NCBI GenBank assembly: GCA_017464025.1
Contig: JAFUEI010000001.1
Span: forward strand, 1-64,000
Direction: 5' to 3'
DNA: 64,000 bases
DNA from: Paludibacteraceae bacterium
GTDB lineage: Bacteria > Bacteroidota > Bacteroidia > Bacteroidales > Paludibacteraceae
The notes under the pieces were generated by a model that was not told the origin of the DNA, did no database searches, and saw only the letters and a program-made list of their open reading frames with translations. This document shows positions 1 through 64,000 of the stretch, in pieces. The first letter of the stretch is position 1; each line of letters starts with the position of its first letter. Both the position numbers and the translations under genes were made by a program.

Positions 1-2
1 AT

Positions 3-1112
3 GCCTACAACCTGCCGCGCGGCGTGGCTATCGACAAGAATCCCGAGAGCCCCTTCTTCGGCAATGTGTATGTATCGGAAGGCGGCGGCACCGTGGAGAC
101 CTCCGGCGTATATATCTACGACCCGAAGCTCAACGGCGGTGACAAACTCTATGGCTCCGACTGGACCGCCGAACACGCAAGCCCGATGCGTATGGCCGTG
201 GGCGAAGACGGACTCGTCTTTGTGGCCGACTGGACCGACAGCCAACCCAACGTCCATGTCATCGACCCCGCCAACCTCGACTCCAACAAGCTCGTCTTCG
301 GCGGCACCTATGAAGAAGGTATCGCCATGGCTGAAAACGGCGACAAGATTCACGGTGAAATGTCGGGTATCTATGTGAAAGGCACCGGGGAAGACCGCTA
401 TCTCTACACCTTCGATGCTGACCTCGGGCAGGCCATCCTGCGCTACAAGATTGGCAACATGACCGAGCCTTACGCCAAGAAGCCGGGCAAGACCATCTAT
501 ATGAGCAACGAGAACTACCTGCAGAACGGCAACTCGGCCATCCTGATGGATGCCTACGAGGGCTGGTGGATTTCGCAGGACCGCGCTACCGACAACGCTA
601 CCATTCCAGCTCTTATCCACGTCACCAAAGACGGCGTCTGCAACTTCAATTCGGCGGGCATGCTCGGCGGACGTACCCGCGGCACCATGGCCTTCAACGA
701 AGACCAGACCTATTGCGTCACTGCCAGCGACAACTCGCTGCGCGTTTGGGCTGTCACGTGGACCGACAGCGTGCCTTCGCTCGAACTGGAGCAGCAGATG
801 GCCACCACCTTCGGCTCACAGAACAACTCTTCCTGCTACGACATCGCTATCGACCCCGCCCTCAACGTCTATACATCGGGCAACGGCAAGCCGCTGCACG
901 TATGGGCGCTTATCAAGGACGAAAATGTTTGCACCACGCCCGCTCCGCAGGCCATGAAGTTCCATGTTACCGGCACCGGTCTGGACAACATCGAGGCGGG
1001 ACGTATGCTCAAGAAAGGCGTGTACAGCGTCACCGGACAATATCTCGGTGAGACGGCTGCCGGGCTACCGCAAGGCATCTATATCGTCAACGGACAGAAA
1101 ACCGTGAAGTAA
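3..1112 (+). CDS. Secreted beta-propeller-like protein, 5' end cut by window edge
   Basis: The reading frame is already open at the first base, so the N-terminus and any signal peptide lie outside the window. The visible 369 residues show repeated blade-like stretches (for example VFVADWTDSQPNVHVID and LRVWAVTW) typical of NHL/WD-type beta-propellers. The C-terminus (GVYSVTGQYLGETAAGLPQG, then IYIVNGQKTVK) resembles the short Bacteroidetes C-terminal sorting-like tail, which suggests export to the cell surface. The stop codon is 16 bp before the SusC gene on the same strand, so it probably belongs to the same glycan-uptake operon. The substrate is unknown. Beta-propeller is inferred from repeat texture, not from a family match. 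Confidence 0.6.
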   Translation, partial: AYNLPRGVAIDKNPESPFFGNVYVSEGGGTVETSGVYIYDPKLNGGDKLYGSDWTAEHASPMRMAVGEDGLVFVADWTDSQPNVHVIDPANLDSNKLVFGGTYEEGIAMAENGDKIHGEMSGIYVKGTGEDRYLYTFDADLGQAILRYKIGNMTEPYAKKPGKTIYMSNENYLQNGNSAILMDAYEGWWISQDRATDNATIPALIHVTKDGVCNFNSAGMLGGRTRGTMAFNEDQTYCVTASDNSLRVWAVTWTDSVPSLELEQQMATTFGSQNNSSCYDIAIDPALNVYTSGNGKPLHVWALIKDENVCTTPAPQAMKFHVTGTGLDNIEAGRMLKKGVYSVTGQYLGETAAGLPQGIYIVNGQKTVK

Positions 1113-1128
1113 CCCCTATAATCCATAC

Positions 1129-4100
1129 ATGATGAAACGATCATTCATTATCCTTTTCTCGCTGCTGACTGCTCTCGTCTCCGTGTGGGGCGAGACCGTC
1201 AGCGGACGGGTAACCGACAACAAAGGCGATGCGCTGATAGGTGTTTCCGTCATGGTGGAAGGTACCACTACAGGTACCATCTCCGATTTCGATGGCAACT
1301 ACTCTATCGAGGCGGCACCTCAGGCAACACTTGTCTTCAGCTACGTCGGCTTTGAAACCCAGACGGTGAAGATTCAGCAGCGGCGCATCATCAATGTGAC
1401 ACTGCGCGAAGACAACAAACTGCTCGACGAAGTGGTGGTGGTAGGCTACGACACCCAGCGCAAGGCCAACCTGACGGGAGCCGTGGCATCCGTCAGTGTC
1501 AGCGACCAGCTGGAAGGCCGTCCGCTCACCAACGTGGGCTCCGGTCTGCAGGGTGCAACACCCGGTCTGACCATCACGCAGAGTTCCGGCCGTATCGGCC
1601 AGACGCCTACCTTCCGCATCCGTGGTGCGGTCGGCACCTTCCTCAACGAGGGAGGCTCCCAGCCGCTCATCCTCGTGGACGGAGTGGAAATCAGTGACAT
1701 ATCGATGATCAGTGCCGATGACATCCAGGACATCTCTGTCCTGAAAGATGCTGCCTCGTCGTCCATCTACGGTACGCGGGCTGCCTTCGGCGTAATCCTG
1801 ATTACCACCAAGGCCGGCGCACAGAGCAACAGCAAGTTCAACGTCAAGTACAGCAACAACTTCTCCTGGGCCACACCTACGGTGCTGCCCGAAGTGGCCA
1901 AGTCCTATGTGGGGGCTCAGATGGCCCTCGACGGCCGCAACCGCCGTACGCCCGGCACCACGCTCTTCAAGAACTCCTGCGGACTCGTGTGGGATCAGAA
2001 TGCCATTTACAATATGGAGGACTGGGAAGCGGTCTATGGCAATGTAAAGCTGGACCCCGAGATGAAGGAAGGGCGCGACTTCGAAATCATAGGCGGGGAT
2101 GTCTATTTCTACCGCTCGTGGGATGCCGCGCATGAATTTGTCAAAGACTTCTCCTTCACCCAGCAGCACAACATCTCTGTGGGCGGTACGGCCAACAAGA
2201 CCAACTATTACCTCGGCCTCGGCTATATGGGGCAGGATGGTGTGGTGAAGGTCAATCCCGACAAGTACAGCCGCTATTCGGTGGACTTCTCTGCCGACAC
2301 GGAGGTGTTCAAATGGCTGAAGGTGCGCAGCAAGTTCCTCTATACGCGTACCGACCTTGAGACGCCCTTCAATTTCGGCTCCACCAGCTACGATGCCCTC
2401 TACTACCTCTACCGCTGGCCCTCCATCATGCCTTATGGCACCTATCAGGGCCATCCCTTCCGCAATTCCGTTACGGAAACGGCTGCCGCCAGCATGAACA
2501 GTGACCTCAAAGACTATATGCGTGCTTCCATTGGAGCCACGTTCCAGTTCTACAAAGATCTCTCGCTCGACATCGACTATACCTACAATCTGGACAACCA
2601 GTCCATCACGCAGCGTGGCGGAACGGTAGGCGGCTGGGATTTTTGGAACGGAGGACTTGTCCTCTCCGAGAACTGGGCAGGCAGTGCACGCAACAAGGTG
2701 GACAAGTACATCTACCTGCGTAACTACCATGCCGGCAACGCCGTGCTCCGCTACAAACACACATGGAACGACGCACACAAGTTCTCTGCCTTTGCCGGTA
2801 TGAACATCGAATATAAGGAGGTGGACTATGTCAATGCCGAGAAGCGCGACCTGCTGGATATGTCCAAGCCTGAGATATCGCTGGCCGTGGGCGACGACTT
2901 CGTCTATGGCTCGCACACCAATTGGGCTATCATGGGCTTCTTTGCCCGTGTCAACTACAGCTATCGCGACCGCTATCTCATCGAGCTCAATGGCCGCGTG
3001 GACGGCTCCAGCCGCTTCCCGACCAACCGCCAGTGGGGATTCTTCCCTTCGGGCTCGCTCGGCTGGGTGGCCAGCGAGGAGAGTTTCTTCGAAGTGCTCA
3101 AGCCGTGGTGGAGCTTCGCCAAGGTGCGTGCCTCCTACGGCTCGGTGGGCAACCAGGATATCGGCAACAACCGCTTCCGCGCCATCATGTCCTCCACCAC
3201 TTCCGGTTGGATTGTGGGTGACGTCAATATGCGTACCTTCGGCATGCCGACGGCGCTGGCCGACGGCTTCACGTGGGAGACTATCAAGACCGTCGATGCC
3301 GGTATCGACACCCGCTTCTTCAACGACGACCTCGGCTTGAGCTTCGATTGGTACCGCCGCATCAACGACGGTATGGTGGTAGGCGGTGCCGAACTGCCCT
3401 CCACGTTTGGTGCAACGGCTCCTTACGAGAATGCCGCCCAACTCACCACTAACGGCTGGGAACTCTCGCTGGACTACCGGCATAAGTTCTCCAACGGACT
3501 GCGTATCAACGCTACCTTCAATCTCTCCGATGCACTCACCATCGTCACCAAACATCCACGTAAGGCCACGTCCATCATCGACGGCAGCAACTACGAGGGC
3601 AAGATTTATGGCGAGATATGGGGCTTTGAGACCGACCGTCTGTTCCAGGAAAGCGATTTCCATACCGAGAATGTCGGTGGCAAGGATGTGCTCGTGCTCA
3701 ACGATGGCATTCCTACGCAGGAGTACTTTGAGAAGTCCAGCGGCTACGGCTACAAGTACGGCCCGGGCGACGTGAAGTACAAAGACCTTGACGGCGACGG
3801 GGAAATCACGTGGGGCAGCAAGACCGTGGCCGACCACGGCGACCTCAAGCGTATCGGCAACACGACGCCGCGTTTCGAGTACAACTTCCGTATCGGCCTC
3901 GACTGGTACGGCGTTGACCTCTCCCTCTTCTTCCAGGGCGTAGGTTCGCGCCAGTATTGGGCTACGGGTACGATGCTGATTCCGGGCTGGAACTTCTCCG
4001 AGGGCACCTATTATGCCCATCAGACCGACTATTGGACCCCCTCCAATACCAATGCCTACTATCCGCGTATCACGGAGATGAACCAGCCCGGCCAGTACAG

Positions 4101-4395
4101 TGCAGCTGCGTTCAACTTCCTCTGCCAGACCCGCTACCTGCTGGATATGTCCTATCTGCGTCTGAAGAACATCACGCTCGGCTATTCCCTGCCGCAGCCG
4201 GTGCTTCGGAAGATGCACTTCGAGAAGTTCCGCATCTACGCCAGCTTCGAGAACGTGGCCGAAATCGACCATTTGGGCAACCGGCCGGTTGACCCTGAAA
4301 CCGCCACTTCGGCCGGCGATGGCGGAGCCATGGGATGGGGACGTATCTACCCCTTCACGCGGCAGATGTCCTTCGGTTTGCAGATTTCTTTGTAA
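1129..4395 (+). CDS. SusC/RagA-family TonB-linked outer-membrane transporter
   Basis: This 1088-aa protein is a 22-strand barrel-type transporter that imports ligands, usually oligosaccharides, across the outer membrane using TonB energy. Residues 1-21 form a signal peptide. Residues about 22-95 form the carboxypeptidase-D regulatory-like domain that marks SusC proteins. DEVVVVGY at about 100-107 is the TonB-box region, followed by the plug (LTGAVASV, RIRGAVGT, PLILVDGVE, then VLKDAASSSIYGTRAAFGVILITT). The rest is barrel and ends in an aromatic-rich strand (MSFGLQISL). The length is normal for the family. It is followed after 20 bp by the SusD partner. Start: ATG at 1129, with an equally plausible ATG at 1132. 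Confidence 0.96.
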   Translation: MMKRSFIILFSLLTALVSVWGETVSGRVTDNKGDALIGVSVMVEGTTTGTISDFDGNYSIEAAPQATLVFSYVGFETQTVKIQQRRIINVTLREDNKLLDEVVVVGYDTQRKANLTGAVASVSVSDQLEGRPLTNVGSGLQGATPGLTITQSSGRIGQTPTFRIRGAVGTFLNEGGSQPLILVDGVEISDISMISADDIQDISVLKDAASSSIYGTRAAFGVILITTKAGAQSNSKFNVKYSNNFSWATPTVLPEVAKSYVGAQMALDGRNRRTPGTTLFKNSCGLVWDQNAIYNMEDWEAVYGNVKLDPEMKEGRDFEIIGGDVYFYRSWDAAHEFVKDFSFTQQHNISVGGTANKTNYYLGLGYMGQDGVVKVNPDKYSRYSVDFSADTEVFKWLKVRSKFLYTRTDLETPFNFGSTSYDALYYLYRWPSIMPYGTYQGHPFRNSVTETAAASMNSDLKDYMRASIGATFQFYKDLSLDIDYTYNLDNQSITQRGGTVGGWDFWNGGLVLSENWAGSARNKVDKYIYLRNYHAGNAVLRYKHTWNDAHKFSAFAGMNIEYKEVDYVNAEKRDLLDMSKPEISLAVGDDFVYGSHTNWAIMGFFARVNYSYRDRYLIELNGRVDGSSRFPTNRQWGFFPSGSLGWVASEESFFEVLKPWWSFAKVRASYGSVGNQDIGNNRFRAIMSSTTSGWIVGDVNMRTFGMPTALADGFTWETIKTVDAGIDTRFFNDDLGLSFDWYRRINDGMVVGGAELPSTFGATAPYENAAQLTTNGWELSLDYRHKFSNGLRINATFNLSDALTIVTKHPRKATSIIDGSNYEGKIYGEIWGFETDRLFQESDFHTENVGGKDVLVLNDGIPTQEYFEKSSGYGYKYGPGDVKYKDLDGDGEITWGSKTVADHGDLKRIGNTTPRFEYNFRIGLDWYGVDLSLFFQGVGSRQYWATGTMLIPGWNFSEGTYYAHQTDYWTPSNTNAYYPRITEMNQPGQYSAAAFNFLCQTRYLLDMSYLRLKNITLGYSLPQPVLRKMHFEKFRIYASFENVAEIDHLGNRPVDPETATSAGDGGAMGWGRIYPFTRQMSFGLQISL

Positions 4396-4415
4396 AGAGC
4401 TATGTGGAACGATAA

Positions 4416-6209
4416 ATGATGAATGTTATGAAGACTTTCGCTAAATACTGTATCCTTCTGCTGCCTGCCCTGCTGGCAGGATGTCAGAGCAGTTTCCTCA
4501 ACCAGGAGCCTTTCGACGAGTTCACCGATGCCGAGTACTGGCGCACCGAAGATCAGGCCCGTACCTTCATGTACGGTTTCTATCCTTCCGTCTTTTCCGG
4601 CTACGGCACCGGCACAGCGCATGGCCCTTTCCTTATGGGGCAGACTCTCAACGACGATTTCTCGTCCGATGTGTCGCAAAACAACCTGCAGCCCGAGGTG
4701 GTGCCGGTAAGCGACGGGGCCTGGAGTTTCACCAATATCCGCAAGGCCAACTATGTGCTGGAGAATATCAACCGCATCGATGCCAACACCGCTACAAAGA
4801 ACCACTGGCGCGGCGTGGCTCGCTTCTTCCGCGCTTGCTATTACAGCAATCTCACCTTCACTTTCGGTGATGTGCCCTGGTACGACCGCGTTCCGCAGAG
4901 CACCGATGAGGCCTATCTCTACAAGGACCGCGACAGCCGCTTCTTTGTCGATTCCTGCATCATGGCCGACTTCACCTATGCCATGGACAGCGTCCGTCAG
5001 GCCGACGGCGACCTGCAGGTCAACAAGTTTGTGGTGGCCGGCATGGCGTCGCGTTTCCTGCTTCGCGAAGGCACCTACCTCAAGTACCACTACGGCAGCA
5101 ATCCCGAGGCGGTGGCTATGGCCGAGAAGTGTCTGCGCTTTGCCAAAGATGCGGCATTGGTGGTCATGAATTCGGGCAAATACAGCATCGCACCCTCTTA
5201 TAATGCCCTCTTCACATCCGACGATTTGGCCGGCAATCCCGAGGTGCTGATGTACCGTCACTATGTGGACGGTGTGCTCGCCCACTCCACGCTCGCCTAT
5301 TCCTACACCGAGACGCAGGCCGGCCTCAGCAAGTCGCTGGCAGAAGCCTTCCTCTGTGCCGACGGGCGCCCCGTCTATGTCAAAGAGGCCTTTTGGACGC
5401 CGCGTACGGCTGAGCAGTTCTTTGCCAACCGCGACCCGCGCCTCAAACTTTGCATCCGTCCCAAGTACTACATCAAAGGCTGCGACTGCCAGCCTTATGC
5501 CTATGCGCTTTCCGGCTTCTCATGGAACAAGTTCATGAACGATGAAGAGGCAGAAAAACTGTTTGCCAACAAGGCGGCCAACCCGCTCTTCAATCGCGAG
5601 AAGAACATCACCGACGCGCCCTGCCTGCGCTATGCCGAAGTGCTGCTCAACTACGTGGAGGCGGCCTACGAACTCAATCAGCTCAATCCGTCCGAACCCT
5701 TTACGCAGACCGATATCGACAAGTCAATCAATCTGATTCGCGACAGGGAAGGTGTAGAGATGCCTCACCTTGGCATGGCCGGCTCCAACCCGACCGTCGG
5801 CGGGGTGGCCTACGACGACCCCAAACGTCTCGAGATTGAGAATGCCGCCAACGGCGAAATCACGTCGTCCCTGCTCTGGGAAATCCGCCGCGAGCGCCGT
5901 GTGGAACTCTGCTTGGAGGGCTTCCGCCTGAACGACCTCAAGCGCTGGGGCAAGCTGGACTACGTATGGAACGGCTGCAACCCCGACATCCGCTTCGGAG
6001 CCTATATCGTGGCGGCCGACTATCCAGGCAAGGCTGACGAGATTGTATTCGAAGACCCTTCTTACACCGAGGGATATATTCTTCGCAACACCCAGAAAGA
6101 GCGTGACCGGCCCGTCGAGCGCAACTATATCAGCCCCGTACCCACCGGACAGATTCAGCTCTACGAAGCTCACGGCTACAAGCTTACCCAGACCAAGGAA
6201 TGGCAATAA
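4416..6209 (+). CDS. SusD/RagB-family surface glycan-binding lipoprotein
   Basis: This 597-aa lipoprotein pairs with the upstream SusC as the ligand-binding lid of the transporter. The N-terminus carries a lipoprotein signal with lipobox LLAGC (Cys about 23). SusD hallmarks include LNQEPFDEFTDAEYW near the N-terminus, YNYVEAAYELNQ-like TPR helices (RYAEVLLNYVEAAYELNQ), IRRERRVELCLEGFRLNDLKRW, and a C-terminal PVPTGQIQLYEAHGYKLTQ. The last of these matches the family's usual end signature. The ligand cannot be predicted from sequence. It is probably co-transcribed with susC (20-bp gap) and the downstream lipoprotein (34-bp gap). Confidence 0.95.
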   Translation: MMNVMKTFAKYCILLLPALLAGCQSSFLNQEPFDEFTDAEYWRTEDQARTFMYGFYPSVFSGYGTGTAHGPFLMGQTLNDDFSSDVSQNNLQPEVVPVSDGAWSFTNIRKANYVLENINRIDANTATKNHWRGVARFFRACYYSNLTFTFGDVPWYDRVPQSTDEAYLYKDRDSRFFVDSCIMADFTYAMDSVRQADGDLQVNKFVVAGMASRFLLREGTYLKYHYGSNPEAVAMAEKCLRFAKDAALVVMNSGKYSIAPSYNALFTSDDLAGNPEVLMYRHYVDGVLAHSTLAYSYTETQAGLSKSLAEAFLCADGRPVYVKEAFWTPRTAEQFFANRDPRLKLCIRPKYYIKGCDCQPYAYALSGFSWNKFMNDEEAEKLFANKAANPLFNREKNITDAPCLRYAEVLLNYVEAAYELNQLNPSEPFTQTDIDKSINLIRDREGVEMPHLGMAGSNPTVGGVAYDDPKRLEIENAANGEITSSLLWEIRRERRVELCLEGFRLNDLKRWGKLDYVWNGCNPDIRFGAYIVAADYPGKADEIVFEDPSYTEGYILRNTQKERDRPVERNYISPVPTGQIQLYEAHGYKLTQTKEWQ

Positions 6210-6243
6210 ACCAATAGTTCAACTCTTTAATTCATAAACCGCA

Positions 6244-8019
6244 ATGAAAAAACTTCTGAAGAATGCCATGCTGCTCACCGCAGCATTCGCGCTGGCAGCC
6301 ACGGGGTGCAACAATAACCCCAATCCTGACAATCCGTCAGGCACCGATTCGGCTGTCAAACTCCGTCAGCTATATATCACCAACGGTGGTATCACTGGCA
6401 CGGAGCGCTACACCGGCACCGTTGATGCCGAACAACTGACCGTGCTGTTCACCGATGTGGCGGCCGAAACCGACCTCACCGCTGTCAAACTCGAGGCTTC
6501 CGCTTCGCGCGGCTCCGAACTGGTGCAGAGCACCGTCAACTTCCTCGAGGGGGCTGCTGCCGATGCTACCGAACTCACGAAGACAATCATGCTGCGCAAC
6601 CCCGACCTCACGACCAACAACGAAGTGACCTATACGGTCACCATCAAGCTCAAAGCCCCCGAGCAGGCTCCCGTGCTTGACAAAATTGTGGTGAAAGATG
6701 CCGATGGCAAAGAAATCACACGCAGCACCGCCAACATCATTGACGGCATCCTGCTCCTCGGTGTAGAGACTTCTACAGCCGAGCTTGTCAGCATCACGCT
6801 CAAGCCCGCCCGTGCCACCTACGAGTTCACTGCCATACAGGACAACATTCTCCAGCAGGCCAACCCCGGTATGCTGAAGCTTGCCTTCATGGGCCTCACC
6901 ACCGAGTATAAGCTCTCCTTCGCCTCTTCGCCGGCTTCGGGTGCCGACTTCTCAAAGGCGAAAGTGCATGCGTGGGATGTCAACACCACGGTCTATACCG
7001 ACCTCGCTGACCAGAACACCCGCGGCGGCGACATGGACGAGAACTACGTTCTCATAGTCAACCGTGCCGGCGATGCAGCCAATCCCTATCTGCTCAGGGT
7101 GGATGACCTGCTCAACGACAACGCGGCAAGCAAAATCCAGCTGGCGGTTCCCGAAGATGTGGTGGCCGGCGGTACGCATATCGTCAGTGCCGGACGTCTC
7201 ACCCAGGGACACATCTATGTCTGCAACCTGCGCACCAATACCGATGAGAAACTTCGCGTTTACCATTGGGCATCGCCTTCCGCACAGCCCGAACTGGTGT
7301 GCGAATGGGACGGCACCACCCAGAGCTTGGAAGAACCCTATGCCGGCCGTATCGGCGACAACATCTCTATCAGTCTCGACGCTTCCGGCAACGGCTATGC
7401 CTATTTCTCGCAGCAGGAAGGTGCCGGCATGGTGTTCCGCTTCACGGTTACCGGATTCTCCACATTCTCCAACCCCGTCATGATTCAGATGCCCGCCGTG
7501 GCCAACTACTACGGTATGTACAACAAAGTCGGCGAGAACGAGTATCTCTTCAAGTCGGTCTTCAACCCCACCATGTGGCTCGTTGATGCCGATGGCAACC
7601 GGCTCTACGAATTCCTCTGGGATGTCAGTCTGAGCAAAGACGGACGCTTCTCCACCGACTTCCGTATCATCGAGTTCAACCGTGCCCGCTATCTGATGGC
7701 TTCCAACGCACGCCGCTTCAAGTACTATGCTCCCGAGGCCGTCAACGTATGGGATATCTCCGAAGGCATGTCCAACGCCGCCGCTCTCAAGGCGATGGAA
7801 GACAACCGTCTGGTTGACCCCGAAAGTGAGGACCCCGAGGACCCCGATTATCTCGACTACGAGCCGGTTTACCACTACGGCTATTCGTCGGGTGAAGAGA
7901 GTGCCGTGGCCGCCTGTGTCGCCCTCTGCGCCACGGTCGTAAAAGATGGCAAACTGCTTATCTGGACGGCTGCTCCCACCGCCGGTATGGCTTTGGTGGA
8001 GATTCCTGCCGCTATGTAA
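6244..8019 (+). CDS. Surface lipoprotein of SusCD locus, possibly DUF5018/DUF4623-like
   Basis: This 591-aa protein has a clear lipoprotein signal (lipobox LAATGC, Cys about 22) followed by an Asn/Pro-rich linker. Two beta-rich modules of roughly 90 residues follow (about 35-125 and 128-215). They resemble the tandem N-terminal Ig-like modules of SusCD-associated DUF5018 proteins. The remaining ~370 residues look propeller-like (DNISISLDASGNGYAYF, NEYLFKSVFNPTMWLVDADG) and recall DUF4623. It is the last gene of the operon and is followed by a good terminator. The likely role is surface glycan binding, inferred only from position and lipidation. Family names are tentative. Confidence 0.7.
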   Translation: MKKLLKNAMLLTAAFALAATGCNNNPNPDNPSGTDSAVKLRQLYITNGGITGTERYTGTVDAEQLTVLFTDVAAETDLTAVKLEASASRGSELVQSTVNFLEGAAADATELTKTIMLRNPDLTTNNEVTYTVTIKLKAPEQAPVLDKIVVKDADGKEITRSTANIIDGILLLGVETSTAELVSITLKPARATYEFTAIQDNILQQANPGMLKLAFMGLTTEYKLSFASSPASGADFSKAKVHAWDVNTTVYTDLADQNTRGGDMDENYVLIVNRAGDAANPYLLRVDDLLNDNAASKIQLAVPEDVVAGGTHIVSAGRLTQGHIYVCNLRTNTDEKLRVYHWASPSAQPELVCEWDGTTQSLEEPYAGRIGDNISISLDASGNGYAYFSQQEGAGMVFRFTVTGFSTFSNPVMIQMPAVANYYGMYNKVGENEYLFKSVFNPTMWLVDADGNRLYEFLWDVSLSKDGRFSTDFRIIEFNRARYLMASNARRFKYYAPEAVNVWDISEGMSNAAALKAMEDNRLVDPESEDPEDPDYLDYEPVYHYGYSSGEESAVAACVALCATVVKDGKLLIWTAAPTAGMALVEIPAAM

Positions 8020-8037
8020 TTGGCTGATTTTATCAAC

Positions 8038-8070
8038 AGCGGGATTCCTCTTGCGGGTCCCGCTGTTTTG
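8038..8070 (+). terminator. Rho-independent terminator of the SusCD operon
   Basis: AGCGGGA (8038-8044) pairs perfectly with TCCCGCT (8058-8064) across a 13-nt loop, followed by GTTTTGTTG. It sits 18 bp after the stop codon at 8019. Confidence 0.75.
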
Positions 8071-8081
8071 TTGTAATTTTG
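8051..8081 (+). promoter_or_regulatory. Bacteroidetes-type promoter for the namZ-symporter operon
   Basis: The -7 element TAATTTTG (8074-8081) lies 20 nt downstream of TTG (8051-8053). The -33 element falls inside the terminator loop and arm of the preceding operon. The predicted transcript starts about 25 nt before the ATG at 8115. Confidence 0.6.
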
Positions 8082-8114
8082 TACCGTAAACAAACCCACC
8101 CTCTCTTTCCTGCC

Positions 8115-9284
8115 ATGAAGCACGCTCTCTCCGTTTTCCTGCTCTCGTTTCTTTGCTCTGTGTCCGTCCTCTGTTGCGGGCGCGATGTCGTTGTCGGTGC
8201 TGCACGGCAGGAGGCATGGCTGCCCCTGTTGCAGGGCAGGCGGGTGGCACTCTTCAGCAACCATACGGGTATCGTGGACGGCAGGCATACGCTCGACCTG
8301 CTTCTTGAAAGCGGCATCACCGTCACCGCCGTCTTCTCCCCCGAACACGGTTTCCGTGGTACGGCCGGAGCAGGCGACCATGTGGACAACTCGGTGGACG
8401 AAAAGACGGGGGTACCCATCCTCTCGCTCTACAACGGTAACTCCGCCCGACCCTCCGACGAGGCCATGCAGCTGTTCGATGTTCTGGTCTGCGACATTCA
8501 GGATGTGGGGCTCCGATTCTACACCTATTACATCTCCATGGTCCGCCTCATGGATGCCTGTGCCGATTTCGGCAAACTCTTCGTCGTCTTCGACCGGCCC
8601 AATCCCAACGGCTGGTATGTGGACGGACCTGTGCTGGATATGCAGTACAAGTCGGGAGTGGGCTGGCTGCCCATACCCGTGGTACATGGCATGACCCTCG
8701 GCGAACTGGCGCTTATGGTCAATGGTGAGGGATGGCTTACCGACGGCAGGCAGTGCCCGCTGCAGGTGGTGCCTTGCAAGCATTATACCCACCGCACCCG
8801 CTACCGGCTCCCCGTGCCGCCGTCACCCAACTTGCAGAACATGCTGGCTGTCTATCTCTATCCTTCCACCTGCTATTTCGAGGCTACGCCCGTATCGCTC
8901 GGCCGCGGCACCGACAAGCCCTTCCTCTGCTACGGCCATCCCAATATGCAGGGCTGCTCCTTCTCCTTCACGCCCCGCAGCATGCAGTCGGCTCCCAAGC
9001 CCCCGCAGCAGGACCGCCTCTGCTATGGGGTGGACCTCAGCACGATGACCGAAGAGGAGGCTATGCAGCACGGGCTCGACCTCACATGGCTGATAGATGC
9101 CTTCCGCAACCTCCACATGGACAACTGGTTCTTCTCGCCTTTCTTTGAGAAACTCATTGGCGTAGGCTATGTCCGCAAGATGATTCTCGAGGGACGCTCC
9201 GCCGAAGAAATCCGCGCCTGCTGGCACGACGATGTAGCCCGCTTCCGCCAACAACGCAAACCTTATTTACTCTATAAAGAATGA
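8115..9284 (+). CDS. namZ: NamZ-type exo-beta-N-acetylmuramidase (DUF1343, GH171)
   Basis: This 389-aa exported protein belongs to the DUF1343 family, whose characterised member NamZ releases N-acetylmuramic acid from the non-reducing end of peptidoglycan fragments. Visible family blocks are VALFSNHTGIVDG, VFSPEHGFRGTAGAGDHV, VCDIQDVGLRFYTYI, FVVFDRPNPNG, PVVHGMTLGELALMVNGE and YLYPSTCYFEATPVSLGRGTDKPF. Residues 1-20 form a signal peptide, so the enzyme acts in the periplasm. ATG at 8115 was chosen because it starts the signal peptide. An in-frame TTG at 8079 lies inside the promoter. The stop overlaps the symporter start by 4 bp, which suggests coupled expression for muropeptide or MurNAc salvage. 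Confidence 0.88.
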   Translation: MKHALSVFLLSFLCSVSVLCCGRDVVVGAARQEAWLPLLQGRRVALFSNHTGIVDGRHTLDLLLESGITVTAVFSPEHGFRGTAGAGDHVDNSVDEKTGVPILSLYNGNSARPSDEAMQLFDVLVCDIQDVGLRFYTYYISMVRLMDACADFGKLFVVFDRPNPNGWYVDGPVLDMQYKSGVGWLPIPVVHGMTLGELALMVNGEGWLTDGRQCPLQVVPCKHYTHRTRYRLPVPPSPNLQNMLAVYLYPSTCYFEATPVSLGRGTDKPFLCYGHPNMQGCSFSFTPRSMQSAPKPPQQDRLCYGVDLSTMTEEEAMQHGLDLTWLIDAFRNLHMDNWFFSPFFEKLIGVGYVRKMILEGRSAEEIRACWHDDVARFRQQRKPYLLYKE

Positions 9285-10735
9285 GTCCTATCGTTATCCT
9301 CCTTACCATTGCGGCCTATTTCGCCGTACTCTTTCTGGTCAGCTGGCTGGCCGGACGTAATGCCGACAATGCAGGCTTCTTCTCGGGCAACCGCCAGAGC
9401 CATTGGGTGCTCGTCATGTTTTCCACTATCGGTGCCGCCATCTCCGGTGTCACCTTCGTCAGCGTCCCCGGCATGGTGCAGGGGGCAGGCTTCAGCTATA
9501 TGCAGATGGTGCTCGGCTTCACTGTCGGCCAGATTATCGTCGCCTACGTCCTCATACCGATGTACTACCGCATGAACCTCACCAGCATCTACCAGTATCT
9601 CGAGTCCCGCTTCGGCATCACCACCTACCGGACCGGAGCCTGGTTCTTCTTTGTGAGCAAGATGCTCGGGGCCAGCGTGCGCCTTTTTGTGGTAGGCAGT
9701 GTGCTGCAGTTACTGGTGTTCGGGCCGTTAGGGGTGCCGTTCTGGGTCAACGCCCTCTTCACGGTCGCTATTGTCTATCTCTGTACCTTCAAGGGGGGCG
9801 TGCGTTCCGTCATCTGGACCGACCTCTTGAAGACGCTCTGTCTCGTCCTTTCCGTGGTTCTCTGCATCGTGTGTGTACTGCGCAGCGGAGTCTCCTTCGA
9901 CGGATTCGGAGCCTCTGAGATGTCAAAGACGTTCTTCTTTGATGATGCGAACGATGGCAAATTTTTCTGGAAGCAGTTCCTCGCAGGCATCTTCCTCGTC
10001 ATTGCCACTACCGGCCTTGACCAGGACCTCATGCAGCGCACCCTCTCTTGCAAGAACTACAAGGATGCGCAGAAGAACATGATCAGTGGGGCCGTCATGC
10101 AGATTTTCGTCATCTTCCTCTTCCTCGTGCTCGGTTGGTTGCTCTACACCTATGCCGCGCAGACCGGCATCAGTCTCGAGGGAATGAAGGGAGACGATGT
10201 GTTTCCCTATCTGGCCACAGGCAAAAATCCGGCTACGGGCAGCATGTTCTTCCCCATGATTGTGGGCATACTCTTCATCGTCGGCTTCATCGCGTCTGCC
10301 TATTCGGCGGCGGGCAGTGCCCTCACGGCGCTCACCACTTCTTTCACCATCGATATCCTTGGTCAGCAGAAGACGGTCCGCACGCGCCAGCTTGTGCACG
10401 CCGGTATGGCGGTGCTGATGGCCGTATGCATCTACGTCATCTGGCTCCTCAACGACGATAGTGTCATCCAGACTGTCTATAAGGTGGCCTCCTATACCTA
10501 CGGCCCCCTGCTCGGCATGTTCTGCTTCGGTATGTTTACGCGTCTGCGGGTGCGCGACCGCTGGATTCCGCTCGTGGCGGTGCTCGCCCCTGTGCTCACA
10601 TGGATCATTGACGCCAACTCCGCCGCATGGTTTGCGGGCTATCAGTTCAGCCATGAGCGCCTGCTGCTCAATGCGCTTCTGGCCTTCCTTGGGATGCTCT
10701 GCCTCGCCCGCCCCGCCGCAAAAGACGGCCAATAG
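9281..10735 (+). CDS. Sodium:solute symporter (SSS family), likely MurNAc/amino-sugar uptake
   Basis: This 484-aa inner-membrane protein has about 13 hydrophobic segments. It carries SSS-family signatures: an N-terminal FFSGNRQSHW block, TFVSVPGMV, RTGAWFFFVSKMLGASVRL, the central GLDQDLMQRTLSCKNYKDAQKNM block, and GFIASAYSAAGSALTALTTSF. The last of these is the family's cation/substrate-site helix. The ATG overlaps the end of the namZ-like gene (ATGA), so the two are translationally coupled. The transporter therefore probably imports the sugar released by that enzyme. The substrate is inferred from context; sialic acid or another sugar cannot be excluded. Confidence 0.85.
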   Translation: MSPIVILLTIAAYFAVLFLVSWLAGRNADNAGFFSGNRQSHWVLVMFSTIGAAISGVTFVSVPGMVQGAGFSYMQMVLGFTVGQIIVAYVLIPMYYRMNLTSIYQYLESRFGITTYRTGAWFFFVSKMLGASVRLFVVGSVLQLLVFGPLGVPFWVNALFTVAIVYLCTFKGGVRSVIWTDLLKTLCLVLSVVLCIVCVLRSGVSFDGFGASEMSKTFFFDDANDGKFFWKQFLAGIFLVIATTGLDQDLMQRTLSCKNYKDAQKNMISGAVMQIFVIFLFLVLGWLLYTYAAQTGISLEGMKGDDVFPYLATGKNPATGSMFFPMIVGILFIVGFIASAYSAAGSALTALTTSFTIDILGQQKTVRTRQLVHAGMAVLMAVCIYVIWLLNDDSVIQTVYKVASYTYGPLLGMFCFGMFTRLRVRDRWIPLVAVLAPVLTWIIDANSAAWFAGYQFSHERLLLNALLAFLGMLCLARPAAKDGQ

Positions 10736-10765
10736 CAGACTCGGAAGCAATCAGATACAAACTGC

Positions 10766-10786
10766 CGGTGGTTTACCGCTTTTTTT
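10766..10786 (+). terminator. Weak hairpin and T-run after the symporter
   Basis: CGGT (10766-10769) and ACCG (10775-10778) form a very short stem followed by a run of seven T (10780-10786). The position suits a terminator, but the stem is weak. The rest of the 269-bp gap to secDF shows nothing except the secDF promoter. Confidence 0.35.
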
Positions 10787-10908
10787 GCAGGGGAGGAGCA
10801 GGTGCCTGTCTGTCCCTTCGCAGGTTCCGTAGAGATGTGGCATTGCTGCGTCTCCCGTCTGTGTGAGGCCGCTTTTTCATGCGTTTGCCCTGAAGATTTA
10901 TTGCGGAA

Positions 10909-10940
10909 TTTGCGTAAATAAATAAAATGTTGTACCTTTG
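10909..10940 (+). promoter_or_regulatory. Promoter of secDF
   Basis: TTTG (10909-10912), a 20-nt spacer, then TACCTTTG (10933-10940) is an exact Bacteroidetes primary-sigma promoter. It leaves a leader of about 57 nt before the ATG at 11005. Confidence 0.8.
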
Positions 10941-11004
10941 CACGCTATTTTGTAAAATTGTGCCTGACAGACAGGAAATATAATAACTAAAAACATAAAC
11001 AAAC

Positions 11005-14000
11005 ATGCAAAACAAAGGACTTGTTAGAATCTTGGCGGTCTGCCTTGCGCTGGTATCCGCCTTTTATCTCTCGTTCTCGTTTGTGACGAGCCACTACAAC
11101 AAGAAGGCTGCCGACTATGCCCAAGGGGACAAGACGATGGAGTACTTCTATCTGGACTCGCTCTCAAGCCAGAAGGTATGGATGGGCTATACGCTCAAAG
11201 AATGCCGTGAGAAAGAAATCAACCTCGGCCTTGACCTGAAGGGCGGTATGAACGTTACCATGGAAGTATCCGTGCCCGATATTCTCCGCGCACTTTCCGG
11301 TTACAACACTACCGAGAACTTCACCCGGGCTATGGAGTTGGCACGTCAGAAGCAGAAGACGAGCCAGACCGACTTCGTGACCCTCTTTATTCAGTCGTTC
11401 AAGGAGATTGACCCGAACGCACAGCTCGCTTCCGTATTCTCCACGTTCGAACTCAAGGACAAAGTGTCCCTCACTTCCACCAACGAAGAAGTGGAGAAGG
11501 TTATCCGCGAGGAAACCGAAGGCGCTATCAACAATTCGTTCAATGTGCTTCGTACACGTATCGACCGCTTCGGTGTCGTACAGCCCAACATCCAGAAGCT
11601 GGACCAGGTGGGACGTATCCTCATTGAGCTTCCGGGCGTGAAAGAGCCCGAGCGCGTGCGCAAACTCCTCCAGGGAACGGCCAACCTTGAGTTTTGGGAG
11701 ACCTACGACCTGCAGGAGATTCTCCCGCAGCTCATGCAGCTCAACCAGCAGCTTGCCACCGTACAGGCCGCTACCGATGAGGCTGCCGAAGAAGCCCCTG
11801 CACAAGAAGTAAAGGCTGAGGAGACCAATTCTATCGACTCGCTGCTCAACGCCGCTGACGAAGATAAGGCCGAAGACCAGAGCGCCGCTCTTGAGAACTA
11901 CCGCAAGCAGAACCCCTTGTTCGCTGTCCTCAACCCCAGTGTTGACCAGAGCGGACGCGCCTACCGCGGCCCCGTGGTAGGTATGGTGGTTTATACCGAT
12001 ACGGCCAAGGTGAACGCTATGCTTGCTTCGCAGCAGGCCAAGGCTATCCTGCCCCGTGACCTCAAGTTCTGCTGGACCGTCAAGCCTATCGACGAGGCCG
12101 AGACGGTTTATCAGCTCGTGGCTCTCAAGCAGGTCAACCGCGACGGACGTGCTTCGCTCGAAGGCGATGTCATTACCGATGCCCGTGCCGACTTCTCGCA
12201 GACCAGCGCTTATGCCAACGTCAGCATGTCGATGAATGCCGAGGGTGCCAAGGCTTGGGCCCGCATCACCCGCGAGAACATCGGCAAGTCCATTGCCATC
12301 GTGCTCGACGGCTATGTATATTCCTTCCCCACCGTACAGAACGAGATTGCCGGTGGCAACTCGCAGATTACGGGTAACTTCACCGTAGAAGAAGCCAAGG
12401 ACTTGGCCAATACCCTCAAATCCGGTAAGATGCCCGCCCCCGCCCGCATCATTCAGGAAGACGTGGTTGGTCCCTCCCTTGGTCAGAAAGCCATTCATGA
12501 CGGTCTGTGGAGCTTTATCATCGGCTTCATCCTGATTCTCGTCTATATGGTGTTCTACTATGGCGTCATTCCCGGTCTGATTGCCGATGCCGCTTTGCTG
12601 TGCAACGTATTCCTGTTGCTCGGTATTCTGGCTTCCTTCGGTGCCGTGCTCACTTTGCCGGGTATCGCCGGTATCGTGCTTACCATGGGTATGGCCGTCG
12701 ATGCCAACGTGCTTATCTACGAGCGTATCCGTGAGGAGATGGCTGCCGGTAAGAACCTCAGGAAGGCTATCAACGACGGCTTTGCCGGTGCCATCAGCGC
12801 CATCATCGATGCCAACGTCACCTCCTTCCTGACAGGTGTCGTTCTGGCTGTCTTTGGTACGGGCCCCATCAAGGGCTTCGCCGTTACCTTCATGATCGGT
12901 ATCGTTTCTTCCGTGCTGACGGCTGTGTTCATCACCCGCCTGCTCCTTGAGGACTATGCCAAGCGTGACGATGCGAAGGATCTGCCCTTCACCACGCCTT
13001 ACATGAAGAACTTCCTCAAGAACACCAGCATCAACTTTGTCGGCATCCGCAAGTGGGCCTACATCATCTCGGGTGTGCTGATTGTCATTGCTCTTCTCGG
13101 TCTTGAACCTCACATCATGGGCAAGCTCAACCTCGGTATCGACTTCTCCGGCGGCCGCAACTACATCGTCCGCTTTGAGCAGCCGGTAAGCACTGAAGAC
13201 GTGAAAGCGGCGCTCGACAACGTGTTCATGGAGAACCTGGAAGAGGGCGAGACCTATTCGCTCAACGTCATCACTATCGGTGACCAGAATCAGGTTCGTA
13301 TCTCCACCAACTACCGTATCCACGACGACAGCGAGAGCATCGACGAGCAGATTGAGGCGCTCATCTATCAGGGTTGCAAGCCCTTCCTGAGCGACAATAT
13401 CTCGGAGACCGACTTCCTCTCCACGCAGGCTAACGAAGAGGTAGGTATCATGCAGAGCCAGAAGGTGGGCCCCTCCATCGCTGACGACATCAAGCAGGCC
13501 GCCGTATGGTCGGTGCTCGGTGCATTGCTCATCATCTTCCTCTACATCTTCATGCGTTTCCGCAACGCTGCCTACTCGGTGGGTGCGCTGGCAGCTCTTG
13601 CCCACGATACGATTATCGTGCTCGGTATGTACGCCCTGCTTTGGAAGATTATGCCTTTCTCCATGGAGATTGACCAGGCCTTCATTGCGGCCATCCTGAC
13701 CATCATCGGTTATTCCGTCAACGATACCGTGGTTGTGTTCGACCGTATCCGTGAATACAATACGCTCTATGCCAAGCGCGACCGTGCGCAGAACATCAAC
13801 GATGCTATCAACGCAACGTTGAGCCGTACGTTCTCCACGTCTATGTCAACCTTCATCGTCTTGCTTGCCATCTTCATCTTCGGCGGTGAGACCATCCGCG
13901 GCTTCGTGTTCGCATTGCTTATCGGTGTGATTGTAGGTACCTATTCGTCGGTTTGCATCGCCACTCCGATTGCCTACGACATCCAGCAGGCTGTTGCACG

Positions 14001-14025
14001 CCGCAAGGCTGCCAAAGCTGCCTGA
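11005..14025 (+). CDS. secDF: Protein translocase subunit SecDF (fused)
   Basis: This 1006-aa inner-membrane protein is the fused SecD-SecF form usual in Bacteroidetes. It uses the proton gradient to help the SecYEG channel complete export. The SecD half starts with a transmembrane helix (about 7-27) and the conserved GLDLKGGMNVTMEV motif (about 73). A large periplasmic region follows, containing an Ala/Glu-rich low-complexity insert near residues 250-295. Then comes the first membrane block (GIAGIVLTMGMAVDANVLIYERIREE). The SecF half begins near residue 675, repeats the motif as LGIDFSGGRNYIV (about 710), and ends with a second block (TIIGYSVNDTVVVFDRIREY). It stands alone with its own promoter and terminator. 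Confidence 0.97.
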   Translation: MQNKGLVRILAVCLALVSAFYLSFSFVTSHYNKKAADYAQGDKTMEYFYLDSLSSQKVWMGYTLKECREKEINLGLDLKGGMNVTMEVSVPDILRALSGYNTTENFTRAMELARQKQKTSQTDFVTLFIQSFKEIDPNAQLASVFSTFELKDKVSLTSTNEEVEKVIREETEGAINNSFNVLRTRIDRFGVVQPNIQKLDQVGRILIELPGVKEPERVRKLLQGTANLEFWETYDLQEILPQLMQLNQQLATVQAATDEAAEEAPAQEVKAEETNSIDSLLNAADEDKAEDQSAALENYRKQNPLFAVLNPSVDQSGRAYRGPVVGMVVYTDTAKVNAMLASQQAKAILPRDLKFCWTVKPIDEAETVYQLVALKQVNRDGRASLEGDVITDARADFSQTSAYANVSMSMNAEGAKAWARITRENIGKSIAIVLDGYVYSFPTVQNEIAGGNSQITGNFTVEEAKDLANTLKSGKMPAPARIIQEDVVGPSLGQKAIHDGLWSFIIGFILILVYMVFYYGVIPGLIADAALLCNVFLLLGILASFGAVLTLPGIAGIVLTMGMAVDANVLIYERIREEMAAGKNLRKAINDGFAGAISAIIDANVTSFLTGVVLAVFGTGPIKGFAVTFMIGIVSSVLTAVFITRLLLEDYAKRDDAKDLPFTTPYMKNFLKNTSINFVGIRKWAYIISGVLIVIALLGLEPHIMGKLNLGIDFSGGRNYIVRFEQPVSTEDVKAALDNVFMENLEEGETYSLNVITIGDQNQVRISTNYRIHDDSESIDEQIEALIYQGCKPFLSDNISETDFLSTQANEEVGIMQSQKVGPSIADDIKQAAVWSVLGALLIIFLYIFMRFRNAAYSVGALAALAHDTIIVLGMYALLWKIMPFSMEIDQAFIAAILTIIGYSVNDTVVVFDRIREYNTLYAKRDRAQNINDAINATLSRTFSTSMSTFIVLLAIFIFGGETIRGFVFALLIGVIVGTYSSVCIATPIAYDIQQAVARRKAAKAA

Positions 14026-14075
14026 GTGACACGGACATTCCCGTAGCAGAGGCCTTCGGGCTTCGCCGGAACATT

Positions 14076-14109
14076 GCAGAGACGGTCGTTGGCGGCCGTC
14101 TCTGCTTTT
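14076..14109 (+). terminator. Terminator of secDF
   Basis: GCAGAGACGG (14076-14085) pairs with CCGTCTCTGC (14096-14105), followed by TTTT. The stem is a perfect 10 bp. Confidence 0.85.
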
Positions 14110-14179
14110 GTCGGGACAAGGGCTGATTGCCAACTGGGCTTGCCAATCGGCAGAGATTTGGAAAATAAATGCAGAATTA

Positions 14180-14211
14180 TTTCCGTAATCCAACTATTTG
14201 CCGTAACTTTG
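14180..14211 (+). promoter_or_regulatory. Promoter of mdh
   Basis: TTTC (14180-14183), 20 nt, then TAACTTTG (14204-14211). The leader before the ATG at 14309 is about 90 nt. The remainder of the 283-bp gap shows only the secDF terminator. Confidence 0.65.
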
Positions 14212-14308
14212 CAGCCTACTGGGGGGAAGGGTAGGTCTGTATCTTGCTCTCCCGCCGTCTGACAGAACCGTAGAGAATATCAATTACCCAACAAAACAAA
14301 ATAACATT

Positions 14309-15250
14309 ATGTCAAAAGTAACTGTTGTAGGCGCAGGTAACGTAGGTGCTACGTGCGCAAACGTATTGGCAGTAAACGAAGTTGCCAACGAAGTATGTCT
14401 GATTGACATCAAGGAAGGTCTTGCCGAGGGCAAGGCAATGGACATCATGCAGACCGCTCAGCTCATGGGCTTCGACACCGTGGTTAAGGGTGTGACCAAC
14501 GACTACAGCCAGACGGCTAATTCCAACGTCGTTATCATCACCTCGGGCCTGCCTCGCAAACCCGGTATGACGCGTGAGGAACTGATAGGTGTCAATGCCG
14601 GCATCGTCAAGAGCGTGGCTACGCAGGTGCTCCAGTACTCGCCCGATGCCATCCTCGTTGTGGTCAGCAACCCGATGGATACGATGGCATACCTTACCCT
14701 TCATGCCCTCGGTCTGCCCCGCAACCGCGTCATCGGTATGGGCGGCGCCCTCGACAGCGCCCGTCTGAAATATTTCCTCAGCCAGGCTCTGCACTGCAAT
14801 GCCAACGACGTGGACGGCTTCGTTATCGGCGGTCATGGCGACACCACCATGATTCCTCTGACGAGTTATACCACCTACAAAGGTATCAACGTCAGCGAAT
14901 TCCTTTCGGCGGAAGAGCTTGAGCAGGTGGTTAAGAGCACGATGGTAGGTGGTGCTACCCTGACCGGTCTGCTCGGCACATCGGCTTGGATGGCCCCCGG
15001 CGCTGCTGCTGCCAGCGTGGCTGAAGCTATCATCAAGGACCAGAAGAAGATGATTCCCTGCTCGGCTGCCCTTGAGGGCGAGTACGGCATGCACGACATC
15101 ACCATCGGTGTTCCCTGCATCATCGGCAAGAACGGTATCGAGAAGATTCTTGAGCTCAACATCAGTGAGGCCGAGCGTCAGAAACTGAAGGATTCGGAGG
15201 CTGCTGTGCGCAAGACCACCGCTGTGCTCAAAGACCTCAACGTGCTCTGA
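14309..15250 (+). CDS. mdh: Malate dehydrogenase
   Basis: This 313-aa NAD-dependent enzyme interconverts malate and oxaloacetate. In these anaerobes it works in the reductive branch toward fumarate and succinate. The N-terminus is a Rossmann fold (VTVVGAGNVGATCANVL), followed by the acidic cofactor-binding end of beta-2 (CLIDIKEG). Substrate arginines lie in GLPRKPGMTREEL and VSNPMDTMAYLTLHALGLPRNRVIGMGG. The catalytic His is in VIGGHGDTTMIPL. The length is typical of the LDH-like MDH group. It is monocistronic, with its own promoter and a strong terminator at 15287. Confidence 0.95.
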   Translation: MSKVTVVGAGNVGATCANVLAVNEVANEVCLIDIKEGLAEGKAMDIMQTAQLMGFDTVVKGVTNDYSQTANSNVVIITSGLPRKPGMTREELIGVNAGIVKSVATQVLQYSPDAILVVVSNPMDTMAYLTLHALGLPRNRVIGMGGALDSARLKYFLSQALHCNANDVDGFVIGGHGDTTMIPLTSYTTYKGINVSEFLSAEELEQVVKSTMVGGATLTGLLGTSAWMAPGAAAASVAEAIIKDQKKMIPCSAALEGEYGMHDITIGVPCIIGKNGIEKILELNISEAERQKLKDSEAAVRKTTAVLKDLNVL

Positions 15251-15286
15251 TACGGGCTGTGCTGACAATTGTTGGCAAGGTATATA

Positions 15287-15328
15287 AACACAGGACGACC
15301 TCTTCGGCCGTCCTGTGTTTTTTTTTTG
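15287..15328. terminator. Terminator between mdh and mrp (possibly bidirectional)
   Basis: AACACAGGACG (15287-15297) pairs with CGTCCTGTGTT (15309-15319), followed by a long T-run on the plus strand. It lies between converging mdh and mrp and may end both transcripts. Confidence 0.85.
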
Positions 15329-15341
15329 TTGCTGTGGCGTC

Positions 15342-16385
15342 TTAGCCTTTGACGATAGCTTCTGCTATCTGCTCGTAGAATGCGGCGGCAGGATGCCCTT
15401 CCTGCAGACTGATAGGCATGCCGTCGTCGCCTGCCTGACGGATGCTCTGCACCAACGGAATCTGTCCTAATAGAGGCACGTTCAGTTCGTCCGCTAATTG
15501 CTTGCCGCCGTCTTTGCCGAAGATGTAATATTTGTTCTCCGGCAGTTCTGCCGGCGTAAACCAGGCCATGTTCTCGATGATGCCGAGCACGGGTACATCC
15601 ACTTTCTCGTTGCGGAACATATCCACGCCTTTGCGTGCATCGGCTAAGGCCACCGGTTGCGGGGTGGTCACTACGATGGCACCGCTCAGCCGGATGGTCT
15701 GTACGATGGTCAGGTGGATATCGCTGGTGCCGGGGGGCAGGTCGATGAGCAGATAGTCCAACTCGCCCCAGTTGCCTTCGTCAATGAGTTGCTTGATGGC
15801 ATTGCTGGCCAGTCCGCCCCGCCATATCACGGCGCTGTCCGGCTCGACGAAGAATCCTATGCTCAGCAGTTTCACACCGTACTGCACGATGGGGTCTATC
15901 AGTTCGCGGCCGCCTGCTTCTACCATCACGGGACGGGCATCTTCCGCATGAAACATTTTCGGCTGGCTCGGACCGTGTATGTCTGCATCCAGCAGCCCCA
16001 CACGCTGCCCCGCTTTGGCTAAAGCCACGGCCAGATTGGCCGCTACCGTTGACTTGCCTACGCCTCCTTTTCCCGATGAAATCGCAATAATATGCTTCAC
16101 GCCGGCTAATGGCCGGTACTCTTCTGCCGGAGCCTGTTGTTTGCGGTACTTGGGATGGATGCTCACGGCCGCATTGGGCTCCGCATAGGTCTTAACAGCC
16201 GCCTCGGCCGCCTTCACTACCGACTTGAGGAAAGGGTCGTTGTCTTTGTCGAAGATGAGGGAGAATGACACCTCAAAACCCGAAATGCGGATGTCGTCCT
16301 CCAGCATGCCGCTTTCTATCAGGTCTTTACCGTTTCCCGGATAACGCACATGACGCAGTGCGTCAATGATTTGTTGTGGATACAT
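15342..16385 (-). CDS. Mrp/NBP35 (ApbC) family Fe-S cluster carrier ATPase
   Basis: This 347-aa cytoplasmic P-loop protein is thought to carry or insert iron-sulfur clusters. The first ~90 residues match the DUF59/MIP18-like N-terminal module (ALRHVRYPGNGKDLIESGML). The deviant Walker A is AISSGKGGVGKSTVAANLAVALA (GKGGVGKST at about 105-113), with switch and Walker B parts GLLDADIHGPSQPKMF and LLIDLPPGTSDIHL. The C-terminal CxxC seen in some family members is absent here (IENMAWFTPAELPENKYY), as is usual in Bacteroidetes. It starts 8 bp after the end of trmB, so the two are likely co-transcribed. Confidence 0.92.
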   Translation of the reverse strand: MYPQQIIDALRHVRYPGNGKDLIESGMLEDDIRISGFEVSFSLIFDKDNDPFLKSVVKAAEAAVKTYAEPNAAVSIHPKYRKQQAPAEEYRPLAGVKHIIAISSGKGGVGKSTVAANLAVALAKAGQRVGLLDADIHGPSQPKMFHAEDARPVMVEAGGRELIDPIVQYGVKLLSIGFFVEPDSAVIWRGGLASNAIKQLIDEGNWGELDYLLIDLPPGTSDIHLTIVQTIRLSGAIVVTTPQPVALADARKGVDMFRNEKVDVPVLGIIENMAWFTPAELPENKYYIFGKDGGKQLADELNVPLLGQIPLVQSIRQAGDDGMPISLQEGHPAAAFYEQIAEAIVKG

Positions 16386-16393
16386 GTTGTCTT

Positions 16394-17164
16394 CTATTTC
16401 GTTGTGTCTGTATGTTTGCCGTTGTAGTTGCGCCCGTAGGAGCGGTAGGTGTCCTTCTCTATCTCCACGTCGGGCTCTTCATAGCTCTCGCGATGCGGCA
16501 GGCCGAAAGCGATGTATTTGATGCTCATGCCGCGTTCCAGCCATTGCTTCTCGTAGTGGGTTTTCAGGTCAAGCACGGGGTCCGTCAGGCCGGTGGCATA
16601 CAGGTCGTTTGTCGCGATTTCAACGGGAAAACGGTTGGCGCGCACCATCTCGGCGGTGTATTGGTAGAGGAACGGGCTGTCGGTCTTCAGGTGCACCAGT
16701 CCTCCGTCACGCAGCAGTTGCCGATAGCGTTGCATGAAGTAGGAGGATGTCAGCCGTTTGGTGGCTTTCTTCATCTGCGGGTCGGGGAAGGTAATCCATA
16801 TCTCGTCTGCTTCGTCGGCCGCAAAGAAGCGTGGCAGAAACTCGATGTTGGTGCGCAGAAAGGCCACATTGGGCATCCGTGCTTCGCAGGCCTCTTTGGC
16901 GCCTGCCCAGATGCGGGCGCCCTTGATGTCCACGCCTATGAAGTTTTTGTCGGGGAAGAGGCGTCCGAGACCGACGGTGTACTCGCCCCGCCCGCAGCCG
17001 AGTTCCAGCACGATGGGGTTCGGGTTGCGGAACACGTGTTCACGCCATTGGCCTGCATAGGCGGTCTTGTCGGCAGCATTGCCCTTGGCCTCTTCTGCGC
17101 TGCATTGGAACACGTTATCAAACGTCTCCATCTCGGCGAACTTCTTCAGTTTGTTTTTGCTCAT
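16394..17164 (-). CDS. trmB: tRNA (guanine-N7-)-methyltransferase
   Basis: This 256-aa SAM-dependent enzyme forms m7G46 in the variable loop of many tRNAs. The SAM site is [35 protein letters not shown]. The catalytic and tRNA-binding region includes [21 protein letters not shown]. The C-terminal tail matches the family's end block ([22 protein letters not shown]). ATG at 17164 (MSKNKLKKF) was preferred over the longer frame that runs into the tRNA terminator. The gene lies directly downstream of tRNA-Met and metG and upstream of mrp on the same strand. I do not see a promoter of its own. Confidence 0.94.
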
Positions 17165-17214
17165 AATAGTGATAAGTTGGTGCGTCCGATGGGTGCTCGC
17201 GCACGGCAAGGCGC

Positions 17215-17257
17215 TAAAAAAACAATCAGGCGGGTGGTGTTGCACTTGCCTGATTGT
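17215..17257 (-). terminator. Terminator downstream of tRNA-Met
   Basis: On the minus strand ACAATCAGGC (17257-17248) pairs with GCCTGATTGT (17231-17222), followed by seven T (17221-17215). It begins 5 nt past the tRNA 3' end. Confidence 0.85.
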
Positions 17258-17261
17258 CTTG

Positions 17262-17335
17262 TAGCGAGGCCCGGGATTGAACCGGGGACCTCATGATTAT
17301 GAATCATGCGCTCTAACCAGCTGAGCTACCTCGCC
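17262..17335 (-). tRNA. tRNA-Met (anticodon CAT)
   Basis: A complete 74-nt cloverleaf. The acceptor stem is GGCGAGG with CCTCGCT (first pair G-U). The D arm is GCTCAGCTGGTTAGAGC. The anticodon stem CATGA/TCATG holds the loop TTCATAA (CAT). The T arm is CCCGG-TTCAATC-CCGGG. The 3' CCA is not encoded. CAT also serves the initiator and tRNA-Ile2. The canonical first pair and the D-arm sequence fit elongator Met. Its promoter is at 17361-17392. Confidence 0.95.
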
Positions 17336-17360
17336 GCGTGCTCTCTTTCGAAAGCGGGTG

Positions 17361-17392
17361 CAAAAGTACAACAAGTTTCTGAATTACGCAAA
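17361..17392 (-). promoter_or_regulatory. Promoter of tRNA-Met
   Basis: Read on the minus strand: TTTG (17392-17389), 20 nt, TACTTTTG (17368-17361). The transcript would start about 20 nt before the tRNA 5' end at 17335. Confidence 0.8.
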
Positions 17393-17416
17393 TAATTCTG
17401 TTATTTTGCTGTATTT

Positions 17417-19498
17417 TTATCCCACCTGCGCGCCGTTCCTTACAGGGCGGCTCACGGTGGTGACGGTCAGTTTCCCGTCGCTGCCTGCGGCACTCAGTAT
17501 CATTCCCTGGCTCTCGATACCCATCATCTTGCGCGGCGGGAAGTTGGCGATGAAGAGCACCTGTTTGCCCACCAGCTCCTGCGGGTCGGGATAGCTCTGG
17601 GCGATGCCGCTCAAGATGGTGCGCCCCCCCATGCCGTCGTCTATCTTGAATTGCAGCAGTTTGTCCGATTTCTTCACCTTCGTGCATTCCAGCACGGTGC
17701 CTACGCGGATATCCGTCTTGTCGAACACGTCAATCGTGGTGGCGGTCTTCACCGCTTCGGGCTGCCAGCCCGCCTCTTCGTTCTCTTTCTTGATGCGGGC
17801 CAGACGGTCAAGCTGGGCCTGGATGGCGCTGTCGTCTATTTTCTCGAAGAGCAGCGAGGGTTCTGCCAGTGGGTGCCCTTCGGGCAGAATATCGGTGTCG
17901 CCGAGGCGGTTCCAGTCCAGACGGCTGATGCCCAGCATGTCGCGCAGTTTCTTCGATGAGAAGGGCAGGAACGGCTCGAAGGCGATGCTCAGGTTGGCGG
18001 CCGTCTGCAGGGCCAGATTCAGGATGGTGGCGGTGCGCTGCATGTCGGTCTTCGCCAATTTCCAGGGCTCGGTGTCGGCTAAGTATTTGTTGCCGATGCG
18101 GGCGAGGTTCATCGCCTCTTTCTGGGCGTCGCGGAAGCGGAAGTTCTCTAACAGGTCCTCCAATTGCTGCTTGATGCCGCCGAACTCCTGCACCGTCTGG
18201 CGGTCATAGTCGGTCAGCTCGCCCTGGGCGGGCACTTTTCCTCCGAAATACTTGTGAGTCAGCACCATCGCACGGTTTACGAAGTTGCCGTATATGGCCA
18301 CCAGCTCGTTGTTGTTGCGGGCCTGGAAGTCGCTCCACGTGAAGTCGTTGTCTTTCGTCTCCGGCGCATTGGCTGTCAGCACGTAGCGTAGCACGTCCTG
18401 CTTGCCGGGGAAGTCGTCCAGATATTCGTTCAGCCATACCGCCCAATTGCGCGAGGTGCTTATCTTGTCACCCTCCAGGTTCAGAAACTCGTTGCTCGGC
18501 ACGTTGTCCGGCAATATATACTGCGCTCCGTCGTTGCACTCGTTCCACGCCTTCAGCATCGTCGGGAACACAATACAGTGGAACACGATGTTGTCCTTGC
18601 CGATGAAGTGTATCATGCGCGTGTCTTTGTCCTGCCACCACTTCTCCCACGTCCCGTATTGCTCCGGCTGCGCATCGCACAGTTCTTTCGTGTTGCTGAT
18701 ATAGCCTATCGGCGCGTCGAACCACACGTACAGCACCTTGCCCTCTGCGCCTTCCACGGGCACGGGGATACCCCAGCTTAGGTCGCGCGTCACTGCACGC
18801 GGGTGCAAGCCGCCGTCCAACCAGCTCTTGCACTGGCCATATACGTTGCTCCGCCACTCCTTGTGCTCTTCCAGTATCCATTGCTCAAGCCACTGCTGGT
18901 ATTGGTCCAGCGGCAGATACCAGTGCGTCGTCGCACGTTTGGTCAGCGGGTTGCCGTTAACGGCGTTGTAGGGGTTTATCAGCTCGTCGGGCGAGAGCGT
19001 CCGTCCGCATTTCTCGCATTGGTCGCCGTAGGCGCCTGCCGAGTGGCAATGCGGACATTCGCCGCGGATGTTCCGGTCCGTCAGGAATTCTTTCGTCTCC
19101 TCGTCGTAGAACTGCTCGGTGGTCTGCTGGATGAATTTGCCGCCCTCATACAGCGTGCGGAAGAAGTCGCTTGCAAACCTGTGATGGATGTCCGAGGTGG
19201 TCCGGCTATATACGTCGAACGAGATGCCGAAGCGCTCGAAACTGTCTTTTATGAGGTTGTGATAGCGGTCCACCACTTGTTGCACCGTGATGCCTTCTTT
19301 CCGGGCTCTGATCGTAACGGGAACGCCATGCTCGTCGCTGCCGCCTACGAAGAGGACAGGACGGCCTTTCAAACGCAGATAGCGGACATAGATGTCGGCG
19401 GGCACATATACGCCTGCTAAATGTCCGATGTGCACCGGCCCGTTGGCATACGGCAGGGCGGAGGTTACGAGGGTTCGTTGGTAGTTGGTTGCTGACAT
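17417..19498 (-). CDS. metG: Methionyl-tRNA synthetase
   Basis: This 693-aa class I synthetase charges tRNA-Met. The N-terminus has the HIGH signature ([13 protein letters not shown], about 18-30). A zinc knuckle is visible ([20 protein letters not shown]). The KMSKS loop appears as KISTS (near residue 346). The C-terminal ~110 residues form the EMAPII/Arc1p-like tRNA-binding domain ([26 protein letters not shown]), as in longer bacterial MetRS. ATG at 19498 ([10 protein letters not shown]) was chosen over an upstream in-frame TTG. One of its cognate tRNA genes lies immediately downstream on the same strand. Confidence 0.96.
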
Positions 19499-19575
19499 AT
19501 ACAATGGTTATGTGTTGGTTTTATTCACTAAAAGGGCTATTTTTTGACAAAAACGAACCCAAAGTGCACCTAGAA

Positions 19576-19607
19576 TTTGCGTATGTGAATTATTGTGCTT
19601 AACTTCG
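19576..19607 (+). promoter_or_regulatory. Promoter facing the outer-membrane protein gene at 19674
   Basis: TTTG (19576-19579), 20 nt, TAACTTCG (19600-19607; one mismatch to TAnnTTTG). The predicted start is near 19613, inside the region also used by the opposing metG promoter. Confidence 0.6.
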
Positions 19608-19624
19608 CGGTCCGAAATGTTGCG

Positions 19625-19656
19625 CAAAGGTACGGATAATTGTGCAATTGTGCAAA
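19625..19656 (-). promoter_or_regulatory. Promoter of metG
   Basis: On the minus strand TTTG (19656-19653), 20 nt, TACCTTTG (19632-19625), an exact consensus. The transcript would start near 19618, giving a ~120-nt leader before the ATG at 19498. Confidence 0.8.
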
Positions 19657-19673
19657 TACAAGTTTTGCAACTC

Positions 19674-20579
19674 ATGAAAAGGTGTCTTTCGTTGTTCTTC
19701 CTCGCTTTGGGGCTGACGTTTGTTGCTAAGGCGCAGGTGAAAAACTATATTTCCGTTTGGGGACAGGCCGGCGAGTCGTCGCTGATGACCAATATCAGCC
19801 AGCTTTCCTCCAACCTCAGCTTCGGTGGTGCCGGTGGCGTGGGCTTCGGCTATGAACTGGAGGCCAACCATTTCCTCTTTACCATAGGCCTTTCGGCCGA
19901 TGTCTCGCACACGGTCTTCTCCTCCAAACCCTTGCAGCAGGAGATTCCCGGTGCTATCGACGACGAAGGAGACAAGCTGACCTTTGTCTATGACCAGCTC
20001 TCGCGCAGCGATGCCTATACCAACATCTCCGCACAGATTCCTTTGATGGTGGGTGCCGCCGTCAATCGGTTCTATTTTCTGGCCGGTGTGAAGGCGGAAA
20101 TCAATCTGCTCACTTTTGCCAACAGCAAGGCCGTCCTCTCCTCCAGCGGCGATTACGAAAAGTTTATCGACCCCTTTACGGGGATGCCCGAGCACATGTT
20201 CTTCGGCGAAACGCCCATCACGACGTCCAACCGTCCCAAGTTCGGGCCCAATGTGCTGCTCTCGTTGGAGATTGGTGGCCGCTTCGGGCAGTTCAACAGC
20301 AAGGACAAGGGCTTCGATGTCCCCCAGACGCGCAACTACGGCCGCTTGGCCGTGTTTGCCGACTTCGGTCTGTTGGATATTCATCAGAAAGGCTCGGACG
20401 ACCCGATTAAGCTGCCTACCACGTTCAACTCAGAGGATATGCAGTCCAGCATCAGGCTCACCGACCTGCTCTCTTCGTCGGCTGCCGAGAATGCCGTGCG
20501 CTCGCTCACGATAGGTCTCAAATATACCTATCTCTTCCGCCTGCCTGACAAGAAGGCCTGCGTCATCTGCAAAGACTGA
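19674..20579 (+). CDS. Exported outer-membrane beta-barrel-like protein, function unknown
   Basis: This 301-aa protein has a clear Sec signal peptide (MKRCLSLFFLALGLTFVAKA, cleavage before QVKNY). The mature part is rich in alternating hydrophobic strands (GGAGGVGFGYELEANHFLFTIGLSADVS, FYFLAGVKAEINL, RSLTIGLKYTYLF) and looks like a small porin-type barrel. No named family is recognised. ATG at 19674 was chosen because it begins the signal peptide, although the frame is open upstream. It is transcribed divergently from metG. The two genes to its right are on the opposite strand. Confidence 0.75.
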   Translation: MKRCLSLFFLALGLTFVAKAQVKNYISVWGQAGESSLMTNISQLSSNLSFGGAGGVGFGYELEANHFLFTIGLSADVSHTVFSSKPLQQEIPGAIDDEGDKLTFVYDQLSRSDAYTNISAQIPLMVGAAVNRFYFLAGVKAEINLLTFANSKAVLSSSGDYEKFIDPFTGMPEHMFFGETPITTSNRPKFGPNVLLSLEIGGRFGQFNSKDKGFDVPQTRNYGRLAVFADFGLLDIHQKGSDDPIKLPTTFNSEDMQSSIRLTDLLSSSAAENAVRSLTIGLKYTYLFRLPDKKACVICKD

Positions 20580-20608
20580 TTCCGTCTGCCGCTTTTTCTC
20601 TTCTCTGC

Positions 20609-21589
20609 TTATTCCGCTTCCAGCTGTTGCCGGATGGCTTGTGTCATACGTCCGGCGATGCGTCGGTATGCGTCCCGCCCGCCCGTTTCGAAGCCGGTCG
20701 GGTGTGCACCCTTCTCCGTGAAGCTGTCTTCATACAGCCGGCGCCCCGAAGCGGGGTGACTGATGATGACGTGCCCTTCTATCACGCTGAAGTACGTCGT
20801 CATCTGCCCTATCTCTGCACGGTTCTGCTCGCGTGCCACGGCGGTGACGATTATTTCGTAGTCCACGTCCCGCATCGAGGCCGTGAAGTTGCAGCCCATG
20901 TCGGCCAGACCCGCCTTCAACTCGTTTTGCAGACTGCCGTAGGTGTTGCCGAAGAGCAGGGCGTTGCACACCAATCGGATGTTCAGTCCGTGGCGTAGCA
21001 CCTCGCCGAGGCTGTCGGCCCGTTGCCGGATGGCGCTCAGGCGTTGCGGCCCGTCGCCTCCGGCCTCGGGGAGAACCATCAGCAGATGCTCTTGCGCCTT
21101 CGCCTTGCACAGTAGCGGCATGGTTCCGCTCAGTGTGCGGCGGGCACGCAGCTTCTCATGGCGCGCGGTCTGCTGCTCGGTCTTGTCAAGTTCGCTGTCA
21201 AGGCGTTCGGCCAGCCGTTGCAGACGGCGCTCGGCAAAGCGGGCGCCCTCCGCCTTGGGCAGTATGGCAAGGGCGCATACGGTGCGGCCGCGTCGGCAGG
21301 TCAGCGTCTCCGTGTCGGGCAGGTCGGCGGCCGTCAGACGGCAACTGTCAGGCTCTTCGTCCTGCAGCAGGTGGTCTATACGCTGTTGCAGCAGAGCGGC
21401 CAAGGCCGTGCGGGCGGAGTCGGCGGCGGCTTTATCGGCCTCCTCGGCCGGCTGCCGCGCCCGCATGGGCAACTCCGCGTAAGCGCATACATACTCTCCT
21501 GCAGGATACATCCGTTGCCGCTCCGCCGCGTCCGTCCACGCGGGCGCAACCGTCTTTGCCGCTATGGTCAGTGGCAGAAGACACAGCAA
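20609..21589 (-). CDS. Exported protein of unknown function, paired with CsgG-like gene
   Basis: A 326-aa frame counted from a TTG at 21589. The hydrophobic start (CLLPLTIAA) is an incomplete signal peptide. Reading 8 codons further upstream adds TRNTLSIL and a positive charge, which would need an ATT start at 21613. The true start is therefore uncertain. The middle is charged and helical (about 110-160). The C-terminal half (SLQNELKAGLADMGCNFTASMRDVDYEIIVTAVARE) resembles LPP20/CsgG-type secretion-accessory folds only loosely. It follows the CsgG-like gene by 43 bp on the same strand, and both are probably one envelope operon. Confidence 0.65.
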   Translation of the reverse strand: MLCLLPLTIAAKTVAPAWTDAAERQRMYPAGEYVCAYAELPMRARQPAEEADKAAADSARTALAALLQQRIDHLLQDEEPDSCRLTAADLPDTETLTCRRGRTVCALAILPKAEGARFAERRLQRLAERLDSELDKTEQQTARHEKLRARRTLSGTMPLLCKAKAQEHLLMVLPEAGGDGPQRLSAIRQRADSLGEVLRHGLNIRLVCNALLFGNTYGSLQNELKAGLADMGCNFTASMRDVDYEIIVTAVAREQNRAEIGQMTTYFSVIEGHVIISHPASGRRLYEDSFTEKGAHPTGFETGGRDAYRRIAGRMTQAIRQQLEAE

Positions 21590-21632
21590 TATGGAGAGCG
21601 TGTTGCGCGTAATAGGGTGGTATATATTGAAG

Positions 21633-22568
21633 TTAGAAGGTCAGGGCAAGACCTATCCCGTTGGCCGCAGGCCGCAACTCCAACGAAATCTGCGGCTCAC
21701 TCGTGCAACGTTGGTTGAAGGTCTTGTAGGCATTATGACGTTGGTGATAACCGACGCCAAGCAGGACAACTCCTGTACTCGCAACACCCGCACCTATAGG
21801 GAAAATCGCGAGCCCTGATACCCATTCGCTACCAGGAAGAAAACATAAACCTACTCCAAGTGGCACCAATACCATTCCTCCTCCCAACAATCCCCAACCC
21901 CAGTAAGTCATCACCGTTCCTTTCCGATACTTCTCCCACGCATACAGGCAGTTGTTTTGCAGAAACTGCTCATACATCTTGCGGTCCATCTCTGTGCCCT
22001 GAAACACATAGAGGTTGTTGTTGATTTTCTCTATCTGGTTGGCCACGTTCACGCGTTGCAGGACATAGCCTCCGGTAGCAACCTTGGAAGTATAGTCTGA
22101 AGCGGGTTGTTGCCTGAGCAGTTTAGCGGCCAACGACTCGCAGCCTTTCTGTATATCGGCAGCCGACATTGTCATCAGCGCATTGTCGGTCAGTTCCGTG
22201 CGGGCGGTCTCCACATCAAGTATCTTGGCCGTCACGAAGATGGAGTTGGCATCCACCTTGGCGGCTTCCGAGACGAGGATATAGGCGGCACCTGTCATCT
22301 CGCCTAAGCGGCGGATCTGGTCCTCGCTCACATAGCCCGTCCGCTGGAAGTTCTGCTCGCCCATGATGGCGTCAATATCGGTACGGTCGTAGGCCTCATA
22401 ACCCGCCGTGGCGGACACGGCCTTCATCAGGTTGCTGCGCACCATCAGCCTGACGCCGTAGTTGAGCGTACCGTCGCGGTCGATGGTCTCAAGGATGGCC
22501 ACTTTCTTCTGTGCCATGGCCGCTACCGGCAGCAGAAGCATCATCAGAGTAAAAAGTTTTGTTTTCAT
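21633..22568 (-). CDS. Exported CsgG/LpoB-like protein with two C-terminal hydrophobic segments
   Basis: This 311-aa protein has a signal peptide (MKTKLFTLMMLLLPVAAMA). Residues about 20-165 look like the CsgG/TolB-N/LpoB fold: a small sensor-type alpha/beta domain starting KKVAILETIDRDGTLNYGVRLMVRSNLMKAV, followed by AYDRTDIDAIMGEQNFQRTGYVSEDQIRRLGEMTGAAYILVSEAAKV. The C-terminus has two hydrophobic stretches (about 225-290). ATG at 22568 was chosen for the signal peptide. A poor promoter match (-33 at 22641-22638, -7 TGGCTTTG at 22616-22609) lies about 40 nt upstream. The role in the envelope is unknown. Confidence 0.75.
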   Translation of the reverse strand: MKTKLFTLMMLLLPVAAMAQKKVAILETIDRDGTLNYGVRLMVRSNLMKAVSATAGYEAYDRTDIDAIMGEQNFQRTGYVSEDQIRRLGEMTGAAYILVSEAAKVDANSIFVTAKILDVETARTELTDNALMTMSAADIQKGCESLAAKLLRQQPASDYTSKVATGGYVLQRVNVANQIEKINNNLYVFQGTEMDRKMYEQFLQNNCLYAWEKYRKGTVMTYWGWGLLGGGMVLVPLGVGLCFLPGSEWVSGLAIFPIGAGVASTGVVLLGVGYHQRHNAYKTFNQRCTSEPQISLELRPAANGIGLALTF

Positions 22569-22646
22569 ATCAAGTAGGGTGTTTGTTGTTTTTTCGTTTC
22601 TATAAAAGCAAAGCCATGCTCCCGGCAGGTACGCACACAAAAAAAG

Positions 22647-22778
22647 TAGTGTGGAAACCTTGCTTTAAGTCAGGCTACCACACCTATAGAACTACAAGTC
22701 CTCCACACTGCACGGCAGTGCTTCACAACTTATTCCTGATACATTTTGTCATTGTGGTAGTTGACTTAAAAGGAATAA
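22647..22778. other. Intergenic region with several inverted repeats
   Basis: The 453-bp gap between the divergent CsgG-like gene and the porin has no credible gene. It holds GTGTGG/CCACAC (22649-22654 with 22678-22683), a tight CACTGC-ACG-GCAGTG hairpin (22706-22720), and TTATTCC/GGAATAA (22730-22736 with 22772-22778). This could be a structured RNA or a regulatory region. I see no promoter dedicated to it. Confidence 0.4.
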
Positions 22779-22983
22779 ATAGCGAAAAGCTACGAATATG
22801 TTATGTGCGTATCTCTACATACGCTTGTCTGTCATAGGCAAAACAGGTCGTGTGTTTGGTGTTGTCGTGTTCACGGTTGCCGCTTGGCAGGCAGATACTC
22901 TGTCCCGCCAACTGCGCTGCAAAATTACACATTTATTCACATATACGCAAATGTCGCCTCTCTCTTCCTTGCCATCATGCCAG

Positions 22984-23014
22984 TTGTGCGGAAAGGAAAA
23001 AAGTTGTACCTTTG
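22984..23014 (+). promoter_or_regulatory. Promoter of porin gene, placed for a leaderless mRNA
   Basis: TTG (22984-22986), 20 nt, TACCTTTG (23007-23014). The start codon at 23022 is only 7 nt beyond the -7 element, where transcription should begin. Confidence 0.75.
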
Positions 23015-23021
23015 CAGCCGT

Positions 23022-25049
23022 ATGCTAAATTGGCGTAAAATAGCATTCTTAGGGCTCGCGCTCCTTGCGGCATGTCCGCTGGTGACGCGGGCGGGCGTGT
23101 ACGGCAAAGATGCCCCGCCGGTGATACGGGCCTATACGTTGTCGCCGGTGCTGGCGCAGTCCGACTCGGCAGTCGTGGACACCGGCTACATCGACTTGCC
23201 CATGTACGACGTCCCCAACCGCTATTCCATCGCCAACAGCTGGAACGGCAACCTCGTCTCACCTATTCAGTCGAAGATTTGGTTCGACCGTACCGAGAAG
23301 ATTGACTTCCTTTTCGCACGCGCCTACGAACCCTACGTCACTACGCCCCAGGACCTCCGCTTCTACAATACGAACACGCCTTTCAGCACCATCGCCTACA
23401 AGCGGAGCTTTACGGCCTATCACGAGGAGAGCGACATCGACTTCTCCTTCACGGGCAACGTCACGCGACGGACCAATCTGGGGCTCGCGCTCAACTATCT
23501 CAACTCCCCCGGACAGTATATGAATCAGGCGGGCAAACGCTTTGAAGGCCACGCCTTCGGCAGCTACAATGGCGACCACTACGGCTGCCATGGGGCCGTG
23601 ATGATAAGTTCGCTCAGCAACTTCGAGAACGGAGGCCTGAGCAATCCCGAAGATCTGGGCGGCAACATCAATTCCTACGACCTGACTACGCGTATGGCAG
23701 GCGGCGGTGGTATGGCTGGGTTGCGCTATATCTCCGGCTATTGGAACCACCACTACAGCATCTGTGTCGAGCGCGACCGCAAGCAGACCATCCGCCCCCC
23801 GCGGGGAACCAACCTGCCGCCGCGCGATACGGTCATAACGGAGTATATCCCGGTCACGACCTTCATGCACACCTTCGAGGTCAATCAGGCCGTCAAACGC
23901 TATGTGGAGCAGCAGGATCAGACCGCTTTCTTCGACACCGCCTACTACCACTCCGCCTATACCGGCGATACGGCCAACGTGCTGACCATCCGCAACACCC
24001 TCGCTGTCACCTTCGAGGAGGAGTTCAACAAGTGGCTCCATTTCGGCGCTACGGTCTATGCCGTCAACGAGTTCCAGCGGCACAGCTACGTCGTCCCCGA
24101 CTATCTGCCGTGGGCCGATACGGCGTTCAACCTGCCGGCAACCCGCTTCAGCACAACCAATCAGCTGGCCCTGCATACAGACTCGCTGACAGGCTTTCGC
24201 TGGACCAACAACACATGGGTCGGCGGAGCCCTCTACAAGAACCGCGGCAAATGGGTGCGCTACGGCTTTCAGGGCGATGTGTGCGTCGTGGGCTACAAGA
24301 TAGGCGAGTTCAAGGTGGACGGCCACGTCAATGGCGATTTCCCCATCGGCAACTATCGTCTGCTCATGAAGGCCAATGCCTATATCAAGAACCAGACGCC
24401 CGACTGGTTCCTGCAGCACTATCGCTCCAACCACTACCGCTGGGACAACAATTTCCAGAAGACCTACCGCTTCTATGTAGGCGGCGAGGTGGCCTTCCCC
24501 ACCCGCTATGTGCAGCCCAAGGTGAAGGTCGGCTTCGAGAATCTGACCCGCTACATCTATTTCGGCCAGGACGGCCTGCCGGTGCAGCATGAAGGCAACA
24601 TTCAGGTCCTCTCCGTGGATGCACAGCTCAATATCCGCACCAAGCGCTTCGGTATGGACAACCATGTGGTCTGGCAGTTGTCGCCCTCCGAGGCTCTTCC
24701 GCTGCCGGCTGTCGTGCTCTACCATAATATCTATTACTACGATTCCTGGTTCCGCCGGGCGATGGATGTGCAGTTCGGCGTGGACATGCACTACCACACA
24801 GCCTACTATGCGCCGGTCATCAATCCGGCTACAGGGCAGTTCTGCATCCAGCAGACCGATAGGGTGGGCAATTTCCCCGTGCTCAACGTCTATGCCAACT
24901 TCTACGTCAGACTGCTGCGCCTGCGTTTCTTCGCCCATTTCACCCACTGGAACGAATACTTCATGGCCAAGAACTATTTCACGATGCCCGGCTACCCCGT
25001 CAATCCGCCGCAGTTCCGGGCCGGTGTCGCTTGGCATTTTTATAAATAA
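23022..25049 (+). CDS. Putative outer-membrane porin (PF14121-like)
   Basis: This 675-aa exported protein resembles the Bacteroidetes 'putative porin' family. The signal peptide is MLNWRKIAFLGLALLAACPLVTRA. The mature part is made of aromatic-rich amphipathic strands throughout (YKRSFTAYHEESDIDFSFTGN, VTRRTNLGLALNYLNSPGQY, FYVGGEVAFPTRYVQPKVKVGF), ending FRAGVAWHFYK, a typical barrel end. ATG at 23022 is the only standard start ahead of the signal peptide. It lies 7 nt after the -7 promoter element, so the message is probably leaderless. The longer upstream frame is out of character and crosses the promoter. Substrate unknown. Confidence 0.85.
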   Translation: MLNWRKIAFLGLALLAACPLVTRAGVYGKDAPPVIRAYTLSPVLAQSDSAVVDTGYIDLPMYDVPNRYSIANSWNGNLVSPIQSKIWFDRTEKIDFLFARAYEPYVTTPQDLRFYNTNTPFSTIAYKRSFTAYHEESDIDFSFTGNVTRRTNLGLALNYLNSPGQYMNQAGKRFEGHAFGSYNGDHYGCHGAVMISSLSNFENGGLSNPEDLGGNINSYDLTTRMAGGGGMAGLRYISGYWNHHYSICVERDRKQTIRPPRGTNLPPRDTVITEYIPVTTFMHTFEVNQAVKRYVEQQDQTAFFDTAYYHSAYTGDTANVLTIRNTLAVTFEEEFNKWLHFGATVYAVNEFQRHSYVVPDYLPWADTAFNLPATRFSTTNQLALHTDSLTGFRWTNNTWVGGALYKNRGKWVRYGFQGDVCVVGYKIGEFKVDGHVNGDFPIGNYRLLMKANAYIKNQTPDWFLQHYRSNHYRWDNNFQKTYRFYVGGEVAFPTRYVQPKVKVGFENLTRYIYFGQDGLPVQHEGNIQVLSVDAQLNIRTKRFGMDNHVVWQLSPSEALPLPAVVLYHNIYYYDSWFRRAMDVQFGVDMHYHTAYYAPVINPATGQFCIQQTDRVGNFPVLNVYANFYVRLLRLRFFAHFTHWNEYFMAKNYFTMPGYPVNPPQFRAGVAWHFYK

Positions 25050-25095
25050 GGTATGATTTTTGCAATAAGTGTTTAACAACAAAGAATAACAGCCT

Positions 25096-27573
25096 ATGAC
25101 CTACAGTCAGAATCTATATAAAGCCCTGCAGTTCAGCCGTCAGGAGGCTGAGCGGTTAGGCTCGCCCGAGATACAGCCCGAGCATCTGATGTTGGGTATC
25201 TGCCGAATTGGCAGATGCCGCGCGCTTGATATGCTCGTTCAGGCAGGTGTGGACATTGACAAGATGATAGAACGTATCAACCTGCGCTACGAGGGCGCTA
25301 CGGCAGGTACGCTCAATAACCTCTCCTATTCGCGCCAGTCGGCACGCATCCTGCGTATCCTTGACCTGGAGACGCGTGCACGCCATGCCGATGCCGCCGA
25401 TACCGAGCACCTGCTGTTTGCTATGCTCAAGGAGAATATGAACAAGGTCTCCTCCGCCTTGCGGGAAGACTATGGTGTGACCTACGAGAGTCTCGAGCGT
25501 CTCTATCCGAAGCCGCAGCAGTCGCCCCGCATGGGAGCCGACTTCACGGAGGATGAAGACGACGAAGACCCGTTGCAGAGCAGCGGAACCATGCAGTCGG
25601 ACGAGGAGCAGAACAGAAAGGAAAGCGACACGCCGGCACTCGATGCCTTCGGTACCGACCTCACCAAGGCCGCTGCCAACGGCGAGTTGGACCCCGTTAT
25701 CGGACGGACCGACGAGATAGAGCGGGTCGTGCAGATTCTCTCCCGCCGCAAGAAGAACAACCCGATACTGATAGGCGAACCCGGAGTGGGCAAGTCGGCC
25801 ATCGTCGAAGGACTGGCGATGCGTATCGTCCGCCGCGAAGTCTCGCCGCTGCTCTTCGACAAACGTATCATCACGCTGGACGTGGCAGGCATGGTGGCCG
25901 GCACCAAATACCGCGGTCAGTTCGAGGAACGCATGAAGTCGGTCATCACTGAACTGCGCCGTCACCCCAGTATCATTCTTTTTATCGATGAGATACATAC
26001 CCTTGTCGGTGCAGGCAATCAGGCCGGCCAGTTGGATGCGGCCAATATGCTCAAGCCGGCGCTGGCGAGAGGCGAGGTGCAGTGCATCGGTGCCACCACT
26101 ACCAACGAGTTCCGCACTTCCATTGAGAAGGACGGAGCGCTGGACCGCCGCTTCCAGAAGGTGCAGGTGCGCCCCACTACGGTGGAAGAGACCGTGCAGA
26201 TTCTCAGGCAGCTGGCCCCCCGCTATACGGAGCACCACCATGTGGACTATACCGACGAGGTGCTGGAAGCCTGCGTCCGCCTTACCGACCGCTACATCAC
26301 CGACCGCGCTTTCCCCGACAAGGCCATCGATGCAATGGACGAGGTCGGAGCACGCAAACACCTGCATGTGCCTGTCACGCCGGCCAGCATACGCGACCTC
26401 GAGAATGAGATCAAGCTGACGCGCCAGCAGAAAAACGATGTGCTCAAAGAGCAGAATTTCGAGCAGGCCGTTATCCTGCGCGACCGGGAGCGCCAGCTCG
26501 AGCAGCGTCTGCAGTTGGAGATTCGCCAGTGGGAGCAGATGCAGGCCGAATCACCGCAGACGGTCACCGTCGAAGACGTGGCACAGGTCGTCAGCGTGAT
26601 GTCGGGCGTGCCCCTGCAGCGTATTGCACAGGCCGAGAATGTGCAGCTCAAGGAGATGGCTTCCACGCTCGAGCAGAAGGTTATCGGCCAGACCGATGCC
26701 GTGCAGACCGTTGTCCGCAGCATACAGCGCAGCCGCGTGGGCCTCAAAGACCCCAACCGGCCCATTGGCACCTTCCTCTTCCTCGGCCCCACCGGCGTAG
26801 GCAAGACCTATCTGGCGCAATGTCTGGCGGAAGAGATGTTCGGCAGCCGTGACGCTCTGATAAGGCTCGATATGTCCGAATACATGGAGAAGCATGCCGT
26901 CTCCTTGCTCGTCGGAGCCCCTCCGGGCTATGTCGGCCACGAAGATGCCGGCAAACTCACGGAGGCCGTACGACGCAAACCCTACAGTATCGTCCTCTTC
27001 GACGAGATTGAAAAGGCACATCCCGACATCTTCAATATCCTCCTCCAGCTGCTCGACGAAGGCCGGCTCACCGACCGCCAGGGCCGCCAGACCGACTTCA
27101 AGAACACCATCATCATCCTCACCAGCAATGTCGGTACCCGCCAGCTCAAGGACTTCGGCAAGGGCATTGGCTTCCAGTCGCACGACATGCTGGACGAGAA
27201 AGAGGCCAAGGCCATGCTGCGCAAGGCCCTCAACAAGACCTTCTCCCCCGAGTTCCTCAACCGTATCGACAACATCGTGACCTTCGGTCAGCTCAGCGAG
27301 GACAATATCCGCCGTATTCTGGAGTTGGAGCTCGCCCGCGTCGAGGCCCGATTGCTGCCTCTCGGATTCAGTCTCAGTGTGGACGAAGAGGCAAAGCAAT
27401 GGCTCATGAAGAAAGGCTATGATGTGCAGTATGGCGCCCGACCGATGAAGCGCACGGTGCAAAGCGAATTGGAAGATGTGCTTACGGCCTGGTTGCTCGA
27501 CCATAGCCGCACCGAAGGTGAGGTCTGCCCGATAAGCATCACACTCGCCGACTCGCACCTTGTCGCAAAATAG
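25096..27573 (+). CDS. clpC: ClpC-type AAA+ unfoldase of Clp protease
   Basis: This 825-aa ATPase unfolds substrates for the ClpP protease and acts in protein quality control. Residues 1-145 are the Clp N repeat domain. The first AAA+ module has Walker [10 protein letters not shown] (about 226-234) and Walker [20 protein letters not shown]/coiled-coil middle segment follows ([32 protein letters not shown]), the mark of ClpC rather than the long-middle ClpB. The second AAA+ module has GPTGVGKT (about 564-571) and [29 protein letters not shown]. The length is normal. It starts 46 bp after the porin gene. Confidence 0.94.
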
Positions 27574-27583
27574 CGTCTCATGA

Positions 27584-27615
27584 TTTGCAGGGTTGAAAAC
27601 TTATGCCTAACTTTG
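27584..27615 (+). promoter_or_regulatory. Promoter of trxA
   Basis: TTTG (27584-27587), 20 nt, TAACTTTG (27608-27615). The leader before the ATG at 27672 is about 50 nt. Confidence 0.8.
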
Positions 27616-27671
27616 CAACGCAAACAAGCGAAGCAGATTAAATAGAAACAGAACATAAAAACGATACTACA

Positions 27672-27986
27672 ATGGTACAAACTCTTACCGATGCCAACTT
27701 CAAGGAAGCTCTGGCTCAAAACCCCACTCTTGTGGTGGACTTCTGGGCACCCTGGTGCGGCCCATGCAAGATGCTGGGTCCTGTAATCGACGAACTGGCC
27801 GAAGAATATGCCGGCCGTATTGCCGTAGGAAAGGTCAATGTGGACGAAAACGATGCCGTATGTCAGGAGTTCGGCATCATGAATATCCCCACCGTCCTCT
27901 TCTTCAAGAACGGCGAACTGGTCAACCGCCATGTCGGCTTCGCCCGCAAGCCCGATATGAGCCAGAAGTTCGAGGCTGTTCTCTGA
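27672..27986 (+). CDS. trxA: Thioredoxin
   Basis: This 104-aa cytoplasmic disulfide reductase has the standard WCGPC active site (about 28-32) in [23 protein letters not shown]. It also has the cis-Pro loop [13 protein letters not shown] and the usual C-terminal helix. Length and sequence are typical of thioredoxin 1. It has its own promoter and is followed 15 bp later by a terminator, so it is monocistronic. Confidence 0.97.
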
Positions 27987-28001
27987 TTATCCCGGAAAAG
28001 G

Positions 28002-28030
28002 GTCCCGCTGCATGCTGGCGGGGCTTTTTT
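28002..28030 (+). terminator. Terminator of trxA
   Basis: GTCCCGC (28002-28008) pairs with GCGGGGC (28018-28024; one G-U) followed by six T. Confidence 0.75.
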
Positions 28031-28055
28031 ATATATTATCTAAATTCTTGTTATT

Positions 28056-28709
28056 ATGAAATCTACTTACAAAGAATTTCGTGAGCGCGCTTGGGCGATG
28101 CTCGAAGGTAAATGGTGGCAGATGGCGGTCGTCATGCTCGTCTTTCTTGCTTTGTCAATGGTACCCTCCATGCTGGGCTTCCCTATGGGAAAGTGGTCAT
28201 GGACTACCTTGGTCTTGACCTTGCTGCTGTGTCCGATGACCTATGCTCTTAAAGCGGGCTTCCTGCGTATGGACCGCGGAGGAGAGACCATCAAGGCAGG
28301 CGAACTCTTCGATATTTATAAGACCAACTTCGCCGGCTCCTTTGCCGTGGTGTTCCTTACCATTCTGTTCACTTTCCTCTGGATGCTGCTCTTTTTCATT
28401 CCGGGTGTCATCATGTCCTATGCCTATTCCATGGCAATCTATATCGCAGCCGACCACCCCGAACTCACGCCGATGGAGTGCATCAAGCGGAGCAAGGAAC
28501 TGATGAAAGGGCACAAGTGGAACCTCTTTGTGCTCGACCTCACCTTTATCGGCTGGATGTTGCTCGCCTTACTCACCGGCGGTATCCTTACGCTCTTTGT
28601 TGCTCCTTATCAGGAAATGGCCCGTGCCGAGTTCTATCGCGAAATCATAGCGGAGGGCCAACCCGAAGAAATCACTGCTGACGCTGCCGTTGCCGCAGAA
28701 GCTGAATAA
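28056..28709 (+). CDS. DUF975-family integral membrane protein
   Basis: This 217-aa protein begins with the family's polar stretch ending in the WWQ block (MKSTYKEFRERAWAMLEGKWWQM). It then has about four to five membrane helices (near 24-45, 47-65, 97-125, 160-185). The DUF975 signatures are GFLRMDRGGETIKAGELFDIYKTNF, FFIPGVIMSYAYSMAIYIAADHPELTPMECIKRSKELMKGHKWNLFVL, and a final VAPYQEMARAEFYREI. The C-terminus is an acidic Glu/Ala tail. The function of the family is unknown. It is followed 20 bp later by the Ig-like secreted protein, and the two may share a transcript. Confidence 0.88.
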   Translation: MKSTYKEFRERAWAMLEGKWWQMAVVMLVFLALSMVPSMLGFPMGKWSWTTLVLTLLLCPMTYALKAGFLRMDRGGETIKAGELFDIYKTNFAGSFAVVFLTILFTFLWMLLFFIPGVIMSYAYSMAIYIAADHPELTPMECIKRSKELMKGHKWNLFVLDLTFIGWMLLALLTGGILTLFVAPYQEMARAEFYREIIAEGQPEEITADAAVAAEAE

Positions 28710-28729
28710 CGATTATATTTCAACCCGAT

Positions 28730-31345
28730 ATGAAGAAAATCACATCTTTTGTACTGATGCTGCTCCTCTGTGGCATCAGTGTTTTTGCGCAGACCATCAG
28801 CGCACCTGATATCGATTTCGGTACGGTTAGTATCAAAGGTCAGCCGTCAGGCGTCACCGACAGCCGGACCGTCACCGTCTCCGCTCCCGGACTCGACCAG
28901 TACGGCGTCACCATCGGAGCTTCCGCCACCTCTTCCGATGAAGACAACTGTCTCTTCGATGTAGCCCCCTATTCGGTCTATGTCAATTACAACAAAGGGC
29001 AGAGCACGGCCGACTTTACGGTCAGCTATCTCGCCGTGGCCGCCGGCACCTATACCGGTACGGTCACTTTCACCGACTACATGGGGCACGACAAGACCAT
29101 CAGCTTGAAGCTGGTCGTAACGGGCGATGCCATCGTGGCCAAAACCACTACCTATCAGAAGATCACCGCCCTCAGCCAGCTCGCTGTAGGTGATGTGGTG
29201 GTCTTCGCCTGCGAGTCGGCAGGAGCTGTCTGCGGACCGCTTGACGGTGCCGCCCTCAGTGCCGTTACGGAGAATGTCTCCTTCCAGACCGGCGGCACGA
29301 TGCAGGTCCCCGAGACGGCACAGACCTTCACGCTCGGCAAATACAACGGCGCTTGGCAGTTCACGGCTACTGGCACATCCGACCGCCTCTTGCTCGATAT
29401 CGAGAGCAACAACGGAAAGGGTGCCTTCACCTACACTCCGGGCGAAAACCATCTCGCCGGATATGCCATCAGCTTCGACAGCAAGGGCAATGCCAACATC
29501 ACCCGCAGCAATCAGGATGCCGACTTCCTCTATCCCGTCTATTATGCCACCGGTGGCACAGGCGGTCGCTTCAAACCCTATAAGAACGGCGTGGAAACAG
29601 CCATCTGTCTCTATAAGAAAGCCGGTGAAGCCGAGACGCTGAAGTCCTCGGTTGTGCTTACGCCCGCCGCAGTGGACTTCGGTTCGGTCGAACTGAGCGA
29701 GCAGAAGACGCTCTCCTTCACCTATACGGCCGAGAATCTGACCGACGACATCCTCTGGATGGTATCGGGGGCCGATGCCGCTTGCTTCGCTGTCAAGCAG
29801 TCGGGCGACCGCAAGGCCGGCACAGTAGAGCTCACCTACAACGGAACGGTTACCGCCATCCGTACACTGAGTGCTACACTCGCCTATCTCACGCAGAATA
29901 CCGAGCTGGACCCCATGTCCGCCGAACTGCCCATATCAATATCGCTTGCGGCCAACACCATCCGCCCCGAAGCCGTGGTGCTCGACAAGCAGACAGCCGT
30001 GCTCCCGCTTGACCGCACCTTGCAGCTCTCCTGCTCATTCCTGCCCGTCAACACCACCGACCAGCGGGTCACTTGGACTTCCCTCGACCCCGACAATGCG
30101 ACGGTGGACGATAAGGGTCTTGTCACGCCTGCCGCCGGCGCTACCCAGTACAACTCCGCCCGCATCGTGGTCACTTCGGTGCGCAACACCCTGCTGAAGG
30201 ACACTTGCAAGGTATCCTTCTCCTTGCCCGTGCCGGAGACGCTTCTTCTCACCTGCAAGCAGCAGACCGTTGGCGACAAACTGACGCTCTATATTGGTCA
30301 GACCGATACCGTCTGGGGTGCTATCCTCCCCGAGGGCGCTTCGCAGACCGTTAACTTCGCCATGGACAAGAACGACTATGTCGGCTTCCGCAAGGACAGC
30401 AAGTACATCGGCAATGGCTACCGCTACTATGCCCTGCTGACCGGTAAGGCGGTCGGCTCGGCGGTGCTGATGGCTGCCGCGGGCGGCAACAGCCAGCTCA
30501 CGCGTACGCTCACCGTCGAGGTATTGCCCGTGCTGGCTGAAACGCTTGCCTTCAACCCCGCCGAAGCGGAGATTGCTGTGGACGGCACCTTCACGCTCAA
30601 CCCTGTCTTCACGCCTGCCGGTGTCACCGACCGCTCGTTCACCTGCAGCGGCTACGATGAGACTATTGTCTCCGTGACTGACGGTGTGGTGAAGGGTCTG
30701 AAAGAAGGCACCACCACCGTCACCGCCACAACGGTCAACGGCAAGACGGCACAGCTGAAGGTCACTGTTACGGCCAAGGTGTGGTACACCCTTGTCACCG
30801 ACCCCGCTACGTTGCGCGACGGCGACTGCATCGTCCTGGCACGCAATAGCGGAATTTCGCTGATTGCCTCCGGTGCCGGTGCCGACAACCTGACGGTGGA
30901 CTCTGTCGCCCTCTCCTTCGAGGCGGACAAGGTGGCTTCCGAAAAGGCCCTCGTTCTTACCCTCGTGCAGAAAGGTGCCGCTTGGAACCTCCGTTTGCCA
31001 GACGGCCGTCTGCTTGGCGCTGAGAAATCGGGCAGCGCCAAACTCCTGTTCGGCAAGAACACCGACTGGACCATGACGGCGGAAGACGGAAAGGTCATTG
31101 TCACCAATGTGACGGTAGGCCGTTCACTTGCCTATAACGCGAATCAGAAGTATCTGCGTCTCTACAGCAGTCCCGCTACGATGCCCTACGTCTTCGTCTA
31201 TACCCTCACGCCCCATGCAGGGCAGCCTACGGACTTGCAGTCTGCCGAAGAGGTGCTGCGGCCCCGCAAGGTGCTCCGTAACGGACAAGTGCTCATCATC
31301 CTGCCCGACGGACGATGCTTCAACCTCCAGGGTGTGGAACTGTAA
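28730..31345 (+). CDS. Large secreted multi-domain Ig-like (BIG2-type) protein
   Basis: This 871-aa protein has a signal peptide (MKKITSFVLMLLLCGISVFA). It is built of beta-sandwich modules: two choice-of-anchor-like domains near the N-terminus and at about 300-400 (each opening with ...DFGTV/DFGSV), and several Ig-like group 2 modules at about 415-690 (VVLDKQTAVLPLDRTLQLSCSFLPVNTTDQRVTWTS; LAFNPAEAEIAVDGTFTLNPVFTP). Two other modules (about 135-295 and 690-830) resemble each other. The end, RKVLRNGQVLIILPDGRCFNLQGVEL, is the short C-terminal tail seen in many Bacteroidales surface proteins. It is likely a surface adhesin or structural protein. No enzyme motif is visible. Confidence 0.8.
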   Translation: MKKITSFVLMLLLCGISVFAQTISAPDIDFGTVSIKGQPSGVTDSRTVTVSAPGLDQYGVTIGASATSSDEDNCLFDVAPYSVYVNYNKGQSTADFTVSYLAVAAGTYTGTVTFTDYMGHDKTISLKLVVTGDAIVAKTTTYQKITALSQLAVGDVVVFACESAGAVCGPLDGAALSAVTENVSFQTGGTMQVPETAQTFTLGKYNGAWQFTATGTSDRLLLDIESNNGKGAFTYTPGENHLAGYAISFDSKGNANITRSNQDADFLYPVYYATGGTGGRFKPYKNGVETAICLYKKAGEAETLKSSVVLTPAAVDFGSVELSEQKTLSFTYTAENLTDDILWMVSGADAACFAVKQSGDRKAGTVELTYNGTVTAIRTLSATLAYLTQNTELDPMSAELPISISLAANTIRPEAVVLDKQTAVLPLDRTLQLSCSFLPVNTTDQRVTWTSLDPDNATVDDKGLVTPAAGATQYNSARIVVTSVRNTLLKDTCKVSFSLPVPETLLLTCKQQTVGDKLTLYIGQTDTVWGAILPEGASQTVNFAMDKNDYVGFRKDSKYIGNGYRYYALLTGKAVGSAVLMAAAGGNSQLTRTLTVEVLPVLAETLAFNPAEAEIAVDGTFTLNPVFTPAGVTDRSFTCSGYDETIVSVTDGVVKGLKEGTTTVTATTVNGKTAQLKVTVTAKVWYTLVTDPATLRDGDCIVLARNSGISLIASGAGADNLTVDSVALSFEADKVASEKALVLTLVQKGAAWNLRLPDGRLLGAEKSGSAKLLFGKNTDWTMTAEDGKVIVTNVTVGRSLAYNANQKYLRLYSSPATMPYVFVYTLTPHAGQPTDLQSAEEVLRPRKVLRNGQVLIILPDGRCFNLQGVEL

Positions 31346-31366
31346 AAACATCAAAGGAACACTGCC

Positions 31367-32569
31367 TTGAACCGTCAGGATTTTCCTATATTGCAAGAGC
31401 CTGTCTATGGCCGGCGCATGGTCTATCTCGACAATGCCGCCACTTCCCAAAAGCCGAAGGCCGTGCTTGACGCCCTCCTCTATGGCTATACGCATTTCAA
31501 TGCGAATATCCATCGCGGCGTGCACCATCTCGCCCAGGTGGCCACGCAGCATCACGAGGAGGCGCGGCAGGCCGTCGCCTCCTTCCTGCATGCACGCTCA
31601 CCCCGCGAGATAGTCTTCACCAAGGGCACTACCGATGCCCTCAATATGCTGGCTTTCTCTTTCGGCGAAGCCTTTGTGCGGGAGGGCGACGAGATAGTGG
31701 TCAGTGCCTTGGAGCACCATTCCAATATCGTCCCCTGGCAGATGCTCTGCGAGCGCAAGCAGGCCGTGTTGCGCGTCATCCCCCTGCAGGACGACCTGAC
31801 GCTCGACCTCGAAGCCTTCGCACGCTTGCTCAACGGCCGCACCCGTATCGTCAGTGTGGCGCACGTGAGCAACGTGCTGGGCATCGTCAATCCGGTGCAG
31901 GACATCATCCGCATGGCTCATGAGCGCGGAATACCCGTCTGTCTCGATGCCGCCCAGGCGGCTCCCCATCTTCCTTTGAATGTACAGGCTCTCGACTGCG
32001 ACTTCCTTGCTCTCTCCGCCCATAAGATGTACGGCCCTACGGGGATAGGCGTACTCTATGGCAAAGAGCATTGGCTGGAGCAGTTGCCGCCTGCACAAGG
32101 GGGCGGTGAGATGATTGAGCATGTCTCTTTCGAAAAGACAACCTACAACACGTTGCCCTATAAGTTCGAAGCCGGTACGCCCGACTTCATCGGCAGCTAT
32201 GCCTTTGCCGCCGCACTCGCCTATATGCAGACCATCGGTATGGAGCGGATTGCGGAGCACGAGGCGGACCTCACATGCTATGCCGAACAGCAACTGGCCG
32301 CTCTGCCTCAGGTGCATATCTATGCCGCCGGCCAACCCAAGGCAGGAGTCCTTTCCTTCAACGTCGGACAGATTCATCCCTACGACCTCGGTATGCTGCT
32401 CGACCGGCAGGGAGTGGGCGTGCGTACCGGTCACCATTGTGCCGAACCCCTCATCACGCATCTCGGAGTCCCCGGCACCGTTCGCGCATCTTTCGGGTTG
32501 TACAACGACCGCGAGGATATCGACCTCTTCATGGCCGCCCTCCGAAAGGCTGTGGCCATGCTTGCATAA
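31367..32569 (+). CDS. sufS: SufS-type cysteine desulfurase
   Basis: This 400-aa PLP enzyme converts cysteine to alanine and delivers sulfur for Fe-S cluster assembly. It has the class V aminotransferase layout: the N-terminal YLDNAATSQKPKAV block, SALEHHSNIVPWQ, ISVAHVSNVLGIV-type core (IVSVAHVSNVLG), the PLP lysine in LSAHKMYGPTGIGVLYG (about 218), and the persulfide Cys in RTGHHCAEPL (about 358), typical of group II SufS. The start is a TTG at 31367 preceded by AAAGGA (31353-31358). There is no in-frame ATG between the upstream stop and this codon. No sufBCD genes are in view, which is unusual. It sits 22 bp after the Ig-like protein. Confidence 0.88.
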   Translation: MNRQDFPILQEPVYGRRMVYLDNAATSQKPKAVLDALLYGYTHFNANIHRGVHHLAQVATQHHEEARQAVASFLHARSPREIVFTKGTTDALNMLAFSFGEAFVREGDEIVVSALEHHSNIVPWQMLCERKQAVLRVIPLQDDLTLDLEAFARLLNGRTRIVSVAHVSNVLGIVNPVQDIIRMAHERGIPVCLDAAQAAPHLPLNVQALDCDFLALSAHKMYGPTGIGVLYGKEHWLEQLPPAQGGGEMIEHVSFEKTTYNTLPYKFEAGTPDFIGSYAFAAALAYMQTIGMERIAEHEADLTCYAEQQLAALPQVHIYAAGQPKAGVLSFNVGQIHPYDLGMLLDRQGVGVRTGHHCAEPLITHLGVPGTVRASFGLYNDREDIDLFMAALRKAVAMLA

Positions 32570-32587
32570 CCCCGAAACGCCCAAGCT

Positions 32588-33844
32588 ATGTACAACGCAC
32601 TATACACCACCAACTTCCTCTCCACGCTGAACGACAACTATCAGAAGATGCTCGGTATGCTGGTTGTCACCGGCTGGGTCAGCTCGGAGTGGAAGCCGCT
32701 CGTCATCAGCATCACGGGTGCCGCCTTGGTGCTCCCCTATATCTTCTGCTCCCCCTTAGCCAACAGGGCCGCGCAGCTCTATGGCAAGCAGCGGGTCGTG
32801 CGGGTGTGCAAACTGCTGGAGATTCCCATTGTCCTCCTCGCCGTGGCGGGATTTCTGCTGAAAGACCCCGCGCTCTTTGCCCAGCACAGCTGGTCCACCC
32901 TTGTCGCTACCGTGCTGGTGGTGCTCGCTATCTTCCTTATCGGTATTCAGAGCAGTATGTATTCACCGGCCAAATACGGACTCATACGCGACATCGGCGG
33001 GGTGGAGAATGTCTCGAAAGGCATGGGAGGCATGGAGAGCCTCAGCTTCCTGGGCATGCTGCTGGCTACCGCACTGGCCGCCTTCATGGTGGACCACTCT
33101 TCGGCACAGCCCCTCGTGTACAGCAGTTTGCTCGTTATTCTGGCCGTGGCAGGCTATGTGGCCTCGCTGCTCATTCGGGCCGAAGAGACCAACTCCGACG
33201 AACGCGAGAGCCTCAACCCCTTTGCCTACATGCGTTCCACCCATCGTATGGTGTTGCAATATCCGGGACTCAACAGCGTGATATATATCCTCAGCATCTT
33301 CTGGTGGTTTGCCACCACCATTCAGCTCTGCGTCATCGTCTATTGTCAGGATGTGATGGGGCTTGACAAGGGCGAGCCCGGCATCATCATGTGCTGTGCC
33401 GCCGTCGGTATCAGTCTGGGCTGTGTGCTGAGCGGCCGGTTGGGCAACCGCTTCCCCGACGAGATTGTGCGTGTCCCGCTCTATGGCGCGCTGCTTTCTG
33501 TCGGACTGCTCGTGATGTTCCTGCTCAATGCAGGCCATTATGTGGTGTTTACGGTGGTGCTGTTCTTCGTCGGTGTGATGGGAGGTTTCTTCAAGGTCCC
33601 CCTCGATGCCGCTATTCAGCGTACGGTACGCCACGAACAGCTCAATACGGTCCTCGCCTACTTCAATCAGGTATCCTTCCTCTTTATGCTCGGTGCTTCC
33701 GTCACCTACTACATCGTCACGCTCATCCTGCCCCAGCGCTATGTCTTCCTCATGCTCGCTGTCGTCATGATGCTCTCCTCCGTGTCGTTGGTATGGTTCT
33801 ATCCGCCGGTCCGCCGGACGTGGAAGCGCAGCTTCCGCCGCTGA
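32588..33844 (+). CDS. MFS transporter, LplT-like
   Basis: This 418-aa inner-membrane protein has about 12 hydrophobic helices. The N-terminal YTTNFLSTLNDNYQKML, the central FLIGIQSSMYSPAKYGLIRDI, and VSKGMGGMESLSFLGMLLATALAAFMVDHSS match the lysophospholipid-transporter LplT branch of the major facilitator superfamily. In other bacteria these proteins flip lysophospholipids for re-acylation. No acyltransferase domain or gene adjoins it here, so the substrate is uncertain. It starts 18 bp after the cysteine desulfurase gene and may be co-transcribed. Confidence 0.8.
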   Translation: MYNALYTTNFLSTLNDNYQKMLGMLVVTGWVSSEWKPLVISITGAALVLPYIFCSPLANRAAQLYGKQRVVRVCKLLEIPIVLLAVAGFLLKDPALFAQHSWSTLVATVLVVLAIFLIGIQSSMYSPAKYGLIRDIGGVENVSKGMGGMESLSFLGMLLATALAAFMVDHSSAQPLVYSSLLVILAVAGYVASLLIRAEETNSDERESLNPFAYMRSTHRMVLQYPGLNSVIYILSIFWWFATTIQLCVIVYCQDVMGLDKGEPGIIMCCAAVGISLGCVLSGRLGNRFPDEIVRVPLYGALLSVGLLVMFLLNAGHYVVFTVVLFFVGVMGGFFKVPLDAAIQRTVRHEQLNTVLAYFNQVSFLFMLGASVTYYIVTLILPQRYVFLMLAVVMMLSSVSLVWFYPPVRRTWKRSFRR

Positions 33845-33868
33845 GCATGTATCAAGCCGCATATTGCT

Positions 33869-33909
33869 AAAAAAGATAGAGCCGCATGGTACCGTACCAT
33901 GCGGCTCTA
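33869..33909 (-). terminator. Terminator of galK-galM (15-bp perfect stem)
   Basis: A perfect 15-bp stem, 33877-33891 with 33895-33909, closed by a CCG loop. On the minus strand it is followed by TCTTTTTT (33876-33869). It may also stop the convergent MFS gene transcript. Confidence 0.85.
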
Positions 33910-33977
33910 CTAATAAAGGTGTGTGTATCGCTATATTGCTGTTTGATGGACCTGCTTCTTTCGTTGGACCCAAGTCC

Positions 33978-35024
33978 TTACACGAACTTGTAGATGCACT
34001 GCTCGCAATATACCTCGCCGGGTCGCAATACGGGCGACGGGAATTCGGGGTGGTTGGGCGAGTCGGGGAAGTTCTGCGCTTCTAAACATACGGCGGTCTG
34101 TACATCGTACAAGCGGCCTGACTTGCCCGTGTGGCGCTCTACCCAGTTGCCCGTATATACCTGCAGGCCGGGCATCGTGGTCCATACCTCCATCGTCCGG
34201 CCGCCGGCACTCACTACCGCGGCCAGCTCCGCCAGCTTCCTGTTTCCGCCTTCCTCATGGTCTGTTTTGCGCAGCACGAAGTTGTTGTCGATGCCGCGCC
34301 CGGGGGCAAAGAAGGGGTCGTCTATCCTGTCGCCTATCCGTACCGGCTCGCGGAAATCCATCGGCGTACCCTCCACGGGCACAATCTCGCCCGTCGGGCA
34401 GGCCGTGTCGTCAAACGGGGTGTACCGGTCGGCCATCACTTGCAGCACGTGGTCGCGTACATCGCCCTCGCCCTCCCCCTTCAGGTTGAAGTAGGCGTGG
34501 TTCGTAAAACCGACTATCGTCGGCTTGTCGGTCTTGGCTTCATAGATGATTTCCAATGCGTTGTCTTGTGTCACATTGTAGGTCACATACACGTCCAAGG
34601 TGCCGGGGTAGTTCTCCTCGCCGTCTTGCGAACGGTAGTGTAGGCTCACCGAGTGCTTGGTTTGGCCCACCGTCTCCCACACCTGCTCGTTGAAGCCGCT
34701 CGTGCCGCCGTGCAGATGGTTTGTACCGTTGTTGACGGCCAACTGGTAGTTCGTGCCGTCAAGCGTGAAACGCCCGTCCTTGATGCGGTTGGCATACCGT
34801 CCTATCACGGCGTTGAAGTAGGTCTCCTGGTTCTGCCATTCCGGCAGCGTGCCGAAGCCTAACACCACGTCGGCCAGCCGGCCTTCTTTGTCGGGGGCAT
34901 ACAGCGACACTATCTTGGCGCCGTAGTTGGTTATCTGCACCGTCATGCCCTGCGGGTTGCGGAGCGTGAACAGACGGATGCGCCGGCCTTTGCGCAGACC
35001 GGTGAATGTTTCTTCCTGTACCAT
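33978..35024 (-). CDS. galM: Aldose 1-epimerase (mutarotase)
   Basis: This 348-aa enzyme interconverts alpha and beta anomers of galactose and glucose and feeds beta- to alpha-galactose to GalK. Family blocks are QITNYGAKIVSLYAPDKEG, the sugar-binding ANRIKDGRFTLDG and NNGTNHLHGGTSGFNEQVWE (catalytic-site His), TNHAYFNLKGEG (second His), and the catalytic Glu region near the C-terminus (VYTGNW and CLEAQNFPDSPNHPEFPSPVLRPGE). No signal peptide is present, so it is cytoplasmic. It lies 45 bp downstream of galK in the same orientation and is probably one transcript from the promoter at 36337. Confidence 0.95.
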   Translation of the reverse strand: MVQEETFTGLRKGRRIRLFTLRNPQGMTVQITNYGAKIVSLYAPDKEGRLADVVLGFGTLPEWQNQETYFNAVIGRYANRIKDGRFTLDGTNYQLAVNNGTNHLHGGTSGFNEQVWETVGQTKHSVSLHYRSQDGEENYPGTLDVYVTYNVTQDNALEIIYEAKTDKPTIVGFTNHAYFNLKGEGEGDVRDHVLQVMADRYTPFDDTACPTGEIVPVEGTPMDFREPVRIGDRIDDPFFAPGRGIDNNFVLRKTDHEEGGNRKLAELAAVVSAGGRTMEVWTTMPGLQVYTGNWVERHTGKSGRLYDVQTAVCLEAQNFPDSPNHPEFPSPVLRPGEVYCEQCIYKFV

Positions 35025-35069
35025 GCGGATTCCTATGTTTTGTATTCAGGTATTTCCGGAAGGGTGACC

Positions 35070-36236
35070 TTACGCTATCCTGCGGGCACCGTCGCCTATT
35101 TCGGCAATGTAGAAGTCGGGCTTTATGCCGGTCTTTTCCTCGTAGGCCTTGCCTACCTGCTCGATGAATACGGGGATAGCCTCATCTTTTACAAGCGATA
35201 CCGTGCAGCCGCCGAAGCCGCCGCCCGTCATGCGCGAACCTATCACGCCCTCTATCTTCCATGCCTCTTCAGCCAGCGTGTCTAAGTGCAGACCCGTCAC
35301 TTCATAGTCGTCACGCAGCGATACGTGGCTCTGGCACATCAGTTTTCCGAAGGTCGCTATGTCGCCTCTGCGCAGTGCCTTCACGGCATCGGTCGTGCGC
35401 TGCACCTCGCCTACCACGTGGCGGGCACGCTTGTGCGCTATCGGGTCGGTGATGGCCTGCTCTATCTGCTCAAACTCCGCCTCCGTCAGTTCGGCCAGAT
35501 TCTTCAGCTCCGGACGGACCGTGCGCAGCTGCTTCAGCGCCAACTGGCACTGTGCCACGCGGTCGTTGTAGGCTCCCGAGTCCAGTTTGTGAGGACTGTG
35601 CGTGTTGCTTATCACCACTTTGATGCCTTCCAGCTTCACCGGCACAAGCTCAAACTCCAGCGTGTCGCAGTTGAGGAAGATGGCGTGGTCCTTCTTGCCT
35701 TGCGCCGAGGCAAACTGGTCCATGATGCCGCAGTTTACGCCGGCAAACTCATGCTCCGATGCCTGACCGATGAGCGCTAACTGGGTCCGGTCGTAGCCTG
35801 TACCCAATTGGTCGTTCATGGCGTATGCCGTCACCACTTCCAGTGCGGCGCTCGACGACAGACCCGCACCGGCCGGAACGTTGCCCCATATCAGGATGTC
35901 ATACCCTTGCTCAATGCTCACTCCGCGTTTGATGAACTGGGCGATGCAGCCTAACGGATAGTTCACCCAGTGGTTGGCGGGCAGCGGGGTAGTGAGGGTG
36001 CTCAGCGCAAGTTCGGTCACTTCCGGCATGTTGAGCGATTTGAAGCGCATCACCTTCTCGGTGTTCCGTGCTAACAGCAGCCAGGTGCCGAAGCTCAGGG
36101 CGCAGGGGAATACGTAGCCCCCGTTGTAGTCGGTGTGTTCTCCTATCAGATTCACGCGGCCCGGAGAGAAATACACGGCCTCCGCCGCCTTCTTGTAAGC
36201 CTGCTCAAAGGCTTGTTCCAGTTCGTTGAGTTCCAT
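35070..36236 (-). CDS. galK: Galactokinase
   Basis: This 388-aa GHMP kinase phosphorylates galactose in the Leloir pathway. The galactokinase signature GRVNLIGEHTDYNGGYV is at about 26-42. The GHMP ATP loop is VPAGAGLSSSAALEVVTAY (about 112-130). The catalytic aspartate block is GVNCGIMDQFASAQG. The third motif is GSRMTGGGFGGCTVSLV. ATG at 36236 (MELNELEQ) was chosen because the longer frame runs into the promoter. The leader from the promoter is about 95 nt. No galT is visible nearby. Confidence 0.95.
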   Translation of the reverse strand: MELNELEQAFEQAYKKAAEAVYFSPGRVNLIGEHTDYNGGYVFPCALSFGTWLLLARNTEKVMRFKSLNMPEVTELALSTLTTPLPANHWVNYPLGCIAQFIKRGVSIEQGYDILIWGNVPAGAGLSSSAALEVVTAYAMNDQLGTGYDRTQLALIGQASEHEFAGVNCGIMDQFASAQGKKDHAIFLNCDTLEFELVPVKLEGIKVVISNTHSPHKLDSGAYNDRVAQCQLALKQLRTVRPELKNLAELTEAEFEQIEQAITDPIAHKRARHVVGEVQRTTDAVKALRRGDIATFGKLMCQSHVSLRDDYEVTGLHLDTLAEEAWKIEGVIGSRMTGGGFGGCTVSLVKDEAIPVFIEQVGKAYEEKTGIKPDFYIAEIGDGARRIA

Positions 36237-36336
36237 GATAATTGTATATTTAGAGGTTATTTTTTTATAGGTTTGTCCGTCTTGTTTTTCGGGGTCTGTC
36301 TTCTCGGAAGAATCCCGTCCTCCCCGTTTTATGCTG

Positions 36337-36368
36337 CAAAGATACAAACTTATTTTCACTCCCGCAAC
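36337..36368 (-). promoter_or_regulatory. Promoter of galK-galM
   Basis: On the minus strand GTTG (36368-36365), 20 nt, TATCTTTG (36344-36337). The dispersed repeat starts 2 nt further upstream at 36370. Confidence 0.75.
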
Positions 36369-36369
36369 C

Positions 36370-36452
36370 TGAAGGAGAGTTTAGGCGGGCGTATGGTCGG
36401 GGTGCTCGGGACGGGCACCCCGACCTCAGCCACGCCTCGACGAAGCGGGTCT
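36370..36452. repeat. Dispersed hairpin repeat, copy 1 (upstream of galK)
   Basis: An 83-bp sequence nearly identical to 61531-61612 (one C missing there). Its core is an 11-bp perfect inverted repeat, GGTCGGGGTGC (36395-36405) with GCACCCCGACC (36415-36425), 9-nt loop. It ends at the -33 box of the galK promoter. Confidence 0.9.
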
Positions 36453-36586
36453 GAGGATGTGTAACTTCGTCCATTTGTCGAACCATTTGACAAAATATAG
36501 CCGCTGCCTGAAAGTCGCTGCAAAGATACTGCATTTTCGTGCTCGTTGTTGGTAATCTTAACAACCGGACTATTCAATACAATAAG

Positions 36587-36608
36587 ATGCAACCTTTTTG
36601 GGTTGCAT
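36587..36608 (-). terminator. Possible terminator of the methyltransferase cassette
   Basis: ATGCAACC/GGTTGCAT, an 8-bp perfect stem with 6-nt loop, lies 68 bp after the methyltransferase stop. The following T-run on the minus strand is poor (CTTATTG). The rest of 36453-36675 shows no gene. Confidence 0.45.
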
Positions 36609-36675
36609 TCCTGATAATGCTCTTCTACCTGCTACTCTTGATGACGTCGTTTGAAATAGAGTGAGATATACGGAT

Positions 36676-37911
36676 TTATTTTATCGTTATGAAATCACTA
36701 TAACGATGAATGTGTGCCACTTGTGTATATTTCCGCATGTGTAGATTTATCTTTTTGTCAAAAAGTACAGGTCTTGCCGGATCAAAATGTAGTACTGCGT
36801 AATACGGTGCATTTTCTGCTGTAAAACCCTTTTCGCGCAGTGCTTCTGCCGTCCATATTTGAAAGCCTTTTTTAGTAAGACCAAATAACTGTGGATGATC
36901 TCCATTGGTATGCAGACAGATATATCCCAAACGCTCAAAACCTTGTTTAACAAGCAAAGAACCCTTGCTGTCGCCAGCACGCAAGTAAGTCATACCTAAT
37001 TGCATTGCAAGCTCACGGTCTTTTTCGCGCATGTGATTGACCAAGATAGTTGCTTCTTGCGCATTCTCACGCATTTTGTCATACAGCCGGTCGCGTGCCT
37101 GTGCGTCTTCTAAGGCTTGTCTGCGGCGTAATGACAAATCTGCAAACTGCGATTCTTGCTCTATACCGATAAACTTGCGTTCAAGCAGATTAGCGGCAAT
37201 GCCGGTAGTAGATGAGCCTGCAAACGGGTCAAGTATGGTGTCGCCCTCGTTTGTTGAAGCAAGAATTATCCTATATAGCAGACGCAAAGGTTTTTGCGTC
37301 GGGTGTTTGCCCTGTAGTTTCTCCCACGAGCCAACCGCCGGAATACGCCATACATCGGTCATTTGCGTACCACCGTTCAACTGCTTCATTGTCTCATAGT
37401 TGAACTTGTGTGTTACTTTTTGACTCTTGCGTGCCCAAATAATCAGTTCCGTGGAGAAGTTGAAATACTTGCACGACAAATTGGGGGGCGGGTCGGTTTT
37501 CTGCCAAGTGATTGTATTGAGCACTTTGTACCCCAATTCTTGCAAGCAGCGCATTACAACATGGATATTATGGTGCGTACCACTAATCCAAATAGTGCCG
37601 TTCTCTTTCAGTTTTGGTCGGCAGAGTTCCAACCAACGGCGGTTGAATTTGTAGATATATTCAGGTGTACCGCCTTTGTCCCACTCGCCTTTATCCACGC
37701 AAACCTGCTTGCCACTTTGTACGCTTATGCCGCCATTACTCAGGAAATAAGGCGGGTCAGCAAAGATAGCATCGACAGAGTTGTCCTCTATCTCTTTCAA
37801 CCGTTCCATGCAATCGCCTTGCAGGATGCGGAAGTCTGGGATTTTACATCCGTAATCAACATGTTTAAAGTGTTCCCATTCTAATGGTAACTCATCATTT
37901 TTAGTAATCAT
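36676..37911 (-). CDS. Beta-class DNA methyltransferase (N6-A or N4-C)
   Basis: This 411-aa SAM-dependent DNA methyltransferase has catalytic motif IV DPPY (about 52-55, FADPPYFLSNGG) ahead of SAM motif I FAGSST (about 230-235, DTILDPFAGSSTTGIAA). HPTQKP (about 203-208) lies just before. The order IV-TRD-X-I defines the beta class. The C-terminal ~130 residues are an extra domain (KGSLLVKQGFERLGYICLHTNGD, AENAPYYAVLHFD) not needed for catalysis. Base composition is AT-rich compared with flanking genes, which indicates transfer. It is probably the modification half of the cassette that includes the nuclease-like gene at 38166. Its ATG sits 5 bp from the end of a 216-bp fold-back sequence. Recognition site unknown. 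Confidence 0.88.
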   Translation of the reverse strand: MITKNDELPLEWEHFKHVDYGCKIPDFRILQGDCMERLKEIEDNSVDAIFADPPYFLSNGGISVQSGKQVCVDKGEWDKGGTPEYIYKFNRRWLELCRPKLKENGTIWISGTHHNIHVVMRCLQELGYKVLNTITWQKTDPPPNLSCKYFNFSTELIIWARKSQKVTHKFNYETMKQLNGGTQMTDVWRIPAVGSWEKLQGKHPTQKPLRLLYRIILASTNEGDTILDPFAGSSTTGIAANLLERKFIGIEQESQFADLSLRRRQALEDAQARDRLYDKMRENAQEATILVNHMREKDRELAMQLGMTYLRAGDSKGSLLVKQGFERLGYICLHTNGDHPQLFGLTKKGFQIWTAEALREKGFTAENAPYYAVLHFDPARPVLFDKKINLHMRKYTQVAHIHRYSDFITIK

Positions 37912-37915
37912 TTGG

Positions 37916-38131
37916 TAGCGTTTGTTATGTTTGCTACCTTGTTACTAAAATTGACTTCCCGCGGGTACAACTGTGAGCAAAGATTTGCTCACGTTGTGGC
38001 CCTCGGAAAGCCAGTAATAAGACAAATCTTGCTCACATGTACACGCAGTGAACATTACGATTTGTTCTTCTTATTACTATACTTTGAAATTTCCGAGGTT
38101 TCAACGTAAATAGAACAAATAGCAAACGCTA
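37916..38131. repeat. 216-bp nested inverted-repeat (fold-back) region
   Basis: Arms pair from the outside in: TAGCGTTTG (37916-37924) with CAAACGCTA (38123-38131); ACGTTG (37991-37996) with CAACGT (38102-38107); CCTCGGAAA (38001-38009) with TTTCCGAGG (38090-38098); GTAATAAG (38014-38021) with CTTATTAC (38070-38077); CAAATC (38023-38028) with GATTTG (38059-38064). A separate 9-bp hairpin GTGAGCAAA-GA-TTTGCTCAC lies at 37973-37992, and TTGCTCAC recurs at 38029. It fills the gap between the nuclease-like gene and the methyltransferase. No protein is encoded. An adjoining palindrome CTAATTA-T-TAATTAG is at 38129-38143. Confidence 0.8.
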
Positions 38132-38165
38132 ATTATTAATTAGTAGATACCGCCGCTGCGGATTT

Positions 38166-38912
38166 TTATATCACAAATTCAAATTTTTGTTTCTCAAATT
38201 CTTGCTCGTATTGTTTACCAAGCGATTCGTAACTTAAGAATGCGACTCGCTTGTTACTTGCCAATTGTCGAAAAGCCGCGTAACCCATTTTGCTAATAAA
38301 CTCGTGATGCCGTTTCTCGTCTGCCACGATGACCATGCGCGCCGCAAAGTCTTGCAGGTCGTTGAATTTAAGCAGCGAGTTTTGTATGTCCGTCGAGTGC
38401 TCTACCTCAAAGAAAGAGTGAGGCATGTGACGGTCGTTAAACCAAATTACATCAATAGTTGAACTCCTTTTGACCAGTTGAGGAAAAGAGTATTCGGGGA
38501 GTACCTGTATTGTACGCAGGTCGCCTAATTCTGCTTGATTGAGGAACTGCTTATGCTTATCTTGGTCCGGCACAAAAGTGTCTAAATGACGCATTTTGCC
38601 CATTTCTAACAATAGACCTTGATAGTAAGCGTGATTGAATGTCTTTATTGCATCGGAATCTTGGTTGTGCTCATTCTGAACAAGGATGCCATTATTCTCC
38701 AATGCCTGACGATGTGTTTCCAATGCATATAGGCCAGGCTTTATTTTGTATATGCCGACTGTTTGCTGAACTATTCGGCGAACACTTGCAAACGGTGTTT
38801 TCGTACGCCACTGACAGTCGGTAATCTCAAAAATATGCTGATTAATCTGGTTGAGCGTAGCAATGCCGCCCAACATATCAATCGTTTCTATTACCGCTTG
38901 TGCTTGTGTCAT
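38166..38912 (-). CDS. Putative restriction-type nuclease: N-terminal HTH plus PD-(D/E)XK-like domain
   Basis: This 248-aa protein has two parts. Residues about 1-65 look like a winged-helix module (VIETIDMLGGIATLNQINQHIF, then TPFASVRRIVQQTVGIYKIKPGLYAL). Residues about 135-215 fit a PD-(D/E)XK-type nuclease core: STIDVIWFN (Asp154), then a strand FFEVEHSTD (Glu169/Glu171), an ExE variant of the usual ExK, then a helix. The ATG overlaps the aspartic-protease stop by 4 bp, so they are translationally coupled. With the methyltransferase downstream on the same strand, a restriction-modification role is likely. Nuclease activity is inferred from motif only, and the lysine of the classical motif is not seen. 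Confidence 0.7.
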   Translation of the reverse strand: MTQAQAVIETIDMLGGIATLNQINQHIFEITDCQWRTKTPFASVRRIVQQTVGIYKIKPGLYALETHRQALENNGILVQNEHNQDSDAIKTFNHAYYQGLLLEMGKMRHLDTFVPDQDKHKQFLNQAELGDLRTIQVLPEYSFPQLVKRSSTIDVIWFNDRHMPHSFFEVEHSTDIQNSLLKFNDLQDFAARMVIVADEKRHHEFISKMGYAAFRQLASNKRVAFLSYESLGKQYEQEFEKQKFEFVI

Positions 38913-39352
38913 ACTTGAAATCCTTCCGCAGGCATTCGAAAGAAAAATTGCGTCTTATCCTCTTTGGTAGATACACAAAAATCGCCTTCCGTAATTACAT
39001 CCATGCCAATGAGAACATCATAGTCAAAATCGCTGTTCGTTTCATCGCTCATTACTTGCAAATTTGCAATCTTGTAGCCGTTTTGGAAGCACAAGTCTAT
39101 CGTATAAGTATTGACTTCTACGATGCCGCCATAAGCAGAAATAGATGCTTTTCCTGTCGGCTGCAGACCAAGAACCTTGACTATCTCAGGGGAAATAATG
39201 GTATTTGTTGCACCTGTATCCCAAGCTGCATTCTCAATATGACAATACTTGCGATTACCATCTTTATCTTTTACGCCTTCGGGCATAACGACAAAGCAAT
39301 CTGTTATGATTGCGTCTGCACGGAAGTCAAACGCCTTCGTCAAAATGCTCAT
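38909..39352 (-). CDS. Retropepsin-like aspartic protease (clan AA)
   Basis: This 147-aa soluble protein carries the retropepsin signature DTGAT at residues 45-49 (AAWDTGATNTIISPEIVKVLGL). It also carries the matching C-terminal strand DVLIGMDVITEGD (112-124), where family members have LLGMDxL. It is a single-domain protease that would act as a homodimer, each monomer giving one catalytic Asp. No signal peptide is present, so it is cytoplasmic. It overlaps the 49-aa gene upstream and the nuclease-like gene downstream by 4 bp each. Its target is unknown; proteolytic activation of the neighbouring nuclease or a partner is a hypothesis. ATG at 39352 was preferred over a longer frame that overlaps the small gene entirely. 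Confidence 0.8.
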   Translation of the reverse strand: MSILTKAFDFRADAIITDCFVVMPEGVKDKDGNRKYCHIENAAWDTGATNTIISPEIVKVLGLQPTGKASISAYGGIVEVNTYTIDLCFQNGYKIANLQVMSDETNSDFDYDVLIGMDVITEGDFCVSTKEDKTQFFFRMPAEGFQV

Positions 39353-39498
39353 TGCGGCAGAACTTGTGCTTCGATTATACGGGGTTGACGAACTCGTGTG
39401 CTTACAGGACGAAACGAGGTGACACGTGCTACATGGTTTGCAGGCCAAGGCTTAGCCTCAACTGTCAAAGTGATGTTTGGAAAACGAATATCTTTCAT
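39349..39498 (-). CDS. Small 49-aa protein opening the protease-nuclease operon
   Basis: ATG at 39498 starts a 49-codon frame (MKDIRFPNITLTVEAKPWP ... IIEAQVLPQ). Its stop overlaps the aspartic-protease start as ATGA (39352-39349). A consensus promoter ends 21 nt upstream, giving a ~14-nt leader. No family is recognised. The basic Arg-rich second half and the tight coupling support a real gene, such as a regulator, antitoxin-like partner or protease substrate, but function cannot be assigned. Confidence 0.6.
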   Translation of the reverse strand: MKDIRFPNITLTVEAKPWPANHVARVTSFRPVSTRVRQPRIIEAQVLPQ

Positions 39499-39518
39499 AA
39501 TCAATCTTAATTGGGTGG

Positions 39519-39550
39519 CAAAGATACAAATATTTTTTTGTATATGCAAA
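39519..39550 (-). promoter_or_regulatory. Promoter of the protease-nuclease operon
   Basis: On the minus strand TTTG (39550-39547), 20 nt, TATCTTTG (39526-39519), an exact consensus in an AT-rich stretch. Confidence 0.8.
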
Positions 39551-39607
39551 TATTTTTATAACTAAATATTTTTTCTTTTTATTTAAATTTTTGCGAGTTT
39601 TACCGAT

Positions 39608-39799
39608 TTATACTGCGATTGCCGACTTGATGTTGGAGTGTGTCTGCAACATATAGAAGAGCATTGCTCCTCCGCCGACGAACGGCTCAATGTAAGTGAC
39701 ATTCTCCCATTTGTCAAAGTCAGCGGGAAGCAGGGCTTCCAGTTGGTCAATGAGTTGCGTCTTTCCGCCCACCCATTTGACAAATGGTTTCGCTTTCAT
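39608..39799 (-). pseudogene. Truncated Dam-like (D12 class) adenine methyltransferase
   Basis: Only 63 residues remain: KPFVKWVGGKTQLIDQLEALLP carries the FxGGK SAM motif I of Dam/DpnM-type enzymes, and YIEPFVGGGAMLFYML the next family block. The frame stops right after SAIAV, where intact proteins continue into the INDxN segment. Intact members have about 270-300 residues including the catalytic DPPY, which is absent here. The break lies about 60 bp upstream of the protease-nuclease operon promoter, so insertion of that cassette may have cut the gene. I could not find the missing 3' part on the other side of the cassette. Confidence 0.8.
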
Positions 39800-39807
39800 T
39801 GTAGTAT

Positions 39808-40145
39808 CTATTTATTAAAACTAATTGAATTTTCGTACCATACAGTGTAATAACATTCGTTATTATTGTCTTGTAATAGTTTTTGTACTTCTTTTTTGGA
39901 ATAATCATGATGTAGAAAGTTTCTGAACAATAATGGGAACCATTCATTACATACCCTTCAATCATGGGCTTGCCACAAACATCGCAGATGGTAAAACAAT
40001 CCAATTGTTCAGTTAACTTATCCCAAAATTCATCATCACTTTCTGTATCCGCTAATACGGTTTTTGTATATTGCGATAGGGGCGGATGGAATGTTAACTC
40101 CTCACTTATGAAATCGTATGTGTCTTTATTGGTAAGTTCTTTCAG
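39808..40145 (-). pseudogene. Frameshifted small zinc-ribbon-like mobile-element protein
   Basis: Conceptual translation starts at a CTG (40145) where an ATG would be expected (LKELTNKDTYDFI...). It runs through DDEFWDKLTEQLDCFTICDVCGKPMIEGYV to a Cys pair (HYCSE), then shifts frame near 39920 (FLHHDYSKKEVQKLLQDNNNECYYTVWYENSISFNK, stop at 39808). The total length of 338 nt is one base short of a whole number of codons. The CxxC...C pattern suggests a small zinc-binding protein of the kind carried by Bacteroides mobile elements. Both the start codon and the frame are damaged, and it ends 8 bp before the dam remnant. Confidence 0.65.
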
Positions 40146-40235
40146 TTATAAAAAATAAGTGCTAATTTTCGATAATTTATTTAATGTGCCTGAATTTGTC
40201 TGCTCCCTGTACATGCAAGTAAAAGAGCAGTAATA

Positions 40236-40507
40236 TCAACCGACATTTTGTATAGAATAGAAATGAGAGTGTTCAAAATCTTCATTTACCACTTCCATAT
40301 AGTCAATCATATTGCAAACAAGGAGTTCCTTGATGAGTAGTTTCTCTTTTGTCCCTTACTGAGTGGCGTACATTTAAGTTCTATGTCGGGCTCCGAGAAA
40401 TCGGCTTCGGGAAGGTATTTTTTGACAAGCAAGACTATTCCGTCCAACCTCATTCTCCCGATAATTGAACCCAACGTATAGCGTATATCGTATATCGTAT
40501 CGTTCAT
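40236..40507 (-). pseudogene. Small gene with promoter but an apparent frameshift
   Basis: ATG at 40507 opens MNDTIYDIRYTLGSIIGRMR ... DIELKCTPLSKGQK. After about residue 54 the zero frame gives a short, unlike tail ending at 40307. The other frame continues sensibly (EKLLIKELLVCNMIDYMEVVNEDFEHSHFYSIQNVG, stop 40236). One base appears missing near 40340 in an A-rich stretch. A consensus promoter precedes it (40531-40561). No family is recognised. It could instead be a genuine 66-aa protein (40307-40507) if the second frame is coincidental. Confidence 0.5.
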
Positions 40508-40530
40508 CTCACTAAATATGAAATATGCCG

Positions 40531-40561
40531 CAAAGATACACTTTTTTAGCAGATATTCAAA
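40531..40561 (-). promoter_or_regulatory. Promoter of the small gene at 40507
   Basis: On the minus strand TTTG (40561-40558), 19 nt, TATCTTTG (40538-40531). Confidence 0.7.
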
Positions 40562-40584
40562 ATATCAACTTTTTTGGCGAAATA

Positions 40585-40616
40585 TTTGCGAGATTAAAAT
40601 ATTTGCCGTACCTTTG
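40585..40616 (+). promoter_or_regulatory. Promoter of tRNA-Glu and rpsT
   Basis: TTTG (40585-40588), 20 nt, TACCTTTG (40609-40616), an exact consensus. It lies about 70 nt before the tRNA. It is divergent from the promoter at 40531-40561. Confidence 0.8.
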
Positions 40617-40689
40617 CACCCGCTTTTGGAGAAAGGTACGTTTCTATGCCGGCGAGGAGGTGTAGGAAGTTTCACTTGCCCAACAGCTT

Positions 40690-40761
40690 GGCCCATTCGT
40701 CTATCGGTTAGGACGCAAGATTTTCATTCTTGAAAGAGCAGTTCGATTCTGCTATGGGCTA
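40690..40761 (+). tRNA. tRNA-Glu (anticodon TTC)
   Basis: A 72-nt cloverleaf. The acceptor stem is GGCCCAT with ATGGGCT (first pair G-U), discriminator A. The D arm is GTCTATCGGTTAGGAC. The anticodon stem CAAGA/TCTTG has loop TTTTCAT (TTC). The T arm is GCAGTTCGATTCTGC. CCA is not encoded. It is read together with rpsT 43 bp downstream. Confidence 0.95.
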
Positions 40762-40804
40762 CAAGAAACCAATAACACTAAACAATACTAAACAACACAT
40801 CAAG

Positions 40805-41059
40805 ATGGCAAATCATAAATCATCTTTGAAGAGAATCCGTCAGACCGAGACACGCAAACTGCACAATCACTACTATGCAAAGACCGCTCGCAACGCCGTG
40901 CGCGACCTGCGTGCTACTACTGAAAAGGCTGAGGCAGCAGCGATGCTCCCGAAGGTAAGCAAGTTGCTTGACAAACTGGCCAAGCGCAACATCATTCACA
41001 AGAACAAGGCAGCCAACCTGAAGTCGAAGTTGGCCCTCTATGTGAACAAACTGGCTTAA
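40805..41059 (+). CDS. rpsT: 30S ribosomal protein S20
   Basis: This 84-aa basic helical protein of the small ribosomal subunit starts [21 protein letters not shown] and continues with [25 protein letters not shown], the hallmark S20 block (IHKNKAAxxKSKL). ATG at 40805 is the conserved start. The frame is open further upstream only because it runs through the tRNA. It shares the promoter at 40585 with tRNA-Glu and ends with a strong terminator. Confidence 0.97.
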
Positions 41060-41086
41060 CCGATTCTCTCGTTTCGATAAAAACAG

Positions 41087-41114
41087 AGGGCAGTCTCAGG
41101 AGGCTGCCCTTTTT
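41087..41114 (+). terminator. Terminator of tRNA-Glu-rpsT
   Basis: AGGGCAG (41087-41093) pairs with CTGCCCT (41104-41110), then TTTT. Confidence 0.85.
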
Positions 41115-41140
41115 GTCGTATATGCCGGTCACAAGTCTTC

Positions 41141-41983
41141 TTATTCGCTGCGGTAGGTCTTCGGGGTCATACCGGTGTGCGACTTGAAGAAGCGGTTGAA
41201 GAAGGCTACGTTGTCAAACCCGAGCGACAGGGCAATCTCTTTCACCTGCAGGGTGGTCAGCTTCAGCTGGGCTTTGGCATCCACCAGGATGGCGTCGTTA
41301 ATCAGGTCGCTTGCCGTCTTTCCGCTCACAGCCTTGATGGTGGAGCACAGGTGCGGCAGCGATATGCGCATGGCTTCCGCGTATTGTGCCACATGATGCC
41401 ACCGCTGGTAGTTCTCGAGCACCATCCTGTTGTATTCATGATACAACTCGGTCTTGCGGTCTTTCGGCATTTCCTGATACGTTTCGGTCTGCTTTACGTA
41501 ATCGGCATAAAACAACTGCAGCAGGTTCAGTATATGCACCATCTTCTCGGGGTTGAGCACCTGTGTGCTGCAGTTGATGGCATGCAGCAGCAGGTCGAAT
41601 GTCTCTTTCAGTATGCCCGCCATCTCGTCGCTCAGATGCACTTTCGGGTTCTCCAGTTGGATGGTCTTCACCGATACGCGTGCACTGTAGGCGTATTTCT
41701 CTAAAAAAGAGGAGGAGAACAAGATGTAATAAACTAACGCATCCTCTGAAAACTCATGGATATGCAGGAAGGTGCCCGATTCCATCACTAACAGGTCGTT
41801 CTGCTTGAACTCCATCTCTGTGATGTTGAGCGTAGCGCGGGCTGTTCCGCGCAACATGAAAGCATATACGCCGCATTTGATTTTGCACGGATAGCGTGCA
41901 TATTCGTTCATTATCTTGCCGGAGGCATCGCCGATAAGGAAGTCTATCGGACAGTCAAGAAGGGGTATTTCCTGTTCTTTCAT
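41141..41983 (-). CDS. AraC-family transcriptional regulator
   Basis: This 280-aa protein has an N-terminal cupin-like sensor half (residues about 1-170) and a C-terminal double-HTH AraC domain (VKEIALSLGFDNVAFFNRFFKSHTGMTPKTYR at the very end). The N-terminal half shows the cupin-type pattern KCGVYAFMLRGTARATLN and GTFLHIHEF. The target genes are not evident, because the neighbours are rpsT and a DUF5686 gene. ATG at 41983 lies about 20 nt downstream of a TATCTTTG element at 42013-42006. Confidence 0.9.
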   Translation of the reverse strand: MKEQEIPLLDCPIDFLIGDASGKIMNEYARYPCKIKCGVYAFMLRGTARATLNITEMEFKQNDLLVMESGTFLHIHEFSEDALVYYILFSSSFLEKYAYSARVSVKTIQLENPKVHLSDEMAGILKETFDLLLHAINCSTQVLNPEKMVHILNLLQLFYADYVKQTETYQEMPKDRKTELYHEYNRMVLENYQRWHHVAQYAEAMRISLPHLCSTIKAVSGKTASDLINDAILVDAKAQLKLTTLQVKEIALSLGFDNVAFFNRFFKSHTGMTPKTYRSE

Positions 41984-42005
41984 AGGTGTTGTATATATGG
42001 ACGTG

Positions 42006-42013
42006 CAAAGATA
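42006..42013 (-). promoter_or_regulatory. -7 promoter element of the AraC regulator
   Basis: TATCTTTG on the minus strand. No clear TTTG is found 19-21 nt upstream, so this promoter may need an activator. Confidence 0.45.
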
Positions 42014-42143
42014 GGCAAAAATTTCCAATATACTGTCATCATCTTAAGAAAAGGAAATTATTTTCCCGCTAACAGTACGTTTTCATATACCGGGCGTTAA
42101 TTTGCGTATTATCCGTTGGCGCCGATCCGATGCCCTGTCATGC

Positions 42144-44537
42144 TCAGAATCCGAGACTGAAGCGTGCCCGTATGCCCCACCACGGCGTGTCCGTATTCTT
42201 CAGGTCGGTCAGGCGGAATACGGCATACACATCCGCCACGCGCAGTATGTTGCCGATGCCGATGCCGGCTTCCACGTAAGGCACCCGCATAGCTCCCATG
42301 CCGTAAGGCAGCGGTGTCACGTCAGCATGGCTTGGGCCGAGCCAGCCCCAGGCGGCCTTCACTTCCAAGAGTTCCCTTAGGCGCAGATAGCGGATGCCCG
42401 GTATCCGGTTGAAGAGTGCTCCCTGCAGGTTCCAGTGCACGTGTGCCGACAGCCAGCGGTCGACGGCATACTGGTAGGTGTTCATCAGCGTGAAGCGGTA
42501 GGGGTCGTAGGTGTAGCTCTGGTTGCCCGTGAAGTGCTCCAAAAGCGGGTAGGGAACCCGCCCGAATACGGCTCCCGCCTGCAAGGAATAGTCAATCCTT
42601 CCCAACATGCCGGGCTGTATGGTCTGTTGCACCAGAATACCCACCCGTGCATACAGGTCCTCCTGCTCCATGTTGTCTAACCGGTAGCTGCCGCCTTCTA
42701 CCAGCAGGTGCACCACGGGATAGCGGCTGTGCAGACGGATGCGGCGCATGTAGAGGTCCACTTTGCGCTCCTCCCAGCCTATACGGAAAGCCGCCTGCAG
42801 GGTCTTGAAGCGGTAACTGCTGCTTTCGTAGGCTAACGGCTCGCCATAGCTCATGCGCCCTATGCGTAGCGCAAACTGCGTCTCCAGCATGTCGTTCCAG
42901 TCGTTCTCTGTCCAGATGTTCACCTCGCGGCGTCGGGCGGTCGCATCGGCGGCCTGCCGGGCATAACGGATACTTCCGAACACCATGTGGGCAAAATCCT
43001 GGTCACCGTAGAAGATGTCGTTTTCGCGCTGCCGGTAGTCCAAGGTGGAGATGTCGGTCTGCACATAGTGGTCCCATACGTATGCACCCACCAGATGCCG
43101 GCGCTCGCCGGACAGCCGCCACTTCACTTGTGCGCGGTATTTCACGGCCCGGTCTTTGAAGCCGTAGCCTACATAGCCCGACAACTCTACGTTCTTCCAC
43201 AGTTTTTCGTTCGTCGTGAGCGGCAGACCTACATGAAATCCTTCCTGCCTGCTGCCTCCTATTAGTTCCACCACGTTGCCGAAGTCCACGCACGTGCCGG
43301 TAGGTATGTTGCCCGTGTTGATGATGTGGGCCAGCAGTTTGGCTGTTCTTACTATCGGATGCCGCTCTATCGAATCCATGGCGGCCGCTGCCAGGCTGTC
43401 GCGCAGCATAACTGTCTCCGGCAGCCGCTCCGGTGCGGGATAGGCTCCGTCGGCAGAGGCGCTGAGCCGGCTGTAGCGGGTCAGTAGGGCGGTGGGGAAG
43501 ATGTGGCTCGTGTCGGCTTTTACGGCAAAATCAAACACCATGCTCAGTTGCTCTTCCTCCGGTAGCATACCGCTGTAGGTCTGCTCCACCTGCAGACTCC
43601 GCAGGTAGTTGACGCTCACCTCCGCCGGTACGCGCGCTTCGATATGCTGTAGGGCGCAAGTGGCCGAGTCAAGGGTCAGTTGGCCGTTGAACGACGGCTC
43701 ATACGGGTTCTTGCTGCGGAAATGTACGATATATGCTTTCCCGCTTTCCTGTTGCAGGCTGTCGGCTAAATAGTATTTGTAGTGGTTGTTGCCCGAAGTG
43801 GCTAAGGGCGAGATGAAGTTATGCCCGAAGATGCACAGCGTGTTGTCGTAGAAGTTCAGCCGGTGTCCGATGCCGTCAAGCAGTACGGAATAGTCGGTGG
43901 TGGTCATTACGGCACTCCTTTCTTCCGCCGGCCCGGCAGGTGTGGCCGTGTTGCCCTGCAGTGCCCATACCTGCCGCGAAACATACAGGGGAAGCAGCAG
44001 CGACGAGTCCTCGGTCTGCACCATTCCCTTCTGCAGGCTTTTCCACAGACTGCGGCGCAGGTGGTTGCTGCGAATGTCGCTTATATATAGATGCTTATTC
44101 TCTTCGATGCCGTATGCCCTGTCTGCATACCGGCTGATGTCGTTGGTGTTTCTGGCGGCGCGGGCTCGTTCCATGAGAGGAAGGGCCGGATTGGCCCCCG
44201 GCGTGGCAAACACTTCCCCTATCCAGATGCTCTCCGCCTGCAACTCCACTTCCACGCCGGCGTAGGCGCCGGGCTCCACCTTGAAGCGTTGCGTTTTGTA
44301 GCCGAGTGCCGATACTATCAGCGTCTGCGTCTTCCCGAGGTCGGTCCTCACCATGAACAGACCTTCTTCATTGGTGGCACAGCCGATATGCGTGCCTTTG
44401 TAATAGACGTTGGCATTCACCACAGGCTGACCGCTCTCTGCATCGCTGACGGTGCCCACAACGATGGTCTCGGCTGCCCCAGCAGGCAACACCGGCAGCG
44501 TAATCAGGAGGATGATATGGAGCAGAAGCCGTTTCAA
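42144..44537 (-). CDS. DUF5686 / carboxypeptidase-regulatory-like outer-membrane protein
   Basis: This 797-aa exported protein has a signal peptide (start, then KRLLLHIILLITLPVLPAGA). It next has a carboxypeptidase-D regulatory-like domain (about 22-100, TIVVGTVSDAESGQPVVNANVYYKGTHIGCATNEEGLF) and a long DUF5686 region built of strand-rich barrel sequence, ending AVFRLTDLKNTDTPWWGIRARFSLGF. The start is most likely TTG at 44537: the signal peptide begins there, and the longer open frame only copies the xerD gene in another frame. It lies 35 bp after xerD. The function of the family is unknown; it is probably envelope-related. Confidence 0.82.
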   Translation of the reverse strand: MKRLLLHIILLITLPVLPAGAAETIVVGTVSDAESGQPVVNANVYYKGTHIGCATNEEGLFMVRTDLGKTQTLIVSALGYKTQRFKVEPGAYAGVEVELQAESIWIGEVFATPGANPALPLMERARAARNTNDISRYADRAYGIEENKHLYISDIRSNHLRRSLWKSLQKGMVQTEDSSLLLPLYVSRQVWALQGNTATPAGPAEERSAVMTTTDYSVLLDGIGHRLNFYDNTLCIFGHNFISPLATSGNNHYKYYLADSLQQESGKAYIVHFRSKNPYEPSFNGQLTLDSATCALQHIEARVPAEVSVNYLRSLQVEQTYSGMLPEEEQLSMVFDFAVKADTSHIFPTALLTRYSRLSASADGAYPAPERLPETVMLRDSLAAAAMDSIERHPIVRTAKLLAHIINTGNIPTGTCVDFGNVVELIGGSRQEGFHVGLPLTTNEKLWKNVELSGYVGYGFKDRAVKYRAQVKWRLSGERRHLVGAYVWDHYVQTDISTLDYRQRENDIFYGDQDFAHMVFGSIRYARQAADATARRREVNIWTENDWNDMLETQFALRIGRMSYGEPLAYESSSYRFKTLQAAFRIGWEERKVDLYMRRIRLHSRYPVVHLLVEGGSYRLDNMEQEDLYARVGILVQQTIQPGMLGRIDYSLQAGAVFGRVPYPLLEHFTGNQSYTYDPYRFTLMNTYQYAVDRWLSAHVHWNLQGALFNRIPGIRYLRLRELLEVKAAWGWLGPSHADVTPLPYGMGAMRVPYVEAGIGIGNILRVADVYAVFRLTDLKNTDTPWWGIRARFSLGF

Positions 44538-44572
44538 CCCGAAGCGGGCATTAGGATGTAGTTGTTTGGATG

Positions 44573-45463
44573 TTAATGTCGGTTGGCCGGATGATACATC
44601 AGGATGGCGCGGCGCAGGTCTTCGATGTTGATGTGCGTGTATATCTCGGTGGTGGTGATGCTTTCGTGTCCGAGCAACTGCTGGATAACCCGCAGGTCGG
44701 CGCCGTTTTGCAGCAGATGGGTGGCGAAGCTGTGCCGCAGCGTGTGCGGCGAGATGTTCTTCCGTATGCCCGCCTCGGCGGCCAGGGTCTTGATGATGTG
44801 GAATATCATCGAGCGCGTCAGTTTTCCTCCGCGACGGTTCAGGAAGGCGGTGTCCACGTCCTCGGGGCGGATGTTCAGGTGGCAGCGGTCTTCCTGCCAC
44901 AGGCGGAATTGTTTCTCCGCTTCCGGCGATACCGGCACCAACCGTTGCTTGCTCCCTTTGCCTTCCACCAGCATGTAGCCTTCCTTCAGGTAGATGTTGG
45001 AGAGCTTGAGGTTTACCAGCTCGCTCACCCGCAGGCCGCTGCCGTACAGCATCTCGATGATGGCGCGGTTGCGTTGCCCCTCGGGTTTGCTCAGGTCAAT
45101 GCAGCCTATCATGTCGTCTATCTCTTCCACCGTCAGCACCTCCGGCAGATGGGCTTCCGGCTTGGGCATTTCCAATAGTTCGGAGGGGTCGGTGTCGATA
45201 TGGCGGCTGTAGAGCAGAAACTTGTAGAAACTCCTGACGCCGGAGAGGATGCGGGCCTGCGAGCGGCTGTTGCCAATGTCTTTGAAGCAGGTGAAGACAA
45301 ACTCCTGCAAGTCGTCGAAAGTGGCATCGGCGGGTTGGATGCCTCGGTCCTTGCAGAAGGCTTTCAGCTTCTGCAGGTCTTGTTCGTAGGCCTCCACGGA
45401 GTTTTCCGACAGCGACTTCTCTAACCGCAGATACGTATGATATTCGCGTTCTATCGCTTCCAT
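44573..45463 (-). CDS. xerD: Site-specific tyrosine recombinase XerD
   Basis: This 296-aa recombinase resolves chromosome dimers at dif. The N-terminal SAM-like DNA-binding domain is about 1-90. The catalytic residues are all present: Arg145 (YGSGLRVSEL), Lys172 (GKGSKQRLVPV), His240 and Arg243 (SPHTLRHSFATHL), His266 (LLGHESI) and Tyr275 (TTEIYTHI). Length and the end of the protein fit Xer proteins rather than mobile-element integrases, and the composition matches the core genes. It overlaps the upstream lipoprotein gene by 13 bp. Confidence 0.93.
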   Translation of the reverse strand: MEAIEREYHTYLRLEKSLSENSVEAYEQDLQKLKAFCKDRGIQPADATFDDLQEFVFTCFKDIGNSRSQARILSGVRSFYKFLLYSRHIDTDPSELLEMPKPEAHLPEVLTVEEIDDMIGCIDLSKPEGQRNRAIIEMLYGSGLRVSELVNLKLSNIYLKEGYMLVEGKGSKQRLVPVSPEAEKQFRLWQEDRCHLNIRPEDVDTAFLNRRGGKLTRSMIFHIIKTLAAEAGIRKNISPHTLRHSFATHLLQNGADLRVIQQLLGHESITTTEIYTHINIEDLRRAILMYHPANRH

Positions 45464-46020
45464 TCCAAGTGGTTGAGTACGCCGCGGTAGTGGGCTTCGT
45501 AGGTCTTTGTGCGGCCGTATTCTTCATAGAGCAGCCGGCAGTCTATTACGGTCGTGTCTTCGTCTTGCATAAGGGTGAACTCGCCGCCGCTGAACAAGAT
45601 GAGTTCGGTGCGGCTGCCGTCGGTTACGTTCTGCAGGAAGGCGCCGAAGGGCAGACCGTCGTAGTCGGTGCCGGGCAGGAAGGTGAAGGCTGCGCCCGTG
45701 GTGTCGGCCGTATAGGTGCCCTCTGCCTGTTCAAGGGTAGCGGCCCCCTCGGGTAGAAACACATCGGTGAAGCCGAAGTTGGTGCCGGTGCCGACAAGGC
45801 GCCCGATGCTGTCCTGGTCAAGCCGGCGGCCGAAGATGTCGAGCATCACCACATTGCGGCCGATGCCTTCCGGCTGGTAGTAGTCGCCGTAGCAGGTCTC
45901 GTAGCCCAGCGTGAACTCGGTCTCGGTCTGCTGGCGGACGGGTATCGTCGCCGGAGTGCATCCCGTCACCGTAAAGAGCAGGAGCAGACTTTTCAATAGG
46001 GTTGTTCTTCTCATGTTCAT
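45451..46020 (-). CDS. Small lipoprotein of unknown function
   Basis: This 189-aa protein has a lipoprotein signal (MNMRRTTLLKSLLLLFTVTGC, Cys about 21). The mature part is strand-rich (FTLGYETCYGDYYQPEGIGRNVVMLDIFG, GAAFTFLPGTDYDGLPFGAFLQNVTDGS). It resembles small Bacteroidetes lipoproteins without assigned roles. It starts one base after the permease stop and overlaps xerD by 13 bp, so it lies inside one operon. A role with the neighbouring LolC/E-like permease in lipoprotein handling is only a guess. Confidence 0.75.
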   Translation of the reverse strand: MNMRRTTLLKSLLLLFTVTGCTPATIPVRQQTETEFTLGYETCYGDYYQPEGIGRNVVMLDIFGRRLDQDSIGRLVGTGTNFGFTDVFLPEGAATLEQAEGTYTADTTGAAFTFLPGTDYDGLPFGAFLQNVTDGSRTELILFSGGEFTLMQDEDTTVIDCRLLYEEYGRTKTYEAHYRGVLNHLEWKR

Positions 46021-46021
46021 A

Positions 46022-47272
46022 TTACGTACGTGCCACTGCCTGTCTGCTCGGTATCCATGCGGCTGCGAATCCGAGAACTGATACCAATGCGGCCGTAAGC
46101 AGCAGGTCGGGCATCTGCAGGTCCACAGGGTAGGCGCTGATGATGTATTCCGTGCCGTCCCCCAGTTTGAGCAGGCCGAATTTCTCCTGCACGAGACACA
46201 TGCCGATGCCGAGCAGCATGCCTGCTGCAGCCCCAAGCAGAGAGATGAGCCATCCTTCGTAGAGGAAGATGCGGCGCACCATGTCGGGGCCGGCCCCTAA
46301 GTGGCTCAGGATAGCGGTGTCCTCGCGCTTGTCAATCATCAGCATCGACAGCGAGCCGATGATGTTGAAGCTCGCTATCAGCAGGATGAAGGCCATCAGC
46401 AGGATGGTCATCAGCTTCTCTATCTCCATGATGCGAAAGTAGTCCTCCTGCTGTTCGTAGCGGTCAAGCACGCGGAAATCTTCGCCCAGCAGCTGGCGCA
46501 GCTCTTTCTTTACGCGGGCGGGCCGTGCTCCGTCGGCCAACTTCAGCTCTACGGCCGTAACCTCGTTGTCTCCGTAGTCGAAGAGCTGGCGGGCTAAGGG
46601 CAGCGATACAAGCATGTAGTTGTCATCATATTTGGTCTGGTTGACGGCGAAGATGCCCGATATGAAGGCCCCTCCTTCGTTCAGACTCTTGTCGGGGCGG
46701 AGCATGTTGATGCTTCCGGTGCGTTTGGGCACATAGAACTTCACGGGGCTGACAAAGTGTGCGCCGATGCCTATTTGGTTGGCCAGCCCGATGCCGGGCA
46801 CGCAGCGCTCAAAAGCACGCGTGCTGAGGCCGGTGGCAGGGTCGGTGTACCAATCGGTCACCGAGAAGGTGCCGTCGGTCATGATGCTGTCTATCTGCGT
46901 CAGTTGGCGGAAGTTTTCGTCCACACCCTTCAGACGGGCGGGCACCTGTCGGCCCGAGAAGCGCACCAGTGCCGTCTCTTCCACGGTCTCGCTGAATACG
47001 CTGATGTCGGCGCGCTCGCGCAGGGCCCGGAAGACTTCGGTGTCGGTGGTGAAGTGCTTGCTGTCGCAGGCAGTGATGCTGAGGTCGGGGTCGAAGGCGG
47101 AGAACATGCGCTCGACGAGCGTCCCGAAGCCGTTCATCACGGAGAGGACTATCACGAGCGCAGCCGTGACCACAGCCACACCAGCGGCGCTCACGCCTGA
47201 AACGATATTGATTGCGTTGTGGGTCTTCTTCGCAAACAGATACCGCCATGCTATCCTGAGGGCTGTGCGCAT
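46022..47272 (-). CDS. FtsX-type ABC permease, LolC/LolE-like
   Basis: This 416-aa inner-membrane protein has an N-terminal helix (VSGVSAAGVAVVTAALVIVLSVMNGFG). A periplasmic MacB_PCD-like domain spans about 45-270. Three C-terminal helices form the FtsX domain (MTILLMAFILLIASFNIIGSLSMLMIDKREDTAILSHLGA, then LLGAAAGMLLGIGMCL, and LLLTAALVSVLGFAAAWIPSRQAVA). The layout fits permeases that release lipoproteins from the inner membrane. No ATPase (LolD) gene is adjacent; it may be elsewhere. It lies 21 bp after rbfA. Confidence 0.87.
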   Translation of the reverse strand: MRTALRIAWRYLFAKKTHNAINIVSGVSAAGVAVVTAALVIVLSVMNGFGTLVERMFSAFDPDLSITACDSKHFTTDTEVFRALRERADISVFSETVEETALVRFSGRQVPARLKGVDENFRQLTQIDSIMTDGTFSVTDWYTDPATGLSTRAFERCVPGIGLANQIGIGAHFVSPVKFYVPKRTGSINMLRPDKSLNEGGAFISGIFAVNQTKYDDNYMLVSLPLARQLFDYGDNEVTAVELKLADGARPARVKKELRQLLGEDFRVLDRYEQQEDYFRIMEIEKLMTILLMAFILLIASFNIIGSLSMLMIDKREDTAILSHLGAGPDMVRRIFLYEGWLISLLGAAAGMLLGIGMCLVQEKFGLLKLGDGTEYIISAYPVDLQMPDLLLTAALVSVLGFAAAWIPSRQAVART

Positions 47273-47293
47273 ACCTGCGGGGGACGATTTTTT

Positions 47294-47629
47294 TTATTGT
47301 TTGAGCAGTTCGTCAATGCGTTCCATGCGGTCGATGGTCTCGTCCAAGTGGAAGTTCAGTTCGGGGATGATGCGAAGCTGGTGGCGCTCGCGGTTGCCCA
47401 TCTCACCGCGTATCTTGCCGTGCTCTTGCTCTATATGCTGCATCACCTCCTGCTGCCGTGCGGTAGGGAAGATGCTCAGATATGCGTGGGCGATGCTCAG
47501 GTCGGGCGACACGCGCACTTCGCTGACGGATATGAGCACGCCGTGCAGGGTGCGTGTATAGGCGAGAAAGATGTCGCTGAGGTCTTTCTGTATGAGGCGT
47601 GCGATTTTCTGTTGTCTGGTTGTTTCCAT
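47294..47629 (-). CDS. rbfA: Ribosome-binding factor A
   Basis: This 111-aa KH-like protein matures 16S rRNA in the 30S subunit. Family blocks are RQQKIARLIQKDLSDIFL, VSEVRVSPDLSIAHAYLSIFP, and RIIPELNFHLDETIDRMERIDELL. It is the first gene of a minus-strand run with the permease, lipoprotein, xerD and DUF5686 genes. No clear promoter is seen in the 337-bp gap upstream. Confidence 0.94.
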   Translation of the reverse strand: METTRQQKIARLIQKDLSDIFLAYTRTLHGVLISVSEVRVSPDLSIAHAYLSIFPTARQQEVMQHIEQEHGKIRGEMGNRERHQLRIIPELNFHLDETIDRMERIDELLKQ

Positions 47630-47807
47630 AAGTTGTTACTTCCTGTTGTTTGAGCGTTACGCTGTTTATGACGTTATATTATGGGGCGCTTCATGTTGTT
47701 TCTGTGCCTTGCTTCTTCGTGTTGCTTCTTCGCATGGCCTTTCCCCCCCTGTGGGGGAACTAAAGGGGGGGGCCGTGCCATCGGCGTCTCTCCCGCCCGC
47801 ATGGCTC

Positions 47808-47854
47808 CAATTCCTCAATTCCCCAAATCATCAGTTCCCCAACAATTCCCCATC
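47808..47854. repeat. Degenerate AATTCCCC/ATCAGTTCCCC repeat
   Basis: Low-complexity units of about 9-10 bp. On the minus strand they read as GAATTGTTGGGGAACTGATG-like units and match those at 59345-59428 and 59741-59812. The same gap has a G/C homopolymer stretch (47744-47772). Confidence 0.55.
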
Positions 47855-47867
47855 ATCTGCAAAACAA

Positions 47868-47893
47868 GGGAAAGGAGACATGTCTCTTTTCCC
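47868..47893 (-). terminator. Likely terminator of rpmH
   Basis: A 13-bp stem (47868-47880 with 47881-47893, one G-U) with almost no loop in DNA form. On the minus strand it is followed by TTGTTTTG. It lies 74 bp past the rpmH stop. Confidence 0.55.
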
Positions 47894-47966
47894 TGATTGT
47901 CTGTATAAGTTTCGCGCCCTCGGGATGAAGGTGGTCTTACTTCTTACAGCGTAGCGGTCTCCCGAA

Positions 47967-48125
47967 TCAATACTTGTGACGTCCTTCGTCGGCTACGGTC
48001 AGTTTCTTGCGTCCTTTGGCGCGGCGGGCTGCCAGTACGCGGCGGCCGTTGGCGGTAGCCATTCTCTCACGGAAACCGTGTTTGTTGCGTCTTTTCCTCT
48101 GCGAGGGTTGGAATGTTCTTTTCAT
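47967..48125 (-). CDS. rpmH: 50S ribosomal protein L34
   Basis: This 52-aa, very basic protein reads [52 protein letters not shown] when its segments are joined, which is unmistakably L34 (KRTFQPS and GFRxRMATxNGRRVLxARRxKGR). The C-terminal VADEGRHKY extension is typical of Bacteroidetes. It has its own consensus promoter at 48203-48234 and is transcribed away from the large NTPase gene. rnpA and dnaA are not adjacent, unlike in many other phyla. Confidence 0.97.
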
Positions 48126-48202
48126 CTCTTTGTTGGTTTAAGGTCTTCTCCCGAAGACGTGTTTATTAACTCGTAATAGTCTGCTTTTCTCGAAAGCGGC
48201 TG

Positions 48203-48234
48203 CAAAAGTACTACAAAAACTCGGTTTGTGCAAA
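48203..48234 (-). promoter_or_regulatory. Promoter of rpmH
   Basis: On the minus strand TTTG (48234-48231), 20 nt, TACTTTTG (48210-48203). The leader is about 70 nt. Confidence 0.8.
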
Positions 48235-48345
48235 TTTTGCTGCTTTTTTCTTATTATTTTTGGGTGCGGGTGTCCTCGTCCGCTTGTCTCTTCCCGCTGC
48301 TTCGCGGGCGCTTTTGTTGGTAATGATGAAAATAAAAATCCCGCT

Positions 48346-51300
48346 CTATGCCTCGTTACCGTCTGTGCGGCCTCCGTTCTTCTTTTCCCAAATCTCCTTC
48401 TGTAGGTTGAAGTAGTTGATGCGTTCTTGCCGCTTCTGCTCGCTGTCCTCTTCTGCGGATGCAAGGTGCTCCTCAACGTCTGAGGCGTATGCCTCTATTG
48501 CTTCCCATTGTCCTTTCCATGCCGGTATTTCTCGCTCGGAACAGCTGCCTTGGCTCAGGTGGCTTTTCAGTTGTTTCATACCGTTTGTCTCGGCCTGGGC
48601 CGTTATGCCTGACGGCCAGTTCTGCCAGTAGGCTATCTGTATTTTGTCCAAAGGCTGTCCCTTGGCTTGCAATATCTCTGATGCTTCTTTCAGATAGTCC
48701 GCCTCTGCGATGGTCACCGACGGCTTCCGTCCGCTTGTCTGCTTCCTTCTGCCTAACAAGAGGCAGATGTCCGCCATCTCGCAGAACGCGAATTGCTGAA
48801 TCGTGTTGGCGGCCAGTTTGTCCAAATAGTGCTGCTTTTTGTAGTCCTCCCATGCTCGGTGGCGTACCACGGGGTTATGCAGGGCATGAAGCGGGATGCA
48901 CACCCGCGTCTCCTTGTCCATTCTCGGGAAGAACACCTGGTGCTTGTTTTTGTTGCTTCTTTGCCTCAGGTCACGGTTGAAGGCCGATATGAGTTTGATG
49001 TTGTCAATGTCAAAATGCAGCATCTGCTCCGTGTCCGACAGCAGGCGGTTGATGGCGTCTATGCGGCGGAGCATCAACTGGTGGTTGCCGAAATTCACTT
49101 CTTTGATGCCGTCACGGCATTTGTTGCACAGCATTTTTATCGCCAACGGGGTATATACTCCGTTCAGTGCCGGCAGTCGGGACAGGTCCTTTGCATACCC
49201 TACCAGTTGCAGGGCGTCGTCAAACCGGCAGTTACCAAGCAGCATCTCCGGCAGGTTCTGTTCCCCTTTCCCCTTTTTCTGCAATTCGTCTTGGCTGACA
49301 TGCAGCGGAGTGTCGCAATCCAACAGCCGCGCAAAAGCACCTTCCATAAATCTCTTCCGCTCCTCCGGCGTGTCCAGACCCGCAATGCAGGACCTCTTTT
49401 TCACAATGCTCTTCCCGTTCTCGTCTTCCGCCCATTCCGTGGTCATGGCCAGTGTGACTATAGCCCTGTAGTAATATATCTTGGGAGGAAACAGCAGGTC
49501 AGGCCGCTTCTCGAACACAAGCCGCTCCACCACTGCCTCTAATGCATCTTTCTCTTCGAATGCCTGCCAGTCTGTTGTGTTGTTGCGTATGTTGTCTTGC
49601 AGCGTCTGAAGCAGATGGGTGAGCATGTCCGAACTCAGCCGGCTGTTCATAGGCAGGGTGGAGTTGCTCTCCGGATGCTCGCAGTAAGCCTCAATGAGAA
49701 CCAGCTTGTCGTAGATGTCACCAACCGTCAGCTTCTTCAGTCTCTGAACTTCCAATATACTCTCTGTCTGTGCATTATGTATCTTGCTGGCGGCTATGCT
49801 CGGGTCGGCCGATAGGCCTTCCGTGTGCTTGAGCTGGCTGCTGATGCTGACCGATTCTTTGTTGTACGACACCACACCCTCATCCATGCGTTGTCTGATT
49901 TCCATGAGGATGCTTTGTGTCTGCTCGTCCCATTGCAGGGCCCGGTCTTTCGCTAACTTGAGCACGTTGCCGATTTCATCCACCACCTGCTGAAACAGCT
50001 TCTTCTCCTCCTCGGTCAGTCTCCCCTCACCCTTTTCATAGGTTATCCTGAGGCTTTTGCAGAGGGTGAACAGTTGGTCCTTGGCCTTGTTCAGGAACGT
50101 GTTGACGGTGATGATGTCCATCTCCTGCTGTATGTACTCGTCTTTTGCGAACGCAACTGCCGTCTCCCAGTCGGGAGTATTCGATAACAGAGAGTTGTAT
50201 AGTTTCAGCTTGCCGGCCTTGTCGCTTCCCTTCTTCAGATATTGGTCAAGTACAACTTTTGCACGCTCGAAATTCTCCTTGGTCCTGATGGTGGAGAATA
50301 CATGGTGGAGCAATATATGGAGGTATAGGGTCGAACTCTCGGAGAGTTCTGAAAAGAGCTCTCCGACCATCTTGTACCAGTGCAGGGCATCCCCGAAACG
50401 GCTCAGGCTGCTCATCACGCCGGTCTTCTTGTTGCCCTGAATGTAAATCACAAAACCCTCTATGCTGTGCACCGTCAGTATCTGCTCGCAGTGAGAAATA
50501 GGCTTGGAGCCGTTTTTGCGCTTCAGATGCTTCACGAACTGTTTCAGAATCTGCTCCAATTCCTGCACGTAGTCCAACGGACGGCGGCTCTTCACCTGCG
50601 CGGCTATCTTGCTCGTAGCAGGCGGTGTAAACACCATGAAACGTGGGCTTATGCGTTTGGCTGTCACGCGGATGTCTGTGCCCAGCATCACCTCTTGCAG
50701 CCGTTGCAGCATCTCAACCGTATCCTTCTGATAGAGTATCGTCAGCAACGCTTCGCACTCTTTGGCCGATGTAATCTTGCCCAGCAGTATGTTCGCCCAA
50801 CTACCTAGGTCCCGACGCAGATAGTAGAACCTGTCTTCTCCCTCGGCACGCTTTTCTTCGCTTTCGGCAGCCGCATCAAGAGCTTTCAGCTGTTCCGCCG
50901 TCTCTTCTGCTTGCTCGAGCAGAAGGCTGAGAACGTTCCTGACGCGCTCCCGGTCGTAGCCCTTCGTTGCTGTCTCGTAGTTGATGGCTATGCGCAGACT
51001 CTTCTTCGCACGCTCCTTCACGTCGGTCTTAAGGGTGCCGGCTATGTAGCCCAGCACCCTCTCGCGCTCTTCGCTGGAGGTGCGCCGGTCGCTGGCTATA
51101 TGCAGCAGCTCGCTGATGATATCGTCCTGGGCGGCTATGTCTTCGCCCGCCGCCTCGTAGGCCTTTCTGTAGGTCTCTATATGCTCTTCCCAGTTGCTGT
51201 AGCCCCGCGATACAATCACGCCGATGGCTTTGGCGCACTCTGCCGCAAGCCCCTTGTCCTTCAAGTACGGCACACCCTCTCTTTGCTCAAAGAAACGGCT

Positions 51301-52683
51301 GTCAAAACGGCTCTTCACGTACTGGGCTATCTGCCGCTCGTTCTGTGCGGTGGCCCGCGTCACGGCCCGCGCGTACAGCAACGGACTGTCGGGCGTAATC
51401 TTCATCAGTACGTCCGCCTGCAGCTTTTCCTGATGCAGTAGCAGCAACGAGCGGTCGGCAAGCAGTGTCGCGCACAGCAGCTCTATCCCGTTCGGATGCT
51501 CGCCGGCATCCCTCACCGATTTCTGCATGTATTCGCTGAAGTACTTCCCGAAAGCAGGGTCGTTCAGCTCCGTTAAACGGGAACGGCTGAATATATGACT
51601 CTTCTTCAGACTGGCATAAACCTTCTCAAACTCCTCTTGCTGCTCCTCCTCTGTTCCGCTTTGGTCGGCCCATCGCTGATAGTTGGGCACTTGGCGGCAT
51701 ATCGTTTCATACACCTCCCGTAGCCGCTTCTTGTCTTTGCTCCGCGTGTTTGAGTAGCGGGAGATGAAGAGGTACGAGGTGAGCAGAAGACGGCTTCCCT
51801 GTGTTTTTACTACATCGCTCAGCAGCCGCTCGCAGTTCCATTGGTTCACGTAATTGCCTATATACGGCGAGTATTCCCGCACCTTCGGAAACAGGGCCTG
51901 GCAGCGCTGATGGTCGTCCGAACCTCTCTCCACCGTCGGCATCACTATCTCCGTCCATTTGCCCGCGAACGTCTCCTCCGGCAAATCTCCGTTTTCCAGC
52001 AGACGGCTGCTTTCCTTGCCTATGTTCACCAGCGAGATGACGGTTGTCACCCCCATTTCGCTCATCTCCTGCAGGATAGCAAGCCAGGGGGTAAGCAGGG
52101 CCTTGGGGCTCGTCTCGGCCAAATCTGCCGCTGGCACGATGTCTTTCAGCCTTACTTCCTGGATGTTGTCAATGAATAGCAGACTGCCCTTGCCGGCTTT
52201 CTTTCTCAGTTTGTCAAGCAACTGTTCGCTGTCGCAGCTCAGTTGGAGCCCGCTCAGCACCAGTATCTTTTTGAAGGTGGACGAACTCTTCTCGCCGGTC
52301 AGATACTGATATACGGCACGCGACTTGCCGATACCGTACATGCCTGTCACAAACACTATCGGATACTGCCTCTTGTCAAGCACTTCGGCCAATTGGTCGT
52401 CCACCTTGCGCCTTATGTAGTATTTCTCGCCCTTGCGGAAACCGCGCGACTCCTCCGCACGGTTGCCCATCACGTATCTCGGCTGCCGCTCTATCTTGCG
52501 GCGGGACAAGACCACTACCGGCTCCTTCCCGTTCTCGCGACGGGCCTTTATGGCGGTTATTGTCCTTTTCACAATCAAACCGATCAGCGACAAAGTCAAC
52601 GGGATAAGAAGCGTACTCAGCAAAAATTCCCAACTCACGTCTATGCCGAACAAGGTAAATGCAGTGGCGTCAAGACTGTTCAT
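48346..52683 (-). CDS. 1445-aa membrane-anchored P-loop NTPase with helical-repeat body (STAND-like), function unknown
   Basis: The N-terminus has one transmembrane helix (about 18-40, FLLSTLLIPLTLSLIGLIVKR) followed by a basic stretch. Walker A is GMYGIGKS (114-121) in IVFVTGMYGIGKSRAVYQYL; Walker B is SLLFIDN (167-173). The next ~150 residues fit a STAND/AAA-type module (TPWLAILQEMSEMGVTTVISLVNIG; SRLLLTSYLFISRYS). The remaining ~1000 residues are charged and helical, like TPR/solenoid repeats. No recognisable catalytic effector domain is seen. The layout of membrane segment, NTPase switch and long helical sensor resembles STAND-type defence ATPases (Avs-like), but I recognise no named family. 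It has no operon partner. Composition is only slightly different from the core genes. Confidence 0.8.
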   Translation of the reverse strand: MNSLDATAFTLFGIDVSWEFLLSTLLIPLTLSLIGLIVKRTITAIKARRENGKEPVVVLSRRKIERQPRYVMGNRAEESRGFRKGEKYYIRRKVDDQLAEVLDKRQYPIVFVTGMYGIGKSRAVYQYLTGEKSSSTFKKILVLSGLQLSCDSEQLLDKLRKKAGKGSLLFIDNIQEVRLKDIVPAADLAETSPKALLTPWLAILQEMSEMGVTTVISLVNIGKESSRLLENGDLPEETFAGKWTEIVMPTVERGSDDHQRCQALFPKVREYSPYIGNYVNQWNCERLLSDVVKTQGSRLLLTSYLFISRYSNTRSKDKKRLREVYETICRQVPNYQRWADQSGTEEEQQEEFEKVYASLKKSHIFSRSRLTELNDPAFGKYFSEYMQKSVRDAGEHPNGIELLCATLLADRSLLLLHQEKLQADVLMKITPDSPLLYARAVTRATAQNERQIAQYVKSRFDSRFFEQREGVPYLKDKGLAAECAKAIGVIVSRGYSNWEEHIETYRKAYEAAGEDIAAQDDIISELLHIASDRRTSSEERERVLGYIAGTLKTDVKERAKKSLRIAINYETATKGYDRERVRNVLSLLLEQAEETAEQLKALDAAAESEEKRAEGEDRFYYLRRDLGSWANILLGKITSAKECEALLTILYQKDTVEMLQRLQEVMLGTDIRVTAKRISPRFMVFTPPATSKIAAQVKSRRPLDYVQELEQILKQFVKHLKRKNGSKPISHCEQILTVHSIEGFVIYIQGNKKTGVMSSLSRFGDALHWYKMVGELFSELSESSTLYLHILLHHVFSTIRTKENFERAKVVLDQYLKKGSDKAGKLKLYNSLLSNTPDWETAVAFAKDEYIQQEMDIITVNTFLNKAKDQLFTLCKSLRITYEKGEGRLTEEEKKLFQQVVDEIGNVLKLAKDRALQWDEQTQSILMEIRQRMDEGVVSYNKESVSISSQLKHTEGLSADPSIAASKIHNAQTESILEVQRLKKLTVGDIYDKLVLIEAYCEHPESNSTLPMNSRLSSDMLTHLLQTLQDNIRNNTTDWQAFEEKDALEAVVERLVFEKRPDLLFPPKIYYYRAIVTLAMTTEWAEDENGKSIVKKRSCIAGLDTPEERKRFMEGAFARLLDCDTPLHVSQDELQKKGKGEQNLPEMLLGNCRFDDALQLVGYAKDLSRLPALNGVYTPLAIKMLCNKCRDGIKEVNFGNHQLMLRRIDAINRLLSDTEQMLHFDIDNIKLISAFNRDLRQRSNKNKHQVFFPRMDKETRVCIPLHALHNPVVRHRAWEDYKKQHYLDKLAANTIQQFAFCEMADICLLLGRRKQTSGRKPSVTIAEADYLKEASEILQAKGQPLDKIQIAYWQNWPSGITAQAETNGMKQLKSHLSQGSCSEREIPAWKGQWEAIEAYASDVEEHLASAEEDSEQKRQERINYFNLQKEIWEKKNGGRTDGNEA

Positions 52684-52710
52684 GTTTTCAAGATGTTTTT
52701 AGAATCTGAC

Positions 52711-52882
52711 TTAAACCCGAATTGGTCATTAGCGTTTTGATGATTATGGTTTTATTTTTGATTAGATTTTTTGCCGGTTTGAAGGCGCAATGGGGTTCCA
52801 TTGTAACTGAAAAGCGGTTAAAAAGATAACAAAAAGAAAGCCTTGTAAGCGCGAAACAGTCTAATGACCGATTTGGGTTAAA
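52711..52882. repeat. Imperfect 22-bp inverted repeat upstream of the NTPase gene
   Basis: The arms 52711-52732 and 52861-52882 match at 19 of 22 positions when one is reverse-complemented, and are separated by 128 bp. This lies between the NTPase start (52683) and the hairpin at 52883. It may be a regulatory fold or the remnant of a small mobile element. The rest of the 468-bp gap up to 53151 holds the hairpin and AT-rich sequence with no gene. Confidence 0.6.
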
Positions 52883-52914
52883 AAGCGTTCTACTTCCGAA
52901 AAAATAGAACGCTT
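52883..52914 (-). terminator. Hairpin, possible terminator for the pectate-lyase-like gene
   Basis: AAGCGTTCTA (52883-52892) pairs perfectly with TAGAACGCTT (52905-52914). On the minus strand it is followed by TTTT... into the inverted-repeat arm. It is 238 bp past the stop at 53152. Confidence 0.5.
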
Positions 52915-53151
52915 ATGGTTACCGGTTCGGGCTGTACTTACCAAACCTTTGATTGCAAAAAAGAAATAAGAATAACAGAATAATTAAAATGGGGGGGTGT
53001 TTGTTGTAAGTGTTTGTTTTGTTATGGGTGGCTCTAAAGCCGGATGATGTTCTGTCTTGTACCCGTACAGTGGGACGCTTTTCCTGATGTCTTTCTTTGC
53101 TTTGGTGTAACCGATGCAAAAGTACTGCTTTTTTCCGGAAATGGCAAACCG

Positions 53152-54867
53152 TCAGCGCATTTTTTGTCCGGTAAGGGTATAGATGCCGTCCTGATGCCGG
53201 ATGAAGATGTTGCTGTTGTGTATGATGAGCGCGTTTCCACGGGTGTCGTCTCGGGTCGTCTCAAGGGCGGTCGGCTGTTTGCCGTCGTCGGCAATAGGGG
53301 CCATGGGGGTGAAGTCCTGCGGGATGCTGTTCAGATACACCTCGAGGTTGCTGTAGCCGCTGTCGGTGATGCGGGCGCCATCCTCGGGGTCATCGGGCTT
53401 CATGTTGTGGCTCTTCTCCCAGTCGTCGGGAATGCCGTCGCCGTCGCTGTCCGTGTAGGGCTCACCGCTAAGCAACGGCCAGCCGCCTACCGAGTCGGGG
53501 TGGTCAATGATGCCGTCCAGACGTATGCTGCCGTGCCCCGATGCCGTGCCTTCACGCACTTCGTCCACGAGGCGTGCATCCTGCCAGTCGCGCCGGGGAG
53601 CGCAGGCACCGACCTGGGCCAGCACCGTCTCATAGGCTTCTTCGGCGGTCTGGATGCCGCCCGCAAGCAGAGCGGCCACTTCGGGTGAGGGCGCATCGGC
53701 GCGGAAAGTGCGCTTGGCAAGGGCGGTGTCCGACGAGTAGGGCGACTGCTTGTATTGCACCCCGCACCACCAGTTGTCGGCCGTTATCTGCGGGAAGTGG
53801 GTGATCACGTTGCCGCTGACGTAGTGCCGCGAGAGATAGCCCGAATCCACGGTGGCCTGTGTCTGGCGTATGAGCACAAAGCGGTTCACCTTGTCGGAGG
53901 CTTTCGGTTTGGCGCCGTCTTTGTAGCCCGAGGCGGGTCCGTGCTTGTAGTAGTTGCCCGTCATGTTCAGCTCGTTGCGCGTGATGCCTTTCGCCAGCAC
54001 CTCCACTTCCAAGCCTTCGGCGTTGGCGCCGTTGTTGCCCCAGTTATAGACAACGTTGTTGTGGTAGTCAACGACGGCAACGGTGTCGTGCGAGCGGGCG
54101 CCGTTGAAGCGTATGCACCGGCTGTTGTTGTGTGCAATCAGGTTGTGGTGGTAGGAGGCGAATTGTCCTCCCCATACGCCGCAGTACGAGCGGGTGCCCT
54201 TCTTGTGGTTGGCTTGGTAGAGCCCCTCGGCGGCAATGCAGTACTGCACGGTGGTGTTGTGCGTGTCGTATATGGCGAGACATTCTTCGTTGGCCCAGGT
54301 CATGGTGCAGTGGTCGAATATCACGTCTTCGTAGTTCTCCACGTCAGTGCCGTAGCTTACATACGACTGGTCCTCCGGCACGGAAGGTCGGAAGCGCAGA
54401 TAGCGCACGATGAGGTGCTTGCGCCTCGGACCGTAGTACCACAGCTCGCCGCCCGTGGCGCCGTTGAAGGTCATGCTTCGGCCGGTGATGCAGATGCCGC
54501 TGCCCGGAGCCGACTGCCCGGCTATCGTCAGGTAGTCGCGTTTCACCTTCAGCTCTTCTTTCAGACGGATATTGCCGGCTACGTTGAAGACGATGGTGAG
54601 CGGCTCATACACGGTGATGGTCTTGCCCTCTATTTCTTCGGTGTGTTTGTACTGCTCAAGGGCCCAGCGGAGTGTGCCTTCGATGGGTGTCTCTTTCGAG
54701 GTGTAGTCGTCAAGCCGCGTTACGGTGACTACTTTCCCGCCTCGGCCGCCTTGGGCGTATCGTCCGAATCCCTCTGCGCCGGGGAAGGCTGTCACAGCCT
54801 CGGCCGCCTGTGCCGTCGCAGTGCCGGCCAGCAGCGTGATGATGAGAGTGAGAAGTGGATGTTTCAT
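53152..54867 (-). CDS. Secreted pectate-lyase-like enzyme (PL1-type beta-helix)
   Basis: This 571-aa protein has a signal peptide (MKHPLLTLIITLLAGTATAQA). Residues about 25-400 form a right-handed beta-helix of the pectate lyase type: AFPGAEGFGRYAQGGRGGKVVTVTRLDDY is the usual opening, followed by NIRLKEELKVKRDYLTIAGQSAPGSGICITG, RYLRFRP, DHCTMTWANEECLAIYDTHNTTVQYCI and SRCIRFNGARS. A calcium-type repeat DSDGDGIPDDWEK lies at about 480, and the end (NIFIRHQDGIYTLTGQKMR) is a Bacteroidetes sorting-like tail. It probably degrades pectic glycans outside the cell. The substrate is inferred from fold only. Confidence 0.87.
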   Translation of the reverse strand: MKHPLLTLIITLLAGTATAQAAEAVTAFPGAEGFGRYAQGGRGGKVVTVTRLDDYTSKETPIEGTLRWALEQYKHTEEIEGKTITVYEPLTIVFNVAGNIRLKEELKVKRDYLTIAGQSAPGSGICITGRSMTFNGATGGELWYYGPRRKHLIVRYLRFRPSVPEDQSYVSYGTDVENYEDVIFDHCTMTWANEECLAIYDTHNTTVQYCIAAEGLYQANHKKGTRSYCGVWGGQFASYHHNLIAHNNSRCIRFNGARSHDTVAVVDYHNNVVYNWGNNGANAEGLEVEVLAKGITRNELNMTGNYYKHGPASGYKDGAKPKASDKVNRFVLIRQTQATVDSGYLSRHYVSGNVITHFPQITADNWWCGVQYKQSPYSSDTALAKRTFRADAPSPEVAALLAGGIQTAEEAYETVLAQVGACAPRRDWQDARLVDEVREGTASGHGSIRLDGIIDHPDSVGGWPLLSGEPYTDSDGDGIPDDWEKSHNMKPDDPEDGARITDSGYSNLEVYLNSIPQDFTPMAPIADDGKQPTALETTRDDTRGNALIIHNSNIFIRHQDGIYTLTGQKMR

Positions 54868-55088
54868 GGTTGTGGAACTGTGGAATTTTTAGAAGTACCC
54901 TTAATACTGATTTACTTATTTTATTTCAAAGTTCAATTTTCTTTGTCACATTTTTGGCACAACATTGAGCCTAAATTTAGGGCTTTTTAGCCCTTTATTT
55001 TAGCCCTCCATGAGGGGTGTTGTTGCTTTACCAATTACGCAAATTTTGCGGACTTTCTCATTTATTGAGGTTTACCGCAAAAACTGCA

Positions 55089-55120
55089 CAAAGATACAAC
55101 ATTTTTGTGACATTTGCAAG
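55089..55120 (-). promoter_or_regulatory. Likely promoter of the pectate-lyase-like gene
   Basis: On the minus strand CTTG (55120-55117), 20 nt, TATCTTTG (55096-55089). The leader would be ~215 nt and contain the AGGGCT/AGCCCT hairpin at 54979-54994, which could act as an attenuator. Confidence 0.6.
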
Positions 55121-55184
55121 TAAAAATTCTGCCTATTTTCATTTTTCAGCAGATTTGTTTGTATTTTTTTTGCTAAAATTTTCG

Positions 55185-55192
55185 TACTTTTG
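55185..55192 (+). promoter_or_regulatory. -7 element for the AlbA_2 regulator gene
   Basis: TACTTTTG, 27 nt before the ATG at 55219. The nearest upstream TTTG (55158-55161) gives a 23-nt spacer, longer than usual. Confidence 0.5.
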
Positions 55193-55218
55193 CAGCGATT
55201 TTGGATAAGTGTGTATCT

Positions 55219-56559
55219 ATGATCGAATCAAACCGTATAGAATTTAAGCGCGAACTGACACGAGAGTTAGATATTGAACGCGAAGTAATTGCCTTCCTCA
55301 ATTATCGTGAGGGCGGCACTATCTATATCGGTATTGACGATGCAGGAACACCTGTTGGCGTGCAGGATATAGACAGCGATATGCTCAAAATCAAGGATCG
55401 TATCCGTATGGGCGTTTCTCCGTCTCCAATGGGCTTGTTTGATGTGCAGTCTGAAAGAATAAACGGAATACAAGTAATCAAGATTACTGTGGCCAGCGGA
55501 GCTGAGAAACCTTACTACAAACCACAATATGGCATGTCGCCTCGTGGTTGCTTCATACGAGTTGGGACGGCGGTAGAGCAAATGCCGCAAGATATGATTG
55601 ATCGTCTGTATGCTTCACGCACACGCCATTCGCTCAGTCGTATCGTTTCTAACCGTCAAGACCTCAGTTTCGAGCAATTACGCATCTACTATTCCGAGCA
55701 TGGCAAACCACTGAATGATAATTTTGCCCGCACATTGGAACTGCTCACTAAAGACGGGCAATATAATTATGTAGCTTATCTTCTCGCGGACGAGAACGGC
55801 AATTCCATCAAAGTGGCAAAATACTCAAGCCTTGACCGTTGCGACTTGATTGAAAATAACGAATATGGTTATTGCTCGCTCATCAAAGCCACCAAGAGTG
55901 TACTTGCAAAATTAGAGGTGGAAAACAAGACAGCGGCAACCATCACTCCTGTAGAGCGAATTGAGACACCTTTGTGGGATAGAGTGGCACTCCGTGAGGC
56001 GGTCATCAACGCCATCGTACATAATGATTATTCGTTTGAAGTGCCGCCTAAATTTGAAATCTTCCCTGACCGCTTGGAGATTACTTCAGCCGGGCGCTTG
56101 CCGGAAACGATGACGATGAAAGAGTTTTACGAAGGAGTTTCCCTGCCTCGAAACAAAGAGCTGATGCGTATTTATAAAGATGTAGAGCTGGTAGAATCAC
56201 TCGGTTCAGGCATTCCGCGAATCTTGCGGGCATATGGAGAAGATTGTTTCCATTTTACGGAGAATTTCATTCGACTCGTGTTGCCTATTGCCAAACATTC
56301 CGCCACCATAGACGCCTTAAATGGCGGAAAAGATGTCGCAATAAATGTCGCAATAGAATTGACTGATAGACAGAGGTTTATTTACAAAATAATAAAAGAA
56401 AATGTCGCATTAAATGTCGCATTAAACACTAAATATCTATCGGACAAAATAGGAGTTAATAGAAAAACAATTCAACGAGATTTATTAGTGTTAAAGGATA
56501 AGGGACTTATAGAGTGGTTCGGTAGTAAAAAGATGGGAGTGTGGCGATTGAAAGAATAA
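55219..56559 (+). CDS. AlbA_2 (Schlafen-type) domain plus GHKL ATPase-like regulator
   Basis: This 446-aa protein starts with the AlbA_2 nucleic-acid-binding domain (about 5-120: RIEFKRELTRELDIEREVIAFLNYREGGTIYIGIDDAGTPVGV). A GHKL-type module follows at about 245-350 (ALREAVINAIVHNDYSFEVPPKFEIFPDRLEITSAGRLPETM). It ends with a winged helix (YLSDKIGVNRKTIQRDLLVLKDKGLIEW). Such proteins are annotated as RecG-like transcriptional regulators, sometimes linked to mobile DNA. Two pairs of 12-bp in-frame tandem repeats (56332-56355 and 56401-56424) encode DVAINVAI and NVALNVAL just before the winged helix. It is AT-rich compared with the core. ATG at 55219 was preferred over a TTG at 55201. Confidence 0.85.
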   Translation: MIESNRIEFKRELTRELDIEREVIAFLNYREGGTIYIGIDDAGTPVGVQDIDSDMLKIKDRIRMGVSPSPMGLFDVQSERINGIQVIKITVASGAEKPYYKPQYGMSPRGCFIRVGTAVEQMPQDMIDRLYASRTRHSLSRIVSNRQDLSFEQLRIYYSEHGKPLNDNFARTLELLTKDGQYNYVAYLLADENGNSIKVAKYSSLDRCDLIENNEYGYCSLIKATKSVLAKLEVENKTAATITPVERIETPLWDRVALREAVINAIVHNDYSFEVPPKFEIFPDRLEITSAGRLPETMTMKEFYEGVSLPRNKELMRIYKDVELVESLGSGIPRILRAYGEDCFHFTENFIRLVLPIAKHSATIDALNGGKDVAINVAIELTDRQRFIYKIIKENVALNVALNTKYLSDKIGVNRKTIQRDLLVLKDKGLIEWFGSKKMGVWRLKE

Positions 56560-56830
56560 TAGTACTCTGAAAAGGATACTACTCAATGATACTAATCATG
56601 ATACTACTGATGACACCAATATTGATACTACTAAAATATCAGATAGACAGAAAGCTATCATCGCTTTGATAAAGGAGAATGATACCATTACTATTTCGCA
56701 AATGATACCACTATTGAAAGTGTCGCAAGTAACTATCAAACGCGATTTGGCTTATTTACAAAATGTTGGTATTATTACGAGAATCGGTAATAAAGTATCG
56801 GGGCATTGGGAAGTAATAGCAACAAAATAA
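56560..56830 (+). pseudogene. Orphan 3' end of a paralogous AlbA_2/GHKL regulator
   Basis: In another frame, directly after the stop at 56559, the sequence encodes a Asn/Asp/Thr-rich tract (NDTNHDTTDDTNIDTT). This is followed by a winged helix (ISDRQKAIIALIKENDTITI, then SQMIPLLKVSQVTIKRDLAY) ending at a stop at 56830. The second part aligns with the C-terminus of the gene just upstream (TDRQRFIYKIIKEN...). There is no start codon or N-terminal part, so it is either a remnant of a second copy or a silent spare 3' cassette. Confidence 0.65.
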
Positions 56831-57094
56831 TATTAAATTACAAAATAACCGCCTATGACATAAACCCAGCATCGGAGGCGATGCAAAACATACATATTTA
56901 AGCATTTGCTTTATTAAGGATTCTTTCAAACTTGGACACTTTGAAAACTTCATTCCGAAATAATGCGAATGTTCACGCTGTGAGTGTGAACTTTCTGCAT
57001 GTATTGGATGAAGTGGGAGTCCAAGCCCGAAAGAACCAATATGATAAAACGCGAAAGTTCGCACTTTTTGTATAACCATAAAAACAAATTTATT

Positions 57095-57544
57095 ATGAAA
57101 CTTAAAAACATTTTTCTGGCAGCTCTCTGCCTTATCAGTCTCACTATTGTGAGTTGCACTAACAACGAACCTGACAACAAGAAAAACTCTGCATTGGCAG
57201 GGACAACATGGAAGGGTTCAGCTTTGCAAACGAAAGTTGTTGTTTCTTTTACAAAAGAGGAATGTACAATTCTTTTGTCCGGCTATGTTAATGGAACAGG
57301 AATTGCTTCCTATGAGGCGACTCAATCCACTTTTACTGCAACTATCAAGAATACCCAAGGCAGTTCTGACGGACAACTGAATGTGGGTGATGTTGTTACC
57401 GGTACGTATAGTATTGAAGATGATACAATGGATATAGACATCGTTCTTTATGGAGAAAAATCAACCATTCATCTTTCACAAAATGAGAATGTCCCGGAAC
57501 CTAACACACCGGACGACCCCAATAATAATGAACCAACACACTAA
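57095..57544 (+). CDS. Small lipoprotein, AT-rich island
   Basis: This 149-aa protein has a lipoprotein signal (MKLKNIFLAALCLISLTIVSC, Cys about 21). A short linker and a beta-rich domain of about 100 residues follow (LAGTTWKGSALQTKVVVSFTKEECTILLSGYVNGTG...), a lipocalin-like strand pattern common in small Bacteroides lipoproteins. The C-terminus is a Pro/Asp/Asn-rich tail. The next gene begins 13 bp later on the same strand. Function unknown. The 264-bp stretch upstream (56831-57094) has no gene; it contains one imperfect hairpin (56971-56991). Confidence 0.75.
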   Translation: MKLKNIFLAALCLISLTIVSCTNNEPDNKKNSALAGTTWKGSALQTKVVVSFTKEECTILLSGYVNGTGIASYEATQSTFTATIKNTQGSSDGQLNVGDVVTGTYSIEDDTMDIDIVLYGEKSTIHLSQNENVPEPNTPDDPNNNEPTH

Positions 57545-57557
57545 ATAGAAAGCATTT

Positions 57558-57929
57558 ATGATTGCAGGACAGGTTTTTCCCATTCAAAATAACGATGAGA
57601 TTCTTAAAATCAAATCTCCTCGAAACAGATTAATTGGTCCTTATGTGGTTGTAACTAAAGATATTACAAATCGATGGGCAATAGTTGCGCTACGTTGGGA
57701 CAATAATCGTAACGGTTTAGGTATTCGTTGGTTTCACGGTCGGGCGGGAAATCCGTTTAGTCGTCAATCGACATGGCTTATTATCCCTGAAGAACTACAA
57801 GAAGGAGTGATAAACTTATTGCAGAGTGATACTAATAAAACCGCTCTGCGTAAGTTCCTGAATGATAATAATCCGGAAGGACATATGGAATTAGTGCAAC
57901 AATTTGTGTCAGAACAATTAAACAAATAA
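57558..57929 (+). CDS. Hypothetical protein, AT-rich island
   Basis: This 123-aa soluble protein has no signal peptide. It opens with a beta-rich part (GQVFPIQNNDEILKIKSPRNRLIGPYVVVTKDITNRWAIVALRWD) and a turn-rich IRWFHGRAGNPFSRQSTWLIIP stretch, followed by helices (NLLQSDTNKTALRKFLND; MELVQQFVSEQLNK). I do not recognise a family. It sits tightly between the lipoprotein (13 bp) and the LRR protein (4 bp), so the three are almost certainly one transcript. This is unusual because it would be a cytoplasmic member between two exported ones. Confidence 0.7.
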   Translation: MIAGQVFPIQNNDEILKIKSPRNRLIGPYVVVTKDITNRWAIVALRWDNNRNGLGIRWFHGRAGNPFSRQSTWLIIPEELQEGVINLLQSDTNKTALRKFLNDNNPEGHMELVQQFVSEQLNK

Positions 57930-57933
57930 AGAT

Positions 57934-59238
57934 ATGAAAAAGTATTTATTGGTTTTTCTTGTCATATTGGCAAATATTGCTACTATGATGGCTATAGACA
58001 TTAATGTTGAAGGCGTTAAGTATTATGTCTATCCGTCCTCGGGAAGGGCATCTGCTGGCTGTGCCTATGTTGCTAATGCCGTAATCAAAGATAGTATTTC
58101 TTATCAAGATCCTAAAACTTGGATTACAGCCCGATATCCTGTTACAGAAATTGTAGATGAGGCTTTTAATGGAAATGATTCTTTAGAAACAATCATTATT
58201 GGTAATTGCATTGAGCGTATTAATAGAAAAGCTTTTTATAATTGTGAGAATTTAAAAACAGTCACCATCGGCAACAATGTGAAGTTCATAGGGAAAGAAG
58301 CCTTTGCATGGTGTTCTAATTTGGTACAAATTAACACCCCAAGTAGCATTGAAGATATTGCCGATGATGCGTTTTATAATTGTCATAAACTGCCCACATA
58401 CAATAATATCCGCTATGCAGACAAGTTCTTGGTGGAGGCTGCAAACAAAAGAACATCTCCCTACTCAATTTCAGCAAACACTACTATCAAACAAGATACT
58501 CGCTGGATTGGAAAAGAGGCATTCTCCGGTTCCGTTCTGTTCAATAATCCAACTCTTGTCATTCCTGATAGTGTCGAAATAATTGGCGAGAGTGCTTTTC
58601 AAGGTGGGGATTACGAATCAGTAACCATAGGAGAAAAGGTAAAACAAATAGGAAAATGGGCATTTGTGGGGCGGGTATCACCAGGAGCAAACGGGACACC
58701 ATACTTGAAAACATTCCGCCTCAAAGCGATAACACCTCCTAAGATTGCTGATGCTATTACGGGAACATATCAACCCATTTTTGAATCCCCAGCTATTCCT
58801 GAAATCTATGTACCATGCGGCACTTTAGAAACATATCTTAATAGTATGTGGGGAAAAATTAAATCATACGGGAACCAAAAAGTAATGTACCGACCTTATG
58901 ATTTGGAATATGATTATAACTCCGATGAAGGGTATGTAAATGTAATTGGACATAAGATTCCCAATGAATGCGAACCAGAACTTATTATTGAAGCTATAGC
59001 CCGTGAAGGATACGAATTCGATAAATGGTGGGATGGTAATGAAGAAAATCCACGTACTATTATATTTGATGAAGGCTGGGATGGTATTATTATAAGACCA
59101 ATATTCAAATTGATTAGCGATGGTTTAGAGGACATTCAGATCGAAGGTTATTCACCACACAAAATAATAGTAGATGGTCAAATCTATATTCTCCGCGGCG
59201 ATAAGGTCTATTCTGTAATCGGTGCACAAACTGAGTAA
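57934..59238 (+). CDS. Secreted BspA-like leucine-rich-repeat protein
   Basis: This 434-aa protein has a signal peptide (MKKYLLVFLVILANIATMMA). It then has about six BspA-type (LRR_5) repeats, visible as EIVDEAFNGNDSLETIIIGNCIERINRKAFYNCENLKTVTIGNNVKFIGKEAFAWCSNL and later IPDSVEIIGESAFQGGDYESVTIGEKVKQIGKWAF. An InlB B-repeat-like region follows (LIIEAIAREGYEFDKWWDGNEENPRTIIF), then the tail HKIIVDGQIYILRGDKVYSVIGAQTE, a Bacteroidetes sorting-like end. These proteins usually act as surface adhesins. It is the last gene of its three-gene run and is followed by a strong terminator. Confidence 0.88.
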   Translation: MKKYLLVFLVILANIATMMAIDINVEGVKYYVYPSSGRASAGCAYVANAVIKDSISYQDPKTWITARYPVTEIVDEAFNGNDSLETIIIGNCIERINRKAFYNCENLKTVTIGNNVKFIGKEAFAWCSNLVQINTPSSIEDIADDAFYNCHKLPTYNNIRYADKFLVEAANKRTSPYSISANTTIKQDTRWIGKEAFSGSVLFNNPTLVIPDSVEIIGESAFQGGDYESVTIGEKVKQIGKWAFVGRVSPGANGTPYLKTFRLKAITPPKIADAITGTYQPIFESPAIPEIYVPCGTLETYLNSMWGKIKSYGNQKVMYRPYDLEYDYNSDEGYVNVIGHKIPNECEPELIIEAIAREGYEFDKWWDGNEENPRTIIFDEGWDGIIIRPIFKLISDGLEDIQIEGYSPHKIIVDGQIYILRGDKVYSVIGAQTE

Positions 59239-59277
59239 ATGCGTAGACTACTGACAAATACTTATAAAAAAACAAGA

Positions 59278-59314
59278 TAAGCACCTCTAAATGAGGTGCT
59301 TATTGTTTTTTTTT
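59278..59314 (+). terminator. Terminator of the LRR-protein operon
   Basis: TAAGCACCTC (59278-59287) pairs perfectly with GAGGTGCTTA (59293-59302), loop TAAAT, then a run of ten T. Confidence 0.9.
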
Positions 59315-59344
59315 GGGCCACTTCCCGGACTCGAACCGGGGACT
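59315..59344 (-). pseudogene. tRNA 3' fragment (T arm plus acceptor strand)
   Basis: On the minus strand the sequence has a perfect T arm (CCCGG-TTCGAGT-CCGGG) followed by AAGTGGCCC, the 3' strand of an acceptor stem. The D and anticodon arms are absent; degenerate repeats replace them at 59345. The identity of the parent tRNA cannot be fixed. Such fragments commonly mark the edge of integrated DNA. Confidence 0.6.
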
Positions 59345-59428
59345 GATGAATTGTGGAACTGTGGAATTGTTGATTTGTTTAACTGGGGATTTGTGTAATT
59401 CGCCGATTCGTCAGTTCCCCAATTTCCC
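59345..59428. repeat. Degenerate GAATTGTTGA-type repeats
   Basis: Low-complexity units such as GAATTGTGGAACTGTGGAATTG and GATTTGTTTAACTG, about 9-10 bp each, fill the gap between the tRNA fragment and the Dabb gene. Related arrays are at 47808-47854 and 59741-59812. Confidence 0.6.
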
Positions 59429-59430
59429 CG

Positions 59431-59739
59431 TCACTCGTTCTCGTAGTCGCATGCGGCTCTCGACGACTTGCATTTGCCGATGTAGGCGGCCACCTTCAGG
59501 TGCTCGGGGTGGTTGGCATACACGTTGAGGTCTTCCCACGTGTCGAAGCGGCAGGTGAGTGCAATGTCGTAGTCGGTGGCAGGTGCGTAGGGGATGTTTA
59601 CGCCCACCTGTATGCTCTTCAGGCCGGGCACTTTCGTGATGAGGCTTTCCAGTCCTTCCTTGATGATGGCGGCATTCTGCGCCTTGGTCTTGCCCTCCGC
59701 CTCGTCAAGCAGACGGAAGAATACGATGTGTGTGATCAT
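59431..59739 (-). CDS. Dabb (stress-response A/B barrel) family protein
   Basis: This 102-aa cytoplasmic protein has the Dabb signature: N-terminal MITHIVFFRLLDEAEGKTKAQNAAIIKEGLESL, a middle VPGLKSIQVGVNIP, and DIALTCRFDTWEDLNVYANHPEHLKVAAYI. The fold is a dimeric alpha/beta barrel of unknown role in bacteria. It is flanked on both sides by degenerate repeat arrays and lies about 100 bp downstream of nadB on the same strand. Confidence 0.88.
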   Translation of the reverse strand: MITHIVFFRLLDEAEGKTKAQNAAIIKEGLESLITKVPGLKSIQVGVNIPYAPATDYDIALTCRFDTWEDLNVYANHPEHLKVAAYIGKCKSSRAACDYENE

Positions 59740-59740
59740 G

Positions 59741-59812
59741 GGGTTGTGGAATTGTTGAGTTGATGAATTGGTGAATCGTTGAACTGATGAATTGTTGAAC
59801 TGACGAACTGTT
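59741..59812. repeat. Degenerate GAATTGTTGA-type repeats, second array
   Basis: About seven units of GAATTGTTGA / GAACTGATGA type between nadB and the Dabb gene. No gene is encoded. Confidence 0.65.
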
Positions 59813-59838
59813 TCCCCGCCGCATGGCCCTTTTAATTC

Positions 59839-61440
59839 TCACCACACCTCTTGTGTGTTGAGGTTGGGGTCTTTGGGGTAGTCGATGTTGTAGTGCAGTC
59901 CGCGGCTCTCTTTGCGTTCTAATGCCTGGCGGGTGATGAGGTAGCCCACGTTTATCATGTTGCGTAGTTCGCAGATGTCGCGTGTGGGCCGCACGCGCTT
60001 GAAGAGGTCTTCCGTCTCTTCGTAGAGTATGTCGAGCCGCTCCCATGCCCGCCGCAGCCGGAGGTCGCTGCGCACGATGCCGACGTAGGTGCTCATGATC
60101 TGCCCCACCTCCTTCACGTCTTGGTTGATGAGCACCTGCTCTTCGTTCGACATGGTACCTTCATCGTTCCATGCCGGCACTTTCTCGTTGAAGTCGTACA
60201 TCTCCACCACCGAGAGCGCGTGTTTGGCGGCGGCCTCGGCATACACAACGGCCTCTATCAGCGAGTTGCTGGCCAGTCGGTTGCCGCCGTGCAGCCCCGT
60301 GCAGCTGCATTCGCCTACGGCATACAGGCGGTTGATGGACGACTGTGCGTCCAGGTTCACCTTGATGCCGCCGCACATGTAGTGTGCGCAGGGGGCGACG
60401 GGGATATAGTCTTTCGTGATGTCGATGCCGATGCTCAGGCATTTGGCGTATATGTTGGGGAAGTGGTGATTCGTCTCTTCGGCGTCTTTGTGGGTCACGT
60501 CAAGGCATACGTGGTCCAGTGCGTGCACCTTCATCTCGTTGTCGATGGCGCGTGCCACGATGTCGCGCGGTGCGAGCGACAGGCGCGGGTCGTATTTCTG
60601 CATGAACTCCTCCCCGTTGGGCAGCCGCAGGATGCCGCCGTAGCCGCGCATGGCCTCGGTGATGAGGTAGGCGGGATGTGTCTCGCCGGGGTGGAAGAGG
60701 GCGGTGGGGTGGAACTGCACAAACTCCATGTCTTTCACCTGTCCTTTGGCGCGATAAACCATCGCTATGCCGTCGCCGGTGGCGATGTTGGGGTTGGTGG
60801 TGGTGGCATATACGGCTCCTGTGCCGCCGGTGGCGATGAGGGTGATTCGGCTCAGATAGGTGTCTATCTTCTGCGTCTCGGGGTTGAGTATGTAGGCGCC
60901 GTAGCATTCGATGTCGGGTGTGCGGCGCGTCACGCGTACGCCCAGGTGGTGTTGCGTGATGATTTCGACGGCGAAGTGGTTTTCCAAAACGTCGATGTCG
61001 GGATGCTGTCGTACGGCAGCCATCAGGCCGCGTTGTATCTCGGCGCCGGTGTCGTCGGCGTGGTGGAGGATGCGGAACTCGGAGTGCCCGCCTTCGCGGT
61101 GCAGGTCGAAGCTGCCGTCGGTCTTCTTGTCGAAGTTGACTCCCCACTGCACCAGTTCGCGTATGCCGTCGGGTGCGTTGCGCACCACTTGCTCCACTGC
61201 GGCGCGGTCGCTCAGCCAGTCGCCCGCCACCATCGTGTCATGGATGTGTTTCTCGAAGTCGTCCACCAGCAGGTTCGTCACCGATGCGATGCCGCCTTGT
61301 GCTTTGGCGGTGTTGGCTTCGTCGAGGGTGGTCTTGCAGCAGAGTGCTATCTTGTATTTGCCGGCTTTGGCGGTTTTCAGGGCGAAGCTCATGCCTGCCA
61401 CGCCGCCGCCGATGATGAGGAAGTCGTAATGTTTGGTCAT
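59839..61440 (-). CDS. nadB: L-aspartate oxidase
   Basis: This 533-aa flavoprotein oxidises L-aspartate to iminoaspartate for de novo NAD synthesis. In anaerobes it uses fumarate as acceptor. The FAD motif is at the start (DFLIIGGGVAGMSFALKTA). Family blocks are EANTAKAQGGIASV, MEFVQFHPTALFHPGETHPAYLITEAMRGYGGIL, PVAPCAHYMCGGIKVNLDAQSSINRLYAVGECSCTGLHGGNRLASNSLIEAVV, and a C-terminal succinate-dehydrogenase-like helical domain. ATG at 61440 was chosen because the longer frame runs through the promoter and dispersed repeat. nadA and nadC are not adjacent. Confidence 0.95.
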   Translation of the reverse strand: MTKHYDFLIIGGGVAGMSFALKTAKAGKYKIALCCKTTLDEANTAKAQGGIASVTNLLVDDFEKHIHDTMVAGDWLSDRAAVEQVVRNAPDGIRELVQWGVNFDKKTDGSFDLHREGGHSEFRILHHADDTGAEIQRGLMAAVRQHPDIDVLENHFAVEIITQHHLGVRVTRRTPDIECYGAYILNPETQKIDTYLSRITLIATGGTGAVYATTTNPNIATGDGIAMVYRAKGQVKDMEFVQFHPTALFHPGETHPAYLITEAMRGYGGILRLPNGEEFMQKYDPRLSLAPRDIVARAIDNEMKVHALDHVCLDVTHKDAEETNHHFPNIYAKCLSIGIDITKDYIPVAPCAHYMCGGIKVNLDAQSSINRLYAVGECSCTGLHGGNRLASNSLIEAVVYAEAAAKHALSVVEMYDFNEKVPAWNDEGTMSNEEQVLINQDVKEVGQIMSTYVGIVRSDLRLRRAWERLDILYEETEDLFKRVRPTRDICELRNMINVGYLITRQALERKESRGLHYNIDYPKDPNLNTQEVW

Positions 61441-61494
61441 TGTGCGGGATGTTAGGTTGTACGGGGCTGTTGTGTGTGTGTCGTATAGCGGCTG

Positions 61495-61526
61495 CAAAGT
61501 TACGAAAATGTTTCGAAAACGGCAAA
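61495..61526 (-). promoter_or_regulatory. Promoter of nadB
   Basis: On the minus strand TTTG (61526-61523), 20 nt, TAACTTTG (61502-61495). The dispersed repeat begins 5 nt upstream at 61531. Confidence 0.8.
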
Positions 61527-61530
61527 AAGG

Positions 61531-61612
61531 TGAAGGAGAGTTTAGGCGGGCGTATGGTCGGGGTGCTCGGGACGGGCACCCGACCTCAGCCACGCCTCGA
61601 CGAAGCGGGTCT
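61531..61612. repeat. Dispersed hairpin repeat, copy 2 (upstream of nadB)
   Basis: 82 bp, identical to 36370-36452 except for one missing C in the hairpin arm. It has the same orientation relative to the downstream minus-strand gene as copy 1. The 380-bp gap 61441-61820 otherwise holds the nadB promoter and the ackA terminator. Confidence 0.9.
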
Positions 61613-61753
61613 CCGGTGAAGACCCGCAGAACTACGAAATGAGTGGGAGTACAGGGAGAGCGTGACAGTGACAGGGATATGCAACGCATCAGGCTGATGC
61701 GTATTCCTTCTCGTAGCGATGTGCTGTAGGTGCGTCTCTATGTGTGAGTATGC

Positions 61754-61792
61754 GGAAAAACGAGTAGAGCCGTTTGGTGTTCAAACGGCTCT
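61754..61792 (-). terminator. Terminator of pta-ackA
   Basis: GTAGAGCCGTTTG (61762-61774) pairs perfectly with CAAACGGCTCTAC (61780-61792), loop GTGTT. On the minus strand it is followed by TCGTTTTT (to 61754). Confidence 0.85.
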
Positions 61793-61820
61793 ACGGTTGC
61801 AGTTTTTGCGGCGGGGCGGA

Positions 61821-63011
61821 TTACACCAGTGCCGCGGTGTCGGAGGCTATCATCAGCTCCTCGTCGGTTGGTATGACACACACGGTGACCTTGCTGTCTT
61901 TGGTGGAGATGACGGCTTCTTTGCCGCGGCAGCCGTTGGCGTTTTCGTCAAGCTTGATGCCGAGATAGGCGAGTCCTTTCACGATTTCGGCGCGGATATA
62001 GGTGTCGTTTTCGCCGATGCCACCGGTGAAGACGATAGTGTCCACGCCGTTCATGGCGGCCGTGTAGGCGCCGATGTACTTGATGACGCGGTAGATGAAC
62101 ATCTTTCGTGCCAGGTCGGCGCGTTTGTTGCCTTGTTGTATGGCGGCGTCGATGTCGCGTGCGTCGCTGCTGACGCCGCTGACGCCGAGCAGACCGGATT
62201 TCTTGTTCACGAGGTTGGCGAAGGCGGCGGTGTCTAAGTGCTCTTTGTCCATGATGAAGGTGGCGGCTCCGAGGTCGAGGTCGCCGGCGCGTGTACCCAT
62301 GACGAGGCCTTCCACGGGTGTCAGTCCCATGGAGGTGTCCACCGACTCGCCGTATTTGACGGCTGCGCAGCTGCCGCCGTTGCCGATGTGTGCGGTCACA
62401 ATCTTCTGCTGTTTCTTGTCGGTGCCGAGAAATTCGCATACGCGTGCGGAGACGTAGCGGTGGGAGGTGCCGTGGAATCCGTAGCGCCGGATGGCGTATT
62501 TCTCGTACAGCTCGTAGGGGATGGCATACATGTAGGCGTAGTCGGGCATTGTCTGGTGGAAGGCGGTGTCGAAGACGGCCACTTGGGGCACGCCGGGCAG
62601 CGACTGCTCGATGGCGCGGATGCCCTTGAGGTTGGCGGGGTTGTGAAGGGGGGCGAGGTCAACGCACTCTTCTATCTGTTTGATTACTTCGGGTGTGATG
62701 AGCACCGACTTGTTGAACTTCTCTCCGCCGTGTACGACGCGGTGTCCTACGGCATTGATTTCGTTGAGGCTCTTGATGCATCCCAGTTTGGCGTCGGTGA
62801 GAGTTTGCAGGATAAGTTCGATGCCGACGGTATGCTCGGGCATCTCTTTGTCTATCTGTACTTTTTCTCCGTTCGGGAGTTTGACGAGCAGGAAGGAGTC
62901 TTTCAGACCGATTTTCTCTACACCGCCCTGGGCGATGACTTGTTTGGTCTCCATCTCGAACAGTTTGTACTTGATGGAGGATGAACCGCAGTTCAGAACT
63001 AAGATTTTCAT
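61821..63011 (-). CDS. ackA: Acetate kinase
   Basis: This 396-aa enzyme makes ATP and acetate from acetyl phosphate, the last step of acetate fermentation. The N-terminal signature MKILVLNCGSSSIKYKLF and the second signature VGHRVVHGGEKF are present. The catalytic region includes VFDTAFHQTMPDYAYMYAIPYELYEKYAIRRYGFHGTSHRYV and AHIGNGGSCAAVKYGESVDTSMGLTPVEGLVMGTRAGDLD. The C-terminal VFTGGIGENDTYIRAEI closes the ATPase fold. It starts 2 bp after the end of pta, forming the usual pta-ackA operon. Confidence 0.97.
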   Translation of the reverse strand: MKILVLNCGSSSIKYKLFEMETKQVIAQGGVEKIGLKDSFLLVKLPNGEKVQIDKEMPEHTVGIELILQTLTDAKLGCIKSLNEINAVGHRVVHGGEKFNKSVLITPEVIKQIEECVDLAPLHNPANLKGIRAIEQSLPGVPQVAVFDTAFHQTMPDYAYMYAIPYELYEKYAIRRYGFHGTSHRYVSARVCEFLGTDKKQQKIVTAHIGNGGSCAAVKYGESVDTSMGLTPVEGLVMGTRAGDLDLGAATFIMDKEHLDTAAFANLVNKKSGLLGVSGVSSDARDIDAAIQQGNKRADLARKMFIYRVIKYIGAYTAAMNGVDTIVFTGGIGENDTYIRAEIVKGLAYLGIKLDENANGCRGKEAVISTKDSKVTVCVIPTDEELMIASDTAALV

Positions 63012-63013
63012 GG

Positions 63014-64000
63014 TTATCCAATGGCTTGATTAGCTGTTATTATTATCATTTCGACGATATCCTGTACCTTGCAGCCTCGGCTCAGGTCGTTAACGGGTGC
63101 GGCTATGCCTTGCAGGATAGGTCCGATGGCGTTGGCGCCGGAGAATCGCTCCACCAGCTTGTATCCGATGTTGCCGGCCTGCAGGTCGGGGAAGACGAGC
63201 ACGTTGGCTTTTCCGGCCACCTTGCTGCCGGGGGCTTTCAGTGCGCCCACTTTCTCTACGAGAGCGGCGTCGGCCTGCAGCTCGCCGTCGAGGGCGAGTT
63301 CGGGAGCCAACTCATGGGCGATGCGGGTTGCTTCGGTCACCTTGTCTATCAGTTCGTGTTTCGCGCTGCCTTTCGTGGAGAACGACAGCATCGCCACGCG
63401 CGGCTCTATCTGTGCCAGCGTGCGTGCGGTCTCGGCGGTTGAGACGGCTATCTGCGCGAGCTCTTGTGCGTTGGGGCAGGGGTTTACGGCGCAGTCGGCG
63501 AACACGAGGAAGCCCTGCTCGCCCAGTTGGGTGGCGGGGGTGAACATCAGGAAGGCTCCGCTCACGATGCCCACGCCCGGTTTGGTCTTCAGAATCTGGA
63601 AGGCGGGCCGTATGGTGTCGGCCGTTGTGCCCCGTGCGCCGGCCAGCTCGCCGTCGGCGTCGCCGTTCTTTATCATCAGACAGCCCAGATACAGCGGGTC
63701 TTGCGCTTTCTTGACCGCCTCTTCTTGGGTCATGCCCTTGGCTTTGCGCAGTTCATACAGCAGTTGTGCGTATTGGGGCATCCGCTGGTCGGTCTTCGGG
63801 TTGAAGATGTCGGCCTCCTTGATGTGGCTGTAGCCTTTCTCCTCTGCCATGCGGTTGATTACTTCCGGATCGCCGATGAGGGTGAGCCGGGCTATCTTCT
63901 GTTCCAACACGATGTTGGCGGCTTCGAGCGTACGCGGCTCGTCGCCTTCGGGAAGCACGATGCGCTGCGGTTGTGCGATGGCGCGTGCTTTCATCTGACT
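63014..64000 (-). CDS. pta: Phosphate acetyltransferase, 5' end outside window
   Basis: 329 codons are visible. This enzyme converts acetyl-CoA to acetyl phosphate for AckA. Family blocks are QRIVLPEGDEPRTLEAANIV, LGCLMIKNGDADGELAGARGTTADTIRPAFQIL, FLVFADCAVNPCPNAQELAQIA, ARVAMLSFSTKGSAKHE (as PRVAMLSFSTKGSAKH), and VLVFPDLQAGNIGYKLVERFSGANAIGPILQGIAAPVNDLSRGC. The frame is open to the last base. The Met at 63994 falls within the usual N-terminal helix, so the real start probably lies a few codons beyond the window. It is the short form of Pta without the N-terminal regulatory domain. Confidence 0.93.
   Translation of the reverse strand, partial: SQMKARAIAQPQRIVLPEGDEPRTLEAANIVLEQKIARLTLIGDPEVINRMAEEKGYSHIKEADIFNPKTDQRMPQYAQLLYELRKAKGMTQEEAVKKAQDPLYLGCLMIKNGDADGELAGARGTTADTIRPAFQILKTKPGVGIVSGAFLMFTPATQLGEQGFLVFADCAVNPCPNAQELAQIAVSTAETARTLAQIEPRVAMLSFSTKGSAKHELIDKVTEATRIAHELAPELALDGELQADAALVEKVGALKAPGSKVAGKANVLVFPDLQAGNIGYKLVERFSGANAIGPILQGIAAPVNDLSRGCKVQDIVEMIIITANQAIG

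Follow-up and report, generated by a model that had tools for sequence, protein, structure and literature searches.

To our knowledge, bacterial single-domain retropepsins have few known roles. Two described proteases, RimB (PMC11957791) and APRc (PMC4140852), are retropepsin-like, as is the one discussed here, but belong to a different setting, and the available portions of both papers mention neither a tiny upstream partner nor a nuclease. GNAT pairs and Zn-protease-Xre pairs are among the mobile two-gene modules covered by Makarova 2009 (PMC2701414); in the available text of that paper, 'aspart' occurs once and 'retro' never. GNAT-type type II toxin-antitoxin systems (PMC9177977, in the sections available) consist of a tiny first gene and a second gene, and are free-standing and mobile. 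Finally, restriction-modification (R-M) systems of the MboI/DpnII type combine a Dam methyltransferase (MTase), a beta-class MTase and a restriction enzyme (PMC3573125, in the sections available).

The closest plan is found in PADLOC, whose candidate PDC-M08 consists of two genes, one for a small protein and one for a single-domain retropepsin. An earlier note on this DNA had stated that no system of its composition was described, which needs qualifying since PADLOC-DB lists this candidate. The term PDC-M08 occurred in no paper of the literature searched, bioRxiv preprints being outside its scope, and among the literature matches listed, again with bioRxiv preprints outside the scope, no such module linked a retropepsin with defence, toxin-antitoxin systems or DUF5678.

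Here we describe a locus in which a tiny gene and a retropepsin gene precede a candidate nuclease gene, NUC. Component B of PDC-M08 matches the protease, but component A is not matched and the unit is fused to a nuclease gene. With MboI/DpnII-type systems the locus shares a beta-class MTase and a Dam remnant, and its relatives show a Dam-nuclease-MTase order and DpnD-like genes; it differs in that NUC lacks PF04556 (it has no Pfam match) and Dam is reduced to a 63-aa stub. The two-gene layout is that of the GNAT-type toxin-antitoxin systems, and a GNAT gene with a tiny partner occupies the same slot at three related loci, but the second gene here encodes a protease and the tiny protein carries no recognised domain. 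With slightly better than even confidence, we read the locus as a mobile module of tiny protein and retropepsin residing in an exchangeable slot of an R-M locus, toxin-antitoxin-like in nature and not a dedicated regulator of NUC.

A probable three-gene operon with a retropepsin-like protease and a putative nuclease

The window, that is the whole stretch of DNA analysed, spans 64,000 nucleotides of a Paludibacteraceae genome. Open reading frames (ORFs) confirmed the three overlapping minus-strand genes reported previously: a 49-aa basic protein, partner of the retropepsin (39349..39498), a 147-aa single-domain clan AA (retropepsin-like) aspartic protease without a SEC-C tail (38909..39352) and the 248-aa NUC (38166..38912), which is the element common to the compared loci, a candidate PD-(D/E)XK-like restriction nuclease with, on the earlier note's reading, a helix-turn-helix. 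ATGA overlaps occur twice, between the 49-aa gene and the protease and between the protease stop and the NUC start. The single promoter said to precede the operon was likewise recovered, as TTTG and TATCTTTG separated by 20 nt (39519..39550, minus strand) fit what we take to be the Bacteroidota promoter consensus. The TATCTTTG element ends 20 nt before the first ATG of the 49-aa gene, and a sigma-70 scan gave nothing above chance (7 found vs 9.3 expected). Where measurable, with many pairs saturated, pairwise dN/dS was 0.08-0.31 for the 49-aa protein, 0.03-0.15 for the protease and 0.02-0.08 for the nuclease, and this purifying selection on all three genes rules out chance ORFs. A prophage protease was also rejected, the neighbours scanned being an aldose epimerase, a galactokinase and an AraC-type regulator with no phage gene among them.

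The assignment of the 147-aa protein to clan AA stands, with both WDTGAT (Asp45) and DVLIGMD present. It matches Pfam gag-asp_proteas (PF13975) at 34.4 bits against a cut-off of 28.2 (E 3.4e-8) and PADLOC PDC-M08B (PDLC04405) at E 5.1e-9, and residues W44 D45 T46 G47 A48 T49 and G116 M117 D118 are invariant in 8 aligned sequences. No relatives were found in the viral contigs or the plasmids searched; phage records yielded 5, of which 3 from Leptospira phages, at 34-40% identity. Within 4 kb of the one phage homologue viewed no MTase is annotated, most genes there being 'hypothetical'. The 49-aa protein has no Pfam or NCBIfam match and no recognised domain, an antitoxin DNA-binding domain being among those sought.

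The third protein had been called restriction-nuclease-like, and two observations are in keeping with this. Residues D154, E169, E171 and K182 are invariant in 59 homologues and lie within the best-conserved stretch, a pattern compatible with a PD-(D/E)XK nuclease, and PADLOC REase_II (type II restriction enzyme) gives a weak match (E 4e-6), also seen in 6 of the 7 other homologues scanned. Neither Pfam nor NCBIfam matched NUC, and searches of the PDB returned no credible relative, only chance-like matches to S15.

The R-M context of the nuclease

Downstream of the operon lies, as reported previously, a beta-class N6-adenine MTase of 411 aa (36676..37911, minus strand; PF01555 1.2e-59), which shares 79% identity with its counterpart in the complete Dam-DpnII-MTase operon of another locus (L176). 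Just upstream of the module, on the same strand, a 63-aa N-terminal remnant of a Dam (D12-class) MTase (39608..39799; PF02086 3.1e-10) is the sole D12 match in an assembly of about 89% completeness. Neither this remnant nor the structured RNA described below figured in the earlier note. In relatives, Dam is found directly upstream of NUC, with an overlap of 4 in L088 and a gap of 0 in L074 and L081. The latter two loci have the order Dam - nuclease - DpnD-like cluster - MTase piece (families scanned on L074), presumably the layout of MboI-type systems, and the window locus looks like a derived version of it in which Dam was cut to a stub.

A contig scan with NUC as query returned 74 loci, mostly from Bacteroidota, the closest from Paludibacteraceae of ruminants. 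Neighbours were counted within 5 kb on the same strand with one query per family, several loci being cut by contig ends. Relatives of the beta-class MTase were found at 30 loci and of Dam at 20 (9 nearly full, 11 fragments). Either MTase was present at 37/74 loci and neither query had a relative at the other 37, which leaves room for NUC being something other than an ordinary restriction enzyme. Other neighbours were DpnD-like (13), NYN (3) and GNAT (3), and the protease stood beside NUC at 3 of the 74 named loci, plus the window. Upstream of NUC, Bacteroides clarus carries a SIR2-like protein resembling the ThsA and LmuA models (L071 6485-7936) and Phocaeicola faecium a histidine kinase (L060 6572-7843).

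Unrelated modules occupy the slot before the nuclease

Nine loci, referred to as the window clade, carry a NUC at least 85% identical to that of the window (the window, L047-L052, L057 and L117). Directly before NUC, three of them have a retropepsin (window, L047, L048), three an NYN gene (L049, L050, L117; HEC-09 confirmed for L049 and L050) and three a GNAT gene preceded by a tiny MARPIKETP protein (L051, L052, L057), the GNAT of L057 being shortened to an 87-aa ORF without Pfam match. The six loci with another occupant align with the window at the DNA level over part of Dam, then lose the similarity and regain it at the NUC ATG or a single base ahead of it; an extra 57-base patch in L052 is the one exception. 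Retropepsin and GNAT overlap NUC by ATGA, and NYN ends one base before it.

Fuller Dam sequences also occur in this clade. In L057 a 268-aa Dam lies ahead of the GNAT pair. Between NUC and the MTase, L048 holds a Dam-DpnII pair (9017-11939) and L050 a 676-aa ORF beginning with a D12 domain (9019-11049), and both loci have another Dam 5' piece upstream of NUC; such repeated Dam 5' ends may have served as recombination points.

Relatives of the GNAT gene were found in 68/330 genomes, and 18 of 20 GNAT loci examined have a MARPIK/MAKPIK tiny partner while 3 have NUC. A free-standing GNAT + MARPIKETP module is present in the window's own genome (G000:C33 747-1298, L196), its GNAT 80% identical to that in the slot of L052. 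In another genome (G404), contigs C12 and C33 (L197, L218; L117) both end inside NUC after residue 82, one slot holding GNAT and the other NYN. Since their 246-base NUC pieces agree at only 206 bases, two NUC copies with different slot modules seem to coexist there.

The retropepsin module is mostly found away from the nuclease

A protease match was present in 35/358 genomes of the window's family, and 32 of 39 places were examined besides the window's own. Within flanks of up to 5 kb, complete on both sides at only 19/37 protease loci, 27/32 contained no homologue of NUC, MTase, Dam, NYN or GNAT (one query each). A plain MTase-motif scan of the protease loci added one doubtful 1065-aa ORF (L168). 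Among the remaining five, two are the clade members L047 and L048, L161 carries the stub of Dam together with roughly 25 bases from the NUC start, L175 has a GNAT pair beside the retropepsin, and the fifth is L176. A dedicated pair of protease and nuclease, conserved as such, was rejected for most homologues on the counts of 3/74 NUC loci (plus the window) and 27/32 protease loci within these flanks, and unrelated modules at 6/9 clade loci also argue against it.

What does recur is the small gene in front. A tiny upstream ORF (ATG-started, 40-110 aa) ends at the protease start in 28/28 testable cases, compared with 18/205 other genes, and TANNTTTG is found no more than 90 nt upstream of the small ORF in 27/31 modules, compared with 53/223 other genes and 110/2100 random positions. 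The nuclease-free copy L162 shares with the window only the segment from promoter to protease stop (81% identical, starting about 197 nt ahead of the protease ATG), and this homology sets the extent of the mobile module, comprising promoter, 49-aa gene and protease, at 38909..39549 on the minus strand. The free copies L162 and L163 end in TAA, while nuclease-linked copies have the TGA of ATGA at the same codon. The features of a type II toxin-antitoxin layout that are present are two overlapping genes, a small first gene, an own promoter, free-standing occurrence and mobility. The same genome carries a second, distant retropepsin of 131 aa with an overlapping 60-aa ORF upstream (G000:C26, L003 1314-1800), and L191 and L192 are similar pairs of small ORF and retropepsin.

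The partners vary in sequence: some are DUF5678-like, some resemble the 49-aa protein and others are unrelated at the sequence level, and profile scores for a single family of all tiny partners fell mostly within the range of shuffles. The DUF5678 resemblance of the partner in L037 (E 7e-5) is just under the cut-off. PADLOC gave no match of PDC-M08A, a model of 86 positions, to the 49-aa protein. At E 0.1, PDC-M08A (PDLC04400) was found in none of 5 genomes with close protease copies, this one included, and as the model matched nowhere in that search its absence is unproven; across 22 more genomes the best match (E 9.5e-4) was a 74-aa frame, and the ORFs listed in its surroundings included no retropepsin.

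In a protease tree built without L161 and seven distant or broken rows (L184-L187, L191-L193), the NUC-coupled L053 pairs with the free L163 (support 100/98), and the free L162 falls within the window group. NUC of L053, on the other hand, pairs with NUC of L056 (99/99), which has no module. Protease and nuclease of L053 are both about 75% identical to those of the window, with the linkage kept. The L053/L163 pairing, the free L162 in the window group and the lack of a module in L056 make two couplings the simplest account, and retropepsin and NUC were probably joined on two or more occasions, at the same codon each time. A single gain and subsequent losses would also be possible, given that the inner fork of the window protease group is weakly supported (92/76).

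Retropepsins also precede other R-M genes

In an order-wide sample of 295 genomes, the protease turned up at 5 places in 4 genomes other than the window's own, and at two of the five (L035, L037) an MTase follows the retropepsin on the same strand. In L035, an EcoRI-type MTase lies about 0.3 kb on, followed by a GmrSD-HNH protein that PADLOC identifies as a type II restriction enzyme (REase_II E 3e-136). In L037, a PF01555 MTase lies about 0.5 kb downstream of the retropepsin. Within the family, the complete Dam-DpnII-MTase operon of L176 begins about 0.65 kb after the retropepsin module; PF04556 (DpnII) is present there and in L048. The L035 retropepsin has a SEC-C domain and is accompanied by a small ORF of DUF5678-partner size (whole arrangement 5114-8330, minus strand), and between it and the EcoRI-type MTase a short piece resembles, by eye, the start of the L037 MTase.

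The proposed linkage of protease homologues to nucleases or MTases gave a mixed picture, most loci being unlinked while NUC was probably coupled at least twice and L035, L037 and L176 place retropepsins before R-M or MTase genes. These three loci may point away from purely neutral landing and towards a link of some kind with R-M or defence.

Possible roles of the module

In our preferred reading, the 49-aa protein and the retropepsin would make up a mobile two-gene unit, complete in itself and carrying its own promoter. By insertion or exchange it would have entered a variable slot before NUC, in the former place of Dam in an MboI/DpnII-like R-M locus, with its last codon fused to the NUC start through ATGA. 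NUC would then be transcribed from the module promoter and translated by coupling, and the remaining beta-class MTase would presumably protect host DNA from it. The module's own mode of action is probably that of a toxin-antitoxin or abortive unit, in which the tiny basic first product may restrain a dimeric protease, or be its regulated substrate, and the protease could attack a cell or phage protein once the balance is broken. We prefer a role of toxin-antitoxin or defence type to protease-controlled restriction. Several points sit less easily with the preferred reading, among them the tiny partners' mostly shuffle-level profile scores, the missing PDC-M08A match of the 49-aa protein, the 37/74 NUC loci with no relative of either MTase query and the weak inner fork of the window protease group. 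Two more concern the neighbourhood: a functional link could underlie the two precise ATGA fusions, and retropepsins 0.3-0.7 kb before MTase or R-M genes (L035, L037, L176) are not predicted by simple random landing.

The last two points count in favour of protease-controlled restriction. Here the retropepsin would cleave NUC or a bound inhibitor, such as the 49-aa protein, or guard the R-M system, and infection would switch the response on. Coupling at the same codon, probably at least twice, speaks for it, as do the linkage retained in L053 at about 75% identity in both proteins, the purifying selection on all three genes and the same-strand position of more distant retropepsin modules before R-M or MTase genes (L035, L037, L176). 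We nevertheless consider it quite unlikely, as sister genomes have unrelated modules coupled at this position, 71/74 named NUC loci (some cut by contig ends) yielded no protease and 27/32 family-level protease loci have no R-M or slot homologue in their flanks. Alternatively, though we hold this unlikely, the module may matter to NUC only as a donor of promoter and translation after the loss of Dam, its protease activity being incidental there. Dam is the adjacent upstream gene in relatives (L088, L074, L081), and the ends of three unrelated modules coincide with or adjoin the NUC start; against this, no upstream gene is coupled to NUC in L056 and some other loci, and the protease retains its catalytic motif and a low dN/dS.

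Possible, if doubtful, is an independent anti-phage system on the plan of PDC-M08, with proximity to R-M genes reflecting defence-gene clustering and the tiny protein sensing infection or being cleaved upon it. This would agree with the PDC-M08B match of the protease (E 5e-9), with a PDC-M08A model of only 86 positions, which implies the same plan, with the match of the NYN from the same slot to HEC-09, another PADLOC candidate, and with the R-M genes that follow retropepsin modules in L035, L037 and L176. On the other side, PDC-M08A was found neither in the 49-aa protein nor in the five genomes with close protease copies (a search in which the model matched nowhere, so that absence is unproven), and the modules examined lie mostly among housekeeping- or envelope-looking genes (judged by eye from first residues).

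A broader scenario, offered tentatively and at well below even confidence, is a Bacteroidales MboI-like R-M locus with a coupling slot, where autonomous modules resembling toxin-antitoxin systems (retropepsin + tiny, GNAT + tiny, NYN) would have repeatedly taken the place of Dam, precisely up to the start codon. Restriction would then be expressed from a phage- or stress-sensing module, and the retropepsin unit could be a protease-based toxin-antitoxin system or a guard of the R-M system. Family-wide modules of tiny protein and retropepsin, some standing before R-M genes and, in two lineages, fused to one, provide a directly testable hypothesis for the role of such proteases, and the locus would exemplify how R-M loci take up accessory modules while translation stays coupled.

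A structured RNA between nuclease and methyltransferase

Between NUC and the beta-class MTase lies a 213-nt structured RNA supported by covariation (37918..38130, minus strand; fold z -6.8), which ends 6 nt before the MTase. Its structure was drawn by hand on the window sequence. Two-sided changes occur in 18/49 pairs, and the covariation score was reached by 0/500 shuffles, while the count of pair types was unexceptional (103/500 shuffles). The helices ACGUUG/CAACGU and CCUCGG/CCGAGG are paired in all 11 aligned sequences and show two-sided changes. Rfam held no credible match. A model search was positive in 4/4 genomes searched, with 17 places at E up to 0.1; the four best (bits >140) are at MTase or R-M genes and were among the model-building sequences, and weaker copies precede diverse genes. 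Further copies include L244 5530-5727 (minus strand) in the same genome, L176 2631-2833 (minus strand) and L243 2664-2875, and the element precedes Dam in both L048 and L176 (weaker match, E 4e-6). A new leader or a dispersed RNA family is possible. On contig C34 of the same genome, the RNA is flanked on one side by a YhcG-type nuclease (PF06250, 1e-46) and on the other by a type IIG restriction enzyme-methyltransferase (PADLOC, 3e-291).
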